NCBI GenBank assembly: GCA_019779905.1
Contig: JABAKE010000001.1
Span: forward strand, 124,001 to 188,000
Length of the DNA stretch: 64,000 bases
DNA from: Modestobacter lapidis
GTDB taxonomy: Bacteria; Actinomycetota; Actinomycetes; Mycobacteriales; Geodermatophilaceae
Reading direction: 5' to 3'
Shown: one piece after another, positions 1 to 64,000 of the stretch
How positions within the stretch are numbered: the stretch's first letter is position 1
Layout of the letters: the number at the start of each line of letters is the position of its first letter
Notes under the pieces: generated by a model
What the model was told of the DNA's origin: nothing
Database searches by the model: none
The model's input: the letters and a program-made list of their open reading frames with translations, nothing else
Made by a program: the position numbers and the translations under genes

Positions 1-378
1 CTGCCGCAGGGTTACCGGACCCGGGTCGGGGAGCGCGGCCGGGCGCTGTCGGCCGGCCAGCGGCAGTTGCTGGCGCTGGCCCGCGCCGAGCTCGTCGACC
101 CCGACGTGCTGCTGTTCGACGAGGCGACCGCATCGCTGGACCTGGCCACCGAGGCGGCCGTCACCCGGGCCGCGGATGCGATCGCCCACCGGCGGACGAC
201 GCTGGTGGTCGCGCACCGGCTGACCACCGCCGCGCGCGCCGACCGGGTGGTCGTGCTCGACGGCGGCCGGATCGTGGAGACCGGCACCCACCAGGAGCTG
301 CTGCGCGCCGGCGGGGCGTACGCCGCCCTGTGGGCGGCCTACACCGCCGACGAGGACGCCGATCCGCTGATGGCGTAA
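1..378 (+). CDS. ABC transporter ATP-binding domain, C-terminal fragment
   Basis: The frame is open from the first base, so the gene starts upstream of the window. The fragment carries the ABC signature LSAGQRQ, a Walker B/D-loop block ([12 protein letters not shown]) and the H-loop in VVAHRL. The tail [14 protein letters not shown] is typical of ABC exporters in which membrane and ATPase domains are fused (multidrug or lipid type). The substrate cannot be judged from this part. It ends in TAA and is followed at once by a degenerate copy of the intergenic repeat family described below. Confidence 0.9.
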
Positions 379-492
379 GGACCTCGCTGCCCCCCACCGC
401 TCCTGGCAGGACCCCGTCCTCCTCACCCTTCGCAGGCTCAGGGCGAGCCTCTGGACGCGGCCGTGGAGCGGCGGGCCCTGCAGCGGGGCCGG
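377..492 (+). repeat. REP-like intergenic element, copy A (degenerate, split)
   Basis: The left arm (377-409, AAGGACCTCGCTGCCCCCCA...) and right arm (465-492, GGAGCGGCGGGCCCTGCAGC...) resemble the two halves of the compact copies at 32759, 34400 and 49248. Here they are separated by about 55 bp of unrelated sequence. The element begins at the stop codon of the ABC gene, as two of the other copies also follow a stop codon directly. Confidence 0.5.
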
Positions 493-528
493 TGCTGCTG
501 ATTTGCCGTTTTCGTCGTACCCCCTGGC

Positions 529-534
529 TAGGTT
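529..534 (+). promoter_or_regulatory. -10 box TAGGTT of a leaderless start
   Basis: TAGGTT lies 6 nt before the GTG at 541, so transcription would begin at or next to the start codon. No Shine-Dalgarno sequence precedes that GTG. No convincing -35 box was seen. Confidence 0.45.
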
Positions 535-540
535 CGGGGT

Positions 541-2130
541 GTGTTCGAGGCCGGTGGGTTCGGGGTGGCGGTGACGGTGGCACTGCCTGAGCCGGTGCCT
601 GCGTCGCGGCGGCGGGCGCGGTTGGTCGATGTGCTGGATCCGGCGGGGTTCGATGATGCCGGGCTGGTGGGGGAGCTGGGGTCGGTCGCGGATCTGCGGG
701 CGCAGTTGGCGGCGTACGAGGCGGGGCTGGTGGCGGAGCTGGCGGCCCGCCGGCCGGCGCAGTCGGATCTGGCCGAGGGCGAGCCGGGTGCCGGGGTGGA
801 GGGCTGGCTGCCGGATCGGGCGCCGGTGGGGGTGAGTGAGTTCCTCGCCGACGAGCTGGCACTGGTGACGCGGTCGTCGCGGGCGGCGGCGGTGACGTTG
901 GCGGAGCGGTCGGTGGCGTTGGTGCACGAGTTGCCGGCCACCTGGGGCGCGCTGGCGGACGGGTTGGTCGACCTGTCGCGGGCGAACGCGATCGTGCGGG
1001 CGCTGGCCGGGCAGTCGACGGCGGCGGGTGGTCCGGTGGACCCGGGCGTCATCGCCGAGGTGGAGGCGCAGGCGCTGGGCTGGGCGGTGGCGGGGGAGTC
1101 GCCGAGACGGCTGCAGGAGCGGGTGGCGGCGGCGCTGATCGCGGTCGACGAGGGCGCCGCGGACCGGCGGCGCAAGCGGGCGGAGCGGCTGGCGGATGTG
1201 ACGGTGCGGTCGTTGCCGGACGGTCTGGCGCAGCTGGTGGCCGAGCTGCCGGCGCCGATGGCGGCGGCGTGCCGGGAAACCGTTGACGTGTATGCCCGGA
1301 TGCTGAAGGACGACGGTGACGCGCGGCCGATCGGTCAGCTGCGGGCGCTGGTGCTCACCGATCTGGTGCTGCGCCCGTGGGATGTCTCCCGCCCGCCGGT
1401 GACCGCGCAGGTGACCGTGCTGGCCCCGCTGCCGGTGTTCCGCAACGGCCCCGATCCTGCCGGGGGGCCGGCCCCGGTGCGGGCCGACGCTGCTGTGCCG
1501 ACCGACGCCGACGCCGCGTCGGTCGACGGGGCACCGATCACCGGCGGGCAGCTGCGGGAGCTGCTCGGGCAGCTGGACGCGCTGTGCTCCGGCGGGCTGC
1601 AGGCCCCGGCCGGCGGCATCCTGGACATCGCGCTGACCGACCCGCTCACCGGGGCGTTGCGCGCGACGGTGACCCGGGGTGAGCTGGCCCGGCGAGCCCG
1701 CCGCGGCTGCCCGCGGCACGCCCCTGGCGCGGGCTGTTCGTGCCCGGTGCTGGACCGGCCACCCAGGGTGGATCGGTACACGCCGACGCCGGCGCAGCGC
1801 CGGTACGTGCGGGCCCGGGACCGCACCTGCCGCCATCCCGGCTGCCGCCGACCGGCCGCGCGCACCGACCTGGACCACGTCGTGCCCCACGGGGCGGGCG
1901 GGCCGACCGACTGCGCGAATCTCTGCTGCCTGTGCCGCCGCCATCACCGGCTCAAGACCCACGCACCCGGCTGGCGGTTCACCATGACTCCCGACGGAAT
2001 CCTGTCGGTCACCACCCCCTCCGGGGTCACCCGCACCACCCGGCCACCGGGCCACCGGTTGCCCGACGATCTCGTCCTGATCCGGACCGGCGGACCACCC
2101 GCAGCCGACGACGACCCGCCACCGTTCTGA
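541..2130 (+). CDS. DUF222 / HNH endonuclease-motif protein (13E12 repeat type)
   Basis: This 529-residue protein has the usual two-part layout of actinobacterial DUF222-HNH proteins. A long helical N-terminal DUF222 region is followed by a C-terminal HNH module at about residues 420-475. The HNH part shows RYVRARDRTCRHPGC, then DLDHVVPHGAGG and finally LCRRHHRLKTH, which supply the paired cysteines and the histidine/asparagine core. These genes are multicopy and scattered in actinobacterial genomes, and their biological role is not established. Nuclease activity is inferred from the motif only. The GTG start is chosen because a TAGGTT box sits 6 nt upstream. Confidence 0.85.
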   Translation: MFEAGGFGVAVTVALPEPVPASRRRARLVDVLDPAGFDDAGLVGELGSVADLRAQLAAYEAGLVAELAARRPAQSDLAEGEPGAGVEGWLPDRAPVGVSEFLADELALVTRSSRAAAVTLAERSVALVHELPATWGALADGLVDLSRANAIVRALAGQSTAAGGPVDPGVIAEVEAQALGWAVAGESPRRLQERVAAALIAVDEGAADRRRKRAERLADVTVRSLPDGLAQLVAELPAPMAAACRETVDVYARMLKDDGDARPIGQLRALVLTDLVLRPWDVSRPPVTAQVTVLAPLPVFRNGPDPAGGPAPVRADAAVPTDADAASVDGAPITGGQLRELLGQLDALCSGGLQAPAGGILDIALTDPLTGALRATVTRGELARRARRGCPRHAPGAGCSCPVLDRPPRVDRYTPTPAQRRYVRARDRTCRHPGCRRPAARTDLDHVVPHGAGGPTDCANLCCLCRRHHRLKTHAPGWRFTMTPDGILSVTTPSGVTRTTRPPGHRLPDDLVLIRTGGPPAADDDPPPF

Positions 2131-2260
2131 CGCAGGTCGACCGGGGACGCCGCCCATGCCGGCGACCGGGTGATGACAAAGGCGGTCCTGGTGACCCCGG
2201 CACCCGCCGAGCCGGGCGCGGAAACCTCGCACACAACGGGCCGCCGGGCGGCGCCTGACC

Positions 2261-2266
2261 TACAGT
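2261..2266 (+). promoter_or_regulatory. -10 box TACAGT, leaderless start
   Basis: TACAGT ends 8 nt before the GTG at 2275, and no ribosome-binding site is visible. This supports the GTG as both transcription and translation start of the Nif3-type gene and argues against the longer in-frame start at 2170. Confidence 0.4.
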
Positions 2267-2274
2267 CCGAAGGC

Positions 2275-3528
2275 GTGGCACTCACGGCAGACGACGCACA
2301 CTCCGAGCCGGTCGCCACGGTCAGTGGCCTGCCGCTGCCCGGGGCGTCGCTCGCCGAGGTCATCGCCGCGCTCGAGGCCCGTTACGACCCGGCCCTCGCC
2401 GAGAGCTGGGACGCAGTCGGCCTGGTGTGCGGCGATCCGGAGGAGACGGTCCGCTCGGTGCTGTTCGCCGTCGATCCGACGGCCGCCGTCGTCGACGAGG
2501 CGATCGCCACCGGCGCCGACCTGGTCGTCACCCACCACCCACTGCTGCTCACCCCGGTGCACGGCGTGCCGGCGACCGACCCCAGGGGCCGGGTGGTGCA
2601 CCGCCTGATCCGGGCCGGAGTCGCGCTGTTCACCGCGCACACCAACGCCGACCGGGCGGCCGACCACGGGGTCAACGACGCGCTGGCCGCCGTCCTGGGG
2701 CTGGTCGACCCCACCCCGCTGGAAACCGTCCCCGCCCCGCACACCGACACGCTCGTCGTCTTCGCCCCGGTCGCGCACGCCGACCGGCTGGTCGACGTGC
2801 TCTCCCGGGCCGGTGCGGGCGTGATCGGCGACTACACCCGCTGCGCATGGCAGACCACCGGCACCGGCACCTTCATCCCCGGCGGTGAGGCGCACCCGGC
2901 GATCGGCACCTCGGGCAGCCTCGAGCGGGTTCCCGAGGTCCGGCTGGAGATGGTCGCGCCGAGCGGCCGCCGGGCCGAGGTGCTGCGGGCGCTGCACGAG
3001 TGCCACCCCTACCAGGACCCGGGCTACACGTTCTTCGAGAACGCGGCCACGCCCTCCCGGGCCGGGCTCGGCCGGGTCGGCGAGCTGGCCGGGCCGGTCA
3101 CCCTGCGGGAGTTCGCCGAGCAGGTTGCCGCCGCCCTGCCGGCGACCACCGGTGGGGTCCGGGTCGCCGGCGACCCCGACCGGCTGGTGCGCACCGTCGC
3201 GGTCTGCGGCGGCAGCGGCGGCTCGCTGCTCGGCGCCGCGGCCGCGGCCGGCGCCGACGTGCTGCTCACCAGCGACCTCAAGCACCACCCGGCCTCCGAT
3301 GCCGGAGAGTCCGGCGGTCCGGCGCTGTGCGACGTGGCGCACTACGCGTCCGAGTGGCCCTGGCTCCCGGTCGCCGCCGATCTGCTGCACCGCGACCTCG
3401 GCGGGCGGGTGCGGACGGCGGTGTCGGCCTGCCGCACCGACCCGTGGACGGCGCACGTCGCCAGCGGCGGCGACGCAGCGGCCCCGCCGTCGACGGGCAT
3501 GGTCGGTGGAGCGGCTGCGCGCGGGTAG
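2275..3528 (+). CDS. Nif3-like dinuclear metal centre protein
   Basis: The 417-residue protein is a Nif3/YbgI-family member. The N-terminal part has ESWDAVGLVCGDPEE and the metal-binding VVTHHPLL (His at about residues 87-88) with FTAHTNAD. The C-terminal part has GSGGSLLGAAAAAGADVLLTSDLKHH and DVAHYASEW, which provide the remaining metal ligands. An inserted domain sits between the halves, as is usual for the longer bacterial members. The biochemical role is uncertain; family members have been linked to GTP cyclohydrolase-like folds. It lies 9 bp upstream of the zinc-ribbon gene and near the RNase H/phosphatase gene, the same order as Rv2230c-Rv2229c-Rv2228c in M. tuberculosis. Confidence 0.9.
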   Translation: MALTADDAHSEPVATVSGLPLPGASLAEVIAALEARYDPALAESWDAVGLVCGDPEETVRSVLFAVDPTAAVVDEAIATGADLVVTHHPLLLTPVHGVPATDPRGRVVHRLIRAGVALFTAHTNADRAADHGVNDALAAVLGLVDPTPLETVPAPHTDTLVVFAPVAHADRLVDVLSRAGAGVIGDYTRCAWQTTGTGTFIPGGEAHPAIGTSGSLERVPEVRLEMVAPSGRRAEVLRALHECHPYQDPGYTFFENAATPSRAGLGRVGELAGPVTLREFAEQVAAALPATTGGVRVAGDPDRLVRTVAVCGGSGGSLLGAAAAAGADVLLTSDLKHHPASDAGESGGPALCDVAHYASEWPWLPVAADLLHRDLGGRVRTAVSACRTDPWTAHVASGGDAAAPPSTGMVGGAAARG

Positions 3529-3531
3529 GTT
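3526..3531 (+). promoter_or_regulatory. -10 box TAGGTT, leaderless start of the zinc-ribbon gene
   Basis: TAGGTT overlaps the stop codon of the Nif3 gene and ends 6 nt before the GTG at 3538. The downstream gene may therefore have its own leaderless promoter inside the operon. Confidence 0.4.
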
Positions 3532-3537
3532 GACCGC

Positions 3538-4278
3538 GTGCAGGCCGACCACTTCGACCAGCAGAAGCTGCTGGCACTCGCTGCGGAGGACGTCGCCCTC
3601 GGGCAACTCGCCCACCGCAAGCGCACCCTCCCCGAGAACGCCGCCGTCGAGGCCGCCGAGGAGGCGCAGCGCGAGCTGTCGGGCGACGTCGTCCGTGCCC
3701 AGACGGCGGTGCGTGACCTCGACCGTGAACAGAAGCGGCTCGAGGCGGATGTCGACACCGTCACCCAGCGCGCCGCCCGCGACCAGTCGCGGATCGACTC
3801 CGGGTCGGCGACGCCCAAGGAGATCACCGGGCTGCAGCACGAGCTGGAGTCGCTGAAGCGGCGGCAGCTCGATCTGGAGGACCAGGTGCTCGAGCTGATG
3901 GAGCGTCGGGAGGCCGCCGACGCCGCGCTGGCCGCCGCCCAGGAGGGCCTGGCCGCGGCGCAGACCGACGGTGAGCGCGCCACCCGGCTGCGCGACGACG
4001 CCCTGGCCGACATCGCCGACCAGACGACCGTCCACCAGGCCAAGCGCGATGACGTCGCCGCGTCGGTGTCCGCGCCGTTGCTGGCGCTGTACGACCGGGT
4101 CGCGAAGCAGACCGGCAGCACCGGCGCCGCGCACCTGCACGCCCGGCGCTGCGAGGGCTGCCGGATCGAGCTGTACGGCAACGAGCTGTCCGCCTTCCGC
4201 AACGCCGACCCGCACACCGTGCTGCGGTGCGAGAACTGCGGGCGGATCCTGGTCCGCACGGCGGACTCCGGGCTGTGA
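3538..4278 (+). CDS. C4-type zinc ribbon coiled-coil protein (DUF164 family)
   Basis: This 246-residue protein has a long N-terminal coiled coil (about residues 10-175, rich in E, R, Q and A heptads) and a C-terminal zinc ribbon. The cysteine pairs are C205-x2-C208 in RRCEGC and C231-x2-C234 in RCENCG. The family is conserved across actinobacteria and stands beside Nif3 and RNase H genes. It is thought to bind nucleic acid, but its function is not settled. Related to Rv2229c of M. tuberculosis by domain order and position. Confidence 0.88.
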   Translation: MQADHFDQQKLLALAAEDVALGQLAHRKRTLPENAAVEAAEEAQRELSGDVVRAQTAVRDLDREQKRLEADVDTVTQRAARDQSRIDSGSATPKEITGLQHELESLKRRQLDLEDQVLELMERREAADAALAAAQEGLAAAQTDGERATRLRDDALADIADQTTVHQAKRDDVAASVSAPLLALYDRVAKQTGSTGAAHLHARRCEGCRIELYGNELSAFRNADPHTVLRCENCGRILVRTADSGL

Positions 4279-4284
4279 GTGCCA

Positions 4285-4435
4285 CGAAGGCGACGGGCGA
4301 GCGAGCATCGCAGGGAGCGGCCCGGAGCCGACAGGGAGCGAGCATCGCAGCGAGCGCCAGCGAGCGAGGAGCGGAACAACCGCGGAGGCGACCCGAGGCG
4401 CGGACCGAGGAGCGGAACGAGTCCGGAGTCGAGCA
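4285..4435. repeat. gcgag-rich intergenic repeat block
   Basis: The 157-bp gap is built from short direct repeats: GCGAGCATCGCAG appears twice (near 4301 and 4339), and GAGGAGCGGAAC appears twice (near 4367 and 4409). It also holds CGAGCGCCAGCGA (4351-4363), which recurs on the minus strand in the livG-livF gap near 55740. No gene was found. The ATG at 4436 has only a weak purine-rich site upstream. Confidence 0.5.
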
Positions 4436-5530
4436 ATGACTCGACAGCTGATCGTCGAGGCGGACGGCGGCTCGCGGGGCAATCCCGGCCCGGCCGGCTA
4501 CGGCGCGCTGGTCCGGGACGCCGAGACCGGGCGGGTGCTCGCCGAGCGGGCGGAGTCGATCGGCCGGGCGACCAACAACGTCGCCGAGTACGGCGGGCTG
4601 GTGGCCGGTCTGCAGGCAGCCCTCGACCTCGACCCGAGCTCGACGGTCGAGGTGCGGATGGACTCCAAGCTCGTGGTGGAGCAGATGTCCGGGCGCTGGC
4701 AGATCAAGCACCCGGACATGAAGAAGCTCGCCGTCCAGGCCCGGGACATCTCCCGGCAGCTCGGTTCGGTGCGCTACACCTGGGTGCCGCGCGCGCAGAA
4801 CGGCGCGGCCGACGCGCTGGCCAACAGCGCGATGGACGGCAAGCCGGTACGCCGCGACCTGGCGACCGAGCCGGTCACCGTGGAGGACGAGACCCAGCCG
4901 GTCACCGAACCCGCGCCGGTGGTCACCACCGTCACCCACCTGCTGCGGCACGGGCGCACCGAGCACACCCCGGAGCGTCGGTTCAGTGGCAGTAGCGACC
5001 TGCCGTTGTCGCAGGTCGGGCGCGCGGACGCCGCCGCAGCCGCGAAGCATCTGGCCGGCCGGGGCATCGACGTCATCGTCGCCTCACCGCTGCTGCGCAC
5101 CCGGCAGACCGCCGAGGCCGCGGCGGAGGTGCTCGGTGTCCCGGTGACCACGGACGCCGACCTCCGCGAGCTCGACTTCGGCGATTGGGAGGGCCTGACC
5201 GCCGCCGAGGCCAAGGCGAAGAGCCCGCTGGCCTTCCGCCGCTGGTCGGCGTCGATCGAGGTCAAGCCGCCGGGCGGGGAGTCGATCGCGGAGGTCGCCA
5301 CCCGGGTCGCCCGGGCCCGCCGCCGGATCCTCGACCAGCAGGCCGGGAATACGGTGCTGGTGGTCAGCCACGTCACGCCGATCAAGCTGCTGCTGGCCGC
5401 CGGCCTGGACGTCGGCGAGGAGATCGTGCACCGGGTGTTCCTGGAGGCGGCGTCGCTGTCCACCGTCACCTGGTTGTCGGACGGGCGCTCCTCGGTGCGG
5501 CTGGTCAACGACACCTCTCACCTGGCCTGA
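4436..5530 (+). CDS. Bifunctional RNase H / acid phosphatase
   Basis: The 364-residue protein joins two enzymes. Residues 1-135 are a type I RNase [19 protein letters not shown] with D10, NNVAEYGG with E51, and [12 protein letters not shown] with D76 supply the acidic catalytic residues. From about residue 165 a histidine phosphatase domain follows, with [17 protein letters not shown] and a second histidine in [12 protein letters not shown]. The same fusion is known in M. tuberculosis (Rv2228c), where both RNase H and acid or alpha-ribazole phosphatase activities have been reported. The ATG at 4436 is chosen because it opens exactly on the RNase H domain; the open frame runs further upstream into the repeat block. 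Confidence 0.92.
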
Positions 5531-5609
5531 CCCCGCCCAGGGAAGCTGCGCCCCGCCCCCGCCGTTGCGTGCTTTCGGTACACCAAGCCCGCCCTCCCGA
5601 GGAGAGCCG

Positions 5610-6635
5610 TTGACCGCGATCGCCGTCCCGCCCGCTGCCGCCGTCGGGAACCGGACCATGAGCCCGGCCGAGTACGGGTCGTGGGCGGCCGAGGTCCGCC
5701 GGCTCGCCGACGAGCGCGGCGCCGTCGTCCTGGCGCACAACTACCAGGTGCCCGAGATCCAGGACGTCGCCCACGTCACCGGCGACTCGCTGTACCTGTC
5801 CCGGGTCGCGGCGCAGACCGATGCCCGCGAGATCGTCTTCTGCGGCGTCCACTTCATGGCCGAGACGGCGAAGATCCTCTCCCCGGACAAGACCGTGCTG
5901 CTGCCCGACCACGCCGCCGGGTGCTCGCTGGCCGACAGCATCACCGCCGAGCAGCTGCGCGAGTGGAAGGCCGAGCACCCTGGCGCCGTCGTGGTCAGCT
6001 ACGTGAACACCACCGCCGCGGTGAAGGCCGAGACCGACATCTGCTGCACGTCGTCCAACGCCGCGGACGTGATCCGGTCGATCCCCGCCGACCGGGAGAT
6101 CCTGTTCTGCCCCGACCAGTTCCTCGGGGCGCACGTCAAGCGGGTCACCGGCCGGCAGAACATCTCGATCTGGGCGGGGGAGTGCCACGTGCACGCCGGC
6201 ATCAGCCCGGCCGACGTCCGCGCGCAGATCGCCGCGCACCCCGACGCGGAGATCCTGGTGCACCCCGAGTGCGGCTGCACCACCTCCGTGCTCGACCTGG
6301 TCAGCTCCGGCGACCTGCCCGCCGAGCGCACCCGGGTGCTGTCCACCGGCGGCATGGCCGACGCCGCCGCCGCGAGCACGGCCGCGCAGGTTCTGGTGGC
6401 CACCGAGATCGGCATCCTGCACCAGCTGCGCTCGCTGAACGACGCCACCGAGTTCATCCCGATGAATGCCCGGGCGGCCTGCCGTTACATGAAGATGATC
6501 ACCCCGGCGAAGCTGCTGCACACGCTGCGCACCGGCGAGGGCGCGATCGACGTCGATGCCGGGACGGCTGCCCGCGCGCGGCGCGCCGTGGAGGCGATGA
6601 TCGCCATCGGGGAGCCCGGCCGCGGCGGGGAATGA
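5610..6635 (+). CDS. nadA: Quinolinate synthase
   Basis: NadA condenses iminoaspartate with dihydroxyacetone phosphate to quinolinate, the first ring of de novo NAD synthesis, using a [4Fe-4S] cluster. The 341-residue protein shows the three cysteine regions expected: [25 protein letters not shown] and [13 protein letters not shown], with [10 protein letters not shown] near the N-terminus. The TTG start at 5610 is preferred because GAGGAGA lies just upstream; an upstream in-frame start at 5565 lacks this. nadB and nadC are not adjacent, so NadA stands alone here; the downstream NAD synthase lies at 41-43 kb. Confidence 0.95.
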
Positions 6636-6659
6636 ACGAAGAGCCGGGGGTCGGGCGGC

Positions 6660-7415
6660 TCAGACGCTGAACCACAGGTAGATCGAGACGGCCACACCGA
6701 AGACCACGATCATCACCCGCAGCGGGGTGGTCGGGATCCGGGTGGCGAGCTTCGCGCCGAGGAATCCGCCGACCAGGCTGGCCGGCGCGCAGACCGCCAC
6801 GTACTCCCACGCCACCGGCCCGAAGATCCCGAAGACGACGAGGGTGACGGTCGCGGTCACCATCGAGATCGCGCTCTTCATCGCGTTGGCGAGCTTGAGC
6901 CGGTGCAGCCCCACGCCCAGCACCCCGACCAGGATCACGCCCAGGGCGCCGCCGAAGTAGCCGCCGTAGACGGTGGCCAGGAACAGCGCGACGTAGAGCC
7001 AGACCGGGTCCTGCCGTCGTGCGCCGTCCTCGGCCCGCTTCAGCCGCTTGGTCAGCAGCGGCTGGACCGCCAGCAGCAGGCTGGCCAGCAGCACCAGGAT
7101 CGGGACGACGGTGTTGAACGCCTCCGACGGCGTGGTGAGCAGCAGCACCGACCCGGTGGCACCGCCGAGCACGCCGACCACGGAGAACCGGATCAGCCGG
7201 GAGCGCTGACCGCCGTACTCCTTGCGGAAACCGAGCACCCCGCCGATGTAGCCCGGCCACTGGGCGATCGAGTTGGTGACGTTGGCCGCGACCGTGCCCA
7301 GGCCCAGGGCCACCAGGACGGGGAAGAGGATCAGCGACCCGCCACCGGCGATCGAGTTGATCACCCCGGCGAGCAGCGCGACCCCGGCGGCGATGAGCAG
7401 GTCGACAGCGGACAC
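6660..7415 (-). CDS. TSUP-family (TauE/SafE) membrane permease
   Basis: This is an all-helical membrane protein of about 251 residues with eight predicted segments. It opens with LLIAAGVALLAGVINSIAGGGSLI, the hallmark of the TauE/SafE (TSUP) family, and repeats the pattern in GGYFGGALGVILVGVLG. Members export or import sulfite, sulfoacetate or other organic anions; the substrate here is unknown. A GTG at 7415 gives a start directly on the first helix; an ATG at 7442 would add nine residues and overlap the divergent neighbour's start. Confidence 0.85.
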   Translation of the reverse strand: MSAVDLLIAAGVALLAGVINSIAGGGSLILFPVLVALGLGTVAANVTNSIAQWPGYIGGVLGFRKEYGGQRSRLIRFSVVGVLGGATGSVLLLTTPSEAFNTVVPILVLLASLLLAVQPLLTKRLKRAEDGARRQDPVWLYVALFLATVYGGYFGGALGVILVGVLGVGLHRLKLANAMKSAISMVTATVTLVVFGIFGPVAWEYVAVCAPASLVGGFLGAKLATRIPTTPLRVMIVVFGVAVSIYLWFSV

Positions 7416-7427
7416 GGGCGCGGAGCC

Positions 7428-7433
7428 TACGGT
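7428..7433 (+). promoter_or_regulatory. -10 box TACGGT, leaderless start
   Basis: TACGGT ends 7 nt before the ATG at 7441 in the narrow gap between two divergent genes. No ribosome-binding site is seen for that ATG. Confidence 0.4.
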
Positions 7434-7440
7434 GGCCCCC

Positions 7441-7797
7441 ATGTCGACGACGGCTCGGGCGCGGGCGCTGCTGGTCCTGCTGGGCGGGTCCGGCGTGCTG
7501 CACCTGGTGCGGCCCCGCACCTACGACTGGCTGGTGCCCCCGGAGCTCGGCCCGGCGCGGCCCTGGGTGACCGGCAGCGGCGTCGCCGAGCTGGGCACCG
7601 CCGCGCTGCTGGCCGCGCCGGCCACCCGCCGGGCGGGCGGTTGGGCGGCGGCCGCGCTGCTGGCCGCGTTCGTCCCCGCGCATCTGCACACGTTCCGGGT
7701 GGTGCGCGGGCCGGTGCCGACGGCCGTGGCCGTCGCCCGGTTGCCGCTCCAGGTACCGATGCTGCTGGCGGCCCTCCGGGTGGCGCGCGGCCGGTGA
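7441..7797 (+). CDS. Small membrane protein, DoxX-like
   Basis: The 118-residue protein has about four hydrophobic segments and the pattern ALLVLLGGSGVLHLVRPRTYDWLVPPELG. This resembles short DoxX-like proteins that Actinobacteria carry beside transport or redox genes. No catalytic motif is visible and the function is unknown. It is read divergently from the TSUP permease and precedes a DHA2 exporter by about 65 bp. Confidence 0.7.
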   Translation: MSTTARARALLVLLGGSGVLHLVRPRTYDWLVPPELGPARPWVTGSGVAELGTAALLAAPATRRAGGWAAAALLAAFVPAHLHTFRVVRGPVPTAVAVARLPLQVPMLLAALRVARGR

Positions 7798-7861
7798 GGC
7801 GCACACGGTCGGCGTTCCCCCGGGCCGTTGGTTGCGCGGTGCACCGCCGGGGCATGCACGC

Positions 7862-9397
7862 GTGGTGAAGAAGTGGTTGCCGCTGGTGGCGATCTGTACC
7901 GGCACGTTCATGCTGCTGATCGACGTCACGATCGTGAACGTCGCGCTGCCGGACATGGCCCTGGACCTGGGCACGTCGTTCGGCCAGCTGCAGTGGGTGG
8001 TCGACGTCTACGCGCTGGCCCTGGCTGCGCTGGTGCTCGGCGCCGGCTCGCTGGCCGACCTGTACGGACGGCGGCGGCTCTACCTGATCGGCCTGGTGCT
8101 GTTCGCGCTGGCCTCGCTCGCCTGCGGGCTGGCTCCGGACGCCGAGCTGCTGATCGTCGCCCGCGCCGTCCAGGGGATGGGTGGGGCGGCGATGCTCGCC
8201 ACCACCATCGCGCTGATCAACACCAGCTACGAGGGGCGTGAGCGCGGCACCGCCTTCGGCATCTGGGGTGCCGTCGTCGGCGCGGCCGCCGCGCTGGGCC
8301 CGATCCTGGGTGGCGCGCTCACCGAGCTGTCCTGGCGCTGGATCTTCTTCGTGAACCTGCCGATCAGCGTGCTGGCCGTCGCCCTCACCGTCGCCGTCAT
8401 CCAGGAGGCCCGGCGGCCGGGGGCGCCGCGCCCCGACGTCCCGGGCATCGCGCTGTTCACCCTGGGGGCCGGCGGGGTCGTCTTCGGTCTGGTGCGGGCC
8501 GCCGCCGACGGCTGGGGGCGGCCGGTGGCCTGGGCGCCGATCGTCGCCGGGGTGCTGCTGCTGGCGGTGTGGGTGCTCGTGGAGCTGCGCCGGGAGGCGC
8601 CGATGCTCGACATCCGGTTGTTCCGCTCCGGGTCGTTCACCGGCATCATGCTCGGCGCGCTGCTGCTCAACGCCGCCGCCTTCGCCAGCAGCCTGTTCAT
8701 CTCGCTCTGGCTGCAGTCGGTCCTCGGGCTCTCCCCGCTGCAGGGCGGCCTGGTGTTCATCCCGCTCTCGCTGCTGAGCTTCTCGGTGGCCGCCTTCGCC
8801 GGGGGCCGGCTGCAGACCCTGCCGCCGCGGTGGGTCGTCGGCACCGGGCTGGTGATCATCGGGATCGGCTCCCTGCTGCTGGCCCGGGTCGACGGCGACT
8901 CGAGCTGGCAGGTGCTCGTGCCGGGGCTCGCCGTCCTCGGCATCGGCGTCGGCGCAGCGAATCCCACCCTGGCCTCCGCCGCGCTGGCCGCGGCGCCCCG
9001 GGAGCGCAGCGGGATGGCCTCCGGCGCGGTGAACACCGCCCGGCAGCTGGGTTTCGCGATCGGGGTCGCCGTGCTGGGCAGCGTGTTCACCGCCCGGACG
9101 GCGTCGACGCTGCGCGCCGCCGGCGTGCCGGACCCGTCGGGCACCGCGACGGCGCTGACCGGTGGGCAGACGGCGGAGATCGTCGACCAGGCGCCGCCGG
9201 AGGCCCGCGCCGGGCTCGCCGACCTCCTCGCCACCGCCTATGCCGACGGGCTGCGCGACGTCTTCCTTGCCTGCGGCGCGGCTGGCATCCTCGGCGGGGT
9301 GCTGGTGTTCTGGCTGGTCCGCGCCGACGCCCCCGGCGGTGGGCAGCGCCCGGGCGCCGCGGCGCCCGCACGGCAGGCGGAGCCGGCGTCCCGATGA
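7862..9397 (+). CDS. MFS drug exporter, DHA2 (14-TM) type
   Basis: The roughly 511-residue protein begins LPLVAICTGTFMLLIDVTIVNVALPDM, the classic first helix of DHA2-family (EmrB/QacA-like) proton-driven exporters. MFS motif A is seen in GSLADLYGRRRLYLIG, and motif C-like glycine/proline patterns in GAAAALGPILGGAL. Fourteen hydrophobic segments can be counted. The substrate is unknown. GTG 7862 (or 7865) is preferred because it starts right before the first helix; a TTG at 7832 is also in frame. The stop overlaps the next gene's start as ATGA, so the hydrolase is translationally coupled. Confidence 0.88.
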   Translation: MVKKWLPLVAICTGTFMLLIDVTIVNVALPDMALDLGTSFGQLQWVVDVYALALAALVLGAGSLADLYGRRRLYLIGLVLFALASLACGLAPDAELLIVARAVQGMGGAAMLATTIALINTSYEGRERGTAFGIWGAVVGAAAALGPILGGALTELSWRWIFFVNLPISVLAVALTVAVIQEARRPGAPRPDVPGIALFTLGAGGVVFGLVRAAADGWGRPVAWAPIVAGVLLLAVWVLVELRREAPMLDIRLFRSGSFTGIMLGALLLNAAAFASSLFISLWLQSVLGLSPLQGGLVFIPLSLLSFSVAAFAGGRLQTLPPRWVVGTGLVIIGIGSLLLARVDGDSSWQVLVPGLAVLGIGVGAANPTLASAALAAAPRERSGMASGAVNTARQLGFAIGVAVLGSVFTARTASTLRAAGVPDPSGTATALTGGQTAEIVDQAPPEARAGLADLLATAYADGLRDVFLACGAAGILGGVLVFWLVRADAPGGGQRPGAAAPARQAEPASR

Positions 9398-10098
9398 CCG
9401 ACATCGTCCTGGTGCACGGGGCCTGGCACGGCGCCTGGTCCTGGCGGCGCGTGCTGCCCCTGCTGTGGGCGGCCGGACACCGCCCCGTCCCGGTGACGCT
9501 GAGCGGGCTGGGGGAGCGGGCGCACCAGCTGTCGCCGGCGATCACGCTGGGCACGCACGTCGCGGACGTGGTGACCGCCGTCCGGGCCGAGGAGTGCCGG
9601 GGCGCGATGCTGGTCGGGCACAGCTACGCCGGGATGGTGGTGACGGGCGCGGCCGACCGGCTGGGCGACGAGGTCGGCGCGCTGGTCTACGTGGACGGCA
9701 TCGTCCCGGCGCCCGGTGAGGCGTGGGGTACCCGCAACACCGCTGAGGTGCAGGCGGACCGCCGCGCAGCGATCGCCCGGCACGGTCACCTGCCGCCGCC
9801 ACCGGCGTCGGCGTTCGGGCTGGCCGGGGACGACGCCGCCTGGGTCGACCGCCGGCAGACGCCGCAGCCGGGCGGCATCTACGACGACCCGCTGGACTTC
9901 GACGCCGAGCGCTGGGCGGCCCGCCCGCGGACGTTCGTCGACTGCACGAGCCCGCCGCTGGCCACCATCGAGCCCTCCCGGGAGCGGGCCCGGACGCAGC
10001 CCGGCTGGGAGATCGTGGCGCTGGCGACCGGGCACGACCCGATGGTCAGCGCACCCGAGGAGCTCGCCCGGGTGCTGCTGGCGGTCGCCGAGCGCTGA
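9394..10098 (+). CDS. Alpha/beta hydrolase (esterase-like)
   Basis: The 234-residue protein has the oxyanion-hole motif LVHGAWHGAWSW near its N-terminus, a nucleophile elbow GHSYAG with Ser77, and a late histidine in ATGHDPM. This layout matches small alpha/beta-fold esterases of the methylesterase / hydroxynitrile lyase group. It overlaps the exporter gene by 4 nt, so the pair may detoxify and export the same class of compound. This is inference from gene order only. Confidence 0.85.
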   Translation: MTDIVLVHGAWHGAWSWRRVLPLLWAAGHRPVPVTLSGLGERAHQLSPAITLGTHVADVVTAVRAEECRGAMLVGHSYAGMVVTGAADRLGDEVGALVYVDGIVPAPGEAWGTRNTAEVQADRRAAIARHGHLPPPPASAFGLAGDDAAWVDRRQTPQPGGIYDDPLDFDAERWAARPRTFVDCTSPPLATIEPSRERARTQPGWEIVALATGHDPMVSAPEELARVLLAVAER

Positions 10099-10102
10099 GG
10101 GC

Positions 10103-10108
10103 CAGACT
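10103..10108 (+). promoter_or_regulatory. Possible -10 box CAGACT, leaderless start
   Basis: CAGACT ends 7 nt before the ATG at 10116, matching the spacing of the other leaderless starts in this window. No ribosome-binding site is present. Confidence 0.3.
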
Positions 10109-10115
10109 CGGGGCC

Positions 10116-10838
10116 ATGCCGACCGCCCCCATGCCCGACGACTGGCAGCGCGCCCTCGTCGTCGCCGCCCACCCCGACGACATCGAGTACGGACTGGCCG
10201 CGGCCGTCGCGGTGTGGACCGCCGCCGGCAAGGACGTGCACTACGTGCTGGCCACCCGCGGCGAGGCGGGCATCGCCGGGCTGTCGCCGGCAGAGGCCGG
10301 GCCGCTGCGGGAGGACGAGGAGCGGCGGTCGGCCGCCGCGGTCGGGGTGACCGAGGTGGAGTTCCTCGACCACCGGGACGGGGTGCTCGAGGCGGGCCTT
10401 CCGCTGCGGCGCGACCTGGCCGGGGCCATCCGCCGGCACCGGCCCGAGCTCGTCGTGACCATGCACGGCGGGGACACCTGGACGCCGCCGGAGGTGACGC
10501 CCGGCGCGCTCAACTCCCCGGACCACCGGGCGCTGACCCGCAGCGTGCTCGACGCCGTCGCCGACGCGGCCAACGAGTGGATCTTCCCGGAACTGCCCGG
10601 GCCGACGTGGACCGGCGTGCAGTACATCGCCGTCCAGTCGGTGGGCGGTGAGCCGCCGCACGCCATCGACGTCGTTTCCGGGGTGGAGGCCGCCGTCGCC
10701 TCACTGACCGAGCACCGCCGGTACCTGGCAGCGCTGTCGGACGATCCGGTCGACGAACAGGCACGGCGACAAGTCGACATGGCGACCCTCACCGAGGACG
10801 GCGGCCGGCGGGTGGGGTTCCGGCTGTACTGGGGCTGA
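10116..10838 (+). CDS. PIG-L family deacetylase
   Basis: The 240-residue protein carries the zinc motif AHPDD (His19, Asp21, Asp22) followed by IEYGLA, and the third ligand region NSPDHRALTR. It therefore belongs to the LmbE/PIG-L deacetylases, which remove acetyl groups from GlcNAc-type sugars. In Actinobacteria the family includes MshB and Mca of mycothiol metabolism. This shorter protein is neither clearly, so the substrate is left open. It reads into the rnpB region. Confidence 0.87.
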   Translation: MPTAPMPDDWQRALVVAAHPDDIEYGLAAAVAVWTAAGKDVHYVLATRGEAGIAGLSPAEAGPLREDEERRSAAAVGVTEVEFLDHRDGVLEAGLPLRRDLAGAIRRHRPELVVTMHGGDTWTPPEVTPGALNSPDHRALTRSVLDAVADAANEWIFPELPGPTWTGVQYIAVQSVGGEPPHAIDVVSGVEAAVASLTEHRRYLAALSDDPVDEQARRQVDMATLTEDGGRRVGFRLYWG

Positions 10839-10874
10839 CGCCGCCGCCCCGTCCGGGCGGTGGCGACCGGCCGG

Positions 10875-10880
10875 TAGGGT
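10875..10880 (+). promoter_or_regulatory. -10 box TAGGGT upstream of rnpB
   Basis: TAGGGT lies about 12 nt before the first paired base of the RNase P RNA. A GC-rich hairpin at about 10841-10865 sits between it and the preceding gene and may end that transcript. Confidence 0.4.
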
Positions 10881-10892
10881 GGCCGGCACGAC

Positions 10893-11298
10893 GGACGAGT
10901 CGGCTGGGCGGTCGCGTCGGCGGGGGAGATCCCCGTCGCCGAGGAACGTCCGGGCTCCACAGGGCAGGGTGGTCGCCAACAGCGACCCGGGGTGACCCGC
11001 GGGACAGTGCCACAGAGAACAGACCGCCAGCGGTTCGCCGCTGGTAAGGGTGAAACGGCGGTGTAAGAGACCACCGCACACCGGGTGACCGGTGTGGCTC
11101 GGTAAACCCCACCCGGAGCAAGGTCGAGAAGGGACGGCGGTCCGCCGTCGTCCTGCGCAGGCGTTCGAGGGCTGCCCGCCCGAGCCTGCGGGTGGACCGC
11201 TCGAGCCTGCCGGCAACGGCAGGCCTAGATGGATGACCGCCCATCGGGACGCCGCGAGGCGCCCGGGGACAGAACCCGGCGTACAGGCCGACTCGTCC
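10893..11298 (+). ncRNA. rnpB: RNase P RNA, class A
   Basis: The 406-nt stretch has the conserved blocks of bacterial RNase P RNA in order: GAGGAACGTCCGGGCTCCAC (CR I), AGAGAACAGACCGCC, TAAGGGTGAAACGGCGGTGT, GTAAACCCCACCCGGAGCAA, TAGATGGATGACCGCCCA and ACAGAACCCGGCGTACAGGC (CR V). The ends pair perfectly as helix P1: GGACGAGTCGGC at 10893-10904 with GCCGACTCGTCC at 11287-11298. It is the ribozyme that trims tRNA 5' ends, working with the protein RnpA. Apparent reading frames across this region are spurious. Confidence 0.97.
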
Positions 11299-11565
11299 GT
11301 CGCCCCCGTTCACCCTGCGCTCTCGGGTCAACGGGCTCCGCCGGTCCAGCAGGCCGGCGTCGAGGTACCGCAGCGGGTGCAAGGTCACCCCGTCCGGCCC
11401 GGCCCGCTGCACCGTGGGGCGCCACACCCGCTCGTGCGCCGAGCCAGCACGCAGGGGCTCCCGGCTGGAACTCGGCAGCGTCCGGCATGTCGAGAATGTG
11501 GCGCTGGCTCCCTCCTGGGGACAGCAGTGGCCACGACAGGCAGCGCGATGAAGAGGAGAGCCACC
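11299..11565. other. Intergenic region after rnpB, no gene seen
   Basis: This 267-bp stretch has no supported gene. It ends in a purine-rich ribosome-binding site (AAGAGGAGAGCC) for the VOC gene. An in-frame ATG at 11548 would lengthen that protein by six residues but has no better site. Confidence 0.5.
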
Positions 11566-12006
11566 ATGGCGATTCAGCGGATGGACCACGTCAGCGTCGT
11601 CGTCGACGACCTCGAGGCCGCCAAGGCGTTCTTTCTCGCACTCGGCATGCAGCTGGAGGGCGAGGCGCCGATCGAGGGACGCTGGGTGGACCGCGTCAAC
11701 GGGCTCGACGGCGTCCGGGTCGACATCGCGATGATGCGGACGCCGGACGGCCACGGTCGGGTCGAGCTGACGAAGTTCCATTTTCCGACGGCGGTCAGCG
11801 CCGAGCCGGCGAACGCACTGGGGAACACGCTGGGCCTACGCAGCATCATGTTCGCCGTCGACGACATCGACGCCGCTGTCGCCGGCCTGCGAGCGCACGG
11901 CGCGGAACTCGTCGGCGAGGTGGCGCAGTTCCAGGACAGCCACCGGCTCTGCTACGTCCGCGGCCCGGAGGGGATCATCGTCGCGTTGGCCGAGCAGCTC
12001 AGCTGA
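11566..12006 (+). CDS. VOC superfamily protein (glyoxalase / bleomycin-resistance fold)
   Basis: The 146-residue protein consists of two beta-alpha-beta-beta-beta modules. The N-terminal one opens MAIQRMDHVSVVVDDLEAAKAFF and the second contains IMFAVDDIDAAVAGLRAHGA. Candidate metal ligands are the histidine of MDHV, the glutamate of GRVELTKF and acidic residues in the closing EGIIVALAEQ. Members act as lyases, dioxygenases or drug-binding proteins; nothing here decides which. The start is set by GAGGAG about 9 nt upstream. Confidence 0.85.
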   Translation: MAIQRMDHVSVVVDDLEAAKAFFLALGMQLEGEAPIEGRWVDRVNGLDGVRVDIAMMRTPDGHGRVELTKFHFPTAVSAEPANALGNTLGLRSIMFAVDDIDAAVAGLRAHGAELVGEVAQFQDSHRLCYVRGPEGIIVALAEQLS

Positions 12007-12098
12007 CCCCGGGCTCGCACCGCGAGCGGCCGGTTACGGATCCGTGGTCCCGGGGCACACCGCACAGGTCAGCACTGCCACCGACGGAGGAGTCCCGC

Positions 12099-12275
12099 AT
12101 GTCCAGGTCCGCCCGCCCACGCCTGCTCCGCACGACGGCCGCCGCGCTCGCGATCACCGCGGCGTCCCTCACGACGGTCGCCTGCGGCGCCGAGGCCGTC
12201 GACGAGGGTGTCCAGCAGAACATCGAGGACGGGGGTGAGGAGGGCGAGCAGGAGGACGACGAGGACGACGACTGA
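12099..12275 (+). CDS. Tiny acidic lipoprotein
   Basis: The 58-residue product starts MSRSARPRLLRTTAAALAITAAS, a positively charged then hydrophobic signal, and continues TTVAC, which fits a lipobox with the cysteine at about residue 28. The mature part is almost wholly acidic and ends in a run of E and D. A strong site (GGAGGAG) precedes the ATG. It would be a short, negatively charged lipid-anchored peptide outside the membrane. Function unknown. Confidence 0.6.
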   Translation: MSRSARPRLLRTTAAALAITAASLTTVACGAEAVDEGVQQNIEDGGEEGEQEDDEDDD

Positions 12276-12387
12276 GCCGCGCCGCGGAGTTCGGGGAGGC
12301 AGCCGGTGACTGCGCCACGAGCGGCGTGCTCCGGTGCCCGGTGGGTACCTTCTCGCTACCAGCCGAGCGAGACACCGAGGAGTTTCC

Positions 12388-12555
12388 ATGACGACGACGT
12401 CAGGCGAGCCGATCCCGCACGATGACGACGACGCCACGGGCAGTCCTCCTGGCGCGGGCTCGTCGCAGCCCGACGGCGCACCCGGCGTGGAGCTCGGCAT
12501 GTCGGAGGAATCCGGCGGCACGTTCGAGCCCGAGGAGGATCCGGAGCAGGAGTAG
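12388..12555 (+). CDS. Small acidic protein of unknown function
   Basis: The 55-residue protein is hydrophilic and strongly acidic (HDDDDATGS, then SEESGGTFEPEEDPEQE). It has no signal or membrane segment and is likely disordered. GAGGAG lies in front of the ATG at 12388. Similar short acidic proteins occur in related soil actinobacteria, but no function is known. Confidence 0.55.
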   Translation: MTTTSGEPIPHDDDDATGSPPGAGSSQPDGAPGVELGMSEESGGTFEPEEDPEQE

Positions 12556-12575
12556 CTCCTGACGCGACCGCGCGG

Positions 12576-13430
12576 TCACAGGTCCTTGCGCACGAAGGAC
12601 GTCGCCGCCAGCCCCCAGACCATCGCCACCCACACCGCGGCCCACGCCAGGTAGGTGAGCGTCAGCGGCGCCATGCTCAGGAAGGGGAAGGCCCCGGCCC
12701 CCTGGTCGGCCCCGCCGAACTCGACGATCGCCGACGGGTCCTGGAAGGCGTTCATCGCCCCACGCCACAGCCCGTCGGTGGGCAGCAGCATCCGCGACAC
12801 GCTGCCGACGCGGGCGACGGCGTCGTTGCCCAGGGACTCACCGATCGCACCCACCACGCCGGCCACCCAGGTGGTGCAGAACAGGCCGACCGCGACCACG
12901 CCGGACGCCATCGGCGAGATCACCGTCGCGAGCAGCACCGTGAGGGTGAGCAGCACGGTCGTCTGGGCGGCGAGCAGGGCCAGCGCGGTCGCCGGTTCCG
13001 GGGGCCAGTAGTCCACCGTCGCCCGGACGACGAGGATCTGGGCGAGCCCGGCGATGACGACGAAGCCGCTCCCGAACGCCACCAGCCCCAGCCACTTGCC
13101 CAGCAGGAAGGCCGACCGGCGGATCGGCCTTGCGAGCATCGACAGCGCGATGCCCGACTCCGTCTCGCCCGACAGCGTGGGGCCGGCGAGGAACGCGGTG
13201 CCCAGCGCGGCGACGAGGCTGTAGCCGAACATCACCAGGTTGAGCAGGATGGACGCCGTCAGGCGGGCCTCGCCGCTGGTGAGCGACTCCGCGGCCAGGC
13301 GGGAGAACCCCCAGCCGCTCAGCCCGAGCAGAGCGACGGTGAGCACCGCCAGTGCGAGCAGCACGCGCCGGCGCGAGGCCTCGCGCAGCGTGACCGCGGC
13401 GATGGTCAGCACCGTCCTGGCCGTCGTCAT
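12576..13430 (-). CDS. ABC-2 type permease
   Basis: The 284-residue protein has six hydrophobic stretches (for example VLLALAVLTVALLGLSGWGF and LVMFGYSLVAALGTAFLAG) and the layout of ABC-2 permeases (NosY-like). The motif GETESGIALSMLARPIRRSAFLLGKWLG is typical of this type, where the first cytoplasmic loop meets the ATPase. It overlaps the ATPase gene by 4 nt and is the last gene of the sigma-factor operon. Substrate unknown. Confidence 0.88.
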   Translation of the reverse strand: MTTARTVLTIAAVTLREASRRRVLLALAVLTVALLGLSGWGFSRLAAESLTSGEARLTASILLNLVMFGYSLVAALGTAFLAGPTLSGETESGIALSMLARPIRRSAFLLGKWLGLVAFGSGFVVIAGLAQILVVRATVDYWPPEPATALALLAAQTTVLLTLTVLLATVISPMASGVVAVGLFCTTWVAGVVGAIGESLGNDAVARVGSVSRMLLPTDGLWRGAMNAFQDPSAIVEFGGADQGAGAFPFLSMAPLTLTYLAWAAVWVAMVWGLAATSFVRKDL

Positions 13431-14422
13431 CGCTCGCCTGCTGACCGGCTCGCGGCGCCGTCCCGCAGGATGCCGAGCAGCCGCTCCTCCAGGCTGATCC
13501 GCACGGGCTCGACCGCGTGCACCCGGACCCCCAGGGCGACCAGGTCACGCACCAGGTCCGGCGCGACGGTCCCGTCGTCGTCGGCCGGGACGGCCACGGT
13601 GAGCCAGTCCCCTTCCCGCTCGACGTGCCCGGTCGCCTCCAGCCGGGCCCGAGCTGCCGGGGAGAGCTCGGTCAGCTGCAGCCGGAGCTCCCGCTGGCCG
13701 AGCAGCTCGGCGAGGGTCCCGGAGGCGGCGACCCGGCCGCGGTCGAGGACGACCACCCGGTCGCACACCCGCTCGACCTCGCCGATCAGGTGCGAGTTGA
13801 GCAGCACCGCGACATTTCTGGACCGCAGCTCCAGCACGATGTCGCGCACGTCGGCGCGGCCGAGCGGGTCCAGGGCGCTGGTCGGCTCGTCCAGGACCAC
13901 GAACTCCGGCCGGGCCACCAGCGCGACCGCGAGGCCGAGGCGCTGCTGCATGCCCTTGGAGAAGCCCCCCACGCGGTCGCCGTCGCGTCCGGACAGGCCC
14001 ACGAGGGACAGGCACGCCTGCTGCTCGGCAGCGGGCACGCCGGCGCCGGACAGTCGGCCGTGCAGGGCCAGCACCTCGGCCGCGGTCAGCCACGGCTGGT
14101 AGCGGAACAGTTCCGGCAGGTAGCCGACCCGGGCGCGCGCGGCCGGGTCGGCTACCTGCCGCCCGAGCAGCATCGCCTCGCCGGCATCGGGGCGGACCAG
14201 GCCGAGGAGCATCTTGATCACCGTGGTCTTGCCCGCTCCGTTCGGCCCGAGCAGCCCGACGATCTCACCGCGGCCCACCTGCAGGGACACGTCCTCGACC
14301 GCCGTCCGCCTGCGGTACCGCTTGCGCAGCCCGGTGCACCAGGCGGCGGGTGCCGGGGGAAGACCGGCCACCAGGTCCGCCGCCGCGCGGATACCGGCTC
14401 CGCCGTCCACGCCGGTGCCCAC
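13427..14422 (-). CDS. ABC transporter ATP-binding protein (ABC-2 partner)
   Basis: The 331-residue ATPase has Walker A (GLLGPNGAGKTTVIKM), an imperfect signature in GGFSKGMQQRLGLA, Walker B (EFVVLDEPTSALDP) and an H-loop (LLNSHLIGEVE). A roughly 80-residue C-terminal extension (LQLTELSPAARARLEATG onward) is common in CcmA/NosF-like ATPases. The GTG at 14422 is used because it falls 2 nt after the anti-sigma stop; a longer frame reading back into that gene has no support. Confidence 0.88.
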   Translation of the reverse strand: MGTGVDGGAGIRAAADLVAGLPPAPAAWCTGLRKRYRRRTAVEDVSLQVGRGEIVGLLGPNGAGKTTVIKMLLGLVRPDAGEAMLLGRQVADPAARARVGYLPELFRYQPWLTAAEVLALHGRLSGAGVPAAEQQACLSLVGLSGRDGDRVGGFSKGMQQRLGLAVALVARPEFVVLDEPTSALDPLGRADVRDIVLELRSRNVAVLLNSHLIGEVERVCDRVVVLDRGRVAASGTLAELLGQRELRLQLTELSPAARARLEATGHVEREGDWLTVAVPADDDGTVAPDLVRDLVALGVRVHAVEPVRISLEERLLGILRDGAASRSAGER

Positions 14423-14424
14423 GG

Positions 14425-15504
14425 TCAGCGCAGGCCCCGGGCGACGGAGAGCAGCTCGTCGGTGTCCAGCGAGCCGGCCACCGCGGTCACCACGCCGTCC
14501 TGCACCCACACGACGGCCGCCATCGTCCGGTCACGGCTGGCCAGCACGGTGGCCTCCGTCCCGTCCACGTCCGCCGGCGAGGTGGTCGCCAGGTCGGCGG
14601 GCACGGGGAGCGGAAGGGTCGAGCCGTCGGCGGTGAAGGTGCGCAGCTGCGCCGCGATCTCGTCGGGCAGGCCGGGCAGCGACAGCAGGTGGTCACGCAG
14701 CGTCTCGAACGGCACGCCGGAGGAGAACGCCGACGGGGCGACGGCGCGACCCACGACGAGGGCGGGCAGCCCGGTATCGGACGACCAGACCTGGGCCACG
14801 CCCGGGCCGGCGACCAGGCGCACCTGGCTGCCGTCCAGGCCGGGCGGCGGAGGTGGCAGCGTCTCCCCGGCCGCGGCAGCCGCCTGCGCGGCCCGGTCGG
14901 CCGAGAAGGTGAAGGTGGCGCTGAGCTGGCCGCCCACCGAGATGCTCGGCTCGCCGCTGACCCCGCGGGGCAGGCTGGTCACCTCGGGCACGTCCAGACC
15001 GGTCTCCGCTGCGGCGGTCGCCGCGTCGGGGACCTCGTGCACGGCCGGCTCGCCGGTGAGCTCCACGTCGCCGTACGCGCTCAGGTCGGGCAGCGCGACC
15101 AGGTCGCTGGTGCTGAAGCTGACCGGCGCGATCTCCTCGGTGCGGAAGACCTGCAGCCAGTCGTTGGCGGCGGCCGTCCCGGCGCCGGCCAGGACGACGC
15201 CGAACGCGAGCACCGCGGCAACCGGCCGGCGCAGGAACCCGCGCGACCGGCTCGTCCCGGTGCGCGCCGGGGCGCGCTCGGGTGCACCGGCGGGCAGCGC
15301 GGCGGTGAGCCGCCGCCACCCGGCGTCCATGTCGGAGGTGCCCTCGGTGGTCAGCGCGGCGCCGACGAGCTCGGCGTCCCGGCGGGCGGCGGCCACCACC
15401 ACGAGACACTGCGGGCAGCCGGCGACGTGCCGGCGGTCGGGATCGGACACTCCGGCCGGCTCGTCGAGCAGCCGGCGCAGCACGCCTTCAGTCGGATGAC
15501 GCAT
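14425..15504 (-). CDS. Putative anti-sigma factor with zinc-binding N-terminus and extracytoplasmic domain
   Basis: The 359-residue protein has an N-terminal HVAGCPQC, matching the HxxxCxxC zinc anti-sigma motif. A single membrane segment follows at about residues 90-110 (AAVLAFGVVLAGAGTAAAN). The remaining 240 residues would lie outside the cell and show no enzymatic motif. Its start overlaps the sigma gene by 17 nt, the usual arrangement for a sigma/anti-sigma pair. The outer domain probably senses an envelope signal; which one cannot be read from the sequence. Confidence 0.8.
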   Translation of the reverse strand: MRHPTEGVLRRLLDEPAGVSDPDRRHVAGCPQCLVVVAAARRDAELVGAALTTEGTSDMDAGWRRLTAALPAGAPERAPARTGTSRSRGFLRRPVAAVLAFGVVLAGAGTAAANDWLQVFRTEEIAPVSFSTSDLVALPDLSAYGDVELTGEPAVHEVPDAATAAAETGLDVPEVTSLPRGVSGEPSISVGGQLSATFTFSADRAAQAAAAAGETLPPPPPGLDGSQVRLVAGPGVAQVWSSDTGLPALVVGRAVAPSAFSSGVPFETLRDHLLSLPGLPDEIAAQLRTFTADGSTLPLPVPADLATTSPADVDGTEATVLASRDRTMAAVVWVQDGVVTAVAGSLDTDELLSVARGLR

Positions 15505-16012
15505 GACGGGTCAACTCCTTGCGCAGTGCGGATTCGGCGCGCCGGACGGTGGTGCCGACGCTGCCGGGGGACAAGTCGAGCGCCGAGGCGACCTCGGCGT
15601 AGCTGAGGCCGCTGTGCCGCAGCACGAGGGCCACGGCCTGTTTGCGTGGCAGGAGCGCGAGCGCCGCGCGCACGCTGCTGCGCTCCTCGAGGGTCACCAC
15701 CGCGTCGGCCACGTCGGACACGACCGCGTCCGCCGCCGCGGCGGCGATCCCCTCCCGCGACACGCGTCGGCGCCCCGAGCGGAGCAGGTTCAGTGCGGTG
15801 TGGGCGGCGGCGACGGACAGCCAGCCGCGGGCCTCCTCGGCGGGCACCGACGAGCGACCGAAGGAGAGGAAGACCTCCTGTGCGACGTCCTCGGCCTGGT
15901 CCCGCGAGCCCAGCACCCGGGCGGCCACGCCGACGACCCGTTGGTAGTCGCGGCGGAAGATCTCCCCCAGGTCGGCGCGCACGGCACCGCGGGCCGGACC
16001 CGAGACCGTCAC
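15488..16012 (-). CDS. ECF-type RNA polymerase sigma factor
   Basis: The 174-residue protein has sigma region 2 (IFRRDYQRVVGVAARVLGSRDQAEDVAQEVFLSF) and region 4 (LALLPRKQAVALVLRHSGLSYAEVASALDL and SVGTTVRRAESALRKEL), with no region 1 or 3, so it is an extracytoplasmic-function sigma factor. The GTG at 16012 is chosen because AAGGGGAGA lies 5 nt upstream and the length fits the family; an ATG at 16111 is in frame but adds 33 residues without a match. It heads an operon with an anti-sigma gene and an ABC transporter. Confidence 0.88.
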   Translation of the reverse strand: MTVSGPARGAVRADLGEIFRRDYQRVVGVAARVLGSRDQAEDVAQEVFLSFGRSSVPAEEARGWLSVAAAHTALNLLRSGRRRVSREGIAAAAADAVVSDVADAVVTLEERSSVRAALALLPRKQAVALVLRHSGLSYAEVASALDLSPGSVGTTVRRAESALRKELTRHASSD

Positions 16013-16430
16013 GCGTCTCCCCTTCTCGTCCCGCTCCGCGGTACCCGCGACCGTTCCAGGGGCCGCCAGAACGGCCGCGGGCACCGCGCCTCCGTACCGA
16101 ACCAGGTCCATGCCCCTACAGCACCGGTCGGACCAGGAATGTGACAACGCGGGGAACGCCGATCGAGCGGCAGCCGACGACCCGCGCCGTCGGTGCGCCC
16201 GAGTCGTCGCGTGCACCGGCTCGGGGCCGTCTGCGCTGACCGTGTGCTGGTTCCGCAGCTCACCGGCCGGCGAGGGACCGTCCGGTGAGCACTCAGAGCC
16301 ATCGTCGTCCGTCACACGTTCGTAACAAAAGGGGCCATCGACCCTGGCAGGCACACCGGCTCCCGAGGACCGTGAGCGCGGTCAGAAACGGGCCATGGAC
16401 TCGCCGTCCGTGCTTCCAGGGGGAACCGAC
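16013..16430. other. Divergent regulatory region of the ECF operon and the DUF5648-type gene
   Basis: This 418-bp stretch between two divergent genes contains no supported gene. On the minus strand TGTCACATTCC (16134-16144) resembles an ECF -35 element and lies about 125 bp before the sigma start, which would fit autoregulation. On the plus strand a GGGGGAAC ribosome-binding site precedes the ATG at 16431. Confidence 0.35.
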
Positions 16431-16991
16431 ATGCACGTCCTTCAGGTACGACGCATCTTCCTGCTCTTGATCGCAACCGTGCTCATATCGCCGTTGACGG
16501 TGGTGGCGGTCGGGCAGGCGACGGCCAACGCCGGGCCGCCGCGCGGCACGCCGCACGGGGTGACCGAGCTCTACCGGATGTGGAGCCCCGGCGCGACCGA
16601 CCACTTCTACACGACCGACCGGCGGGAGCGGGACTACGCCGAGCGGCACTACGGCTACCACGAGGAGGGCGTCGCCTGCTACGTGCTCAAGGAGCAGAAG
16701 CGCGGCAGCGTGCCGTTGTACCGCATGTGGAACGGGCAGTCCGGCGACCACTTCTACACGACCAACAGGCACGAGCGCGACTACGCCGCCCGCCACTACG
16801 GCTACTCCAAGGAAGGCGTCGCCGGCTACGTGTACGACCGCGAGCGGAAGGGCACCGTGCCGTTCTACCGCCTCTGGAACGGCACGACCGGTGACCACTT
16901 CTACACCACCGACAAGCACGAGCGGAACTACGCGATGAAGCACTACGGCTACCGCGACGAGGGGGTGGCCGGCTGGGTGTACCGCGCCTGA
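16431..16991 (+). CDS. Secreted three-repeat protein, DUF5648-like
   Basis: The 186-residue protein has a signal peptide (RRIFLLLIATVLISPLTVVA, then AVGQATANA with an AxA cleavage site). The rest is three tandem repeats of about 42-44 residues. Each reads Y/F-R-M/L-W, then DHFYTT, an E-R-x-Y-A segment, HYGY, and EGVA-x-Y/W-V: positions 16571-16690, 16718-16831 and 16862-16981 approximately. Such DUF5648-type repeats occur in secreted proteins and enzymes, often as accessory surface modules. This protein is made of repeats alone. The start is set by AGGGGGAAC. Confidence 0.8.
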   Translation: MHVLQVRRIFLLLIATVLISPLTVVAVGQATANAGPPRGTPHGVTELYRMWSPGATDHFYTTDRRERDYAERHYGYHEEGVACYVLKEQKRGSVPLYRMWNGQSGDHFYTTNRHERDYAARHYGYSKEGVAGYVYDRERKGTVPFYRLWNGTTGDHFYTTDKHERNYAMKHYGYRDEGVAGWVYRA

Positions 16992-17008
16992 ACAGCAGCA
17001 GGGGCAGC

Positions 17009-17049
17009 GCCGGCGCCCGGGTCCGCGAGTTGCGGGCCCGGGCGTCGGC
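17009..17049. terminator. Bidirectional hairpin between convergent genes
   Basis: GCCGGCGCCCGGG at 17009-17021 pairs with CCCGGGCGTCGGC at 17037-17049 (one mismatch), and an inner CCGC/GCGG extends the stem. It lies between the ends of the DUF5648-type gene and the GGDEF-EAL gene. There is no T-tract, as is common in actinobacteria. Confidence 0.6.
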
Positions 17050-17071
17050 CGTCCGGGTCCGGTCGCCGCGC

Positions 17072-19369
17072 TCAGCGGAGGACCGGCACCTCCCGGCGGG
17101 CGCTGTGCCGCAGCAGCCAGTCGCACAGCTCGGCGGCCGGCAGCGGCCGGGAGTGCAGATAGCCCTGGCTCTCGTCGCAGCCCAGCAGCTGCAGGCGGGC
17201 CAGGGTCGCCTCCTGCTCCACCCCCTCCGCGACCACCCGCAGCCCGAGGTCGTGGGCCAGGGCGATGGTGCTGGCCACGATCGCTGCGGTGCGTGGGTCG
17301 GTGAGCAGGTCGGCGGTGAAGGAGCGGTCCAGCTTCAGCTCGCCCAGCGGCAGTTCCCGCAGGTAGGTCAGCGACGACCAGCCGGTGCCGAAGTCATCGA
17401 TGCTCACGGTGGTGCCCAGCTCGTGCAGTGCGGCCACCACGGCGAGGCTGCGCTCGGGATCGCTGAGCAGCACGCTCTCGGTCACCTCCAGCACCAGCAC
17501 CGACGGGGGCACGTCGTGCCGGCGCAGCAGCTCGGCCACCCGCTGCGGCAGGCCGGTGTCGAGCAGGTTGGACGCCGACAGGTTCACCGAGACCCGCAAC
17601 GCCAGCCCGCTGCGGCGCCAGGCGGCTGCCTGGGCGACCGCCTGGGTGAGCACCTCCTCGGTCACCGCGCCCATCAGGCCGTGCACCTCCGCCAGGGGGA
17701 GGAAGTCCACCGGGCCGAGCAGCCCGCGCACGGGGTGCTCCCAGCGGACCAGCGCCTCGACGCCCAGCGTCCGCCCGGTGCCGACGTCGACCTGCGGCTG
17801 GTGGTGCAGCACCAGCTGCCCGGTGGCCAGCGCGGTGCGCAGCTCCTCGACCAGGGCCAGGCGGCCGCTGCTGTCGGTGTGCCGGGTGCTGTCGTAGACC
17901 GCGACCCCGGTGCCTGAGCGCTTGGCGTCGTACATCGCGGCGTCGGCCTCGCGCAGCAGCTGCGCCGGCGCCGGCGGGGCCTCGGTGATGCCGGCGCGGT
18001 CGCGGGAGGTCATGCCGATGCTCACTCCGGTGTGCAGCTGCAGACCGCCCACCTCGAAGGGTTCGGCCAGCCAGGTGGTCAGCCGCTGCCGCAGCTCGGC
18101 CGCCCGCCCCTCGGACGTGCCGCCGGCGCCGACCCCGGCCACGACGGCGAACTCGTCGCCACCGAGCCGGCCGACCAGGTCACCGGGGGAGAGCGCGTCC
18201 TCCAGCCGCCGGGCGACCAGCCGGAGCAGGTCGTCGCCGGCCGCGTGCCCCAGGCCATCGTTGACCTCCTTGAACTTGTCCAGGTCCAGCAGCGCCAGCA
18301 CGAGCGGCACCCCGTCGGTGCACGACTCCTCCAGCCGGCGGAGCACGGCCCGCCGGTTGGCCAGCCCGGTGAGCTCGTCGGTCAGCGCCTCCCGGCGGGA
18401 GACGGCGAGCTGGGCGAGGTCGCGGACGTTGAACAACAGCCGGAGGCTCGCGCCGGTCGCGGCCAGCGCGGCGCACCAGACGGCGGTGGGGGAGGACGTC
18501 GCGACGGCGCTGCCCACCAGCACGACCGTCGAGGCGACGATGACGACGAAGGCCCCGATCGTGGACGCCGTCGGGTCGGTGGGCTGGGGCGTGGCGGGCG
18601 TGGGCCGCAGCGTGGCGGCCAGGCACATCGCGACCACGCCGACCGCCTGGGCCGCACCGACCCAGCCCACCGGGTGGGCCGGGTCGGTCAGCTTCACCGC
18701 GCCGGCCGCCAGCTGGGCGGTGAACGCCACGGCGAGCAGCCAGGAGCGCGGGTCGCGCCCCATCCCGCCGATGAACGGCACCGAGGCGGCGGTCCCGGCG
18801 ATGACGAACCCCGCGGCGCACTGCAGCAGCAGCGGCTGCAGCTGCCACCACGGCAGGTCGGCGAGGCCGGCGCCGGCGTGGGCCATGGCCAGCGCCATCA
18901 CCGCGACGACGGCGAGCACCGCCGACAGCCCGTTCAGCACGTCGTTGGGGTCGGCCAGGTTGGTGCTGTACCGGTTCCAGCGCACCAGCCCGCCGTAGAC
19001 CAGCGGGAACGCCAGCAACGGGGCCCACGCCACCGGCAGGAACCCCAGCCAGCTGGTCGCAGGCGACAGGTACATCAGGGTCGCCACGGCGAAGCAGACG
19101 GCGGTCAGCACCGCGGCCAGGGCCAACCGGTGCCACAGGAATCGCTCGTGGGCGACCGACCGCGCCCGCCACAGCAGGACGACGCACAGGCACACGTGCA
19201 GGGCCAGCACCAGGCCCAGGTGGCCGAGGGTCAGCCCGAGCGCGTCCTCGCGCGGCCGCAGCGCCGGCACCGTCGCTGCGACGACCTCCGCCGTCGCCAG
19301 CACGGCCACCAGCACCAGCGCCCACCGCGGGGCGCCCGGCAGCGGCCGGAGGCGCGCGGGAACTGACAT
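17072..19369 (-). CDS. Membrane-bound GGDEF-EAL protein (c-di-GMP turnover)
   Basis: The 765-residue protein starts with about 300 residues of eight or more membrane helices, then a GGDEF domain (GRLGGDEFAVVAG near residue 400) and an EAL domain (GVEALVRWEHP near residue 537). The EAL part keeps its catalytic set: NLSASNL, VLEVTESVLL, DDFGTGWSSL, KLDRSF, VAEGVEQEA and GYLHSRP. The GGDEF signature is intact, but the upstream inhibitory RxxD is replaced by SPGD. Both synthesis and breakdown of c-di-GMP are therefore possible. It lies 71 bp after the GH26-like gene and may end the exopolysaccharide operon. The long upstream continuation of the frame is antisense noise. Confidence 0.92.
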   Translation of the reverse strand: MSVPARLRPLPGAPRWALVLVAVLATAEVVAATVPALRPREDALGLTLGHLGLVLALHVCLCVVLLWRARSVAHERFLWHRLALAAVLTAVCFAVATLMYLSPATSWLGFLPVAWAPLLAFPLVYGGLVRWNRYSTNLADPNDVLNGLSAVLAVVAVMALAMAHAGAGLADLPWWQLQPLLLQCAAGFVIAGTAASVPFIGGMGRDPRSWLLAVAFTAQLAAGAVKLTDPAHPVGWVGAAQAVGVVAMCLAATLRPTPATPQPTDPTASTIGAFVVIVASTVVLVGSAVATSSPTAVWCAALAATGASLRLLFNVRDLAQLAVSRREALTDELTGLANRRAVLRRLEESCTDGVPLVLALLDLDKFKEVNDGLGHAAGDDLLRLVARRLEDALSPGDLVGRLGGDEFAVVAGVGAGGTSEGRAAELRQRLTTWLAEPFEVGGLQLHTGVSIGMTSRDRAGITEAPPAPAQLLREADAAMYDAKRSGTGVAVYDSTRHTDSSGRLALVEELRTALATGQLVLHHQPQVDVGTGRTLGVEALVRWEHPVRGLLGPVDFLPLAEVHGLMGAVTEEVLTQAVAQAAAWRRSGLALRVSVNLSASNLLDTGLPQRVAELLRRHDVPPSVLVLEVTESVLLSDPERSLAVVAALHELGTTVSIDDFGTGWSSLTYLRELPLGELKLDRSFTADLLTDPRTAAIVASTIALAHDLGLRVVAEGVEQEATLARLQLLGCDESQGYLHSRPLPAAELCDWLLRHSARREVPVLR

Positions 19370-19440
19370 GCGTCGGACATCGGCGGGCGCGGCGTCCGGC
19401 CTGAGGGCCGCTGGAGCGGTCCACCCCGTCGGGGGGTGGA

Positions 19441-20604
19441 TCACGCCGGCGGGGCGGTCCGGGGCGGCGTGGCCCACAGTGCCCACTCCGGCAGATCGGA
19501 TCGGTAGGCAGCCCGGATGGCCGGGTCCGAGGTGGCGGTCCAGTCGATGTGCCCGCCGATCTCCGGCTCTTCCTTGTCCCACTCGAACCAATTGATCATC
19601 GCCAGCCGGGGCAACTGCCCGGGCACGTCCGCGGCGAACACCTGTCGCCACCACGCCTGCTTGACCGTGAGCTCGTCGGCCCCGCCGTGCCCGGGGGCGA
19701 AGAGGGCAGCGGTCTCCGGGATGGCCACCGGCTTGCCGTGCTGCTCCCCGTAGATGCCGTAGAAGTCCGGGACGGCGCGGTCGTCGCCGCCGAGTCCGCC
19801 GTACTCCCCGGTCAGCTGTGCGACGAACTTGCCGGGCTCGGGGACCTCGTTCTCTCCCCAGGGGTGGGCGTCGCCCCAGTGGTAGAGGGACATGCCGACC
19901 CAGTCGACCGCGTCGTCCCCCGGCCAGTAGGGGGCGTACGGGTCGTCCGCGCCGGTGGGGACGCCGTCCCCGTCGGTGTCGATGGCGGCGGCGTCGATGC
20001 TCCCCGGTACGGCCCCGTGGCGGCCGCCGGTGAACGGGTACCCCCCGCCATAGTTGGGCGCCCACATCATCGCCGAGCCGGGCGCTCCCGCGTGCACCGC
20101 GGCGGCGAGCCGGCGGAAGGCTGCCACGTAGTCGTCCGGCTGCTGTCCCCACGGGTACCAGGAGCCGTTCATTTCGTGGGCGAAGCGCACGATCACCGGG
20201 ACGCCCCGGCAGTTGTAGCCGTCGAGCCGGGAAGCCAGCGCGGCCGCGACCCCGTCGGTGACCGTGGCGAGCCCCTCTCGCGGCTCCAGCGTGAGCAACA
20301 GCATCCCGCCCTCGGCGGCGATCTGGTCGACGGCGTCGTCCATGTTGCGCTCGTCGTCCGGGGCGAGGGGGAAGTCGGTGAAGGACACCGTGACGGCGGG
20401 GCGCCGGCCGAGCTGCACGCTGTAGTCGGCGAGCAGCTGCTGCCCCCAGTCGAGGTTGACCCCGACGTGGACGCCGTTCGTGGGAACCAGGCCGGCGACC
20501 GTGGTCGTCGCGCACGACGCCGACGACGAGTCGATCGCGGGCACCGCGCAGCCGGTGAGGGCGGCGACGGCGACGGCGGCCACCAGGGCCGGTGCGGCCC
20601 TCAC
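19441..20604 (-). CDS. Lipoprotein glycoside hydrolase, GH26-like
   Basis: The 387-residue protein has a lipoprotein signal (AAPALVAAVAVAALTGC, cysteine at about 19). A TIM-barrel enzyme region follows, with VIVRFAHEMNGSWYPWG, the acid/base glutamate motif of family 26 (mannanase and related endoglycanases), and KPVAIPETAAL as a likely nucleophile strand. The gene starts with GTG and overlaps the upstream glycosyltransferase stop as GTGA, so the two proteins are probably made together. A hydrolase coupled to a synthase usually trims or releases the polymer, as BcsZ does for cellulose. Which polymer is cut is inference. Confidence 0.82.
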   Translation of the reverse strand: MRAAPALVAAVAVAALTGCAVPAIDSSSASCATTTVAGLVPTNGVHVGVNLDWGQQLLADYSVQLGRRPAVTVSFTDFPLAPDDERNMDDAVDQIAAEGGMLLLTLEPREGLATVTDGVAAALASRLDGYNCRGVPVIVRFAHEMNGSWYPWGQQPDDYVAAFRRLAAAVHAGAPGSAMMWAPNYGGGYPFTGGRHGAVPGSIDAAAIDTDGDGVPTGADDPYAPYWPGDDAVDWVGMSLYHWGDAHPWGENEVPEPGKFVAQLTGEYGGLGGDDRAVPDFYGIYGEQHGKPVAIPETAALFAPGHGGADELTVKQAWWRQVFAADVPGQLPRLAMINWFEWDKEEPEIGGHIDWTATSDPAIRAAYRSDLPEWALWATPPRTAPPA

Positions 20605-22637
20605 GCCGACACCATGGCCGGCTCGAGCGCCGGCACGTCCTCCTCCACCGAGGCCCAGCGGAGGGCGCCGACGCCCATGGTCGTCGCCGACAGAGCCGCG
20701 AGCGCACGCCAGTCCCGGTCGAGGAACTGCACGCGGTGCCGGTCACCCTGACGAGAGCGCACGGTGACCTCCATGATGATCGGCTCGGTGCGGTCGGGGA
20801 CGTGCATGGCGAGCAGGGTGTCGGCGCCGACGGGCAGACCAGGACCGGTGCCGTCGGCCAACGTCACCTGGGCGCCGCCCAGGGAGACGTCCAGCAACGT
20901 CCCGGGCAGGCCGTCGAGGGTGGCCGGGAACGACACGGGGAAGCGGTGTCCCTCCCGTCGTTCGGAACTGAACCGGGGGCTGCGGATACGAGCGATCGCG
21001 GTCCAGACGAACCCGGCGGTCACGAGCAGCCACAGGAGCGGCACCAGCGCGGTACCGCTGACCTGGTAGCGAGTGGGGGTGAGGCCCGCGAGCGTGAGAG
21101 CCGCATAAGCCACCGCCGCAGTGAGCACCAACCCCAGGGCGGTGAGCACGACGGGCACCCTCGCCCGGGTGCGGTCGCTGCCGGTGCGGCCCTTGGCGGT
21201 GACGGCGAAGGTGCCGGTCCCCGACCGCAGCAGCGACAGGGTCGCGGCCAGATTGGAGGGGAGTCGGACCATGTCGAACAGCAGCGAGAAGTCCGCCCGG
21301 GCGAAGCCCCGGCCGAGCAGCGTGATCGTGACCTGCTGCAGCACGAACGACGATCCGGCGTACAGCAGGAAGTCGCGTGGCGAGGCGGTGACCGGGAAGA
21401 GGCCGGTGGCCAGCACCGCGACCGGCAGGAGCGCCAGGCCCAGGGTGCGCCAGGAGTCGAACCAGGCGGACAACGAGTACGCATAGCTGATCCGCTGCGA
21501 CCACGTCAGACCGCGGCTGGTGAGCGGGTTGTCGTACCGAAGTACCTGCATGGCGCCGCGTCCCCACCGCAGTCGCTGCGCGTAGAAGGCGGCGGGGCTC
21601 CCGGCGGCCAGGCCGCTGGCCAGCACCTGGTTGTGGTAGGCCGTGCGCCAGCCGGCCTGGTGCAGCCGCATCGTGGTGTGGAAATCCTCGGTGAGGGACT
21701 CGGTGGCCACCCCGCCGACGCCGCGGAGCGCGGAGACGCGCAGCACCGCGTTGGTGCCGCACCAGAAGGCGGCCCCCGCGTTGTGCTTGCCCGCCTGGAT
21801 CACCCGGTAGAACAACGACTCCTCGTGGAGGGACGAGCCGGGGTGCATGTGCTCGAAGGACTCGGTGTTGTAGAAGTCCTGGGGAGTCTGGACCAGGGCG
21901 ATGCCCGGGTCGGCGAAGTAGGGCAGCGTCCGGGTGAGGAAGTCCTCCTCCGGCACGTGGTCGGCGTCGAAGACCGCGATCAGATCGGTGGTCACCATCG
22001 CCAGGGCGTGGTTGAGGTTGCCGGCTTTGGCGTGGTCGTGCACGGGCCGGGTGACGTAGCGGGCGCCCAGTGCGTTGGCCATCTCGGCCACTTCCAGCCG
22101 GTCGCCGTCGTCGAGCACCCAGGTCTCGTGGTCGCCCTCCATCGCCAGCACCGCGGCGACCGTGGGCAACAGCACCTCGAGGCGTTCGTTGTAGGTGGCG
22201 ATGAGCACGGTGACCGTCGGCTCGGTCCCGGCCCTCATCGGCGCCCGCGTGCGGGCCCGCTCGGGCGACACGTCCCAGGTGGTGATGACGAACAGGACGA
22301 GGGCGACGAACCCGTGCAGCTCCAGGAGGAGGAACGGGATGCCGATCCACAGGGCCGCGCCCGAGGGCATGGACCAGCCGACCCGCCAGATCAGGTAGAC
22401 CATCGTGGCGAGCACGGCGCCGACGGCGACGGCGTGCAGCAGGAGCCGGCGCAGCGGACCCTCGGTGTCGGGCAGCTCAGCGCGGGGTCGCGGCCCTCGG
22501 CGTGCGGCGACGTCGGTCGTCCCGGCCGGCGGGGCGGCGGGAACCGGGACGAGACGGGGGGTCGGCCCCGGGGCCGGACGCCGGTGGGGCGCGCGATGCC
22601 GCCCCCTGGCCCGCCCGTTCTTGCGCTTCTGCCGCAT
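20601..22637 (-). CDS. Processive family 2 glycosyltransferase with PilZ domain (cellulose-synthase-like)
   Basis: The 678-residue membrane protein has two N-terminal helices, then a GT2 catalytic region: VLIATYNE, FDADHVP (DxD), TPQDFYN and the QRLRWGRGAMQ motif that holds the growing chain. Further helices follow, and a C-terminal PilZ domain shows RREGHR (RxxxR) and DVSLGGAQV (DxSxxG), both needed to bind c-di-GMP. This is the layout of BcsA-type synthases activated by c-di-GMP. The polymer may be a glucan or mannan; the partner GH26-like enzyme favours a beta-linked mannan or mixed glycan, but weakly. The basic, low-complexity first 50 residues are unusual. Confidence 0.9.
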   Translation of the reverse strand: MRQKRKNGRARGRHRAPHRRPAPGPTPRLVPVPAAPPAGTTDVAARRGPRPRAELPDTEGPLRRLLLHAVAVGAVLATMVYLIWRVGWSMPSGAALWIGIPFLLLELHGFVALVLFVITTWDVSPERARTRAPMRAGTEPTVTVLIATYNERLEVLLPTVAAVLAMEGDHETWVLDDGDRLEVAEMANALGARYVTRPVHDHAKAGNLNHALAMVTTDLIAVFDADHVPEEDFLTRTLPYFADPGIALVQTPQDFYNTESFEHMHPGSSLHEESLFYRVIQAGKHNAGAAFWCGTNAVLRVSALRGVGGVATESLTEDFHTTMRLHQAGWRTAYHNQVLASGLAAGSPAAFYAQRLRWGRGAMQVLRYDNPLTSRGLTWSQRISYAYSLSAWFDSWRTLGLALLPVAVLATGLFPVTASPRDFLLYAGSSFVLQQVTITLLGRGFARADFSLLFDMVRLPSNLAATLSLLRSGTGTFAVTAKGRTGSDRTRARVPVVLTALGLVLTAAVAYAALTLAGLTPTRYQVSGTALVPLLWLLVTAGFVWTAIARIRSPRFSSERREGHRFPVSFPATLDGLPGTLLDVSLGGAQVTLADGTGPGLPVGADTLLAMHVPDRTEPIIMEVTVRSRQGDRHRVQFLDRDWRALAALSATTMGVGALRWASVEEDVPALEPAMVSA

Positions 22638-22748
22638 GCGGATTCGATCGGCGGCGGCAGGCCCACGGTGAAGCCGGTCCGCTGTGGATCACCCGTTGGG
22701 GGGATGCCGGGGTGTGCCGCTGTCCTGGACCCGGCGACAGGGCGGTGG

Positions 22749-24368
22749 TCAGCCGAGCTCGGCGGCCACCATCGGCGTCAGGGTCAGGTGTGGCTTGTTC
22801 TGCGCCAGCACGCCCAGCGACCACTTGTCGGTGAACAGCGCCAGCAGCTCTCCGTTGGCGCGCTGCATCACCTCGGCGCCGCGGGCGGCGGCCAGCTCGG
22901 AGGCGGACGCGGCGTCGGTGATCCGGGCCAGGCGGTAGGGCAGCGGCTCGAGGCTGATCCGGGCGCCGAACTCGTGCTCCATCCGGTGGCTGGCCACCTC
23001 GAACTGCATCGGCCCGACGACGGCGAACACCGGGGCGCCGTCGCCGCGGCGCTCGGAGAGCAGCACCTGGACCACGCCCTCGCCGGCCAGGGTGTCGATG
23101 CCCTTGCGGAACTGCTTGTACTTGCTGGTGTCGGCGACCCGGGCGACCGCGAAGTGCTCCGGCGCGAAGGTCGTCACCGGGGGATAGCTGACCGGCTGCT
23201 CGGCGTAGAGGGTGTCGCCGACGCTGAGCGCGGCGGCGTTGACCAGGCCGACGACGTCCCCGGGGTAGGCGGTCTCGATGGTCTCCCGGTCGCGGCCGAA
23301 GACCTGCTGGGCGTACTTGGTGGCGAAGGGCCGGCCGGTGCCGGCGTTGGTGACGACCATGCCGCGCTCGAACACCCCGGAGCAGACCCGGATGTAGGCC
23401 AGCCGGTCACGGTGCCCGGTGTCCATCCCGGCCTGCACCTTGAAGACGAAGGCGCTGAACGGCGCGTCCAGCGGGTGCGGCTTGCCTTCCTCGTCCGGCC
23501 GGTCGGCGGGCGGGGGGGCCAGGTCGACCAGGGTGTCCAGCAGCTGGCCGACGCCGAAGTTGGAGACGGCGGAGGCGAACAGCACCGGCGTGGTGGCCCC
23601 GGCGAGGAACAGCTCCTGGTCGTGCTGCGCGCCGGTCTCGGCGAGCAGCTCCGACTCCTCGACCGCGGAGGTCCAGGCGTCGCCCTCGCGAGCGGCCGCG
23701 GCCTCGGCGGAGAAGATCTCCTCCGGGGCGATGGTGGCGCCGCCGGCGGTGCGGGTGAAGTGCCGGTAGCTGCCGTCCCGTCGGTCGAGCACGCCGCGGA
23801 AGTCGCCGGCGATGCCGACCGGCCAGGTCAGCGGCGTCGGGGTGAGGCCGGTGCGCTCGGTGATCTCGTCCATCAGCGCGAGCGCGTCCAGGCCCGGCCT
23901 GTCCCACTTGTTGACCACCGTGATGATCGGGATGCCGCGGTGCTTGCAGACGCTGAACAGCTTCATGGTCTGCGTCTCGAGGCCCTTGGCGGCGTCGACC
24001 AGCATCACCGCGGCGTCGACGGCGGTGAGGACGCGGTAGGTGTCCTCGGAGAAGTCGGCGTGGCCGGGGGTGTCCAGCAGGTTCACCACCGCGTCGCGGT
24101 AGGAGAACTGCAGCGCGGCGGAGGTGATGGAGATGCCGCGGTCCTTCTCCATCTCCATCCAGTCGCTCACCGTGCCGCGACGCCCGGCCTTGCCGTGCAC
24201 CGCGCCGGCCTGGCCGATCACCCGGGCGTGCAGCGCCAGGGCCTCGGTCAGGGTCGACTTGCCGGCGTCGGGGTGGCTGATGACGGCGAACGTGCGTCGC
24301 CGCCGCGCCTGGGCCAGCACCGCGCCGCCCTGCGCCCGTACCGCCGTTGCACCGCGCTCCGTGTCCAC
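22749..24368 (-). CDS. prfC: Peptide chain release factor 3
   Basis: RF3 is a GTPase that strips RF1/RF2 from ribosomes after termination. The 539-residue protein has the G motifs SHPDAGKSTLTEAL (G1), ISITSAALQFSY (G2), DTPGHADFSEDTYR (G3) and NKWDRPG (G4), then the RF3-specific domains, ending in LTPMVAAELG. Length fits the family. The GTG at 24368 is used; the frame stays open far upstream but that part is antisense to the prepilin peptidase gene. It is divergent from the Tad locus. Confidence 0.95.
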   Translation of the reverse strand: MDTERGATAVRAQGGAVLAQARRRRTFAVISHPDAGKSTLTEALALHARVIGQAGAVHGKAGRRGTVSDWMEMEKDRGISITSAALQFSYRDAVVNLLDTPGHADFSEDTYRVLTAVDAAVMLVDAAKGLETQTMKLFSVCKHRGIPIITVVNKWDRPGLDALALMDEITERTGLTPTPLTWPVGIAGDFRGVLDRRDGSYRHFTRTAGGATIAPEEIFSAEAAAAREGDAWTSAVEESELLAETGAQHDQELFLAGATTPVLFASAVSNFGVGQLLDTLVDLAPPPADRPDEEGKPHPLDAPFSAFVFKVQAGMDTGHRDRLAYIRVCSGVFERGMVVTNAGTGRPFATKYAQQVFGRDRETIETAYPGDVVGLVNAAALSVGDTLYAEQPVSYPPVTTFAPEHFAVARVADTSKYKQFRKGIDTLAGEGVVQVLLSERRGDGAPVFAVVGPMQFEVASHRMEHEFGARISLEPLPYRLARITDAASASELAAARGAEVMQRANGELLALFTDKWSLGVLAQNKPHLTLTPMVAAELG

Positions 24369-24492
24369 GCCCGTCCTACTTTCTCTCTCGTCGAACCCGT
24401 GCGGCGAGCCGAGGAGGAACCTGCGCCGAGACCCTCCGATGGTAGGCGTCCTGCCGGACGGTCCTGGCGTGACGTGCCAGGGTGACCGCCGT

Positions 24493-25197
24493 GTGCGCCT
24501 CCCGACGGCTGACCCCGTGCTGACCGCGGTCGCTGCGGTGCTTGCCGCGGTGACCGGTGCGGTGGCCGGGTCGTGGGTCAACCGGGCGGCAGGGAGCTTC
24601 CCGTGGCCGACCGGGTCCGGCCTGCGGGGGGTGCTGCGGCTGGGGACCGGACACGGGGACGGCGCGGTCCGCCGGCCGGTCGTCGAAGCCGGGACGGCGC
24701 TGCTGCTGGCCCTCGTCGTGGTCCGCTTCGGCCTCACCTGGCAGCTCCCAGCCTTCCTCGTGCTGGCCGTGGTCGCCGTCCTGCTGGCGGTCATCGACCT
24801 GCGGCACCAGCTGCTGCCGAACCGGATCCTGCTGCCCGCGTTCGCCGGTGGCGCGGTGCTGCTGCTGGGTGCCGCGGCGGCGACCGGAGCCTGGGGTGAG
24901 CTGGTCCGGGCGGTGCTCGGCGCCGTCGGGCTCTTCGCCGTCTTCCTGGCCCTGGCGCTGGTCTCGCCCGGCGGTCTCGGATTGGGCGACGTGAAGCTCG
25001 CCGGACTGCTCGGCCTGTATCTGGGGTGGCTCGGCTGGGGAGCGGTGCTGGCCGGCGGGGTCGCGGGCTTCCTCGTGCAGGCCGCGGTTGCCGTGGCCCT
25101 GCTGGCCGTCCGGCGCGTGCGGCGGGACACGGAACTGCCGTTCGGGCCCGCGATGCTGGTGGGCGCGGCACTGGTGATGGCTCTGCCGTTGTCGTGA
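24493..25197 (+). CDS. Prepilin peptidase (A24 family, TadV/CpaA-like)
   Basis: The roughly 234-residue membrane protein carries the two aspartate motifs of type IV prepilin peptidases: AVIDLRHQLLPNR (first Asp) and GGLGLGDVKLAGLLG (the GxGDxK motif). The cysteine-rich methylase domain of PilD is absent, as in Tad-type peptidases. It would cut Flp and TadE behind the glycine of their leader. The start is uncertain between GTG 24493 and GTG 24517. It stands first in the Tad locus. Confidence 0.88.
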   Translation: MRLPTADPVLTAVAAVLAAVTGAVAGSWVNRAAGSFPWPTGSGLRGVLRLGTGHGDGAVRRPVVEAGTALLLALVVVRFGLTWQLPAFLVLAVVAVLLAVIDLRHQLLPNRILLPAFAGGAVLLLGAAAATGAWGELVRAVLGAVGLFAVFLALALVSPGGLGLGDVKLAGLLGLYLGWLGWGAVLAGGVAGFLVQAAVAVALLAVRRVRRDTELPFGPAMLVGAALVMALPLS

Positions 25198-25394
25198 GCG
25201 ACGCGGACCCTTATCACGATCCCGCGACTCAGCGTGAACACACGGACACGTTCAGCCCTCCATCGGGGGTCGGATCTTCCCGGACGGGTGAATTCGCTCA
25301 GGTCCGGCGGGTCGCGGCCCGATGGTCCCAGTGCAGCCGCACGGCCGGGTCGACCGATCCGGACCAGCTCGGCGACGACCCTCGGGAGCCTGTC
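25198..25394. other. flp upstream region
   Basis: This 197-bp gap holds no gene. It begins with a less GC-rich stretch (TTATCACGATCC and GTGAATTCGC) that probably contains the flp promoter, but no confident -35/-10 pair could be assigned. Confidence 0.3.
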
Positions 25395-25607
25395 GTGACC
25401 CAGCTCTACACCACCCTGTTCACCCTCGTCTCCTTCGCCGGCGACCGGCTGAAGAAGGAGGAGAAGGGCGCCACCGCCGTCGAGTACGGCCTGATGGTCG
25501 GGCTGATCGCCGTCGTGATCATCGTCGCCGTCACCGCCCTCGGCGGTCAGCTGAACACCCTGTTCACCAACATCACCACCTCGCTCGGCGGGACCGTCAC
25601 GCCCTGA
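25395..25607 (+). CDS. flp: Flp-type major pilin
   Basis: The 70-residue protein has a charged leader (DRLKKEEKG), then ATAVEYGLMVGLIAVVIIVAVTAL. Cleavage after Gly would leave Glu at +5 and Tyr at +6, the signature of Flp pilins. The remaining tail is short, as expected for the structural subunit of Tad fibres. The GTG at 25395 gives an N-terminal hydrophobic stretch before the leader. A strong hairpin follows within 40 nt, which would let flp be made in excess over the assembly proteins. Confidence 0.92.
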   Translation: MTQLYTTLFTLVSFAGDRLKKEEKGATAVEYGLMVGLIAVVIIVAVTALGGQLNTLFTNITTSLGGTVTP

Positions 25608-25641
25608 CGACCGCGCACGTCCGAGTCCGGTAGCGGCTGCC

Positions 25642-25675
25642 CGGCGCGGCGGCCCCCACGGGGGCCGCCGCGCCG
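25642..25675 (+). terminator. Perfect hairpin after flp, likely attenuator
   Basis: CGGCGCGGCGGCCCCC (25642-25657) pairs without mismatch with GGGGGCCGCCGCGCCG (25660-25675), leaving a two-base loop (four if the top pair opens). It lies between flp and tadE, both read the same way, so partial termination or 3'-end protection of flp mRNA is the likely role. Confidence 0.75.
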
Positions 25676-25735
25676 CTGCGCACCCGGCCGCGGCTCCGCA
25701 CACATCCAGCACTGCTGTACCCGAGGAGGTGGGAC

Positions 25736-26140
25736 ATGGTCGGACGCCGACTGCACGGCGAGCGCGGAGCGAGCGCGGTGGAGTTCGCGCTGATCGTCCC
25801 GCTGCTGATCGTGCTCGTGCTCGGCATCGCCGAGTTCGGCCACGCCTTCTCGGTGCAGGGGACCCTGTCGTCCGCTGCCCGGGAGGGCGCCCGGGCGATG
25901 GCCCTGCAGAACGACCAGGCCGCCGCCAAGGCCGCCGTCCGAACCGCCGCCTCCACCCTGAGTCCGGGCATCACCGACGCCCAGGTCGCCATCACGCCCG
26001 CCTCCTGCCCGCTCACCGGCGGCACGGCCGCCACCACCTACGTGACGGTGACCATCAGCTACCCGAAGCCCTACCTGACCGGCTTCTTCGGCTCGGGGCT
26101 GGGCCTGACCGCCACAGGGGTCATGCGATGCAACGGCTGA
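25736..26140 (+). CDS. tadE: TadE-family minor pilin
   Basis: The 134-residue protein starts with a short basic leader, GERG, then ASAVEFALIVPLLIVLVLGIAEFG. This is a pilin-like helix with Glu at +5 after the glycine, the TadE pattern. A small periplasm-side domain follows with two cysteines (PASCPL and MRCNG at the very end). AGGAGG lies before the ATG. It overlaps the next gene by 13 nt. Confidence 0.87.
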   Translation: MVGRRLHGERGASAVEFALIVPLLIVLVLGIAEFGHAFSVQGTLSSAAREGARAMALQNDQAAAKAAVRTAASTLSPGITDAQVAITPASCPLTGGTAATTYVTVTISYPKPYLTGFFGSGLGLTATGVMRCNG

Positions 26141-27108
26141 CCTCCCGGCTCACGGGTCGGACTGCGCGCCGGCTCGGCGACGAACGCGGCGCCGCCGCCG
26201 TCGTGCTGTCGCTGCTCATGGTCCCGATGCTCGGTTTCGCCGCGATCGCCGTCGACGTCGGCGCGCTCTACGCGGAGCGGGCCCGGTTGCAGATCGCCGC
26301 CGACGCGGCCGCCTTCGCCGTGGCCCAGGACTGCGCCCGGGGCGCGTGCGGGGACATGTTCGCCACCGCGTCGGACGTCGTCCAGGCCAACGACGGGGAC
26401 GCCACCACCGCCCCGCCCGTGCTCAGCTCGGCCCCGCTCAGCGTGCAGGTCACCGGGAGCACGCCGGTGCAGCACTGGTTCGCGCCGGTCATCGGCCACG
26501 ACGCCACCGGGGTCACCGCCACGGCCACCGTCGGCTGGGGCAGCCCGGACGCCGGCACGGCGGTGCTGCCGCTGACCTTCTCCTGGTGCGAGTTCGAACG
26601 GCAGACCGGCGGCGGGCTGCCCTCGGCCACCACGGTGCACACGATCAACCTGACCAAGTCGACGCCGGCCGAGAAGTCCTGCACCGGCCCGTCGGGGAAC
26701 TTCGTCCCCGGCGGGTTCGGCTACCTGGACACCGAGCCCGGGAACTGTCGGGCCGCCAGCGCCATCAACACCCGCTCGCACTCCTCCACCGGCAACGCCG
26801 TCCCGTCATCCTGCTCGCAGGCCGACGCGTCGAGCTGGCTGGACCGGACCGTCTTGCTGCCGATCTTCGACGAGTACGGCGGCACCGGGAACAACGCCTG
26901 GTACCGGGTCTACGGCTACGCAGCCTTCCGGCTCACCGGCTACGACTTCGGCGGCCAGTACCACACCGGCAAGAACACGTGCCTCGGCAACGGCAGTGAC
27001 CGGTGCGTAACCGGCTACTTCACCCGCTTCGTCGACCTGTCCGAGGCCTTCAGCTACAGCTCCGACGCACCCGCGCTCGGCACCGCCATCCTCCGACTGA
27101 TCCGATAG
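26128..27108 (+). CDS. TadG-like pilus assembly protein
   Basis: The 326-residue protein opens DERGAAAVVLSLLMVPMLGFAAIAVDVGALYAERARLQIAADAAAFAVA, the conserved N-terminal helix of the TadG/TadE-like group. Unlike TadE it lacks Glu at +5, so it may not be processed. The outer part has several cysteines (SWCEFER, EKSCTGP, GNCRAAS, SSCSQAD, NTCLGN, DRCVTG) that could form disulfides. It overlaps tadE and belongs to the same operon. Confidence 0.8.
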   Translation: MQRLTSRLTGRTARRLGDERGAAAVVLSLLMVPMLGFAAIAVDVGALYAERARLQIAADAAAFAVAQDCARGACGDMFATASDVVQANDGDATTAPPVLSSAPLSVQVTGSTPVQHWFAPVIGHDATGVTATATVGWGSPDAGTAVLPLTFSWCEFERQTGGGLPSATTVHTINLTKSTPAEKSCTGPSGNFVPGGFGYLDTEPGNCRAASAINTRSHSSTGNAVPSSCSQADASSWLDRTVLLPIFDEYGGTGNNAWYRVYGYAAFRLTGYDFGGQYHTGKNTCLGNGSDRCVTGYFTRFVDLSEAFSYSSDAPALGTAILRLIR

Positions 27109-27118
27109 GGGCACTCCT

Positions 27119-27859
27119 GTGAGACGACGACTCCTGGCCGCCGTCGCGGCCCTGGTCCTCGCCCTCGTCGGCACGGTGGTCCTGGTGGCCTACGTGCGCG
27201 GCGCGGATGCTCGTGCCCTGGCCGGCGTGCGAACCGTGGACGTGCTGGTGGTCCAGCAGCCCGTACCCGCGGGGACGCCGGTCACCGAGCTGGCCGGCCT
27301 GGTCGGCGCAGAGCAGGTGCCGGCCAAGGCCGCCGTGGAGGGCCGGGTCACCGACCTCGAGGAGCTGGCCGGGCAGGTCGCCACCGTCGACCTCCGGCCG
27401 GGGGAGCAGCTGCTCGCGGCCCGCTTCGCCGGCCCGGACGACCTGCAGGCCCCCGGGACGGTCGCCGTCCCGGCCGGCGCGCAGGAGGTCAGCGTCCTGC
27501 TGGAGCCGCAGCGGGCCGTTGGCGGCCGGCTGACCGCCGGCGACACGGTCGGTGTCTTCGTGTCCCTGCCGGAGCCGCCCTCGACGCACGTGGTTCTGCA
27601 CCGCGTGCTGGTCACCCAGGTGCAGGGCGCGCCCGCGCCGGCCGGGGGAACCGAGGACGTCGAGACCGCGTCCGCCGGGTCGGCGGCGCCGTCGGCCAGC
27701 CTGATGGTGACCCTCGCGGTCACCGCCGAACAGGCCGAGGGCGTCGTGTTCGGCGCCGAGCACGGCACCCTCTGGCTCTCCCTCGAGCCGGAGGGCGCCG
27801 ACATCGACGGCACCGAGGTCATCACGCCGGACAACGTGTACGGAAAGGACTACTCGTGA
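27119..27859 (+). CDS. cpaB: CpaB/RcpC-like pilus assembly protein (SAF domain)
   Basis: The 246-residue protein has an N-terminal membrane anchor (LLAAVAALVLALVGTVVLVAYV), then an SAF domain (TVDVLVVQQPVPAGTPVTELAGLVGAEQVPA), and a C-terminal RcpC-type domain (SVLLEPQRAVGGRLTAGDTVGVFVS). In Gram-negative systems CpaB works with the secretin CpaC. No secretin is present here, as expected for a single-membrane organism, so CpaB probably acts in the wall zone. Confidence 0.87.
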   Translation: MRRRLLAAVAALVLALVGTVVLVAYVRGADARALAGVRTVDVLVVQQPVPAGTPVTELAGLVGAEQVPAKAAVEGRVTDLEELAGQVATVDLRPGEQLLAARFAGPDDLQAPGTVAVPAGAQEVSVLLEPQRAVGGRLTAGDTVGVFVSLPEPPSTHVVLHRVLVTQVQGAPAPAGGTEDVETASAGSAAPSASLMVTLAVTAEQAEGVVFGAEHGTLWLSLEPEGADIDGTEVITPDNVYGKDYS

Positions 27860-27917
27860 ATGAGCAGCGCCTGACAACGCGGCGCAGCCGTTCCGCTCCG
27901 GCACCGGAGGCGGGTTC

Positions 27918-29108
27918 ATGAGCCGCGTCGTCCTCGCCGCATCCGACGACGACCTTGCCCGGCGGATCTCCGCCGCGGCCGACGGCGATGTGCACGTGCT
28001 GCCCGACGGCCGGTTGCCCGGCGACCCGGCCCGGCTGTTCGAGCAGCTCACCGACGGCGAGATCCCGGAGGTGCTCCTGATCGGCCCGGGGGCGCCGGCG
28101 TCGGACGTGCTCACGCTGGCCGCCCGGCTCGACGTGCAGTGCCCCGGGATCAGCGTGGTGCTGATCGCCCGGCCGGAGCCCGAGCTCTGGCAGGCCGCCA
28201 TGCGGGCCGGCATCCGGGACCTGCTCGAACCCGGCGCGGACGTCGAGGAGTTCCGGGCGGCGATCGAGCGGGCGGCGCTGGCCGCGGCGGGACGGCGGCG
28301 CGCGCTGCGCCCGCTGGAGGACACGGCGCGCTACACCGGTCGGGTCATCACCGTGGCGTCCCCCAAGGGCGGGGTCGGCAAGACGACGGTCGCGACCAAC
28401 CTGGCGATCGGGCTGACCTCCTCCGCGCCGCAGTCCACGGTGCTGGTCGACCTGGACGTGCAGTTCGGCGACGTGGCCTCCGCACTGAGCCTGGTCCCCG
28501 AGCACACGTTGCCCGACGCCGTCCACGGCCCGGCGAGCCAGGACACCATGGTGCTCAAGACCTTCCTCACCGGGCACCCCAGCGGCCTGTACGCCGTGTG
28601 CGGCTCGGAATCACCGGCCCAGGGCGACACCGTCTCCGCCGCCGACGTCACCCGGCTGCTCACCTCGCTGGCCCGCGAGTTCCGCTACGTCGTGGTCGAC
28701 ACCGCCCCCGGCCTGTCCGAGCAGACGCTGGCCGCACTGGACCGGGCCACCGACGTGGTGATGCTCAGCAGCATGGACGTGCCCGGGGTGCGGGGGCTGC
28801 GCAAGGAGCTCGACGTCCTCCGCGAGCTGTGCATGATCCCGGCCGGCCGGCACGTGGTGATGAACTTCGCCGACCCCAAGGGCGGGCTGTCGGTGCGTGA
28901 CGTGGAGACGACGATCGGCACCGGTGTGGACGTCGTCCTTCCCCGGTCGTCGGCCGTGCCGGCGTCGACCAACCAGGGTGTGCCTCTGCTGCAGAGCGGC
29001 GGCCGGGACCCGATGACCAAGGAGCTGCGCCGGCTGGTGTCCCGCTTCGCCGCCACGCCGCTGGTCAGCCCGAGCCGGTACCGGGCCAAGCACCGGGCGG
29101 CGTCCTGA
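27918..29108 (+). CDS. cpaE: CpaE/TadZ-like ATPase with atypical receiver domain
   Basis: The 396-residue protein has an N-terminal receiver-like domain (about residues 1-125), in which the usual phospho-acceptor position reads LLIGPGAP and so lacks the aspartate. A MinD/ParA-type ATPase follows with the deviant Walker A SPKGGVGKTTVATNLA, VLVDLDVQFGD and VVVDTAPGLSE. TadZ/CpaE proteins place the pilus machine at a cell pole or focus. Its stop overlaps the cpaF start by one base. Confidence 0.9.
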   Translation: MSRVVLAASDDDLARRISAAADGDVHVLPDGRLPGDPARLFEQLTDGEIPEVLLIGPGAPASDVLTLAARLDVQCPGISVVLIARPEPELWQAAMRAGIRDLLEPGADVEEFRAAIERAALAAAGRRRALRPLEDTARYTGRVITVASPKGGVGKTTVATNLAIGLTSSAPQSTVLVDLDVQFGDVASALSLVPEHTLPDAVHGPASQDTMVLKTFLTGHPSGLYAVCGSESPAQGDTVSAADVTRLLTSLAREFRYVVVDTAPGLSEQTLAALDRATDVVMLSSMDVPGVRGLRKELDVLRELCMIPAGRHVVMNFADPKGGLSVRDVETTIGTGVDVVLPRSSAVPASTNQGVPLLQSGGRDPMTKELRRLVSRFAATPLVSPSRYRAKHRAAS

Positions 29109-30520
29109 TGAACCTCGCCTCCCGACTGGACGCCGCGCGGGGTGTCGCCGTCCTGCCCGTCGTGCCTGCGCCGGCGCCGCCGGTGACCGGCGCACCCGCC
29201 GGCGGCTTCACCGGCACACCGGTCCCCGACGCGCTGAGCCGGCTCAAGGACCGGGTCGGCAAGGCGCTGTTCGAGCGCATGGGCAGCCGGATGAACGACC
29301 CGAGCCTGAGCGAGGACGCCCTGCGCACCATCGTCCTCGGCGAGCTCGACGCCGTGGTGGAGGCGGAGAACGTCCCGCTCAGCAGCGACGAGCGGCTGCG
29401 GCTCACCGCGGAGCTGGCCGACGACGTGCTCGGGTTCGGTCCCCTCCAGCGGCTGCTCGACGACCCGACCGTCACCGAGATCATGGCCAACGGCCCGGAC
29501 TCGATCTACGTCGAGCAGAACGGCAAGCTGACCCGCACCGCATCCCGGTTCACCTCCGAGGAGCACCTGCGCCGGGTCATCGACCGGATCGTGTCCCGGG
29601 TGGGCCGGCGCATCGACGAGTCCTCGCCGCTGGTCGACGCGCGCCTGGCCGACGGGTCGCGGGTCAACGCGATCATCCCGCCGCTGGCGTTCAGCGGTTC
29701 GACGCTGACCATCCGCAAGTTCGCCAAGGACCCGTTCGGGGTCGACGACCTGATCGGGTTCGGCACCCTGTCGCCGGAGATGGCCGAGCTGCTGCACGCC
29801 TGCGTGGAGGCGCGGCTCAACGTGATCGTCTCCGGGGGCACGGGCACCGGAAAGACGACGCTGCTCAACGTGCTGTCCTCGTTCATCCCCGACGGGGAGC
29901 GGATCGTCACCATCGAGGACGCCGTCGAGCTGCAGCTGCAGCAGGACCACGTCGTCCGGCTGGAATCCCGCCCGCCGAACATCGAGGGCAAGGGCGCGGT
30001 CACCATCCGGGATCTGGTGCGCAACTCGTTGCGCATGCGACCCGACCGGATCGTGGTGGGGGAGTGCCGTGGCGGCGAGAGCCTGGACATGCTGCAGGCG
30101 ATGAACACCGGGCACGACGGGTCGCTGTCCACGGTGCACGCCAACTCGCCGCGGGATGCGATCGCCCGGCTGGAGACCCTCGTGCTGATGGCGGGCATGG
30201 ACCTGCCGCTGCGGGCCATCCGGGAGCAGATCGCCTCCGCCGTCGATGTCGTCGTCCAGATCACCAGGCTGCGGGACGGCACCCGTCGGGTCACCCACGT
30301 GACCGAGGTGCAGGGCATGGAGGGCGAGACGGTGACGCTGCAGGATGCCTTCCTCTTCGACTACTCCGCCGGCGTGGACGCTGCCGGGAGGTTCCTCGGC
30401 AAGCCGGTGCCCACCGGCGTGCGGCCGCGGTTCACCGATCGGTTCGACGAGCTCGGCATCCGGCTCTCGCCGCGGATCTTCGGCGCCCCCGACGTGCCAC
30501 GCCAGCGGAGCTGGTCATGA
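29108..30520 (+). CDS. cpaF: CpaF/TadA secretion ATPase
   Basis: The 470-residue hexameric ATPase powers Flp pilus assembly. It has an N-terminal domain (about 1-150), then Walker A SGGTGTGKTTLLN, an Asp box (TIEDAVELQL), Walker B-like PDRIVVGECRGGE and a His box (GSLSTVHANSPRDA). The first 45 residues are proline/alanine-rich and probably flexible. It overlaps tadB by 4 nt. Confidence 0.95.
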   Translation: MNLASRLDAARGVAVLPVVPAPAPPVTGAPAGGFTGTPVPDALSRLKDRVGKALFERMGSRMNDPSLSEDALRTIVLGELDAVVEAENVPLSSDERLRLTAELADDVLGFGPLQRLLDDPTVTEIMANGPDSIYVEQNGKLTRTASRFTSEEHLRRVIDRIVSRVGRRIDESSPLVDARLADGSRVNAIIPPLAFSGSTLTIRKFAKDPFGVDDLIGFGTLSPEMAELLHACVEARLNVIVSGGTGTGKTTLLNVLSSFIPDGERIVTIEDAVELQLQQDHVVRLESRPPNIEGKGAVTIRDLVRNSLRMRPDRIVVGECRGGESLDMLQAMNTGHDGSLSTVHANSPRDAIARLETLVLMAGMDLPLRAIREQIASAVDVVVQITRLRDGTRRVTHVTEVQGMEGETVTLQDAFLFDYSAGVDAAGRFLGKPVPTGVRPRFTDRFDELGIRLSPRIFGAPDVPRQRSWS

Positions 30521-31461
30521 CGGGCTCGGCGCTCCTGCTCGTCGGGGTGGCCGCCGTGCTGGCCGCGCTGCTGCTGGTGACGCTCATCGTCCTGCCCGCC
30601 GGCCTCGCCCGGGTGCCGCTCAGCCGACTGGACCCGGCCACCGCCCCACCCTCCTCGGCGCTCTCCGGCGCGGGCGCCGCGGCCGGTGCCGCGGTCGGCC
30701 GCGTGCTGGAGAAGCGGGGGCTGGCGGCCTCGGGCACGGCGGCGCTGGAGCGGGCCGGCGTCAGGACGCCCCTGCCGGACGTCGTCCTGCTGATCGGCCT
30801 GGCCACGCTCGGCCTCGGCGTCACCGGAACCCTGCTCGGCGGGCCGCTGCTCGGCGTGCTGGCCACCGTGGCCGGGCCACTCGGCGCCAAGCTGCTGCTG
30901 AAGGTCAAGGCGGGACGGCGGCGGGCGGCGTTCGCCGACCAGCTCGACGACTCGCTGCAGCTGATGGCCAGCAGCCTCCGGGCCGGGCACAGCCTGCTGC
31001 GGTCGGTCGACTCGGTCTCCCACGAGGCCGAGGCGCCGACGTCGGAGGAGTTCGCCCGGATCGTCAACGAGACCCGGGTGGGCCGCGACCTGTCCGACGC
31101 CCTCGACGAGGTGGCCGAGCGGATGGGCAGCGACGACTTCGTCTGGGTCGCCCAGGCCATCGCCATTCACCGGGAGGTGGGCGGGAACCTCGCCGAGGTC
31201 CTCGACGCGGTGGGCCACACCATCCGGGAGCGCAACGCGATTCGCCGACAGGTGAAGGCGCTGTCGGCGGAAGGGAAGCTGTCGGCGACGGTGCTGATGG
31301 CGCTGCCGTTCGGCATCCTTGCCTTCCTCTCGGTGACCAACCCCGCGTACCTGGCCAAGTTCACCCAGAGCCTCGCCGGCTACGCGATGCTCGGCGTGGC
31401 CGCGCTGATGATGGCCGCCGGCGGGTTCTGGCTCAAGAAGACCGTGGCGATCAAATTCTGA
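30517..31461 (+). CDS. tadB: TadB-like inner membrane platform protein
   Basis: The 314-residue protein has N-terminal helices (LLLVGVAAVLAALLLVTLIVL), a central GspF/T2SSF domain (FADQLDDSLQLMASSLRAGHSL to VGRDLSDALDEVAERMGSDDF) and two C-terminal helices. Together with TadC it forms the membrane platform on which the CpaF ATPase works. Start and stop overlap both neighbours, so the proteins are coupled. Confidence 0.92.
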   Translation: MTGSALLLVGVAAVLAALLLVTLIVLPAGLARVPLSRLDPATAPPSSALSGAGAAAGAAVGRVLEKRGLAASGTAALERAGVRTPLPDVVLLIGLATLGLGVTGTLLGGPLLGVLATVAGPLGAKLLLKVKAGRRRAAFADQLDDSLQLMASSLRAGHSLLRSVDSVSHEAEAPTSEEFARIVNETRVGRDLSDALDEVAERMGSDDFVWVAQAIAIHREVGGNLAEVLDAVGHTIRERNAIRRQVKALSAEGKLSATVLMALPFGILAFLSVTNPAYLAKFTQSLAGYAMLGVAALMMAAGGFWLKKTVAIKF

Positions 31462-32354
31462 TGACCGACATCCCGCTCCCCGTGCTCACCGCCGCCGTCG
31501 CGATGGCCCTCGCGCTGCCGCTCCTGGGCTGGGCGCTGGTCAGCCGCCCGGCCCCGGCCGTCGTCCAGGCCCGGGAGAACCTCACCCGCGGTCTGGACCT
31601 GGGCTCGCCCGGCCGGGCGCGGACCGGTTCCCGCCCGGGGGCCGGCCTGGTCCGGGCGCTCACCCCCCGGGGCACTGTCGCCCGACTCAACCGGCTGGCC
31701 GGCACCGCCGGCCGCCCCGCGGCCTGGCCGCTGTCCCGGCTGGTCGCGGCCAAGCTGGTGCTGGCGGCCGTCGCCGCGGGACTGGGGCTGCTGGTGTTCT
31801 CCTCGAACCCTGGGCTGCTGCCCGGCCTGCTCGCGGCGGCCGTCACCGGCGTGGCCTACTTCCTGCCCGAGCTGCTGCTCTACAGCCGCGGGCAGGAGCG
31901 GCAGCAGGCGATCAGCCTCGAGCTGGCCGACACGCTGGACCAGATGACCATCGCCGTCGAGGCGGGCCTGGGCTTCGAGTCGGCGATGGCCCGGGCCGGG
32001 AAGAACGGCACCGGCCCGCTCGCCGAGGAGCTGGTGCGCACCCTGCAGGACATCGCGGTCGGCCAGCCGCGGCGGGACGCCTACCTCGCCCTGGCCGAGC
32101 GCACTGCCGTCCCCGACCTGCGCCGGTTCATCCGCGCCGTCGTCCAGGCCGACCAGTACGGCGTCTCCATCGCCGACGTGCTGCGCACCCAGGCGCAGGA
32201 GATGCGGCTCAAGCGGCGTCAGCGGGCCGAGGAGAAGGCGATGCAGATCCCGGTGAAGGTGATCTTCCCGCTGATCCTGTGCATCCTCCCCACACTGTTC
32301 ATCGTGCTGCTCGGGCCGGCCGTGATGGACATCGTGGCGGCCTTCAGCGGCTGA
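31461..32354 (+). CDS. tadC: TadC-like inner membrane platform protein
   Basis: The 297-residue protein has the same fold as TadB: helices at about 10-30 and 95-140, a T2SSF domain (ISLELADTLDQMTIAVEAGLGFESAMARA to DLRRFIRAVVQADQYGVSIADVLRTQAQEMRLKRRQ) and a last helix (LILCILPTLFIVLLGPAV). It closes the Tad operon and its stop lies inside a hairpin. Confidence 0.92.
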   Translation: MTDIPLPVLTAAVAMALALPLLGWALVSRPAPAVVQARENLTRGLDLGSPGRARTGSRPGAGLVRALTPRGTVARLNRLAGTAGRPAAWPLSRLVAAKLVLAAVAAGLGLLVFSSNPGLLPGLLAAAVTGVAYFLPELLLYSRGQERQQAISLELADTLDQMTIAVEAGLGFESAMARAGKNGTGPLAEELVRTLQDIAVGQPRRDAYLALAERTAVPDLRRFIRAVVQADQYGVSIADVLRTQAQEMRLKRRQRAEEKAMQIPVKVIFPLILCILPTLFIVLLGPAVMDIVAAFSG

Positions 32355-32385
32355 GCCGGCCACCCCGTCAGCGGATGGCCGGCTC
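32353..32385. terminator. Hairpin at the end of the Tad operon
   Basis: GAGCCGGCCA (32353-32362) pairs perfectly with TGGCCGGCTC (32376-32385). It overlaps the tadC stop and faces the convergent small gene at 32396, so it may serve both. Confidence 0.6.
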
Positions 32386-32395
32386 ACCCGGAGCG

Positions 32396-32734
32396 TCAGC
32401 TGCGGGGCTGCGCCGGGTTGGTCGGGTCGCCGTGCGACGGCGGGTTCACCGGCGGCCCGGTGGTCGCCTGCGACACCGCGGAGCCGCCGGAGGGGGCCGG
32501 GGCGGCCTCCGGCTGGGCCGCGTCCGGCGAGCCGCCCGAGGGCTGCGTGCCGGCCTTCACGTCGTCGAGCCGGTGGGTGAGGGCCTGGACCACCTGGATC
32601 CGGTTGGCGTGCGCCTTCTCGTAGGTCAGCACGGTCTGCAGGTCGTCGGCGTCCAGCGTGCGGACGCGGGAGATCAGGCTGCCCACGGGCAGGTGGTCGT
32701 AGTCGGGCAACGGGAGGTCGTCGCGCTCGGTCAT
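32396..32734 (-). CDS. Conserved small actinobacterial protein of unknown function
   Basis: The 112-residue protein has a conserved head (LPLPDYDHLPVGSLISRVRTLDADDLQTVLTYEKAHANRIQV) that is predicted helical, and a disordered tail rich in P, G, S and A. The head resembles a module in small mycobacterial proteins, some described as lipid-droplet associated; this link is from memory and weak. AGGAA precedes the ATG. No enzyme motif is seen. Confidence 0.65.
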   Translation of the reverse strand: MTERDDLPLPDYDHLPVGSLISRVRTLDADDLQTVLTYEKAHANRIQVVQALTHRLDDVKAGTQPSGGSPDAAQPEAAPAPSGGSAVSQATTGPPVNPPSHGDPTNPAQPRS

Positions 32735-32758
32735 CCGGTTCCTTCCGGTTGGCTTCTC

Positions 32759-32816
32759 GGCCCCCTGCAGGGTCCCGCCGCGAGCTGGCGAGTGGTGGGG
32801 GGCAGACGGCCCTTCT
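32759..32816 (-). repeat. REP-like intergenic element, copy B
   Basis: Read on the minus strand it runs AGAAGGGCCGTCTGCCCCCC, then ACCACTCGCCAGCTCGCGGC, then GGGACCCTGCAGGGGGCC. It lies in the gap between divergent genes at 32734 and 32944. It matches copies C and D closely. Confidence 0.7.
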
Positions 32817-32943
32817 GCTACCCGGCCCGGGCCCGCTGACACGCCGGGTGTGAGGTCCGGGACGGTGGGTAGGCCGCGGTGACACACCTCGCGGGGCTGA
32901 GCCACGGCCCCCTGCCCGACTGCGAACGAGGAGCTGCCGTCCC

Positions 32944-34071
32944 ATGGACGTGTCCTTCCTGGAACCGGTCTTCAGTGCAGCCGGCCCGTACGCCACGGTC
33001 TGCGCCGACGTCACGCACACCACCGAGAACGCCGACACCGAGCTCGACCTGCGGGTCCGGGCCGTCTGCGAGGAGCTGTCCGCGCAGGGCGCGCCGGAGG
33101 TGGTCGTCGACGCGGTGCGCAGCCAGCTCCTGCAGGCCAACGACGGCGGGCAGCTCGCCACCCTGCGCGGCCGCGCGCTCGTCGTGGCCGCCGACGGGTC
33201 GGTGGTGCTCGACGAGGCGCTGGCCGACGCCCCCCGGGAGGCGGTCGCCGAGTGGTCACCGCACCCGTACCTGCTGCCGGTGCTGCGCCAGCTGGCCGGC
33301 CGGGTGCCGCACGTCGTCGTGGTCGCCGACCGCCTCGGCGCCGACGTCTCGGTGGCCACCAACCCCGGCCGACCGGTGCACGAGCAGTCGGTCGAGGGCG
33401 ACGACTTCCACGCCCGCAAGGTGAAGGTCGGCGGCTGGGCGCACAACACCTACATGCACACCGCGGAGAACCAATGGGAGGAGAACGCCGGCCGGGTGGC
33501 CGACCGGGTGAACAAGCTGGTCGCCGGTGCCGGGGCGCGGTTCGTGCTGGTCGCCGGCGACGTCCGGGCCCGGCAGATCCTCGCCGACACGGTCGGCAAG
33601 GAGGTCGCCGACGTGCTGGTCTCCATGGAGGAGGGTGGCCGGGCGGCCGGCGCCGACCGGGCGCCGGTGGAGCTGCGGGCCGCCGAGCTCGTCGCCGAGC
33701 ACGAGGCGCACGACGAGGCACAGGCGGTCGAGCAGGTCGAGGCCGCCTCGGCGCACGGCCTGGCCGTGACCGGGACGGCGGCGGTCGTGGAGGCGTTGCG
33801 CAAGGCCCAGGTCGAGACCCTGGTGCTGGCCGACCAGCCCGACGACGAGCAGCTCTACGTCGGCGGCGCCCCGCTGGAGATCGGGGTCGGTGCCCAGGAC
33901 ATGACCGCGCTCGGGGTCGAGGGTGCGGCCCAGGTGCCCGCCGACCGGGCACTGCTGCGGGCCGCGTTCGGCAGCGACGCGGCGGTCGTCGTCGTACCCC
34001 GGGCGGCGATGCCCGGTGGCATCCCGGTGGCCGCCGTCCTCCGCTACACCGATGCCTCGACCCCCGGCTGA
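32944..34071 (+). CDS. Vms1/Ankzf1-like (baeRF family) protein
   Basis: The 375-residue protein resembles Rv2629 of M. tuberculosis and the bacterial baeRF proteins, related to eRF1 and to the Vms1/ANKZF1 peptidyl-tRNA hydrolases of ribosome rescue. It has three regions: an N-terminal domain (YATVCADVTHTTENADTELDLRVRAV), a middle RNase H-like domain (HVVVVADRLGADVSVATN then RFVLVAGDVRARQILADTV) and a C-terminal L7Ae-like part (VETLVLADQPDDEQLYVGG). Activity on tRNA is inferred from the family. ATG 32944 opens the domain. Confidence 0.75.
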   Translation: MDVSFLEPVFSAAGPYATVCADVTHTTENADTELDLRVRAVCEELSAQGAPEVVVDAVRSQLLQANDGGQLATLRGRALVVAADGSVVLDEALADAPREAVAEWSPHPYLLPVLRQLAGRVPHVVVVADRLGADVSVATNPGRPVHEQSVEGDDFHARKVKVGGWAHNTYMHTAENQWEENAGRVADRVNKLVAGAGARFVLVAGDVRARQILADTVGKEVADVLVSMEEGGRAAGADRAPVELRAAELVAEHEAHDEAQAVEQVEAASAHGLAVTGTAAVVEALRKAQVETLVLADQPDDEQLYVGGAPLEIGVGAQDMTALGVEGAAQVPADRALLRAAFGSDAAVVVVPRAAMPGGIPVAAVLRYTDASTPG

Positions 34072-34080
34072 CCTCCCGTC

Positions 34081-34122
34081 AGCCCCAGCCCCAGCCCCAG
34101 CCCCAGCCGGACCGACCGGCTG
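34081..34122 (+). terminator. Hexanucleotide repeat plus hairpin
   Basis: Four exact copies of AGCCCC (34081-34104) are followed by AGCCGG-ACCGA-CCGGCT, a short hairpin at 34105-34121. The site lies between the Vms1-like gene and the DUF2795 gene. It probably ends transcription weakly; the repeat may vary in number between strains. Confidence 0.45.
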
Positions 34123-34141
34123 ACCCTGAGATCGGAGCAGC

Positions 34142-34399
34142 ATGAGCGACCCGCACCAGGAAGGCACCCCGGCCGGCATGGACAACGCCGACGTCGAGCG
34201 CCGCTCCCAGCTCGCCGAGGCCCTCGGCAAGGAGGTCTGGCCGGCCGACCGGGACGCCCTGGTCGCCAAGGCCCGGGAGTCCAACGCGCTCGACAGCGTC
34301 GTCTCGGCGCTGCAGCGGCTGCCGGCCGACCAGAGGTTCGACAACGTGCAGGAGGTCGCTTCCGCCCTCGGGCTGGGCACGGAGCAGCAGCGCTTCTGA
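34142..34399 (+). CDS. DUF2795 family small protein
   Basis: The 85-residue protein contains the DUF2795-type helical motif DRDALVAKARESNALDSVVSALQRLPADQRFDNVQEVASALG. It is hydrophilic and without a signal peptide. GATCGGAGCAGC precedes the ATG. The family is widespread in actinobacteria and cyanobacteria and of unknown function; it often stands near stress genes. Confidence 0.72.
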   Translation: MSDPHQEGTPAGMDNADVERRSQLAEALGKEVWPADRDALVAKARESNALDSVVSALQRLPADQRFDNVQEVASALGLGTEQQRF

Positions 34400-34460
34400 G
34401 GAAGGACCCCCCTGCCCCCACCGCTCGCAAGCTCGCGGCGGGCCCCTGCAGGGGGGCCGT
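34400..34460 (+). repeat. REP-like intergenic element, copy C
   Basis: It starts directly after the DUF2795 stop: GGAAGGACCCCCCTGCCCCC, then ACCGCTCGCAAGCTCGCGGC, then GGGCCCCTGCAGGGGGGCCG. Internal palindromes AGCT and CCCCTGCAGGGG would fold into a compact stem. Confidence 0.7.
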
Positions 34461-34486
34461 CCCGGGCCATGACAAGAAGGATTGCC

Positions 34487-34729
34487 ATGCCCAGCATGAA
34501 GGACCCGTCCCCCGAGGCCCTGGCCAACGTCACCGAGCAGAACGTCACGACCCGGGCGAACCTGCTGCCCGAGGAGCACTCGGTCGAGGGCGACCTCGAC
34601 CCCGACCGGGGCGACCTGGACCCGGAGGTGCAGGCCGCGGTGATCCTGGCCGAGTCCGAGGAGCGCACCGTGCACCCCGATCCCGACGATGCTCAGGGTG
34701 GGCACCGCCAGTCCGACGACAGCCTCTGA
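34487..34729 (+). CDS. Small acidic hydrophilic protein
   Basis: The 80-residue product is acidic and probably disordered, with LPEEHSVEGDLDPDRGDLDPEVQAAVILAESEE as its most ordered part. AAGAAGGATT precedes the ATG at 34487; an ATG at 34469 is in frame but has no such site. No family is recognised. Confidence 0.5.
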   Translation: MPSMKDPSPEALANVTEQNVTTRANLLPEEHSVEGDLDPDRGDLDPEVQAAVILAESEERTVHPDPDDAQGGHRQSDDSL

Positions 34730-34739
34730 CCGCCGGCGC

Positions 34740-35765
34740 TCAGCCGGCCGGCCGGGGCGGGGCGGTGCTGTCCCGGGTCACCAGGTCGGTGGCCAGCTCC
34801 AGCCGGGGGCTCTCGATCGCCTCGCCGCGCACCATCCGCAGCACGGTGCGGGTGGCGAGCATCCCCATCTGGGCGAGCGGCTGGTGCACCGTGGTCAGCG
34901 GCGGCGAGGCCCACCGCGAGCCCGGCAGGTCGTCGAACCCGACGATGCTGACGTCCTCGGGTACCCGCATCCCCCGCCGGCGCACCGCCTCGTAGGCGCC
35001 CAGCGCCATCTGGTCGTTGGCCGCGAAGACGGCGGTCGGCGGGTCGGGCAGGGCGAGCATCGCGGCCGCGCCCCGGAAACCGGACTCGTGCTCGAAGTCG
35101 CCGGCGACCACGAGGTCGGGGTCGACCAGCAGCCCGGCCGACTCCAGCGCCGCCCGGTGGCCGTCGAGGCGGGCGCGGCTGCAGAGCAGGGCCGGGGCCC
35201 CCTCGATGAAGCCGATGCGGCGGTGGCCGAGCTCGATGAGGTGGCGGGTGGCGCTGAGGCCGCCGGCCCAGTTCGCCGCGCCGATCGTCGGCACGTCCAG
35301 GGCGGGCACCCCCGCGGGGTCGATGACGACTGCGGGCACGTGCAGGCGCTGCAGCTCCGAGTGCAGGACCGGATCGACGGCGCTGGTCACCAGGATGGCG
35401 CCGTCGCTCTCCCGGGCGCGCAGCGCGATCAGCCACGAGCGGGCCTCGCTGGCCTTGCGGTGGATGGCGCAGACCACGGTGCCGACCCCGGCGGCGTGCG
35501 CGGTCGCCTCCACCCCGCGGATGATCTCCACCGCCCACGGGCTGTCCAGGTCGTTGAAGACCAGCTCGATCAGCCGGGCCTCGGTGTGCGGCCGTACCCC
35601 GCGGCGCCGGTACCCGTGGTCGCGCAGCAGCTGCTCGACCCGCTCGCGGGTGCCCGGCGCGACGTCGGAGCGGCCGTTGAGGACCCGCGAGACGGTGGGC
35701 ACCGAGACGCCGGCCTCGGCCGCGATGTCGGCGATCGTGACCGCGCGGGGCGGTGGGTCCGGCAC
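34740..35765 (-). CDS. LacI family transcriptional regulator
   Basis: The 341-residue regulator has the LacI helix-turn-helix and hinge (VTIADIAAEAGVSVPTVSRVLNGRSDVAPGTRERV) and a periplasmic-binding-protein-like sensor domain (ARLIELVFNDLDSPWAVEIIRGVEATAHAAGVGTVVC to LAQMGMLATRTVLRMV). The effector is probably a sugar. No sugar transport or breakdown genes stand nearby, so its targets lie elsewhere. GTG is used with GGAGGT upstream. Confidence 0.9.
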   Translation of the reverse strand: MPDPPPRAVTIADIAAEAGVSVPTVSRVLNGRSDVAPGTRERVEQLLRDHGYRRRGVRPHTEARLIELVFNDLDSPWAVEIIRGVEATAHAAGVGTVVCAIHRKASEARSWLIALRARESDGAILVTSAVDPVLHSELQRLHVPAVVIDPAGVPALDVPTIGAANWAGGLSATRHLIELGHRRIGFIEGAPALLCSRARLDGHRAALESAGLLVDPDLVVAGDFEHESGFRGAAAMLALPDPPTAVFAANDQMALGAYEAVRRRGMRVPEDVSIVGFDDLPGSRWASPPLTTVHQPLAQMGMLATRTVLRMVRGEAIESPRLELATDLVTRDSTAPPRPAG

Positions 35766-35850
35766 GGATCACCTCCAGGTCGGGGCCCACACCCTAGGGG
35801 AGTGGACCCGGGTGGAGCGGGGTAGGCGCATCCCCGACGAAGGAGGAGTC

Positions 35851-36273
35851 ATGCCGAAGACGACGAAGAGCGGCGAGGCGAAGCAGGACGAGATCCCGAG
35901 CACTCTGCAGCGGTCCGACGAGAAGGCGCAGCGCACGTTCGCCAAGGCCCACGACTCCGCTGCCGAGGAATACGGCGACGAGCAGCGGGCCAACCAGGTG
36001 GCCTGGGCGGCGGTCAAGCACACGCACGAGAAGGTCGGCGACCACTGGGAGCCCAAGGACGCCAAGGGCCCCAGCGACGCCCAGGCCGAGGGTGGCCGCG
36101 GCACCGACCGGGAGACCAAGGGCGGGGTGGACGCCAACGCCTCCAAGTCCCACCTCTACGAAGTGGCCCAGGAACTCGACATCGGAGGCCGCTCGACCAT
36201 GGACAAGGACGAGCTCGTCGACGCCATCCAGAAGGCGAACGACAAGGAGACCCGCAAGGCCCGCGAGGGCTGA
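35851..36273 (+). CDS. ChaB domain protein with Rho N-terminal-like tail
   Basis: The 140-residue protein has an N-terminal ChaB domain (EIPSTLQRSDEKAQRTFAKAHDSAAEEYGDEQRANQVAWAAVKH) and a C-terminal SAP/Rho-N-like helix-extended-helix (SKSHLYEVAQELDIGGRSTMDKDELVDAIQKAN). In between is a charged linker. ChaB was named in cation transport regulation, but the role of such fusions is unknown; the tail suggests nucleic acid binding. AAGGAGGAG precedes the ATG. Confidence 0.8.
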   Translation: MPKTTKSGEAKQDEIPSTLQRSDEKAQRTFAKAHDSAAEEYGDEQRANQVAWAAVKHTHEKVGDHWEPKDAKGPSDAQAEGGRGTDRETKGGVDANASKSHLYEVAQELDIGGRSTMDKDELVDAIQKANDKETRKAREG

Positions 36274-36293
36274 CCGCCGGTCAGCCGGACCGG

Positions 36294-37628
36294 TCAGCCC
36301 GGAATGAGGACGAATCCGGTCTGCCGCCCGTCGAGGTACTCCACCCCGCGGTCGGTGAGCGCGATGCCCTGCTCCAGCGCCATCCGCACCAGCTGGCCGC
36401 CCCACTCGGGCACCGGCACCCGCGTGCACAGCTCCAGGGCGTAGACGGTGTTCGGCTGCAGTGCTACGTCGCCGGCGCCGGGTACGCCGTCCTGCTGGTC
36501 CCACATCCCGATCGCCGGGCCGGCACCGTGTCCGTGCACACCGACCGGATGGGAGTAGACGTCCCCGTCGATGCCCTCGACGGCCGCCGCCGCCCGGGCC
36601 GCGGCGAGCACCTGGTTGCCGGTGCGGCCGGGCCGCAGCTCCGCCGTCGTGAGGTCCTGCAGCCGGTTGCCGACGGCGAGCGCCGCGACCAGCCCGGCGG
36701 GGGCGGCGGTCTCCCCGGCGCGCAGCACGTACCCGTTGCGCTGGGTGTCGGTGGTGAGGCCCAGCGTCGAGAGGCCGACGTCGCAGTGCACCAGGTCGCC
36801 GGGCTCGATCACCGCGTCGAACGGGACGCCGGGCAGCACGGCGCCGCGCTCGTCGACCAGTGGCGTACCCGCCCGCTGCAGCCCCACGGTCGGCTGGAAC
36901 CAGCCGTCGACGCCCAGGTCGGCGAAGCGCTGCCGGATCCACCAGGCGACGTCCAGCGCGGTGGTCCGGCCGACGGTGACCACCGCGGGGGAGTAGGCCT
37001 CGTCGATGACCTGGTGCACCAGCCGATTCATCGCGTGCATCGCCGCGATCTCCTCCGGCAGCCGCGTCTCCAGCCAGCCCACCGCCAGCGTCTCGGCCGG
37101 CACCACGCGCTCGGCGTGCGGGCCGAGCGCGGCCATCAGCAACCGGTGCTCGGTCACCGACAACCCGTCGGCGTGCGCGAAGACGGGGGAGACGTCGACG
37201 CCGATCGTCGCGGGTGCCGCCTGGTCGACGAAGCGGCGCAGTGCGGCCCACTGCGACTGCTCGGCGGGCAGCCCCGGAACCTCGTCCGGCTCCCAGGCGG
37301 GGAGGAACTGCCCGACCGGGTAGCGGGAGACTGCCGCCGCCGTCACTCCGTCGTCGCTGCGGTGGAACAGCAGGATGGTGCGCCGCCGCGCCGACAGCCA
37401 GCTCGCCGGCAGCAGCGTGGGCAGGACCGGGTCCTCGTTGTACTCCCGTCCGACGACCACCCACAGGTCGATCCCCGCCCGGTCCATCAGCGCCGGCATG
37501 AGGTCCAGCAGCCGCTGGGTCAGCCACCGGTCGCGCACCTCGGCCTGCTGGCGCAGGGACAGCGGCACGGTGCGCGTCGGGTCCGGCAGGGTGCGCCCGC
37601 TGGGGGTGCGCTCGGTGGACGTGGTCAT
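36294..37628 (-). CDS. M24 family metallopeptidase (Xaa-Pro peptidase-like)
   Basis: The 444-residue protein has an N-terminal creatinase-like domain (MDRAGIDLWVVVGREYNEDP) and a C-terminal pita-bread domain. Metal-ligand regions are GDLVHCDVGLSTLGLTTDTQR, SHPVGVHGHGAGPAIG and a late ALELCTRVPVPEWGG. Members cut X-Pro peptides or creatine-like amides; here a soluble peptidase is most likely. It is convergent with the ChaB gene. Confidence 0.8.
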   Translation of the reverse strand: MTTSTERTPSGRTLPDPTRTVPLSLRQQAEVRDRWLTQRLLDLMPALMDRAGIDLWVVVGREYNEDPVLPTLLPASWLSARRRTILLFHRSDDGVTAAAVSRYPVGQFLPAWEPDEVPGLPAEQSQWAALRRFVDQAAPATIGVDVSPVFAHADGLSVTEHRLLMAALGPHAERVVPAETLAVGWLETRLPEEIAAMHAMNRLVHQVIDEAYSPAVVTVGRTTALDVAWWIRQRFADLGVDGWFQPTVGLQRAGTPLVDERGAVLPGVPFDAVIEPGDLVHCDVGLSTLGLTTDTQRNGYVLRAGETAAPAGLVAALAVGNRLQDLTTAELRPGRTGNQVLAAARAAAAVEGIDGDVYSHPVGVHGHGAGPAIGMWDQQDGVPGAGDVALQPNTVYALELCTRVPVPEWGGQLVRMALEQGIALTDRGVEYLDGRQTGFVLIPG

Positions 37629-37677
37629 GCAGGGCAGGAAAGCAGACCGGTGCCCGTGGCACCGGACGGAGCCGCGG

Positions 37678-38823
37678 TCACGCGGTCTCGTCGGCGGGGT
37701 CGCGCGGGCGGGGCGGCGCCGCGCCGCGGGCCACCGTGACCCGGTCGCGCCCGGCGCGCTTGGCCTCGTACATCGCCGCATCGGCGCGGTCGATCAGCCG
37801 CCACAGCGCGTCGGTGACCTCGCCGACGGGCGTCGGGGCGGCCAGCGCCACGCCGATCGACACCGTCACCGCCCGGCCGGCCCCGGCGGCGCCCCGGGAC
37901 ACCGCCTGCCGGAGCCGCTCGGCGAGCCGGCGGGCCTCCGACGGATCGCTCACCAGCCCCAGCACCACGAGTTCCTCGCCCCCGGTGCGGGCCAGCACGT
38001 CGGCCGGCCGGACGGTCGTCGACAGCGCGGCCGCGACCGCACGCAGCACCGCGTCGCCGGCGGCGTGCCCGAAGTCGTCGTTGAGCCGCTTGAAGTGGTC
38101 CAGATCGAGCACCAGGGCGGCGACCCGCTGCCCGTCGCGGCGCGCCTGCCGCCAGATCCGCGGTGCCTGCGCGATCAGCCAGCGGCGGTTGGCCAGGCCG
38201 GTGAGCGGGTCGGTGGACGACAACGCCTCCGTCGCGGCGAGCAGCCGCTGCACGCGGCGACGGAGCAGGAACACCACCAGGGTGACCAGGTTCAGGACGG
38301 CGGAGTTCACGACGACCTGGACCGCCAGCGCCGCGGGGTCGGCGTAGTGGCCCGACAGCGCCGCCGCACAGGCGACGACGACCAGCACCATGTGCAGCGC
38401 CAGCGCCCGCGGGCCGAGGAACCAGGCCGCGGCGAAGCAGGCGAACAGCATCATCAGCGGCGGCGCGTACAGCAGCGGGTCGGTCGTCGTCCGGGCCACG
38501 ACGACGTAGACGGCGTCGCCCACCACGACGAGTGCGGCGGTCACCCGGGGGCCCACCGACTGCCAGACCGCCAGCGCCGCGCCCAGCACGAGCAGCAGGG
38601 CCATCGTCGTGGCGTACACCGGGCGGCTGACCCCGTCGTCGCGCAGGACACCGTCGATGAACAGGTTCATCGACCCCAGCGACGCCCCGGCCGCCAGCAG
38701 CGCGGCCAGGCACCAGGCCGCCAGGCGCTGGTCACCGGACCGGCCGGCCGGCGCCGGTTCCCGATACACCCGGTCCGTCGTTCGTCGCCCGCGCCACAGC
38801 CTGGGCACGCCCCCGCGTGTCAT
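37678..38823 (-). CDS. Membrane GGDEF protein (putative diguanylate cyclase)
   Basis: The 381-residue protein has about six N-terminal helices and a C-terminal GGDEF domain (DPLTGLANRRWL to VSIGVAL). The signature reads RTGGEELVVLG, that is GGEEL, so the last residue of the motif is Leu in place of Phe. The domain may be active, since GGEEF variants are, but the Leu is rare. No EAL part is present, and the helices resemble an uncharacterised sensory module. Confidence 0.87.
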   Translation of the reverse strand: MTRGGVPRLWRGRRTTDRVYREPAPAGRSGDQRLAAWCLAALLAAGASLGSMNLFIDGVLRDDGVSRPVYATTMALLLVLGAALAVWQSVGPRVTAALVVVGDAVYVVVARTTTDPLLYAPPLMMLFACFAAAWFLGPRALALHMVLVVVACAAALSGHYADPAALAVQVVVNSAVLNLVTLVVFLLRRRVQRLLAATEALSSTDPLTGLANRRWLIAQAPRIWRQARRDGQRVAALVLDLDHFKRLNDDFGHAAGDAVLRAVAAALSTTVRPADVLARTGGEELVVLGLVSDPSEARRLAERLRQAVSRGAAGAGRAVTVSIGVALAAPTPVGEVTDALWRLIDRADAAMYEAKRAGRDRVTVARGAAPPRPRDPADETA

Positions 38824-39021
38824 GGCAGCAGGATGCCCGCTCCGGCCCCGGAACACGTGGGTCCGGTGCGCGCGACACCAGCGGTCTCACCCGTACAGGG
38901 CATGGCGGGGTGGCGATCCGGACGACGATCCGGACGAGGGTCCGGACAGCGGCCGAGCGACCACGATGCCAGGGTGGGGGGCCGGGCGTGGACCGCACGC
39001 ACCCGAGGAGAGGAGTCGGCC

Positions 39022-39216
39022 GTGGACGAGGGTTCCTGGTTCTACTGTCTGAAGCACGACGCGGTGGAGACGCGCGACGGCTGCGCCGAGCGCCACCGGC
39101 TCGGGCCGTACGACACCCGGGCGGAGGCCGAGCAGGCGCTGCAGATCGTCGCCGAGCGCAACGAGAAGGCCGACGCCGAGGACCGCGCCTGGAAGGACGG
39201 GAAGCGGCCCGAGTGA
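39022..39216 (+). CDS. Conserved small actinobacterial protein (SPOR-like pattern)
   Basis: The 64-residue protein reads MDEGSWFYCLKHDAVETRDGC, then RLGPYDTRAEAEQALQIVAERNE. The closing half is the aromatic-YDTRAEAE-ALQ pattern seen in many tiny actinobacterial proteins of unknown role. Two cysteines (YCLKHDAVETRDGC) may bind metal. GTG 39022 has GAGGAGAGGAG upstream. Confidence 0.7.
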   Translation: MDEGSWFYCLKHDAVETRDGCAERHRLGPYDTRAEAEQALQIVAERNEKADAEDRAWKDGKRPE

Positions 39217-39312
39217 GCAGCTGACCGAGGCGCCGACCCCGCGCGGAGCCGCGCGGGCATGATCTGGGGAGGACGGCCCGGACTCCCGGGCCGCCGGGGG
39301 ACGGGAGACGTC

Positions 39313-40008
39313 ATGAGCGAGGGACGCGCGGTCGGGGACCTGGTGGTCGGCGTGCTCGGCGGCACCGGGGCGCAGGGCCGGGGGCTCGCCGTCCGGCTGG
39401 CCGCTGCCGGGCAGCGGGTGCTGCTCGGTTCGCGCGACGCCGACCGGGCGGCCGAGGTGGCCGCCACCGTCACCGAACGCTCGTCGGCGGCCGCCGGCGG
39501 AGTCGAGACCTCGGTGCAGGGTGGCTCGAACACCGACGTCGCCGGCGCCGCGGACCTGGTGATCGTGGCCGTCCCCTACGCCGGCCACGCCGACACCCTC
39601 GCCGAGCTGGCCTCACCGCTGGCCGGGAAGGTCGTCGTCGACTGCGTGGTGCCGATGGGCTGGGACGAGCTGGGCGCCTACGTGCTCGACGTCCCGGATG
39701 GCAGCGTGTGCCAGCAGGCCGCCGCGCTGCTGCCCGACAGCTTCGTCGTCGGCGCCTTCCACCATCTGTCCGCGGTCACCCTCGAGGACCTCTCGCTGCC
39801 CACCCTCGACGGCGACGTGCTCGTGGTCGGCGACGTTCGCGAGGCCACCGACCTGGTGCAGGCCCTGGCCGGTCGGCTGCCCGGCATGCGGGGCGTCTAC
39901 GCCGGCCGGCTGCGCAACGCGCGCCAGGTGGAGGCGCTGACGATCAACCTGGTCTCGGTCAACCGCCGCTACAAGGCCCACGCCGGCATCCGGGTCACCG
40001 ACGTCTGA
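39313..40008 (+). CDS. npdG: NADPH-dependent F420 reductase
   Basis: The 231-residue enzyme moves hydride between NADPH and coenzyme F420. It has the Rossmann motif VGVLGGTGAQGRGLAVRLAAAG with LLGSRD for NADP binding, DCVVPMGW, and the closing LTINLVSVNRRYKAHAGIRVTD typical of the family. Its presence supports an F420-using actinobacterium. The ATG at 39313 follows GGGAGACGTC. Confidence 0.9.
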   Translation: MSEGRAVGDLVVGVLGGTGAQGRGLAVRLAAAGQRVLLGSRDADRAAEVAATVTERSSAAAGGVETSVQGGSNTDVAGAADLVIVAVPYAGHADTLAELASPLAGKVVVDCVVPMGWDELGAYVLDVPDGSVCQQAAALLPDSFVVGAFHHLSAVTLEDLSLPTLDGDVLVVGDVREATDLVQALAGRLPGMRGVYAGRLRNARQVEALTINLVSVNRRYKAHAGIRVTDV

Positions 40009-40137
40009 GGTAAGCAAGGGAAGGGGACGTGACCACCGACTGGTGACGTGACCCGGTTGACCGAGAACGGACCCAGCGGCTCAACGCACGTCGGGACGGA
40101 TCCTGGCCGCGGTGCGGCCCGAAGGGTCGCGATGTGC

Positions 40138-40968
40138 TCAGTCGAACGAATGTTCCTTGCCCGGAAAAGAGCCCTCGCGGACCTCGGTGGCGTACTCCTG
40201 GGCCGCCGCGAGCAGCTGGCCGCGCAGGTCGGCGTACTTCTTCACGAATTTCGGTACCCGACCGGAGGTGAGGCCGGCCATGTCCGGCCAGACCAGCACC
40301 TGGGCGTCGCAGTCGACGCCGGCGCCGATGCCGATCGTCGGGATGGCCAGCTCCCTGGTCACCTGGCCGGCGATCGCAGCGGGCACCATCTCCAGGACGA
40401 CGGCGAAGGCCCCGGCCTCCTGTACCGCGTGCGCGTCGGCCAGCAACTGGTCGGCCCCGGCGCCCCGGCCCTGCACCCGGAACCCGCCCAGCGCGTGCTC
40501 GCTCTGCGGGGTGAAACCGATGTGCGCCATGACCGGGACGCCGTTCTCGGCCAGCTTCCGGATCTGCGGCGCGACCCGCAGGCCGCCCTCGAGCTTGACC
40601 GCCTGCGCCCCGCCCTCCTTCATCATCCGGACGGCGGTGCCGAACGCCTGCTCCGCCGACAGCTCGTAGCTGCCGAAGGGCAGGTCGGCCACGACTAGCG
40701 CCCGCGTGGTGGAGCGGGTGACCGCCCTGGTCATCAGCAGCAGGTCCTCGACGGTGACCGGCACGGTGGAGCTGTGCCCGAGGACGACGTTGCCCGCCGA
40801 ATCGCCGACCAGCAGGACCGGGATGCCCGCCTCCTCGAACACCGCCGCGGCGTAGGTGTCGTAGGCGGTGAGCATCGCCCACCGCTCACCCCGGGCCTTG
40901 GCCTGCTGCAGGTGGTGCACGCGCACCCGCGCGGAGGAGCCCCCGCCGTAGAGCACGGATTCCGTCAT
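40138..40968 (-). CDS. panB: 3-methyl-2-oxobutanoate hydroxymethyltransferase
   Basis: PanB adds a hydroxymethyl group from methylene-THF to ketoisovalerate, the first step to pantothenate and CoA. The 276-residue protein shows [34 protein letters not shown], the metal and substrate region, and [17 protein letters not shown] and TIGIGAG. It overlaps nadE by 4 nt, an NAD-CoA cofactor pair. panC and panD are not in the window. Confidence 0.95.
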
Positions 40969-42806
40969 GGCACAGCCCCTTCGCGGACGCTGGGCAGGGA
41001 CTCCCGCCAGCGGTTGGTGATCGGCAGGCGCCGGTCACGGCCGAACGCCTTCAGCGAGATCTTGGTACCCGGTGCGGACTGGCGGCGCTTGAACTCCGAC
41101 ATGTCGACCAGCCGCAGCACCCGGGCTACCACCGCCGGGTCGTGGCCCCGCTCCAGCAGCTCGGCCATGCCCAGGTCGCGGTCGACGTAGTCGGCGACGA
41201 CGGCGTCGAGCTCCTCGTAGGAGGGCAGCGAGTCGGAGTCCTGCTGGCCGGGTGCCAGCTCGGCCGACGGCGGCTTGTCGATGGAGTTCTGCGGGATCGG
41301 CTCGGTCTCCCCCAGCTCACGGGCGCGGGCGTTGCGCCAGCGGGACAGCTCCCAGACCAGCGTCTTGGGCACGTCCTTGATCGGGGCGAACCCCCCGGCG
41401 GCGTCGCCGTAGAGCGTGGAGTACCCGACGGCGACCTCGCTCTTGTTGCTGGTGGCCAGCAGCAGGTGGCCGTGCTGGTTGGACAGCCCCATCAGCAGGG
41501 TGCCGCGCACCCGCGCCTGCAGGTTCTCCGCCGCGACGCCGGTGAGCTCCACCGAGCCGCGGAAGGCCGCCACCATGGGCGCGATCGGGACGACGGAGTA
41601 GTGCAGCCCGAGCCGCTGCGCCGAGTCGGCCGCGTCGCTCAGTGAGTGCTCGCTGGAGTACTCGCTGGGCAGCGCCACCCCGTGCACCCGGTCGGCCCCG
41701 AGGGCGTCGACGGCGAGCGCGGCGACCATCGCGGAGTCGATGCCCCCGGACAGGCCGAACACCACCGACGGCATGCCGTTCTTGTCGATGAAGTCGCGCA
41801 GCCCCAGCACCAGCGCCCGCCACACCTCCTCGCAGTCGCCGAGCGGCTCGGCGATGCTGCCCGGCCGCGGGTCGAAGGCGGGCAGCGGCTCTTCCGACAG
41901 CAGGTGGCGGGTGACGGTCATCGGGCCGATCCGGCCCTCCCGGCGCCCGGGGACGGCGGCCGGGTCGATGGCCAGGTCGACGGTCGCCAGGTGCTCGACG
42001 AACTGCGGCGCGCGGGCCAGCAGCTGCCCGTCGGGGGCGACGGCCAGCGAGTCGCCGTCGAAGACCAGCTCGTCCTGCCCGCCCACCTGGTTGCAGTAGA
42101 CGACCGTGGCGCGGGCCTCGGCGGCGCGGCGGCGGACCAGCGGCAGCCGCAGGTCGTCCTTGGCCCGCTCGTAGGGGGAGGCGTTGGGGGAGACGACGAC
42201 GTCGACGCCGGCCCGGCCGGCGATCCCGCAGGGGCCGCCCTCGACCCACAGGTCCTCGCAGATGGTGAGGGCCACGTCGACGCCGTGCAGCCGCACCACC
42301 GGGAGCTCGGTGCCCGGCACGAAGTAGCGGGCCTCGTCGAAGACGCCGTAGTTGGGCAGGTGCCGCTTGTAGTAGCGGACGACGACCTCCCCGCCGTACA
42401 GCAGGGCCGCGGCGTTGCGCGGGGCACCGCGGCGCGGGTTGGCGTCGCCGGGTGCGTCCTCGTCGCCGGTCGGCGCGCGGTCGACCGGAGCCGGCCCGCT
42501 GCCCGGCGTGTGCGCCAGGTACCCGACCACCACCGCGGTGCCGCCCAGCCCCTGGTCGGCCAGGTCGGCGGCCAGGCCGACCAGCGCCTGCTCGCTCGCC
42601 CGGGCGAACGACTCGCGCAGGACGAGGTCCTCCGGCGGGTACCCGGTCAGCGTCATCTCGGGGAACACCACTAGGTGGGCGCCGGCCCCGGCGGCCCGGG
42701 CGGCCCACCGGTGGACGAGGTCCACGTTGCCGGCCAGGTCGCCGACCCGGGTGTCGACCTGGGCCAGGGCCACCCGCAACTGGCGCGTTCGCTGCTCGTC
42801 GCTCAC
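40965..42806 (-). CDS. nadE: Glutamine-dependent NAD+ synthase
   Basis: The 613-residue enzyme has an N-terminal nitrilase-like amidase domain ([34 protein letters not shown], with ITICEDLW-like TICEDLW holding the Cys) and a C-terminal NAD synthetase ([32 protein letters not shown]). Ammonia released from glutamine amidates deamido-NAD. The GTG at 42806 is used since it opens at the amidase domain; the upstream frame is antisense to other DNA. It precedes panB in one operon. Confidence 0.95.
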
Positions 42807-43003
42807 CGGGCCAGTCTGGTCGGCACCGTGCGGGCGTGGCCAGGCGGGGACGCCGGCTGCCGGTGGCGCCCGTCGCACCGGCCCCCGCCGCTGCCGAGCG
42901 CCCGCGACACGCGGGGACCTTCTCCGGTCGCGTTGGCCACCCGGTACCCGGAGGAGGCAGGCTTGGGGCCGCCGACACACACGCGAAACAGGTGGACCCG
43001 ATC

Positions 43004-44353
43004 ATGGCGAGCATGGACCGACAGCAGGAGTTCGTCCTGCGCACCCTCGAAGAGCGCGACATCCGGTTCGTGCGGCTCTGGTTCACCGACGTCTCGGGCT
43101 ATCTCAAGGCCGTCGCGGTGGCCCCGGCCGAGATCGAGGCGGCCTTCGCGGAGGGCATCGGCTTCGACGGCTCGGCGATCGAGGGCTTCGCCCGGGTCTA
43201 CGAGTCCGACATGCTCGCCAAGCCCGACCCGGGCACCTTCCAGGTGCTCCCGGCCACCCGTGGCCAGGTCAGCGAGACCGCGCGGATGTTCTGCGACATC
43301 ACGCTGCCCGACGGGTCCCCGGCCTGGGCCGACCCGCGGCACGTGCTGCGCCGGGCGCTGGCCAAGGCCGCCGACATGGGCTTCACCTTCTACACCCACC
43401 CCGAGATCGAGTTCTTCCTGCTCAAGGATCTCCCCACCGACGGCAGCCCGCCCGAGCCGGCCGACAACGGCGGCTACTTCGACCTGTCCACGCACAACGT
43501 GGCGCACGACTTCCGGCGCGAGGCAGTCTTCGCCCTCGAGGCGATGGGCATCTCGGTGGAGTTCAGCCACCACGAGGTCGCGCCCGGCCAGCAGGAGATC
43601 GACCTGCGCTACGCCGACGCACTGTCGATGGCCGACAACATCATGACGTTGCGCCACGTCGTGCGTGAGGTCGCGCTCGCCCAGGGGGTGCACGCCACCT
43701 TCATGCCCAAGCCGTTCACCGACCTGGCCGGCTCGGCGATGCACACCCACCTGTCGCTGTTCGAGGGCGACCGGAACGCCTTCCACGACCCGGCCGACCC
43801 GATGCGGCTGTCCACCACGGCCAAGCAGTTCATCGCCGGGCTGCTGGTGCACGCCCGGGAGGTGACGGCGGTGACCAACCAGACCGTCAACTCCTACCGC
43901 CGCCTGCTGGCCGGCACCGAGGCGCCGACCGCGGCGACGTGGGGCCGGGCCAACCGCTCCGCGCTGGTGCGGCTGCCCGAGTACAAGCCGAACAAGGGCA
44001 ACTCGGCCCGGGTCGAGGTCCGGTCGCCGGACTCCGCCTGCAACCCCTACCTGACCTTCGCGGTGCTCCTGGCCGCCGGGCTGCGCGGGATCGAGAAGGG
44101 CTACGAGCTGCCGGCCGAGGCCGAGGACGACGTCTGGTCGCTGACCGACACCGAGCGGCGGGCGGCCGGCTACCAGGACCTGCCGGTGTCCCTGGGCGAG
44201 GCGCTCAGCGCGATGCAGGGCAGCGAGCTGGTCGCCGAGACCCTGGGCGAGCACGTCTTCGACTTCTTCCTGCGCAACAAGTGGGAGGAGTTCAACACCT
44301 ACCGCCGCAACGTGACCCCGTTCGAGCTCCAGCGCTACCTCCCCGGCCTCTAA
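43004..44353 (+). CDS. glnA2: Type I glutamine synthetase, GlnA2 group
   Basis: The 449-residue protein closely follows M. tuberculosis GlnA2: DRQQEFVLRTLEERDIRFVRLWFTDVSG, GIGFDGSAIEGFARV, HPEIEFFLL, VEFSHHEVAPGQQEIDLRYADAL and MHTHLSLFEGD. The C-terminus (EEFNTYRRNVTPFELQRYL) lacks the tyrosine adenylylation motif of GlnA1, so GlnE would not control it. An AGGTGG site favours ATG 43004 over ATG 43013. Members may act on glutamine or on D-glutamine/isoglutamine; some paralogues act on polyamines. Confidence 0.92.
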   Translation: MASMDRQQEFVLRTLEERDIRFVRLWFTDVSGYLKAVAVAPAEIEAAFAEGIGFDGSAIEGFARVYESDMLAKPDPGTFQVLPATRGQVSETARMFCDITLPDGSPAWADPRHVLRRALAKAADMGFTFYTHPEIEFFLLKDLPTDGSPPEPADNGGYFDLSTHNVAHDFRREAVFALEAMGISVEFSHHEVAPGQQEIDLRYADALSMADNIMTLRHVVREVALAQGVHATFMPKPFTDLAGSAMHTHLSLFEGDRNAFHDPADPMRLSTTAKQFIAGLLVHAREVTAVTNQTVNSYRRLLAGTEAPTAATWGRANRSALVRLPEYKPNKGNSARVEVRSPDSACNPYLTFAVLLAAGLRGIEKGYELPAEAEDDVWSLTDTERRAAGYQDLPVSLGEALSAMQGSELVAETLGEHVFDFFLRNKWEEFNTYRRNVTPFELQRYLPGL

Positions 44354-44355
44354 CC

Positions 44356-44381
44356 GGGCTTTCGGTACCGAAAGTCCGGAG
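44356..44381. promoter_or_regulatory. Perfect palindrome CTTTCGGTACCGAAAG
   Basis: CTTTCGGTACCGAAAG (44359-44374) is a 16-bp perfect inverted repeat within CCGGGCTTT...AAAGTCCGG. It sits just after the glnA2 stop and about 20 bp before the -10 box of the amidotransferase gene. It could be a terminator of glnA2 or an operator; symmetry without a loop of normal size favours a protein-binding site. Confidence 0.45.
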
Positions 44382-44393
44382 GGCGGTCGCGGT

Positions 44394-44399
44394 TAACCT
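44394..44399 (+). promoter_or_regulatory. -10 box TAACCT, leaderless start
   Basis: TAACCT ends 6 nt before the GTG at 44406. The amidotransferase and glnE would be transcribed from here, separate from glnA2. Confidence 0.45.
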
Positions 44400-44405
44400 C
44401 TGGGG

Positions 44406-45146
44406 GTGGCCCGCCTGCTCGTCGTCGTCCCCTCTGACACCGACCCGCCGACCCGGCTGGGGGAGTGGCTGCGCGAGGCCGGGCTGGAGCTCGACGAGCG
44501 GCGGCCGGCGGCCGGCGAGCCGCTGCCGGCCGATCTGAGCGGGCACGACGGGCTGGTGGTGCTCGGCGGGCCGCAGTCGTCGCTGGACCCCGAGGACGTC
44601 GCCCCGGAGCTCGTCGGCGTGCGACGGCTGCTGGGCCAGGCGGTCGCCGGCGACGTCCCGACGCTGGCGGTCTGCCTGGGCGCCCAGCTGCTCGCCCAGG
44701 TGGCCGGCGGCAGCACGCGGATCGGGGTGGACGGCCCCGAGGTGGGTGCCGTGCTGGTCGCCAAGCGCGACGCCGCCGACCGTGACCCGGTGTTCGGCCC
44801 GCTGCCGCTCACCCCCGACGTGATCGCGTGGCACCACGACGAGATCGACCGGCTGCCACCGGGAGCGACCCTGCTGGCCAGCAACCCCGTCTACCCGAAC
44901 CAGGCCTACCGGGTGGGGCGGCACGTATACGGGCTGCAGTTCCACATCGAGACCGACGAGGCGCTCGTGCGGGTCTGGGCGGCCAGCGACCCGGTCGGGG
45001 TGGCCAGCAGCGGGCTGGACGCCGAGGAGGTGTGCGCGCGGGCCGCCGCGGTGCACCCCGACCTGGCCGAGATCTGGGCACCGTTCGCTGTCCGGTTCGC
45101 CGGCCTGGTCCGCGACGCCGCGGGCGCTGCGGCCGTCGGCGGCTGA
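44406..45146 (+). CDS. Class I glutamine amidotransferase
   Basis: The 246-residue protein is a GATase1 domain with a nucleophile elbow LAVCLGAQLLAQ (Cys90) and a late catalytic His in YGLQFHIETDEALV. It looks like stand-alone GMP synthase-like amidotransferases. Its acceptor enzyme is not identified. It ends 1 nt before glnE, so it is part of the glnE operon and may join nitrogen metabolism. Confidence 0.88.
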   Translation: MARLLVVVPSDTDPPTRLGEWLREAGLELDERRPAAGEPLPADLSGHDGLVVLGGPQSSLDPEDVAPELVGVRRLLGQAVAGDVPTLAVCLGAQLLAQVAGGSTRIGVDGPEVGAVLVAKRDAADRDPVFGPLPLTPDVIAWHHDEIDRLPPGATLLASNPVYPNQAYRVGRHVYGLQFHIETDEALVRVWAASDPVGVASSGLDAEEVCARAAAVHPDLAEIWAPFAVRFAGLVRDAAGAAAVGG

Positions 45147-45147
45147 C

Positions 45148-48100
45148 GTGGCGATCGCCCCCGCCGGTCCGGGCACCGAGGACGACGTCCCCCGGCGCGC
45201 GGTCGTCCGGCTGGCCCGCTTCGGGTTCGACGACGGGGCCCGCGCCGCCCGGCTGCTGTCGTCCCCCGCCCTCGGCCTCTGGGACCTCGAGCGCAACGAG
45301 CCGGCCGACCCGGAGGCCGCGCCGGTGGTCTCCGCGCTGGCCCGGGCCGGCGACCCCGACCTCGCCGTATTCTCCCTCCGCCGGCTGGTGGAGGCTCTCG
45401 ACGCCGCCGACCCGGCCGGCGGCTCGGCCGCCCAGCTGCTGGCCCGGCTGCGCGGCTCGGCGCCGCTGCGCGCCCGGCTGCTCGCGGTCCTGGGTGCCAG
45501 CTCGGGGCTGGCCGACCACCTGGCCGTCCACCCCGGCGACTGGACGGTGCTGGACGGCGACGGGCGCGGGGCGGCCCGACCCACCCCGCAGGCCCTGGAA
45601 CGAACGATGCTGGTCGCCGTCGGCGCCGACCCCGACGACCCACCGTGGGGCGTCCGGCTGGGCCGTCCCACGCCGGACGCCTCGCCGGCCCGGGTGCGGG
45701 CGCTGCGGCTGGCCTACCTGCGCGCGGTGCTCTCGCTGGCCGGGCGCGACCTCGGGGACGGGCTGCAGGCCGATGACGTGGCCGGCGAGCTGGCCGACAT
45801 CGCCGGCGCCGTGCTGACCGCCGGGCTGGCCATCGCCGTCGCCGAGCAGCCCGCCGACGCCGCGCCCTGCCGGCTGGCCGTCATCGGGCTGGGCAAGTGC
45901 GGCGGTCGGGAGCTGAACTACGTCAGCGACGTCGACGTGGTCTTCGTCGCCGAACCGGTCGAGCCGGGCGACGACGACGCGGCGGCGCTGACCGTCGCAA
46001 CCCGGGTCGCGGGGGCGCTGATGCGGATCTGCGGGGAGGCCGCGTGGGAGGTCGACGCCGCGCTGCGTCCGGAGGGCAAGGCGGGCAGCCTGGTGCGCAC
46101 CACCGCCGGCCACCGCGCCTACTACGAGCAGTGGGCCAGCACCTGGGAGTTTCAGGCATTGCTGAAGATGCGGCCGGTGGCCGGCGACCCGGCCCTGGGC
46201 CGCGAGTACGTCGACGCGGTCTGGCCGCTGGTGTGGCAGGCGGGCGAGCGCCCCGGCTTCGTCGCCGACATCCAGGCCATGCGCCGCCGGGTCGAGCAGC
46301 ACGTTCCGCCGGCCCAGGCCGGCCGGGAGCTGAAGCTGGGCCGTGGTGGGCTGCGCGACGTCGAGTTCAGCGTGCAGCTGCTGCAGCTGGTGCACGGTCG
46401 GGTCGACGTCTCGCTGCGGGTCGGCGGCACGGTGCCGGCGCTGACCGTGCTCGGCTCCGGTGGCTACGTCGGCCGGGACGACGTCGCGACGCTGGTGGCC
46501 TCCTACCGGTTCCTGCGCACCGTCGAGCACCGGCTGCAGCTGCTGCGGATGCGGCGCACGCACCTGCTGCCCACCGACGCCGACCAGCTGCGCTGGCTGG
46601 CCCGGTCACTGGGCTACAAGCCCGACCAGCGCGGTGACGCGGTCGCGGTGCTGCGGGCCGAGCTGGCGCTGCACACCCGCGAGGTGCGCCGCCTGCACGA
46701 GAAGCTCTTCTACCGGCCGCTGCTCTCCGCGGTGGCCCGGGCGCCGGGGGAGCAGCTCTACCTGGGTTCGCAGGCCGCCGGCGAATGGCTGCGGGCCCTG
46801 GGCTTCCTGGACGCCGACAGCGCGCTCCGGCACCTGACCGCGCTGACCGGCGGGCTGTCCCGCTCGGCGAAGATGCAGCGCTACCTGCTGCCGGTGCTGC
46901 TGCAGACCTTCGCCTCCTGCGCGGACCCCGACGCCGGGCTGCTGGCCTACCGGCGGGTGAGCGAGGCGCTGGGCAGTGACCAGTGGTTCCTCCGGCTGCT
47001 GCGTGACGAGGGGCAGGTCGCGGAGCGGCTGGCCGTGCTGCTGGGGTCCAGCCAGTACGTCGCCGGCCTGCTGACCCGCACCCCGGAGGCGCTGCGCATC
47101 CTCGCCGACGACGCCCAGCTGGAGCCGCGCAGCGGGAACGCGCTGGCATCGGCGTGGCGGCAGGCGGTAGCCCGCGCCGGTGACCCGGCGGCGGGGGTGC
47201 GGGTGCTGCGCTCGTTGCGCCGCACCGAGCTGCTCCGGATCGCGTGCGCTGACCTGCTCGGCCGGCTGGACGTCCGGCAGGTCGGGCGGGCGCTGCACGC
47301 CGTCGCCGTCGCCACCCTGCGGGCCGGGCTGGACGCCGCGGTGCGCAGCTGGGCCGCGGAGGCCGGCGTGCCCGCCGACGAGGTGCCGGTCGACCTGGCG
47401 GTCATCGGCATGGGCCGGCTCGGCGGCGCGGAGATGGGCTACGGCTCGGACGCCGACGTCCTGTTCGTGCACCGCGCGCGGGCGGGGGCCGAAGAGGGCA
47501 AGGCGGCCGCCGCGGCCAACTCCATCGTGCACGCCCTGCGCCGCCTGCTGGCCGAGCCGGCCCCCGACCCCGCCTTCGAGGTGGACGCCAACCTGCGGCC
47601 CGAGGGCCGGCAGGGTGCGATGTCCCGGAGCCTGACCGCCTTCGGCGAGTACTACGAACGGTGGGTCTCCACCTGGGAGGTGCAGGCCCTGCTGCGGGCC
47701 GAGCCGGTGGCCGGCGACGAGGAGCTGGGCCGGGCCTTCGTCGACCTGATCGACCCGTTGCGCTACCCGGCCGACGGGCTGACGCCCGAGCAGGTCGCCG
47801 AGATCCGCCGGATCAAGGCCCGGGTGGATAGCGAGCGGCTCCCACGCGGCGCGGATCCGGCGACCCACACCAAGCTGGGCCGCGGTGGCCTGGCCGACGT
47901 GGAGTGGACGGTGCAGCTGCTCCAGCTCCAGCACGCCCACCGCCACCCCGGCCTGCGGGTGACTCCCACCATCCAGGCGCTGGGCGCGCTCACGGACGCC
48001 GGTCTGCTGGACATCGGGCAGGCCGCCGCCCTGCAGACGGCCTGGGAGCTCGCCAGCCGGGCGCGCAACGCCGTGTTCCTGGTCCGCGGGCGCCCCGGGG

Positions 48101-48264
48101 ACCAGCTGCCCCGGCAGGGCCTGGAGCTCAGCGGCGTGGCCCGGGCCTGCGGGTACGACGCGGACGTCGACCCCGGCCAGTTCCTCGACGACTACCGGCG
48201 GGTGACCCGGCACGCCCACGCGGTGGTCGACCACGTCTTCTACGACCGACCCGAGGAGAGCTGA
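45148..48264 (+). CDS. glnE: Glutamine synthetase adenylyltransferase / adenylyl-removing enzyme
   Basis: The 1038-residue bifunctional enzyme switches GlnA1 off by AMP addition and on by phosphorolysis. The two nucleotidyltransferase domains are clear: GLGKCGGRELNYVSDVDVVFVAE at about 247-268 (deadenylylation half) and GMGRLGGAEMGYGSDADVLFVH at about 754-775 (adenylylation half). Each is followed by conserved helical regions. Length matches the actinobacterial family. Its substrate GlnA1 begins the gene cut by the window's right end. GlnA2, next door, lacks the target tyrosine. Confidence 0.95.
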   Translation: MAIAPAGPGTEDDVPRRAVVRLARFGFDDGARAARLLSSPALGLWDLERNEPADPEAAPVVSALARAGDPDLAVFSLRRLVEALDAADPAGGSAAQLLARLRGSAPLRARLLAVLGASSGLADHLAVHPGDWTVLDGDGRGAARPTPQALERTMLVAVGADPDDPPWGVRLGRPTPDASPARVRALRLAYLRAVLSLAGRDLGDGLQADDVAGELADIAGAVLTAGLAIAVAEQPADAAPCRLAVIGLGKCGGRELNYVSDVDVVFVAEPVEPGDDDAAALTVATRVAGALMRICGEAAWEVDAALRPEGKAGSLVRTTAGHRAYYEQWASTWEFQALLKMRPVAGDPALGREYVDAVWPLVWQAGERPGFVADIQAMRRRVEQHVPPAQAGRELKLGRGGLRDVEFSVQLLQLVHGRVDVSLRVGGTVPALTVLGSGGYVGRDDVATLVASYRFLRTVEHRLQLLRMRRTHLLPTDADQLRWLARSLGYKPDQRGDAVAVLRAELALHTREVRRLHEKLFYRPLLSAVARAPGEQLYLGSQAAGEWLRALGFLDADSALRHLTALTGGLSRSAKMQRYLLPVLLQTFASCADPDAGLLAYRRVSEALGSDQWFLRLLRDEGQVAERLAVLLGSSQYVAGLLTRTPEALRILADDAQLEPRSGNALASAWRQAVARAGDPAAGVRVLRSLRRTELLRIACADLLGRLDVRQVGRALHAVAVATLRAGLDAAVRSWAAEAGVPADEVPVDLAVIGMGRLGGAEMGYGSDADVLFVHRARAGAEEGKAAAAANSIVHALRRLLAEPAPDPAFEVDANLRPEGRQGAMSRSLTAFGEYYERWVSTWEVQALLRAEPVAGDEELGRAFVDLIDPLRYPADGLTPEQVAEIRRIKARVDSERLPRGADPATHTKLGRGGLADVEWTVQLLQLQHAHRHPGLRVTPTIQALGALTDAGLLDIGQAAALQTAWELASRARNAVFLVRGRPGDQLPRQGLELSGVARACGYDADVDPGQFLDDYRRVTRHAHAVVDHVFYDRPEES

Positions 48265-48267
48265 CCG

Positions 48268-48888
48268 GTGTACGTACCCGAGCACTTCGCCGCGCCCGAC
48301 GACGCCCTGGCCCAGCTGATGGCCGCCCCCGGGGCGGTCGACCTGGTGAGCGCCACCGCCGGCGGCCTGGTGGCCACGACCCTGCCGATGCTGCACGACC
48401 CCGACGCCGGCACCCTCTGCGGGCACCTGGCGCGCACGAACACCCAGTGGCGGGACACCGTCGGCGAGGTGCTGGTCATCGTCCGGGGCCCGGACGCCTA
48501 CGTGTCGCCGTCCTGGTACGCCGGCAAGGCCGAGCACGGACGGGTGGTGCCGACCTGGGACTACGTGGTCGCCCACGTCCACGGCGCGCTGGTCCGGCAC
48601 GAGGACGCCGCCTGGCTGAGCGCCCACGTGCGGCGGCTCACCGACGTCCACGAGGTCGCCCGCGCCGAGCCGTGGTCGGTCGACGACGCCCCGGACCACT
48701 TCGTGACCGGCCAGCTGCGGGCCATCGTGGGGGTGGAGGTGCGCATCTCCCGGGTCGAGGCGAAGTGGAAGCTGTCGCAGAACCGTTCGGCGGCCGACGT
48801 CGACGGGGTGGTGCGGGGGCTGCTGGCCGACGGGCAGCCGGTTGCCGCCGCCGCGGTCGAGCGGGCGCGGCGGCCGGCCGGCTCGTGA
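48268..48888 (+). CDS. PaiB-type FMN-binding negative transcriptional regulator
   Basis: The 206-residue protein starts MYVPEHFAAPDDALAQLMAAPGAVDLV and contains VSPSWYAGKAEHGRVVPTWDYVVAHVHG, the FMN-binding split-barrel pattern of PaiB. It also has EAKWKLSQNRSAADVDGVVRGL at the end. PaiB in Bacillus is linked to control of protease and sporulation genes; in actinobacteria the role is unclear. It begins 3 nt after glnE. Confidence 0.87.
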   Translation: MYVPEHFAAPDDALAQLMAAPGAVDLVSATAGGLVATTLPMLHDPDAGTLCGHLARTNTQWRDTVGEVLVIVRGPDAYVSPSWYAGKAEHGRVVPTWDYVVAHVHGALVRHEDAAWLSAHVRRLTDVHEVARAEPWSVDDAPDHFVTGQLRAIVGVEVRISRVEAKWKLSQNRSAADVDGVVRGLLADGQPVAAAAVERARRPAGS

Positions 48889-48905
48889 CCGGGGACCATG
48901 GCCTC

Positions 48906-49247
48906 GTGCCCACCCCGCCCGTGCCCGACCCGACCGACGACCCGACCGACGAGCTGACCGGCGAGCTGACCGACGAGGTCGCCGCCGGCCTGCCCGCCGC
49001 CCCTGCGGGCGGACGCACCACGATCACGCCCTACCGTGACGGCCCGCTGCTGGTGCGGGGCGAGTTCCGGCTGGTCGACACCGACGGCAACGAGATCGAC
49101 CCGGGCCGTCGCACGGTGGCGCTGTGCCGGTGCGGGAAGTCGGGTATCAAGCCGTTCTGCGACGGCACCCACAAGCTGACCGGCTTCACCGCGGAGAGCG
49201 CCCCCGCGCGGCCGCGGCCGGCCGCCCGGATCGACCGCGACAGCTGA
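48906..49247 (+). CDS. CDGSH iron-sulfur domain protein
   Basis: The 113-residue protein has a disordered acidic head of 30 residues and one CDGSH domain: PLLVRGEFRLVDTDGNEI, then VALCRCGKSGIKPFCDGTHKLTGF. The three cysteines and one histidine (CxC ... CDGTH) bind a [2Fe-2S] cluster that can be redox active or handed on. It is followed, on the other strand, by a haem-oxygenase-like diiron protein. Confidence 0.88.
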   Translation: MPTPPVPDPTDDPTDELTGELTDEVAAGLPAAPAGGRTTITPYRDGPLLVRGEFRLVDTDGNEIDPGRRTVALCRCGKSGIKPFCDGTHKLTGFTAESAPARPRPAARIDRDS

Positions 49248-49307
49248 AGAAGGACCCACTGCCCCCCACCGCTCGCGAGCTCGCGAGCGGGACCCTGCAG
49301 GGGGCCG
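49248..49307 (+). repeat. REP-like intergenic element, copy D
   Basis: It starts directly after the CDGSH stop: AGAAGGACCCACTGCCCCCC, then ACCGCTCGCGAGCTCGCGAG, then CGGGACCCTGCAGGGGGCC. It fills the whole gap to the convergent gene and contains the self-complementary CTCGCGAGCTCGCGAG. Confidence 0.75.
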
Positions 49308-50333
49308 CTAGGCGGCCAGCGGCTCGTCCCGGCGCAGGCCCGACCGGCCGGCCTCCCAGGCGCCCAGCAGGTGCACGGCGGTCAGCCCGTCGACGGCCAG
49401 CGCGCAGCGGGCGCCGAACAGCACGTCAGCGGTGAGCGAGGGGTCATCGGCGACCAGCGAGCCGCACATGTCGACCGAGGCGATCTGCTCGTGCACCGCG
49501 TCGGCCTCGACGTGCTCGTCGTAGAAGACCGAGGTGCCGGGGGAGAACCCCAGCCGGCGCAGGCCCAGGGAGTACCGACGGCTGGGCTCGGACGAGGTCA
49601 TCTCCACCGCCGTCAGGTGCCCGAGGCAGGCCGCCCGCCAACGCCGGTGCAGACCGAACAACGACATGGTGTTCACCGAGGCGAAGGTGACCGCCGGGGC
49701 GTCGTCCCAGAGGGCGCCGTACCCGTCGTCCAGGCCCAGATCGCGCAGCAGCCCGGCGAACAGCCGGCTGTGCATGCGCTCGGCCGACCCGCCGCCGTAC
49801 TCGTCGGCCTGGATTTCGACCATCGCGGCCTTGGCCCGCCCCGAGATCCGGGGGATGGCCCAGGTGTGCGGGTCGCCCTCCTTGAGGTGGTAGACGGAGC
49901 GGAGAGTGAGGTACTCGCGCCACTGCTCGAGCGTGCCGCGCCTGGCCAGGTACCCCGACAGCGAGGGCCCGTCGTCGGCGGCGATCGCCGCCGTGAGCTG
50001 CTGGTCGACCGGGGCGTCGGTGACCTCGACGTCGCCCACCAGGTCGTGCAGGGCCGCGGTGTGCCGCTCCTCCAGCAGCGCCCGCACACCGAGCAGCCCC
50101 GGGTCCCACTCCCACCCGTCGTCGACGCCGTCGAAGCCGTGGTAATGCAGCTCGTAGCAGATCGCCAGAGCGAGCTGGAGGTCCTCGTCAGCGAGCGGGT
50201 CGGTGGTCTGTGCGGCCAGCGTCTCCGCGGCCGACCGCGTCCGGGTGGTCAGGGACCGGCCGGCGCGCAGGTCGGCACGCAGTGCCGCGCTCAGGGGCCC
50301 CCGTGGCTTGGGCAGTCGCATGGTGACGATCAT
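49308..50333 (-). CDS. Haem-oxygenase-like (iron-containing redox enzyme) protein
   Basis: The 341-residue protein is all-helical and fits the haem-oxygenase-like diiron superfamily annotated as iron-containing redox enzymes. Likely metal-ligand stretches are ALAICYELHYHGFDG, EIQADEYGGGSAERMHSRLF and YDEHVEADAVHEQIASVDM, each rich in E, D and H at helical spacing. Substrate unknown; some relatives cleave or oxidise small amino-acid derivatives. The two ATGs (50333, 50321) are equal candidates. Confidence 0.75.
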   Translation of the reverse strand: MIVTMRLPKPRGPLSAALRADLRAGRSLTTRTRSAAETLAAQTTDPLADEDLQLALAICYELHYHGFDGVDDGWEWDPGLLGVRALLEERHTAALHDLVGDVEVTDAPVDQQLTAAIAADDGPSLSGYLARRGTLEQWREYLTLRSVYHLKEGDPHTWAIPRISGRAKAAMVEIQADEYGGGSAERMHSRLFAGLLRDLGLDDGYGALWDDAPAVTFASVNTMSLFGLHRRWRAACLGHLTAVEMTSSEPSRRYSLGLRRLGFSPGTSVFYDEHVEADAVHEQIASVDMCGSLVADDPSLTADVLFGARCALAVDGLTAVHLLGAWEAGRSGLRRDEPLAA

Positions 50334-50423
50334 GCCCAGCGGGGCAGGACCACGAACCTCGGCCCGGGGTGACCCAGCTGACGGTTCCGGCTCCCCGGCC
50401 CGCTACGGGATCCTGCCAACTTC

Positions 50424-51989
50424 CTAGTCGCGTCGCTCGAAGGCGGTCGCCATCGTCGCCTGCTCCTCCAGCGCCGCACCGATCCGGGCCTGCACGGTGT
50501 CGAGCTCGCCGATGATCTCGCTGGTGGCGTGGATGCCCTCGGCCACCGACCGGCTGCTGGCCTGGATGCCGGCGATCTGCTCGGAGACCCGCTGGGTGGC
50601 GTTGGCGGTCTCCCGCGCCAGGTCCTTCACCTCGCTGGCGACGACGGCGAAGCCCTTGCCCAGCTCGCCGGCGCGGGCGGCCTCGATGGTGGCGTTCAGC
50701 GCCAGCAGGTTCGTCTGGTCGGCGATCCCGGAGATGATCCTGATGACCTCGCCGACGGCGGCCGACGCCTGGCCGAGCGCCTCCACCTCGGCGGTCATCG
50801 TCGACGCCTGGCCGACCGCGTGCTCCGCCACCCGGCCGGCGTCCCCGGCGGCCTCGCGCAGCCGCTCGACGGTGTCCAGCAGCGCCAGGGCGTTGGCCGA
50901 GTCCTCCTCCGAGCGGCGCAGCACGTCCAGCCGCTGGGAGACCAGCTGCTGCACGTTGCGCAGCGCCGAGGCGCGGGACTCCGACAGGTCGATGGTCTCG
51001 GTGACGAAGAAGTCCATCGTGCCGACCACCCGGCCGCCGACGATCAGCGGGAAGCAGACGCCGGACCGGACGCCGGCGCGCTGCGCGGCCGGAGCCCGCA
51101 CGCAGTCGGTCATCTCGCCGATGTCCCGGACGAAGTACAGGTCGCGGGACCGCCAGGTGCGGCCGGACAGCCCCACGCCCTCGGAGAAGCTGGCGTTCAG
51201 CGTGACCTTGCGGAACTCCTCGCCCGCCGAACCGGACTCCTGCTGGAAACGCAGCACGTTGGCCACCGGGTCCAGCGCCCAGTAGGAGCCGTAGGCCCAG
51301 CCGAACGACTCGCGCACCGTGTCCAGCGCGATCCTCAGCGCCGCCTGCTGGTCCCGGGCGGCGCCCATCTCCGCGACGACACTGGTCACGGCCAGCCGGT
51401 CGTTGAGGCTCTGGCTCAGCTGGGCAGTGGCCAGCGCCGCCCGGCGCGCGTGCGCGAGCAGCCGCCCCAGCGAGTTCCACTTCTCCTCCCGGCCGCCGAA
51501 GAAGGGCAGCTCGTCGCGGCTGTAGTACTCGGTGAGCGCCACGACCCGGTGGCCCTCGACGACGGGGAGGACGCACCCACGCCGCGCACCTGCCGACAGG
51601 GCGCCCTGCCAGCGCAGGCAGACGCCCGGGTCGCTGGTGGAGTCGGTCAGGACCGCCTCCTTCGTCCGGATCGCCTGGCCGCCGTACCCGTCGGTCGCCG
51701 TCAGCCGGTCCACCCGGCCGCCGGGGGAGGTCGCCATCCCCGGAACGAGATCGCCGTACTCGCCCCGGAGACGGAACGCACCGTTCGCGTCGGGCAACCA
51801 GACCGCGCCGTAGGCCAGCCCCAGCGAGCCGACCAGCGACTCGGTGCTCTTCCGGTAGGCGTCCACCTCGTCGGCGACGCCGCGGTCGAGGACGGCGATC
51901 ACGGTCTCCAGCGCCTCGACGTCGCGGGGCATCTCCACCGGGGCCGCCTTCACCGGGTTGCTGTTGCGCCGCCGCATCGCCATCTCCAT
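50424..51989 (-). CDS. Soluble GAF-domain methyl-accepting chemotaxis protein
   Basis: The 521-residue protein has two GAF-like sensor domains (about 30-175 and 190-345) and a C-terminal MCP signalling region: [49 protein letters not shown], the hairpin tip. No membrane segment or signal peptide is visible, so it senses inside the cell. No che genes lie nearby. A small ligand, gas or redox signal is likely; residues for haem or flavin cannot be picked out. Confidence 0.88.
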
Positions 51990-52168
51990 CTCGCCAAGAA
52001 CCCTGCGGGGCGCCCTGCCGGGCCGCCGCGCTGCTCCCCGTCCGGTTGCTGCGCAACCGCGTCCGGGAAGGACTTCGGCAGCGGACCGGCGGTGTTGAGC
52101 CGGGCCCCGCCGGAGTACGGACGGAGCCGGGACGGAAGACCGCTCGCCAGGAGGGCGCCGGTCCACTA

Positions 52169-52185
52169 GCGTTCGCCTGGCGAAC
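52169..52185. promoter_or_regulatory. Candidate IclR operator, site 1 (autoregulation)
   Basis: GCGTTCGCCTGGCGAAC: the 15-bp core GTTCGCC-T-GGCGAAC is a perfect inverted repeat around one base. It lies 39 bp before the IclR start codon and overlaps a TAGCGT box (52167-52172). The same motif (AGCGTTCG-N5-CGAA) stands at 57868 and 58084. Confidence 0.65.
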
Positions 52186-52223
52186 CCGTTGCAGCAGCAG
52201 ATCACCGCCCCGTGGAGGACCCG

Positions 52224-53060
52224 ATGAGCGTCGCCGAAGCCGCCGGCCGGTGGGACGAGGGCACCCGGTCGGTGCTGCCCGGGCCCGGGTCCGATGCCCC
52301 GGCCACCGAGTACGTCCGCGCGCTCGACCGGGGGCTGGCGGTGGTCCGCGCCTTCGACGCCCAGCACCCGCGCCGCAGCCTGTCCGAGGTCGCCCGCGCG
52401 GTCGGGTTGGCCCCCGCGACCGCCCGCCGGCTGCTGCACACGCTGCAGGCACTGGACTACGTGCGCACCGACGGGCTGGTCTGGTGGCTGCGGCCCCGCC
52501 TGCTGGAGCTCGGGCAGGCATACCTGGCCACCACCACGGTCTGGGACGTCGTCCGCGAGCGGCTGACCCGGCTGGCCGGTGACGTGCGCGAGACGTCGTC
52601 CGCGGGCGTCCTGGAGGGCGACGACGTGCTCTACGTCGTCCGGGTGCCCTACCGCCGGATCATGTCGATGAACGTCGAGGTGGGCACCCGTATCCCCGCC
52701 TTCGCCTCCTCCATGGGCCGGGTGCTGCTGGCCGCGCTGGATGCCGACGCCCTGGAGGCGACCCTCGCCCGGGCCGACCTGCGGCCGATCACCCCGCACA
52801 CCGTCTCCTCGGTGACCGCCCTCCGTGATCTGGTCACCGAGGTGCGCGAGCAGGGCTGGTGCCTGATGGAGCAGGAACTGGAGGCGGGCATCCAGTGCGT
52901 CGCTGCCCCGGTGCACGACGCCTCCGGTCGGGTCGTCGCCGCGGTCACCGTCTCCACGCACACCACCCGGGTGCGGCCCGGTGAGCTCCGCGATCGGCTG
53001 CTGCCGGCGCTGCTCGAGGCCGCCGCGGACATCGACGAGGACCTCCGCCGCCGCGGCTGA
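52224..53060 (+). CDS. IclR family transcriptional regulator
   Basis: The 278-residue regulator has a winged helix ([51 protein letters not shown]) and a C-terminal effector domain ([32 protein letters not shown] to [14 protein letters not shown]). This group includes PcaR/PobR-type regulators of aromatic acid breakdown. ATG 52224 has GGAGG 6 nt upstream; a GTG 12 nt earlier is less likely. Its operon partners are the importer and the catabolic genes that follow; candidate operators lie in front of all three units. Confidence 0.9.
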
Positions 53061-53081
53061 CCGTCGGCGGTGGCCGGTCGG

Positions 53082-54113
53082 TCAGCCGCGCGGGCCCACC
53101 CGGTACCCCACCGGGAACAGTTCGACCCGACCTCGGGTGAGGCCCCAGAGGCCCTTCGGCGCGACCAGCGTGATCACCACGGCGACGACCCCGACGACGA
53201 CCAGGTACCAGTTGCCCAGCTCGGCCAGGGTGTCCTGCAGCAGATAGAACACGATGGCCCCCACGAGGGGCCCCTCGATGGTGCCGATCCCGCCGATCAC
53301 CACGATGAAGATCATCATCGCCGAGTAGTCGACGCTGAAGATCGACCCCGGCTGCACCCGCAGGGTGTTGGCCACGATCATCGCGCCGGCCAGCCCGCAC
53401 CCGGCGGCGGCCACCACGTAGACCAGTCGCTTGGCCCGGTCGACCGCCACGCCGGAGGAGGCGGCCGCGGTGGGGTCGTCGCGGATGGCGGTCAGGGCCA
53501 GCCCGGTGCGGGAGCGCATCAGCAGGTAGACGCCCAGCACCACCACGACGGCGATGGTCAGCGACATCCAGTAGACGTAGGCGATCCGGAACACCGGGTC
53601 CAGGCCGGAGAACGCAGTGAGCGAGGCGCCGGACCCGGCGCCCACCGCGTCGACCTGGGTGACCAGCAACCGGACCACTTCGGCGATGACCCAGGTGCCG
53701 ATCGCGAAGTAGCCACCGGTCAGCCGGAAGGCCAGGTAGGACGTCGGCCAGGCGACCAGGCCGCAGACGACGGCGGCGACCGGCACCGCCAGGAACGGAT
53801 CGAGGCCCAGGTTGGTGGCGAGGTACACCAGCCCGTACCCACCGATGCCGATGAAAGCCTGCTGGCCGATCGAGATCATCCCGCCGTAGCCGGCCAGCAG
53901 GTTCCACATGGTGCCCAGCACCACCAGGGAGAACAGGCCGACGAGGTCGATCTGGGTGCCCCGGGAGGACATGAAGGGGAGGTAGACCAGCACCGCGACG
54001 ACGGCGACCATCGCGACCGCCCCGATCCGGGCGGACCGCCCGCCGCGACGGACCTTCGGCGGCGTCGTCCCCGCGGGGCGGGTGGCCCCGGCGGCCGGCT
54101 GGACGCCGGTCAC
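53082..54113 (-). CDS. Branched-chain-type ABC importer permease, LivM-like
   Basis: The 343-residue protein has about ten helices, with the LivM motif TMWNLLAGYGGMISIGQQAFIGIGGY and the late GIGTIEGPLVGAIVFYLLQD. It overlaps the LivH-like gene as GTGA. It is the last of a five-gene importer unit (SBP, LivG, LivF, LivH, LivM). The neighbouring catabolic enzymes suggest an aromatic acid, not an amino acid, as cargo. Confidence 0.9.
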   Translation of the reverse strand: MTGVQPAAGATRPAGTTPPKVRRGGRSARIGAVAMVAVVAVLVYLPFMSSRGTQIDLVGLFSLVVLGTMWNLLAGYGGMISIGQQAFIGIGGYGLVYLATNLGLDPFLAVPVAAVVCGLVAWPTSYLAFRLTGGYFAIGTWVIAEVVRLLVTQVDAVGAGSGASLTAFSGLDPVFRIAYVYWMSLTIAVVVVLGVYLLMRSRTGLALTAIRDDPTAAASSGVAVDRAKRLVYVVAAAGCGLAGAMIVANTLRVQPGSIFSVDYSAMMIFIVVIGGIGTIEGPLVGAIVFYLLQDTLAELGNWYLVVVGVVAVVITLVAPKGLWGLTRGRVELFPVGYRVGPRG

Positions 54114-54979
54114 GCGGTCACCGCCGAGGGCAGCAGGCCGCGCGGGCGGACCGCGAGGACGGCGAGGAAGACGAGGTGCCCGGCGAGGACGCCGTACGCC
54201 GGGTCGATGGCCGCGCCGAGCCCCTGGGCCACCCCGAGCACCACGCCGCCGAGGAGGGTGCCCCACAGCGAGCCGAGACCGCCGATGACCACCGCCTCGA
54301 AGGCGAAGATCAGCGTGGTCGCTCCCGCGCTGGGGTCGAAGGTGCTGCGGCTGCCGAGGAAGACCCCGGCGATGGCCACCGTGCCCAGCGCGATCGCCGT
54401 GGCCACCGCGTAGAGGCGGCGGTTGTCGATGCCCATCAGCTGGGCGGCCTCCTGGTCGTCACTGGTGGCCCGCATCGCCCGGCCGGTTCGGGTACGGGCG
54501 AGGAACTGGCCCAGCCCGGCGATGACCAGCACCCCGGCCGCGGCGGCGAGCAGCGGGAACCAGCCGATGGCGAGCCCGTCGGTCAGCTCGATGCTGGCAC
54601 CGCCGAACGCGCCGACGTCCAGCCGCTGGGTGTCGGCGGAGAAGGTCTCCAGCAGGAGGTTCTGGATGACGATGGCCAGGCCGAAGGTGACCAGCAGGGG
54701 AGCGAGCTCACCACCGCGCAGGGCCCGGTCCAGCAGGGCCCGCTGCAGCGCGTAGCCGAGGGCGGCCATGGCCGGCACCACCACCAGCAGCGACAGGAAC
54801 GGGTTCCAGCCCAGGTGTTCACCCAGCAGCAGCGAGCCGTAGGCGGCCAGCACCGCGAGCACGCCGTGGGCGAGGTTGACGATGCGCATCACGCCGAACA
54901 CGAGCGAGAGCCCGGCGGCGACCAGGGCGTACAGCCCGCCGAGCAGCACCCCCTGCACGACGGCGTTGACGGTGTTCAC
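54110..54979 (-). CDS. Branched-chain-type ABC importer permease, LivH-like
   Basis: The 289-residue protein shows VVQGVLLGGLYALVAAGLSLVFGVMRIVNLAHG, the LivH hallmark, and EAVVIGGLGSLWGTLLGG near the end, the loop that meets the ATPases. Eight helices can be seen. It overlaps the LivM-like gene by 4 nt. Confidence 0.9.
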   Translation of the reverse strand: MNTVNAVVQGVLLGGLYALVAAGLSLVFGVMRIVNLAHGVLAVLAAYGSLLLGEHLGWNPFLSLLVVVPAMAALGYALQRALLDRALRGGELAPLLVTFGLAIVIQNLLLETFSADTQRLDVGAFGGASIELTDGLAIGWFPLLAAAAGVLVIAGLGQFLARTRTGRAMRATSDDQEAAQLMGIDNRRLYAVATAIALGTVAIAGVFLGSRSTFDPSAGATTLIFAFEAVVIGGLGSLWGTLLGGVVLGVAQGLGAAIDPAYGVLAGHLVFLAVLAVRPRGLLPSAVTA

Positions 54980-55010
54980 GGCGCTCCCTGGGGTGCGGGG
55001 ACGGGGCGGC

Positions 55011-55724
55011 TCACCGGCGCACCCCGAAATAGGCGGCGGCGAGCTCGGCCGGGTCGATCCGGTCGGCGGCCCCCTCGAGGACGGTGCGTCCCTCCAGCAG
55101 GCACTGCACCCGGTCGGCGACGGAGATCGCCTGGTGCACGTCCTGTTCCACGACGAGCACGGTGGTGCCCTGCTCGGTGATCCGGGGGAGGGCGGCGTAC
55201 AGCTGGCGGACGATCACCGGCGCCAGTCCGAGGGAGACCTCGTCGAGCAGCAACAGGCGGGGGTTCGCCATCAGCGAGCGGCCGATCGCGACCGCCTGCT
55301 GCTCGCCGCCGGACAGGTTGGCCGCCGGCCGGGCCCGCCGCTCGGCGACCAGGGGGAACAGCTCGTAGACCGCCGGTAGGTCCCACGGCCCGGGACGCCG
55401 CGCATAGGCGCCCACCTGGAGGTTCTCCTCGACGGTCAGGCTGGGGAACAGCCGCCGGCCTTCCGGGCACAGCGAGATGCCGCTGCCGACGCGCTGGTGG
55501 GCCGACAGCGCCGTCACCACCCGGCCGTCGAACCGGACCTCGCCCCGGGTCGGCCGCAGCACCCCGGCGATCGTCTTGAGCAGCGTCGACTTGCCGGCCC
55601 CGTTGGCGCCGATGACGGCCAGTGTCTCGCCCTCGGCGACGGTCACGGTGAGCCCGCGCAGCGCCGGGACGTCGCCGTACCCGGCATCGACGTCGTCGAC
55701 GTGCAGCAGCGGCGCGGAACTCAC
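55011..55724 (-). CDS. ABC importer ATPase, LivF-like
   Basis: The 237-residue ATPase has Walker A (AVIGANGAGKSTLLKT), signature NLSGGEQQAVAIGRS, Walker B (RLLLLDEVSLGLAP) and an H-loop-region LVVEQDVHQA. The GTG at 55724 opens the domain. The gap to livG holds a 69-bp insert bounded by a 14-bp direct repeat; without it, the livG stop and this GTG would overlap as GTGA. Confidence 0.92.
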   Translation of the reverse strand: MSSAPLLHVDDVDAGYGDVPALRGLTVTVAEGETLAVIGANGAGKSTLLKTIAGVLRPTRGEVRFDGRVVTALSAHQRVGSGISLCPEGRRLFPSLTVEENLQVGAYARRPGPWDLPAVYELFPLVAERRARPAANLSGGEQQAVAIGRSLMANPRLLLLDEVSLGLAPVIVRQLYAALPRITEQGTTVLVVEQDVHQAISVADRVQCLLEGRTVLEGAADRIDPAELAAAYFGVRR

Positions 55725-55802
55725 GTGGCCTCCTCGCTGGCGCTCGTCGGTCGCGTTCGCGGACCTGCTGTGCTCGTTCGTGAGCTCGCTCACGTGGCCT
55801 CC
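55720..55802. repeat. gcgag-type insert with 14-bp flanking direct repeats between livG and livF
   Basis: CTCACGTGGCCTCC occurs at 55720-55733 and again at 55789-55802. The 55 bp between contain CGAGCGCCAGCGA on the minus strand, shared with the repeat block at 4351. The right copy holds the livG stop and the left copy the livF start, so removing one repeat and the insert restores a GTGA overlap typical of this operon. The pattern looks like an insertion with target duplication, though slippage is possible. Confidence 0.55.
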
Positions 55803-56545
55803 ACCACCGGGTCGTCGCCGCCGATCGTCGACCCCAGGTAGACCTCGACCACCTGGGGATCGGCGAGCACGGCGTGCGGGTCGCCCACGGCGAGCACCCG
55901 GCCGTAGGTGAGGCACAGCAGCCGGGTCACCACCGCGACCAGCGCGTGCACGACGTGCTCGATCCACACCACGGCGACGCCCTGGGCGACCAGGCCCCGC
56001 ACCGTCTCCACCAGGGCGGGGACCTCGGCCTCGGTGAGGCCGCCGGCGATCTCGTCCAGCAGCACCAGCCGCGGCTCGGTGGCCAGGGCCCGGGCCAGCT
56101 CCAGCCGCTTGCGGTCCAGCAGCCGCAGCGATCCGGCCGGGACGTCGGCCTGGTTCCCGAGGCCCGCGGTCTCCAGCGCCCCCCAGGCGCAGTCGGTGGC
56201 CGCCCGGCCGCTGTGGCCGCCGCCGAAGGAGGCGGCCACCAGCGCGTTCTCCAGCACCGTCATCCCGCCGAAGGGGCGGGGGATCTGGTAGCTGCGCCCC
56301 ATCCCGGCGCGGCAGCGGGCCGCCGCGCCGGCCCGGGTGACGTCGGCGCCGTCGAAAGTGACCGATCCGGCGTCGGGGCGCAGCACCCCGTTGACCACGT
56401 TGAGCAGGGTGGACTTCCCGGCCCCGTTCGGACCGACGATCCCGAACGCCTCACCCGGGGCGAGGGAGAAGGAGACGTCGTCGAGGACGGTCAGGCGGCC
56501 GAACCGCTTGCCGACCCCGGCGACCTCCAGGAGCGGTGCCGCCAT
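55790..56545 (-). CDS. ABC importer ATPase, LivG-like
   Basis: The 251-residue ATPase has Walker A (GIVGPNGAGKSTLLNV), Walker B (RLVLLDEIAGGLTEAE) and an H-loop IEHVVHALVAV. The signature region reads PAGSLRLLDRKRLELARAL, where the expected LSGG-type sequence is degenerate (SLRLLDRKR). In LivG this region is usually LSYGQQKRLE, so the variation is notable. It begins overlapping the SBP stop by one base. Confidence 0.88.
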   Translation of the reverse strand: MAAPLLEVAGVGKRFGRLTVLDDVSFSLAPGEAFGIVGPNGAGKSTLLNVVNGVLRPDAGSVTFDGADVTRAGAAARCRAGMGRSYQIPRPFGGMTVLENALVAASFGGGHSGRAATDCAWGALETAGLGNQADVPAGSLRLLDRKRLELARALATEPRLVLLDEIAGGLTEAEVPALVETVRGLVAQGVAVVWIEHVVHALVAVVTRLLCLTYGRVLAVGDPHAVLADPQVVEVYLGSTIGGDDPVVEAT

Positions 56546-57843
56546 CAGTTCAGCGGCTCGACCGTGCCGGCGGTGGGGATCTGGGGGGCTTCGCTGTTGC
56601 TCACGATGACGAGCTCGAAGGGGTGCTCGCCGCCCTCGGTGGCCCGCCACTGGCCGCCGACCAGCGGGGTCTTGGCGACGTTGGGCACCGGGCCCGAGGT
56701 CCAGTCGACGTCGCCGGCGATGGTCGGTGTCGACAGCGTGGCGACGGCGTCGGCGATGGCCTGCGCCTCGGTGCTGTCGGCCTCGGTGAGTGCCGCGACG
56801 GCGACCTCGAACAGTGCGTGCACGATGCCGACCGGCTGGGTCCACTGCCGGCCGGTCTCGGCCTCGTAGGCGTCGGCCAGCTCCTGGGCGGACTGCCCGG
56901 TCAGCGAGGAGGAGAACGGGTGCTGCGGGCTCCACCACACCTCCGAGCTCAGCCCGTCGGCCGAGGCTCCGATCGCCTCGACGGCGGAGGGGAAGAGCAG
57001 CGCCTTGGCGATCGTGGCGATCCGGGGGGTGTAGCCCTGCTGCTGGGCCTGCTGCCAGAACGTGGTGAAGTCCGGCGGGATGGGCACACCGGCCAGGATC
57101 TGGGCGTCGGCGGCCTGGAAGGCCGAGATCTGCGCACTGAAGTCCTGGGTGCCGTTCTCGTAGAGGCCCGGGTCGACGATGGTGTATCCGTTGGGCTGCA
57201 CCGCGGTCGGGAAGTCCGCGCTCCAGGCGTTGCCGTCGGGGTCGTTGGGCCACAGGGCGCCGACGACCTTGTTGGTCTCGACCTGGCCCCACATGTCCTG
57301 GTAGACGGCCTCGACGTCCTCCAGGCCCCAGAAGAAGTGGTACGTCCAGTCGAAGGAGTCGCCCTCCTCCGCGCCGCGGCCGAAGAAGAACGGCTGCCAG
57401 GGCGCCGCGGTGGTGATGCAGGGCACCCCGTTGGCCTCGCACTGGTCGGCGACCGGGTTGACGGTGTCCGGCGTGGAGGCGGCCAGGATCAGGTCGGCGC
57501 CGACGTCGTTGATCAGCTCGGCGGTCACCTCGCCGGCCCGCACGGAGTCCGACTGGGTGTCCCGGACCTCGATCTCGACGTCGTAGGAGGTGCCGCCCAG
57601 CTCCAGCGGATTGTCGGCGAAGTAGGCCGCCATCTGGTCGACGACGAAGGCATCGGCCTCGCCGAAGGGAGCCAGTGCGCCGCTCTGCGGGGTCACGTAG
57701 CCGATGGTCAGCGTGGCGTCGTCACCGCCGCCGCCACCCCCGTCGTCGTCGCCGAGCCCGCCACCGCAGGCGGTGAGGGTGAGCAGACCGGCGCCGAGGG
57801 CGGCCAGCCCGCGGACCGGGAAGCGGGAGGCGGGTGTGCGCAC
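56545..57843 (-). CDS. ABC importer substrate-binding lipoprotein
   Basis: The 432-residue protein has a lipoprotein signal (LAALGAGLLTLTACGGG), a glycine/aspartate-rich linker and a type I periplasmic-binding fold (LTIGYVTPQSGALAPFGEADAF, AELINDVGADLILAASTPDTVNPVADQCEANGVPCI). GAGGAGATCACC precedes the GTG at 57843. It stands first in the importer unit, with a candidate IclR operator in front of it. Ligand: probably an aromatic acid, by context only. Confidence 0.9.
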   Translation of the reverse strand: MRTPASRFPVRGLAALGAGLLTLTACGGGLGDDDGGGGGGDDATLTIGYVTPQSGALAPFGEADAFVVDQMAAYFADNPLELGGTSYDVEIEVRDTQSDSVRAGEVTAELINDVGADLILAASTPDTVNPVADQCEANGVPCITTAAPWQPFFFGRGAEEGDSFDWTYHFFWGLEDVEAVYQDMWGQVETNKVVGALWPNDPDGNAWSADFPTAVQPNGYTIVDPGLYENGTQDFSAQISAFQAADAQILAGVPIPPDFTTFWQQAQQQGYTPRIATIAKALLFPSAVEAIGASADGLSSEVWWSPQHPFSSSLTGQSAQELADAYEAETGRQWTQPVGIVHALFEVAVAALTEADSTEAQAIADAVATLSTPTIAGDVDWTSGPVPNVAKTPLVGGQWRATEGGEHPFELVIVSNSEAPQIPTAGTVEPLN

Positions 57844-57867
57844 GGTGATCTCCTCGTCGAGTTCGCA

Positions 57868-57884
57868 GCGTTCGTCAGCCGAAG
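57868..57884. promoter_or_regulatory. Candidate IclR operator, site 2 (importer operon)
   Basis: GCGTTCGTCAGCCGAAG shows the same TTCG-N5-CGAA frame and AGCGTTCG flank as the other two sites. It lies 25-41 bp before the SBP start, read toward it, and just downstream of a TTGACA-N18-TTCACT promoter (minus strand, 57935-57906). Repressor here would block elongation or initiation. Confidence 0.6.
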
Positions 57885-57905
57885 GGGAATCCGGCTGGCG
57901 GGCGG

Positions 57906-57935
57906 AGTGAACTGCTCGGATGGTTGCTGTGTCAA
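57906..57935 (-). promoter_or_regulatory. Promoter of the importer operon
   Basis: On the minus strand TTGACA (57935-57930) is followed after 18 nt by TTCACT (57911-57906). The -35 is a perfect consensus. The predicted start lies about 55 bp before the SBP gene and about 15 bp before the candidate operator. Confidence 0.5.
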
Positions 57936-58004
57936 CGGTCACAGCGCCTCCGGTACGGAGACGTGATCTCGTGCGGCGGGCCGGTTCCGTCCTACGGTCG
58001 ACGG

Positions 58005-58040
58005 GTGCGCCGCACCGTGCCGCGGAACGCCAGTGGTTGA
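58005..58040 (+). other. Possible leaderless 11-codon leader ORF
   Basis: A TACGGT box (57993-57998) ends 6 nt before a GTG at 58005 that opens a short frame (MRRTVPRNASG, stop at 58040). The spacing matches the leaderless starts elsewhere in the window. It lies 90 bp before the monooxygenase gene. It may be chance. Confidence 0.2.
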
Positions 58041-58059
58041 CGTGACGCACGGCACGACG

Positions 58060-58087
58060 TTGACTGCACCGCACACCGAAGCAGCGT
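58060..58087 (+). promoter_or_regulatory. Candidate promoter of the catabolic operon
   Basis: TTGACT (58060-58065) and CAGCGT (58082-58087) are spaced by 16 nt. The -10 is overlapped by the candidate IclR operator at 58084-58100, the classic position for repression. Confidence 0.4.
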
Positions 58088-58100
58088 TCGCCTGCCGAAG
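58084..58100. promoter_or_regulatory. Candidate IclR operator, site 3 (catabolic operon)
   Basis: GCGTTCGCCTGCCGAAG differs from site 1 only at two of 17 positions. It lies 30-46 bp before the monooxygenase start and overlaps its putative -10 box. Confidence 0.65.
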
Positions 58101-58129
58101 CTCCTACGCCGCCGTGGAGGCACCCGCGC

Positions 58130-59899
58130 ATGCCCACCGTCGACACCGACGTCCTCGTCATCGGGAGCGGTCCGGCCGGCTCGACCGCCGCGCTCGCGCT
58201 GGCCACCTACGGGGTGCGCACCACGGTGATCACCAAGTACGGCCGGCTGGCCGACACCCCGCGGGCGCACATCACCAACCAGCGGACGATGGAGGTCCTC
58301 CGCGATCTGGGCGTGGAGGAGGAGGTGATGGCCGAGGCCACCCCGCAGCACCTGATGGGCAACCTCGTGTACTGCACCTCGATCGCCGGCGAGGAGCTGG
58401 GCCGGCTGCATGCCTGGGGCACCCGCCCCGACCGGCTGGCCGACTACACGGCGGCCAGCCCGACCCGGATCTGTGACATGCCGCAGGACCTGATGGAGCC
58501 GGTGCTGCTGCACAACGCGCAGTCCCGCGGGGCGACGGTCCGCTTCGACACCGAGTACCTGTCCCTGGACCAGGACGACGACGGCGTCACGGTGCACGTG
58601 CGCGACCGCATCCGGGGCGACGAGTACGACATCCGGGCGAAGTACGTGGTCGGCGCCGACGGTGGCCGGAGCCTGGTCGCCGAGCACCTGGGGCTGCCGC
58701 TGCAGGGCCAGATGGGTGTGGGCGGCAGCATCAACATCGTGTTCGAGGCCGACCTGTCCCACCTGGTCGCCGACCGGCCCTCGGTCCTGTACTGGGTGCT
58801 GCAGCCCGGTGCCGACGTGGGGGGCATCGGTGCCGGGCTGGTCCGGATGGTCCGCCCCTGGCACAAGTGGTTGATCGTGTGGGGTTACGACATCAACGGC
58901 CCGGCTCCCGACCTGACCGAGGAGTACGCGCTGTCCATCGTGCGGAAGCTGGTGGGCGACGACTCGGTCCCGGTGACGATCAGCTCCAGCTCTGCCTGGA
59001 CGGTCAACCACGTGTATGCCGAGCGGTACTCCGCCGGCCGGGTGTTCTGCGCCGGGGACGCCGTCCACCGGCACCCGCCATCGAACGGGCTGGGGTCCAA
59101 CACCTCCATCCAGGACTCCTACAACCTGGCCTGGAAGCTGGCCGCGGTCGTGCGGGGCCAGGCCGGCCCCGGGCTGCTGGAGACCTACTCCGCCGAGCGC
59201 GCCCCGGTCGGCAGGCAGGTGGTCGACCGGGCCAACCAGAGCATCGCCGACACCGCCCGCATCTTCGACGCCCTCGGGCTGCTCGACACCGAGGACCCCG
59301 AGCTGATGGTCGAGCACATGGCGGCCCGCAAGGACGACACGGTGGCGGCCGAGGAGCAGCGCACCGCGCTGCGCGAGGCCATCGCGTTCAAGGACTACGA
59401 GTTCAACGCCCACGGGGTCGAGCTGGACCAGCGCTACGAGTCGACCGCGGTCGTCCCCGACGGGACGGCACCGGAGGAGCCGGCCCGCGACCCGCAGTTG
59501 TACTCGCAGGCCACCTCGCGCCCCGGTGCGAAGCTGCCGCATGCGTGGGTGACCACCGACCACCGCCGCCAGGTCTCCACCCTCGACCTGGCCGGCTCCG
59601 GCCGGTTCACCGTGCTCACCGGGATCGGTGGCGACAGCTGGCAGCGGGCCGCGACGGTGGTGGGGGAGCGGCTCGGCGTCGAGGTCGAGGCGGTCGTGAT
59701 CGGCCCCGGGCGTCGCTTCGAGGACCTCTACGGCGACTGGGCGCGCGTGCGCGGCATCGCCGACGGCGGGGCGCTGCTGGTCCGCCCGGACGGCTACGTC
59801 GCCGCCCGGTTCGTCGGGCCGCTGCCCGACGCCGAAGCCGAGGCCGCCCTCGAGTCGGCCCTGCGCACGGTGCTGGACCGGGCCGAGGCGCCGGCATGA
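58130..59899 (+). CDS. FAD-dependent aromatic monooxygenase (TfdB/PheA-like)
   Basis: The 589-residue flavoprotein hydroxylase has the FAD motif VLVIGSGPAGSTAALALA, the DG motif YVVGADGGRSLVAEHLGLP and the second FAD motif CAGDAVHRHPPSNGLGSNTSIQDSYNLAWKLA. A C-terminal thioredoxin-like domain (FTVLTGIGGDSWQRA to GGALLVRPDGYVAARF) marks the phenol / 2,4-dichlorophenol / resorcinol hydroxylase group. It overlaps the maleylacetate reductase gene as ATGA. A phenolic substrate leading to hydroxyquinol is the best guess. Confidence 0.9.
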   Translation: MPTVDTDVLVIGSGPAGSTAALALATYGVRTTVITKYGRLADTPRAHITNQRTMEVLRDLGVEEEVMAEATPQHLMGNLVYCTSIAGEELGRLHAWGTRPDRLADYTAASPTRICDMPQDLMEPVLLHNAQSRGATVRFDTEYLSLDQDDDGVTVHVRDRIRGDEYDIRAKYVVGADGGRSLVAEHLGLPLQGQMGVGGSINIVFEADLSHLVADRPSVLYWVLQPGADVGGIGAGLVRMVRPWHKWLIVWGYDINGPAPDLTEEYALSIVRKLVGDDSVPVTISSSSAWTVNHVYAERYSAGRVFCAGDAVHRHPPSNGLGSNTSIQDSYNLAWKLAAVVRGQAGPGLLETYSAERAPVGRQVVDRANQSIADTARIFDALGLLDTEDPELMVEHMAARKDDTVAAEEQRTALREAIAFKDYEFNAHGVELDQRYESTAVVPDGTAPEEPARDPQLYSQATSRPGAKLPHAWVTTDHRRQVSTLDLAGSGRFTVLTGIGGDSWQRAATVVGERLGVEVEAVVIGPGRRFEDLYGDWARVRGIADGGALLVRPDGYVAARFVGPLPDAEAEAALESALRTVLDRAEAPA

Positions 59900-60966
59900 T
59901 CCGCGGCTTCACCTACCAGGCGCTGCCGATGCGGGTGGTGTTCGGCGCCGGGGCCCTGGCGAGGCTGCCCGAGGAGGTCGCCGCGCTCGGCCTCGACCGG
60001 GTGCTCGTGCTGTGCTCGCCCGAGCAGGCCGACACCGGCAAGCTGGTGGCCGAGGCGCTCGGGGACCGGGCCGCCGGCGTACTGGCGGAGGCCCGGATGC
60101 ACGTGCCGATCGAGGTGGCGACCCAGGCCCGCGCCCTGGCCGCCGAGCTCGGTGCCGATGGTTGCGTGGCCGTCGGCGGGGGGTCGGCGATCGGGCTGGG
60201 CAAGGCGATCGCCCTGGAGCACGGGCTGCCGGTGATCGCCGTCCCGACCACGTACGCCGGCTCGGAGATGACCCCGGTGTGGGGGCTGACCGAGGCGGGT
60301 GCGAAGCGCACCGGGCGGGACGAGCGGGTGCTGCCGCGCAGCGTGCTCTACGACGCCGAGCTCACCTGCACCCTGCCCGCGGGGATGTCGGTGACCAGCG
60401 GAATGAACGCGATGGCGCACGCGGTGGAAGGGCTCTACGCGCCCGACGCGACGCCGATCATCTCGCTGATGGCCGAGGAGGGGGTGCGGGCGATGGCCGG
60501 GGCGCTGCCCCGGGTGGTCGCCGACGGCGCCGACCTCGATGCCCGCAGCGACGCCCAGTACGCGGCCTGGCTGTGCGGCGGGGTGCTGGCCGCGACCACG
60601 ATGTCGCTGCACCACAAGCTGTGCCACGCCCTGGGCGGCACGCTGGACCTGCCGCACGCCCAGACCCACACGGTTGTGCTGCCGCATGCGCTGGCGTTCA
60701 ACCAGCCAGCGGCACCGGACGCGGTCGCGGCGCTGAGCCGGGCCCTGGGTGGGGTCGACGACCCCGCCGGGGAGCTGTGGACCCTCGCCGGGCGGTTGGG
60801 TGCACCCCGGTCGCTGCGCGAGCTCGGCATGGCCGAGGACGATGTCCCACGGATCGCCGAGCTGGCTGTCGCCAACCCCTACGCCAACCCGCGACCGGTC
60901 ACCCTGGAGGGCGTCACCGCCCTGCTGCGGGCGGCCTGGGCAGGAGAGCCGCCGGCTGCCGGCTGA
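59896..60966 (+). CDS. Maleylacetate reductase
   Basis: The 356-residue iron-type alcohol dehydrogenase family enzyme reduces maleylacetate to 3-oxoadipate at the end of hydroxyquinol and chlorocatechol routes. Signatures are VGGGSAIGLGKAIAL, PTTYAGSEMTPVWGLTEAGAKRTGRDERVLPR, and the histidines in GMNAMAHAVEGLY and LHHKLCHALGGTLDLPHAQTHTVVLPHAL. No intradiol dioxygenase, the enzyme that would link the monooxygenase to this step, lies in the window. Confidence 0.9.
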   Translation: MIRGFTYQALPMRVVFGAGALARLPEEVAALGLDRVLVLCSPEQADTGKLVAEALGDRAAGVLAEARMHVPIEVATQARALAAELGADGCVAVGGGSAIGLGKAIALEHGLPVIAVPTTYAGSEMTPVWGLTEAGAKRTGRDERVLPRSVLYDAELTCTLPAGMSVTSGMNAMAHAVEGLYAPDATPIISLMAEEGVRAMAGALPRVVADGADLDARSDAQYAAWLCGGVLAATTMSLHHKLCHALGGTLDLPHAQTHTVVLPHALAFNQPAAPDAVAALSRALGGVDDPAGELWTLAGRLGAPRSLRELGMAEDDVPRIAELAVANPYANPRPVTLEGVTALLRAAWAGEPPAAG

Positions 60967-60983
60967 GCCTCGCGCAGGCCGAT

Positions 60984-61010
60984 CGGCCGGCTGCTGGGAG
61001 CAGCCGGCCG
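60984..61010 (+). terminator. Perfect hairpin after the catabolic operon
   Basis: CGGCCGGCTGCT (60984-60995), loop GGG, AGCAGCCGGCCG (60999-61010): a 12-bp perfect stem, 18 nt after the reductase stop. It ends the catabolic unit and separates it from the MFS gene. Confidence 0.75.
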
Positions 61011-61033
61011 GGTGCCTCGGTTGCCCGGGTCCG

Positions 61034-61039
61034 TAGGGT
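61034..61039 (+). promoter_or_regulatory. -10 box TAGGGT, leaderless start
   Basis: TAGGGT ends 6 nt before the GTG at 61046. The MFS gene is thus read from its own promoter after the hairpin, and is not part of the IclR-linked operon. Confidence 0.5.
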
Positions 61040-61045
61040 GCGCCG

Positions 61046-62200
61046 GTGACGTGGAAGCGGGCCGTGTTCGCGTTGTTCGCCGTGGCGGCGGGCACCAACG
61101 TCCCGACCCCGCTGCTGCTCGTCTACCAGGAGCGGCTCGACCTGTCGCCCGAACTGCTCACCGCGCTGTTCGGCTTCTACGCCGCCGGTCTGGTGCCGGC
61201 GCTGTTCCTGGGTGGTCCGCTGTCCGACCGGCTCGGCCGCCGTCGGGTCGCCTTCCCCGGTATCGCCCTGTCGGCGCTCGCCTCCGTGGCCTTCGCCCTG
61301 GCCGGCGACTCGGTGACGCTGCTGTTCGGGGCGCGGTTCCTCCAGGGTGTCGTCAGCGGTGTCGTGTTCAGCGTGGTCAGCGCCTGGGTCGGTGAGCTGT
61401 CGCTGACGGCCGGGGAGGGGGCCGGCGGACGGCGGGCCGCGGTCGCGATGACCGCCGGCTTCTCGATCGGCCCGTTCGTCAGCGGGGTGCTCGGTCAGTA
61501 CGCTCCGGCCCCCACGGTGCTGCCCTACCTGCTGCACACGGTGCTCGTCGTCATCGGCCTGACGCTCGCCAGGCGGCTCCCGGAGACCGTCGAGGTCGCC
61601 CCCGGCCCGCGGCATCCGGCCGGCGGGCCGGCTGCACCGCTGATCGGGCGGGGTGACGGCCTCGTGGTGCTGACCGTCCTGGCGCCGGTGGCCGTGTGCG
61701 TCTACGCGCTGCCGACCACGGTGGTCTCGGCGGTCCCGCTGCTCGTCGAGCTCCCGGGCGCCGGCGTCCTGGTCACCGGGGTGGTGGCCGGCGCCACGCT
61801 GGGCGCCGGCACGCTGGTCGCGGGCCTGCAGCGCCGGCTCGGGCCGTGGACCGCTGTCGCCGGAACCGTGCTCGGGGTCGCCGGCTTCGCTGCGGCCGCG
61901 GCCTTCGCCGTCACCACGGCCCTGCCGTGGCTGGTCGCGGCCTCCCTGCTGCTGGGCGCGGGTGGGGGGTTGTGCCTCGCGGCGGGCCTGACGCTCACCG
62001 CCCGGCTCGCTGCGCCCTCCCGCCGTGGCGCGCTCACGTCGCTGTTCCTCGCCTGTGCCTACGTCGGCTTCGCCGCGCCGTACCTGGTGGCCGAGGCGGC
62101 GCGGGCGACCTCGGCCGCGGTGCCCCTGACGGTGGCCGCGGGGCTGACCGCGCTGCTCACCGTGCGGCTGCTGCCGGTGGCCCGTCGCGGCGAGCTGTAG
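61046..62200 (+). CDS. MFS transporter (12-TM)
   Basis: The 384-residue protein has twelve helices, with MFS motif A in GGPLSDRLGRRRVAFPG. The N-terminus (FALFAVAAGTNVPTPLLLVYQERLDLSPELL) resembles efflux-type actinobacterial carriers. It could export an aromatic intermediate, but has its own promoter and no IclR site. Confidence 0.82.
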   Translation: MTWKRAVFALFAVAAGTNVPTPLLLVYQERLDLSPELLTALFGFYAAGLVPALFLGGPLSDRLGRRRVAFPGIALSALASVAFALAGDSVTLLFGARFLQGVVSGVVFSVVSAWVGELSLTAGEGAGGRRAAVAMTAGFSIGPFVSGVLGQYAPAPTVLPYLLHTVLVVIGLTLARRLPETVEVAPGPRHPAGGPAAPLIGRGDGLVVLTVLAPVAVCVYALPTTVVSAVPLLVELPGAGVLVTGVVAGATLGAGTLVAGLQRRLGPWTAVAGTVLGVAGFAAAAAFAVTTALPWLVAASLLLGAGGGLCLAAGLTLTARLAAPSRRGALTSLFLACAYVGFAAPYLVAEAARATSAAVPLTVAAGLTALLTVRLLPVARRGEL

Positions 62201-62261
62201 GGGACGCGCCGCGGTGATCACCCGGCCCGCGGACCGTCGCGCCCAGGAGGAAGCTGGGCCG

Positions 62262-62378
62262 ATGGATGCGCCCAGCGACAGCGATGCCCACGTGCCCGGC
62301 CAGGGTCACCGAGCGCTGCGACCGTCCGAGGCCGGCCGGGGCGCGGGGCGCCGGCTGATCCCTGCGTCGACCGGATGA
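62262..62378 (+). CDS. Possible 38-codon leader ORF coupled to the TIGR02587 gene
   Basis: An ATG at 62262 follows a strong AGGAGG and opens a 38-residue frame (MDAPSDSDAHVPGQGHRALR...). Its stop overlaps the next ATG as ATGA. The downstream gene has no ribosome-binding site of its own, which supports translational coupling. The peptide itself resembles nothing known. Confidence 0.35.
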   Translation: MDAPSDSDAHVPGQGHRALRPSEAGRGAGRRLIPASTG

Positions 62379-63181
62379 GCGCCACCACCGACACGGAGCA
62401 CCTGGCCACGGGGGTGGGGCGCGCCGTGGGAGGCGCGCTGCTCTTCGCGCTGCCGCTGTTCATGACCATGGAGGTGTGGCGCCTCGGCCACACCGTGGAG
62501 CGGTACCGGCTCGCGTTGCTGGTGCTGGCCACGGTGGTCCTGGTGATCGGGCTCGCCCACTACTTCGGTGCCGGCCCCGGCGGGGTGAGCCGGGCCGGTT
62601 ACCTGGCCGACGCCGGGGTCGCCCTGGTGGTGGCGCTGCTGACCGCCTCGGTGGTGCTCGTGGTCCTGGCGGTCATCGACCCGGTGCAGGACCGGCAGAG
62701 CGCACTCTCGGTGGTCGTGATCGAGATCCTGCCCGCCGCGATCGGCGCGTCGTACGCCCGCAGCCAGCTCGGTGCGGGCAGCCGACGGCCGCAGGCGCCG
62801 CGGTACGGCCACGAGGTGTTCCTGATGGCCGCCGGGGCGGTCGTCTTCGCGGCGAACATCGCGCCCACGGAGGAGGTCGTGCTGCTGGCCGCGAAGCTGG
62901 GCGAACGCAACGCCGCCGTCCTCGTCGTCCTGAGCCTCGTCCTGATGCACGGCTTCGTGTACTGGGTGGGTTTCGGTGGGCAGGAGGAGGCCACCGGGTT
63001 CCTGCGCTCGTTCCGGAACCTGACCGTGGTCGGCTACGTCGCAGCCTTCGCCGTGTCCGCCTTCCTGTTGTGGACCTTCGGCCGGTTCGACGGTGTCGGC
63101 CTGCCCGTCGTGGTGGGACAGACGGTGGTGCTGGCGTTGCCGGCCAGTGTCGGCGCCGCTGCCGCACGGCTGATCCTGTGA
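62375..63181 (+). CDS. TIGR02587-like integral membrane protein
   Basis: The 268-residue protein has about seven helices, with FLMAAGAVVFAANIAPTEEVVLLAAKL, the central conserved stretch of this family, and VGFGGQEEATGFLRSFRNLTVVGYVAAF. Function unknown. It is always, to my knowledge, next to a TIGR02588-type protein, as here. Confidence 0.78.
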   Translation: MSATTDTEHLATGVGRAVGGALLFALPLFMTMEVWRLGHTVERYRLALLVLATVVLVIGLAHYFGAGPGGVSRAGYLADAGVALVVALLTASVVLVVLAVIDPVQDRQSALSVVVIEILPAAIGASYARSQLGAGSRRPQAPRYGHEVFLMAAGAVVFAANIAPTEEVVLLAAKLGERNAAVLVVLSLVLMHGFVYWVGFGGQEEATGFLRSFRNLTVVGYVAAFAVSAFLLWTFGRFDGVGLPVVVGQTVVLALPASVGAAAARLIL

Positions 63182-63193
63182 GAGGGAGACCGG

Positions 63194-63613
63194 ATGAGTG
63201 AGAGCGACCGGCAGGGCGGCGAGCCGGAGCCGGAGCCGGAGCGGACGAGCACGGGCGAGTACGTCCTGGGCGGCCTGGGCGGCCTGCTCGTGCTGCTGCT
63301 GCTCGGCTTCCTGATCTACCAGGCCGCCGTCGTACGCGACACCGGACCGGAGCTGTCGGTCACCGTGACCGGCGTGGAGACCGCCGGCAATGGCTGGTCG
63401 GTCCACTACCGGATCGCGAACACCGGTGGACAGACGGCCGTGCAGGTGCAGGTCACCGGCGTGCTGTCCCGCGACGGCACCGAGGTCGAGGAGTCCAGTG
63501 CGACGGTGGACTACGTGCCGCCCGGCAGCCGGCGCAGCGGGGCCCTGCTGTTCTCCGAGGATCCCGGCAGCGGTGACCTGCAGGTCCGCCCGTCCGGGTA
63601 CTCGCTGCCCTGA
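63194..63613 (+). CDS. TIGR02588-like membrane-anchored protein
   Basis: The 139-residue protein has one N-terminal helix (VLGGLGGLLVLLLLGFLIYQAAVV) and an outer beta domain of about 95 residues (LSVTVTGVETAGNGWSVHYRIANTGGQTAVQVQVTG...), an Ig-like or CARDB-type fold by pattern. GAGAGGGAGA precedes the ATG. It lies 12 nt after the TIGR02587 gene and probably forms a complex with it. Confidence 0.78.
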   Translation: MSESDRQGGEPEPEPERTSTGEYVLGGLGGLLVLLLLGFLIYQAAVVRDTGPELSVTVTGVETAGNGWSVHYRIANTGGQTAVQVQVTGVLSRDGTEVEESSATVDYVPPGSRRSGALLFSEDPGSGDLQVRPSGYSLP

Positions 63614-63637
63614 CCGCGGGTGCCCGGCACCGAGCGA

Positions 63638-63673
63638 ACAGCCCCCGCCCGGGCGACCGGGGCGGGGGCTGTG
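63638..63673. terminator. Strong bidirectional hairpin between convergent genes
   Basis: ACAGCCCCCGCCC (63638-63650) pairs with GGGCGGGGGCTGT (63660-63672), a 13-bp perfect stem with a short loop. It lies between the TIGR02588 gene and the end of glnA1, and serves both. Confidence 0.8.
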
Positions 63674-63708
63674 CGGACGCGCAGCTGCGGGGCCGTGCGG
63701 CCCGCAGC

Positions 63709-64000
63709 TCAGATGTCGTAGTACATCGCGAACTCGTGCGGGTGCGGGCGGAGCCGGATCGGGTCGATCTCGTTCTCGCGCTTGTACTCGATCCAGGTCT
63801 CGATCAGGTCGGGGGTGAACACGCCACCGTCGAGCAGGTAGTCGTGGTCCACCTCGAGCCGGTCGAGGACGGCGTCCAGCGACGCGGGCACCTTCTCGAT
63901 GCCCAGGGCCTCCTCGGGCGGCAGCTCGTAGAGGTCCTTGTCGACCGGGGCGGGGGGCTCGATCTTGTTGCGGACGCCGTCCAGGCCGGCCATCAGCATC
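63709..64000 (-). CDS. glnA: Type I glutamine synthetase GlnA1, C-terminal part
   Basis: The visible 96 codons are the end of an adenylylated glutamine synthetase, cut by the window edge. [19 protein letters not shown] holds the target tyrosine that GlnE modifies, and [29 protein letters not shown] is the usual closing sequence. It is the main ammonia-assimilating enzyme. glnE and glnA2, 15-20 kb away on the other strand, are its functional partners. Confidence 0.95.

Follow-up and report, generated by a model that had tools for sequence, protein, structure and literature searches.

Three copies of one inverted motif in the window (the whole stretch of DNA that was analysed, 64,000 nucleotides long) raise the question of whether a single IclR-type regulator controls its own gene, an importer and an operon for a phenol-type monooxygenase. 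In our reading, to which we give a probability of about 0.8, the IclR protein encoded at 52224-53060 has its operators in the three palindromes, and these would tie iclR, the importer operon that begins with a substrate-binding protein gene (SBP-liv) and the monooxygenase-maleylacetate reductase (MO-MAR) operon into one regulon, by repression. The pairing of regulator and operators, taken by itself, is very probable, repression as the mode of control is fairly likely, and the odds for a hydroxyquinol-type inducer are about even. The sequence-only reading called the regulon undescribed. The regulon and its orthologous group do appear to be new, but the operator type is already known, since it is the PcaR/PcaU-type IclR motif given in PMC8222616; in kind, this apparently new regulon is a familiar one. 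The open-licence literature searched yielded no description of a hydroxyquinol-type regulon in Geodermatophilaceae, and for this type of aromatic breakdown in the family the locus supplies a regulator with operators and targets that are open to testing.

The features of the locus are collected in the table below. The regulator passes the TIGR02431 model (295.2 bits versus a cut-off of 284.75), as does its orthologue in genome G079 (294.3 bits), and both the IclR helix-turn-helix (HTH) and effector domains score above their gathering thresholds. Together with six Geodermatophilaceae orthologues it forms one clade with a support of 100/100; within the PcaR/PcaU/PobR subfamily these proteins make up an orthologous group of their own. 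Each of the seven iclR genes of this clade adjoins genes for MO, an intradiol dioxygenase (HQDO) and/or MAR, and the LivM-like orthologue of the importer is found in identical order in G079, G025, G066 and G054. The best solved relatives of MO are 2-hydroxybiphenyl 3-monooxygenase (623.7 bits) and 2,4-dichlorophenol 6-monooxygenase (522.3 bits). MAR passed no NCBIfam cut-off in the profile search; its best solved relative is 3jzd, named iron-containing alcohol dehydrogenase (427 bits), followed by 3w5s and 3hl0, both named maleylacetate reductase (~349 bits). The HQDO gene is carried by relatives inside the MO-MAR operon. Its product has PF04444 and PF00775, and the only NCBIfam matches are to catechol/chlorocatechol dioxygenase models, all far below cut-off, so that the name, taken as hydroxyquinol 1,2-dioxygenase, is given because of the neighbouring maleylacetate reductase. 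The product of the latter enzyme, 3-oxoadipate, enters the beta-ketoadipate pathway.

Table. Coordinates of the genes and of the putative control elements in the window.
Feature	Position	Strand	Basis
-10-like TAGCGT of iclR, overlaps left half of operator 1	52167..52172	+	sequence
Operator 1, GTTCGCCTGGCGAAC, perfect 15-bp palindrome before iclR	52171..52185	.	precedes iclR in 5/7 clade members
iclR, PcaR/PcaU/PobR-subfamily regulator, 278 aa	52224..53060	+	TIGR02431; PF09339 + PF01614
LivM-like branched-chain-type ABC importer permease	53082..54113	-	PF02653, 116.5 bits
LivH-like branched-chain-type ABC importer permease	54110..54979	-	PF02653, 99.2 bits
LivF-like ABC importer ATPase	55011..55724	-	PF00005
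LivG-like ABC importer ATPase	55790..56545	-	PF00005 + PF12399
Substrate-binding protein (SBP), first gene of importer operon	56545..57843	-	PF13458, 129.1 bits
Operator 2 core, TTCGGCTGACGAA on importer strand	57871..57883	.	before SBP in 5/5 intact clusters
Second promoter box TTCACT, importer	57906..57911	-	5/5 intact clusters
-35-like TTGACA, importer promoter, 18 nt from TTCACT	57930..57935	-	5/5 intact clusters
-35-like TTGACG, monooxygenase promoter	58037..58042	+	5/5 intact clusters
Second promoter box TTGACT, 17 nt after TTGACG	58060..58065	+	TTSACT in 5/5 intact clusters
Third half-site CGAA, upstream of operator 3 and 6 nt from its TTCG	58077..58080	+	conserved as YGAA
Operator 3 core, TTCGCCTGCCGAA	58087..58099	.	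before monooxygenase in 5/5 intact clusters
FAD-dependent phenol-type monooxygenase (MO)	58130..59899	+	PF01494 + PF21274
Maleylacetate reductase (MAR)	59896..60966	+	best solved relatives

The motif was originally written as AGCGTTCG-N5-CGAA, with copies at 52168-52184, 57867-57883 and 58083-58099 and none elsewhere in the window. An exact search returned just these three, and site 1 does hold the perfect palindrome attributed to it. What relatives retain is only GTTCG-N5-CGAA(C). The AGC flank, previously counted as part of the motif, is not kept in them, and we discarded the idea that the recognition unit is the 17-letter motif including AGC; to judge from these relatives, the conserved element is the shorter one. 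Compared by eye with the operator of IclR group 1, GKTYCRYW3-4RYGRAMC (PMC8222616), site 1 agrees with the half-sites KTYCRY/RYGRAM at 12/12 letters, and sites 2 and 3 agree over the full left half and at 4/6 letters of the right. The half-sites stand around 3-4 bases as in that operator; not every position of the centres is W, and the outer G is lacking.

Such a short palindrome might be present by chance, and the bare core TTCG-N5-CGAA, found at 10 places in the organism's own genome (4,784,129 bases; 4.78 Mb) versus 7 in the reversed control, speaks for this. However, the full motif occurs three times in the window against 0.01 expected (0/100 shuffles reach three), and the frequent unrelated copies that would refute the claim are missing from the genome, with three matches forward, none of them outside the cluster, and none in the reversed control. 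The bare core has three places in the window against 0.22 expected. A relaxed search with 2 mismatches gave 19 places versus 4 in the control. The sites are conserved in relatives with the same IclR; over the whole clade, the present cluster included, they stand before both the MO and importer operons in 5/5 intact clusters and before iclR in 5/7 (the palindrome was not found in the iclR promoters of G054 and G035). The flanked palindrome is thus present in 10/10 MO and SBP promoters of the five intact clusters, a count that leaves apart the incomplete clusters of G022 and G035, whereas 300 shuffles gave a mean of 0.02 and a maximum of 1. Chance is therefore hardly credible. All 13 matches of the bare core in the loci of six relatives (L038-L043, around the regulator or its part) precede cluster genes; in the stretches from six class-level relatives (L158-L163) it was found in none. 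These relatives are those among the matches listed. By a hand count with the two strands merged, GTTCG-N5-CGAA has 36 places in the seven regulator-bearing genomes, 17 of them in the cluster, and 49 places in ten genomes without the cluster IclR, none of them at the MO operon; the counts are not higher where the regulator is present. Because this element occurs in all 17 family genomes tested, regardless of the regulator, core counts are uninformative, and it is by position and conservation that the sites stand out.

The sites could also serve another IclR protein of the same genome, or several, which we regard as decidedly unlikely. The regulator has three paralogues there, with matches of 2.9e-47 or better; TIGR02431 is passed by the one on contig C10 but by neither of the two on C275, and the C10 protein could bind these sites as well. 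Moreover, 10/23 loci of less close relatives have TTCG-N5-CGAA, in nearly the same sequence, before their iclR gene. Yet the sites travel with the clade of our regulator, being present at the MO promoter in 5/5 clusters with it and 0/10 without it, and eight of these ten genomes do have a paralogue at 42-46%. In addition, two other core sites of the genome, both on C275 (one ~7 kb, the other ~30 kb from an IclR gene), have a different spacer, CACAA. They belong to the seven of the 10 bare-core places that we did not assign to the regulon. Another, C309:1142, lies ahead of genes that match models for tartronate semialdehyde reductase, glyoxylate carboligase and, below cut-off, hydroxypyruvate isomerase, and with such neighbours it probably belongs to another IclR. 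C90:23850, C164:7777 and two places on C184 showed no linked aromatic gene, and five non-cluster places of GTTCG-N5-CGAA (in G010, G167, G079, G054 and G025) no evident related cluster, by eye on rough ORF lists in which some starts are set too far upstream and some strands are wrong, and which serve for orientation only.

Assuming that the clade's own regulator binds these sites, the promoters bear on how it might act. Measured from site centre to start codon, the distance is 46 nt for iclR, 34 nt for the importer and 37 nt for the monooxygenase, in agreement with the 25-46 bp claimed earlier; for iclR we counted from the ATG at 52224, and an in-frame GTG at 52212 is 12 nt nearer. Sites 1 and 3 had both been said to overlap a -10 box. 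This stands for site 1, where TAGCGT has a TANCGT counterpart at the equivalent place in 5/5 palindrome-bearing iclR promoters (by eye), but site 3 overlaps no recognisable -10. The latter assignment was rejected, as the conserved boxes, TTGACG-N17-TTGACT, are located 21 nt upstream. Site 2 does follow a TTGACA promoter, 22 nt downstream of TTGACA-N18-TTCACT. The common pattern TTGACR-N17/18-TTSACT, of which TTSACT is a poor -10, is present in 12/12 MO/SBP/HQDO promoters of IclR genomes; like the counts below for the third half-site and the direct repeats, this one is descriptive, the patterns having been written after the alignments were seen. A dimer would bind GTTCG-N5-CGAA(C). In the promoters of the importer and the monooxygenase its place would be ~20-36 nt further downstream than the second box, where it would block escape or elongation, and at its own gene it would cover the -10. 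Its release may come from a phenolic substrate or from hydroxyquinol (1,2,4-trihydroxybenzene). The half-site CGAA at 58077-58080 was absent from the sequence-only reading. As YGAA, it occurs in 7/7 MO/HQDO promoters, versus 0/5 iclR and 0/5 SBP promoters bearing the palindrome, and tighter binding would be expected at the catabolic promoter that has it.

This third half-site may also be taken as a sign that the regulator uses the same operators mainly to activate the catabolic operon, in the manner of PcaU and PobR, and represses only itself. Our regulator is in the same subfamily as these two (TIGR02431), and PMC8222616 describes an external half-site repeat for PcaU, PobR and HmgR that PcaU needs for binding. 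Activation is nevertheless rather unlikely, since an operator downstream of the conserved TTGACR-N17/18-TTSACT promoter is in an unusual place for an activator.

Repression is also consistent with what is seen where the regulator is missing. Ten family genomes have the same operon and no orthologue of the cluster IclR found anywhere (best match 46%); 30 further family genomes, with a best monooxygenase match of only ~60%, were left out. An AraC-type gene is present in 8/10 of these clusters. The flanked palindrome is found in 0/10, and the bare core precedes MO in 3/10, as part of an AraC-group repeat. The AraC genomes share a common direct repeat before the monooxygenase (8/8) and the importer (2/2), and TTGACR-N17/18-TTSACT is found in 0/10 of their promoters, which fits repression in the IclR genomes and activation in the AraC ones. 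On these comparisons, the operator follows the regulator. On the MO tree the IclR label must have changed two or more times, and a sign test cannot reach significance because the tree supports only 2 independent regulator contrasts. We lean slightly towards the view that, within one family, control of the same two-operon regulon (Liv-type importer and phenol/hydroxyquinol operon) has shifted between two unrelated regulators, one an IclR repressor and the other an AraC-type activator, both promoters being re-fitted each time: palindromes behind consensus-like promoters under IclR, direct repeats without such promoters under AraC. This apparent exchange is the interesting part. If true, it offers a natural set for how a regulon changes hands, and perhaps the sign of control, with matched promoters in otherwise orthologous operons for studying transfer between unrelated regulators.

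How does this regulon compare with known systems? Among the plasmid-record matches listed (15 of 139 and 15 of 247) there was no named relative of known function. The PcaU and PobR regulators of Acinetobacter baylyi belong to the same subfamily and combine a palindrome with an external third half-site, as at the monooxygenase promoter here; their pathway is different, however, and here the operator lies downstream of the predicted promoter, while the iclR and importer promoters lack a third half-site. PobR is an activator, and PcaU, with its third half-site too, is reportedly one as well, a counterpoint to repression. The subfamily is named after PcaR, which in Corynebacterium glutamicum is linked with protocatechuate/4-hydroxybenzoate. 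Its operator, GTTCGC-N3-GCGAAC (PMC8222616 Table 1), is fitted letter for letter by site 1, although the linked genes here are the phenol monooxygenase/MAR operon and the importer, not pca; the comparison is by operator, not protein. By description only, the regulon also resembles that of C. glutamicum IhtR (Cg3388), an IclR-type repressor whose target operon encodes maleylacetate reductase and a ring-cleavage dioxygenase and whose binding is lifted by 1,2,4-trihydroxybenzene (PMC7764795 section 3.4); the targets given there are iolT2-rhcM2D2. TsdR, which regulates gamma-resorcylate utilisation in Rhodococcus jostii RHA1 and is likewise of the IclR type (PMC8222616 Table 1), has a motif, GTGTGRYTSSMRTCAYAC, of another type than our palindrome. 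Genome G130 (L067) has an IclR that passes TIGR02431 and GTTCG-N5-CGAAC before both iclR and the SBP-liv operon, as here, but PobA/PcaGH/PcaB-type genes take the place of our operon, with protocatechuate 3,4-dioxygenase genes (TIGR02422 and TIGR02423) and 4-hydroxybenzoate 3-monooxygenase (NF006091) above cut-off.

The sequence-only reading had taken three copies of a 17-letter inverted motif ending in N5-CGAA for the sites of an undescribed IclR regulon, and all three are present, exactly as placed (Table). It had noticed no further copy in the window, which is borne out (3 matches vs 0.01 expected in shuffles), and the whole-genome count that it proposed yields only these 3 in 4.78 Mb, all in this cluster, with 0 in the reversed control. 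The bare core, TTCG-N5-CGAA, occurs at 10 places genome-wide vs 7 in the reversed control, and GTTCG-N5-CGAA is present in 17/17 family genomes tested, at a frequency not higher in those with the regulator. Since core counts are near the control and unenriched with the regulator, the core by itself is weak proof; the argument for the palindromes rests on position and conservation and owes little to the core.

Table. Positions of the cluster genes, palindromes and neighbouring features.
Feature	Sequence	Position	Strand	Remark
Chemotaxis protein, methyl-accepting, GAF domains (PF00015, PF13185)	window	50424-51980		adjoins iclR
Palindrome before iclR	window	52168-52184		
Regulator gene, iclR	window	52224-53060	+	
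Interspersed repeat, ~70 bp	window	55720-55802		between livF and livG
Importer binding protein, SBP	window	56545-57843	-	
Palindrome before SBP-liv importer	window	57867-57883		
Palindrome before MO	window	58083-58099		
Monooxygenase, MO	window	58130-59899	+	
MO stop/MAR start overlap	window	59890-59900		
Maleylacetate reductase, MAR	window	59896-60966	+	
MFS transporter	window	61046-62200		3' of MAR
Tandem ~70-bp repeats, 77-base spacing	contig C10	133018-133318		
Tandem ~70-bp repeats, 77-base spacing	contig C184	409655-409878		
Decayed or misassembled cluster of G022 (RYN_176)	locus L041	5922-6721		large internal MO deletion; importer mostly gone; MO operator still there
Palindrome GTTCGCACAACGAA	C275, locus L070	17135		CGAAC half-site upstream
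Palindrome GTTCGCACAACGAA	C275, locus L075	9974		CGAAC half-site upstream
Palindrome TTTTTCGCAGGACGAAAA	C309, locus L076	1142		

The regulator scores above the cut-off of the PcaR/PcaU/PobR model (NCBIfam). MO is of the 2-hydroxybiphenyl/2,4-dichlorophenol hydroxylase type, MAR is judged from solved relatives and passes no NCBIfam cut-off, and the importer consists of two permeases (PF02653), two ABC ATPases and one binding protein (PF13458). The ~70-bp repeat has 35 own-genome matches, the livF-livG copy counted, partly in tandem. Between their MO and MAR genes, relatives carry an intradiol dioxygenase (PF04444 + PF00775); from its position beside MAR we call it hydroxyquinol 1,2-dioxygenase (HQDO), its NCBIfam matches being catechol-type models far under cut-off. 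The window operon has no HQDO gene. Homologues are found on contigs C138 (79%) and C275 (61%), the former adjoining a second MAR (84%), a second monooxygenase (34%) and a LysR gene, and ring cleavage for the window operon is probably supplied in trans.

A named-locus search with the regulator returned 8 loci, five of them 70-94% identical (four Klenkia species and one Modestobacter MAG, both genera being Geodermatophilaceae) and three distant (27-31%). Among 146 genomes, 92 match at 1e-30, own genome counted; among the matches listed, six others carry a regulator 70-94% identical (G079, G025, G066, G022, G035, G054), and these orthologues form a single clade with that of the window (support 100/100). 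MO, HQDO, MAR and the importer are all retained in G079, G025, G066 and G054, while G035 keeps HQDO and MAR. In G022, a fragmented Modestobacter MAG, the regulator is split across two contigs, MO is internally deleted, and importer-region remnants and MAR are present, reflecting decay or an assembly artefact; its iclR operator is retained on a separate contig (L058), and the MFS transporter is kept (81%), with a CstA gene between it and MAR.

Conservation in relatives with the same IclR, which the sequence-only reading had proposed to examine, is seen for the flanked palindrome (core with GTTCG or CGAAC), found within 200 nt before MO in 5/5 and before SBP in 5/5 intact clusters; when those ten promoters were shuffled, the count averaged 0.02 and never exceeded 1. 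It likewise stands before the MO remnant of G022 and before HQDO in G035. Before iclR it is found in 5/7 clade members and not in G054 or G035, the G025 count assuming that the gene begins at the ATG of MTAAPR (with a longer frame, the site would fall within the gene). TTGACR-N17/18-TTSACT is present in 12/12 IclR-group MO and SBP promoters, those of G022 and G035 included. From the second box to the start of the operator core, the distance is 20, 21 or 31 nt in MO/HQDO promoters and 22 nt in SBP promoters (36 in G079), as measured in shorter segments; the G054 MO promoter was detected in a longer segment only. All 5 iclR promoters that have the operator show a TANCGT box overlapping it. A third half-site, YGAA, lies six bases 5' of TTCG in 7/7 MO/HQDO promoters and in no SBP or iclR promoter examined; by eye, 5/5 SBP promoters have CGNA there.

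Does the palindrome simply accompany the operon? MO has matches at 1e-150 in 45 of 112 family genomes, 15 of them, window included, at 83% identity or more. The regulator is missing from the fetched stretch around the operon in ten of the 15, and in whole-genome searches two of those ten had no match at 1e-30, the other eight a best match of at most 46%. A related AraC-type gene adjoins the operon in 8/10 (that of L150 and seven proteins 74-84% identical to it; domain confirmed by Pfam in all but L156, 7/8), and G167 and G063 have neither gene within the fetched stretch. The flanked palindrome precedes MO in 0/10 of these genomes; the bare core appears in three, all in the AraC group and part of its direct repeat, [TC]CGTGCA[AG]-N14-18-[AG]TGCAGG, which stands before MO in 8/8 and before SBP in 2/2 clusters with the importer adjoining. 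Because the palindrome is absent without the regulator and the AraC group has another repeat, the predicted operator follows the regulator rather than the operon. To place the IclR label on the MO tree takes 3 changes, of which at least 2 fall on supported branches, and a constraint grouping the five IclR-type MO rows is only marginally rejected (p-AU 0.048). Supported independent contrasts number two, which puts significance out of reach of a sign test; the flanked palindrome goes in the expected direction in 2/2, the bare core in 1.7/2 on average.

An operator placed downstream of a consensus-like promoter is a repressor layout, in which initiation or elongation would be blocked. TTGACR-N17/18-TTSACT was found in none of ten AraC-group promoters, nor in two others, and the AraC-type versions would, on this anatomy, fit activation. 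The regulator might instead activate at the MO promoter, since the third half-site there resembles PcaU and PobR. By analogy with IhtR, where 1,2,4-trihydroxybenzene relieves the binding (excerpts of PMC7764795), a phenolic substrate or hydroxyquinol is the likely inducer.

Elsewhere in the genome, the GTTCGCACAACGAA palindromes may serve a different PcaR-like paralogue as operators; L070 has a LigB-type extradiol dioxygenase beside an IclR gene, and the L075 copy is followed after ~1.4 kb by a gene weakly matching a rhizopine-type binding protein. As a candidate operator, TTTTTCGCAGGACGAAAA would belong to a glyoxylate-type IclR; it is immediately 5' of matches to hydroxypyruvate isomerase-like (below cut-off), tartronate semialdehyde reductase and glyoxylate carboligase genes.

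Excerpts of PMC8222616 give a group 1 operator consensus for IclR, the Corynebacterium glutamicum PcaR operator GTTCGC-N3-GCGAAC, and a third half-site for PcaU, PobR and HmgR, and they place most site centres 20-80 nt upstream of the start codon; the window's three sites agree with this description. TTCG-N5-CGAA also precedes iclR in 10/23 less close loci (L008-L030, about 48-54% identical), one of which also has protocatechuate genes and a Liv-type importer. Given these matches, the operator type is already known. As to the label "undescribed", we found no description of this regulon in open-licence literature on IclR/PcaU/PobR, on resorcinol/resorcylate/hydroxyquinol pathways or on Modestobacter/Geodermatophil-, and none there of an AraC/IclR regulator replacement for it. 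In other words, the label appears to hold for the regulon and not for the kind of regulator and operator. The interpretation of the palindromes as IclR regulon sites is well supported by position and conservation, as predicted operators, and what sets the system apart from the known ones is that the equivalent operon pair in sister genomes appears to be under AraC-type control.
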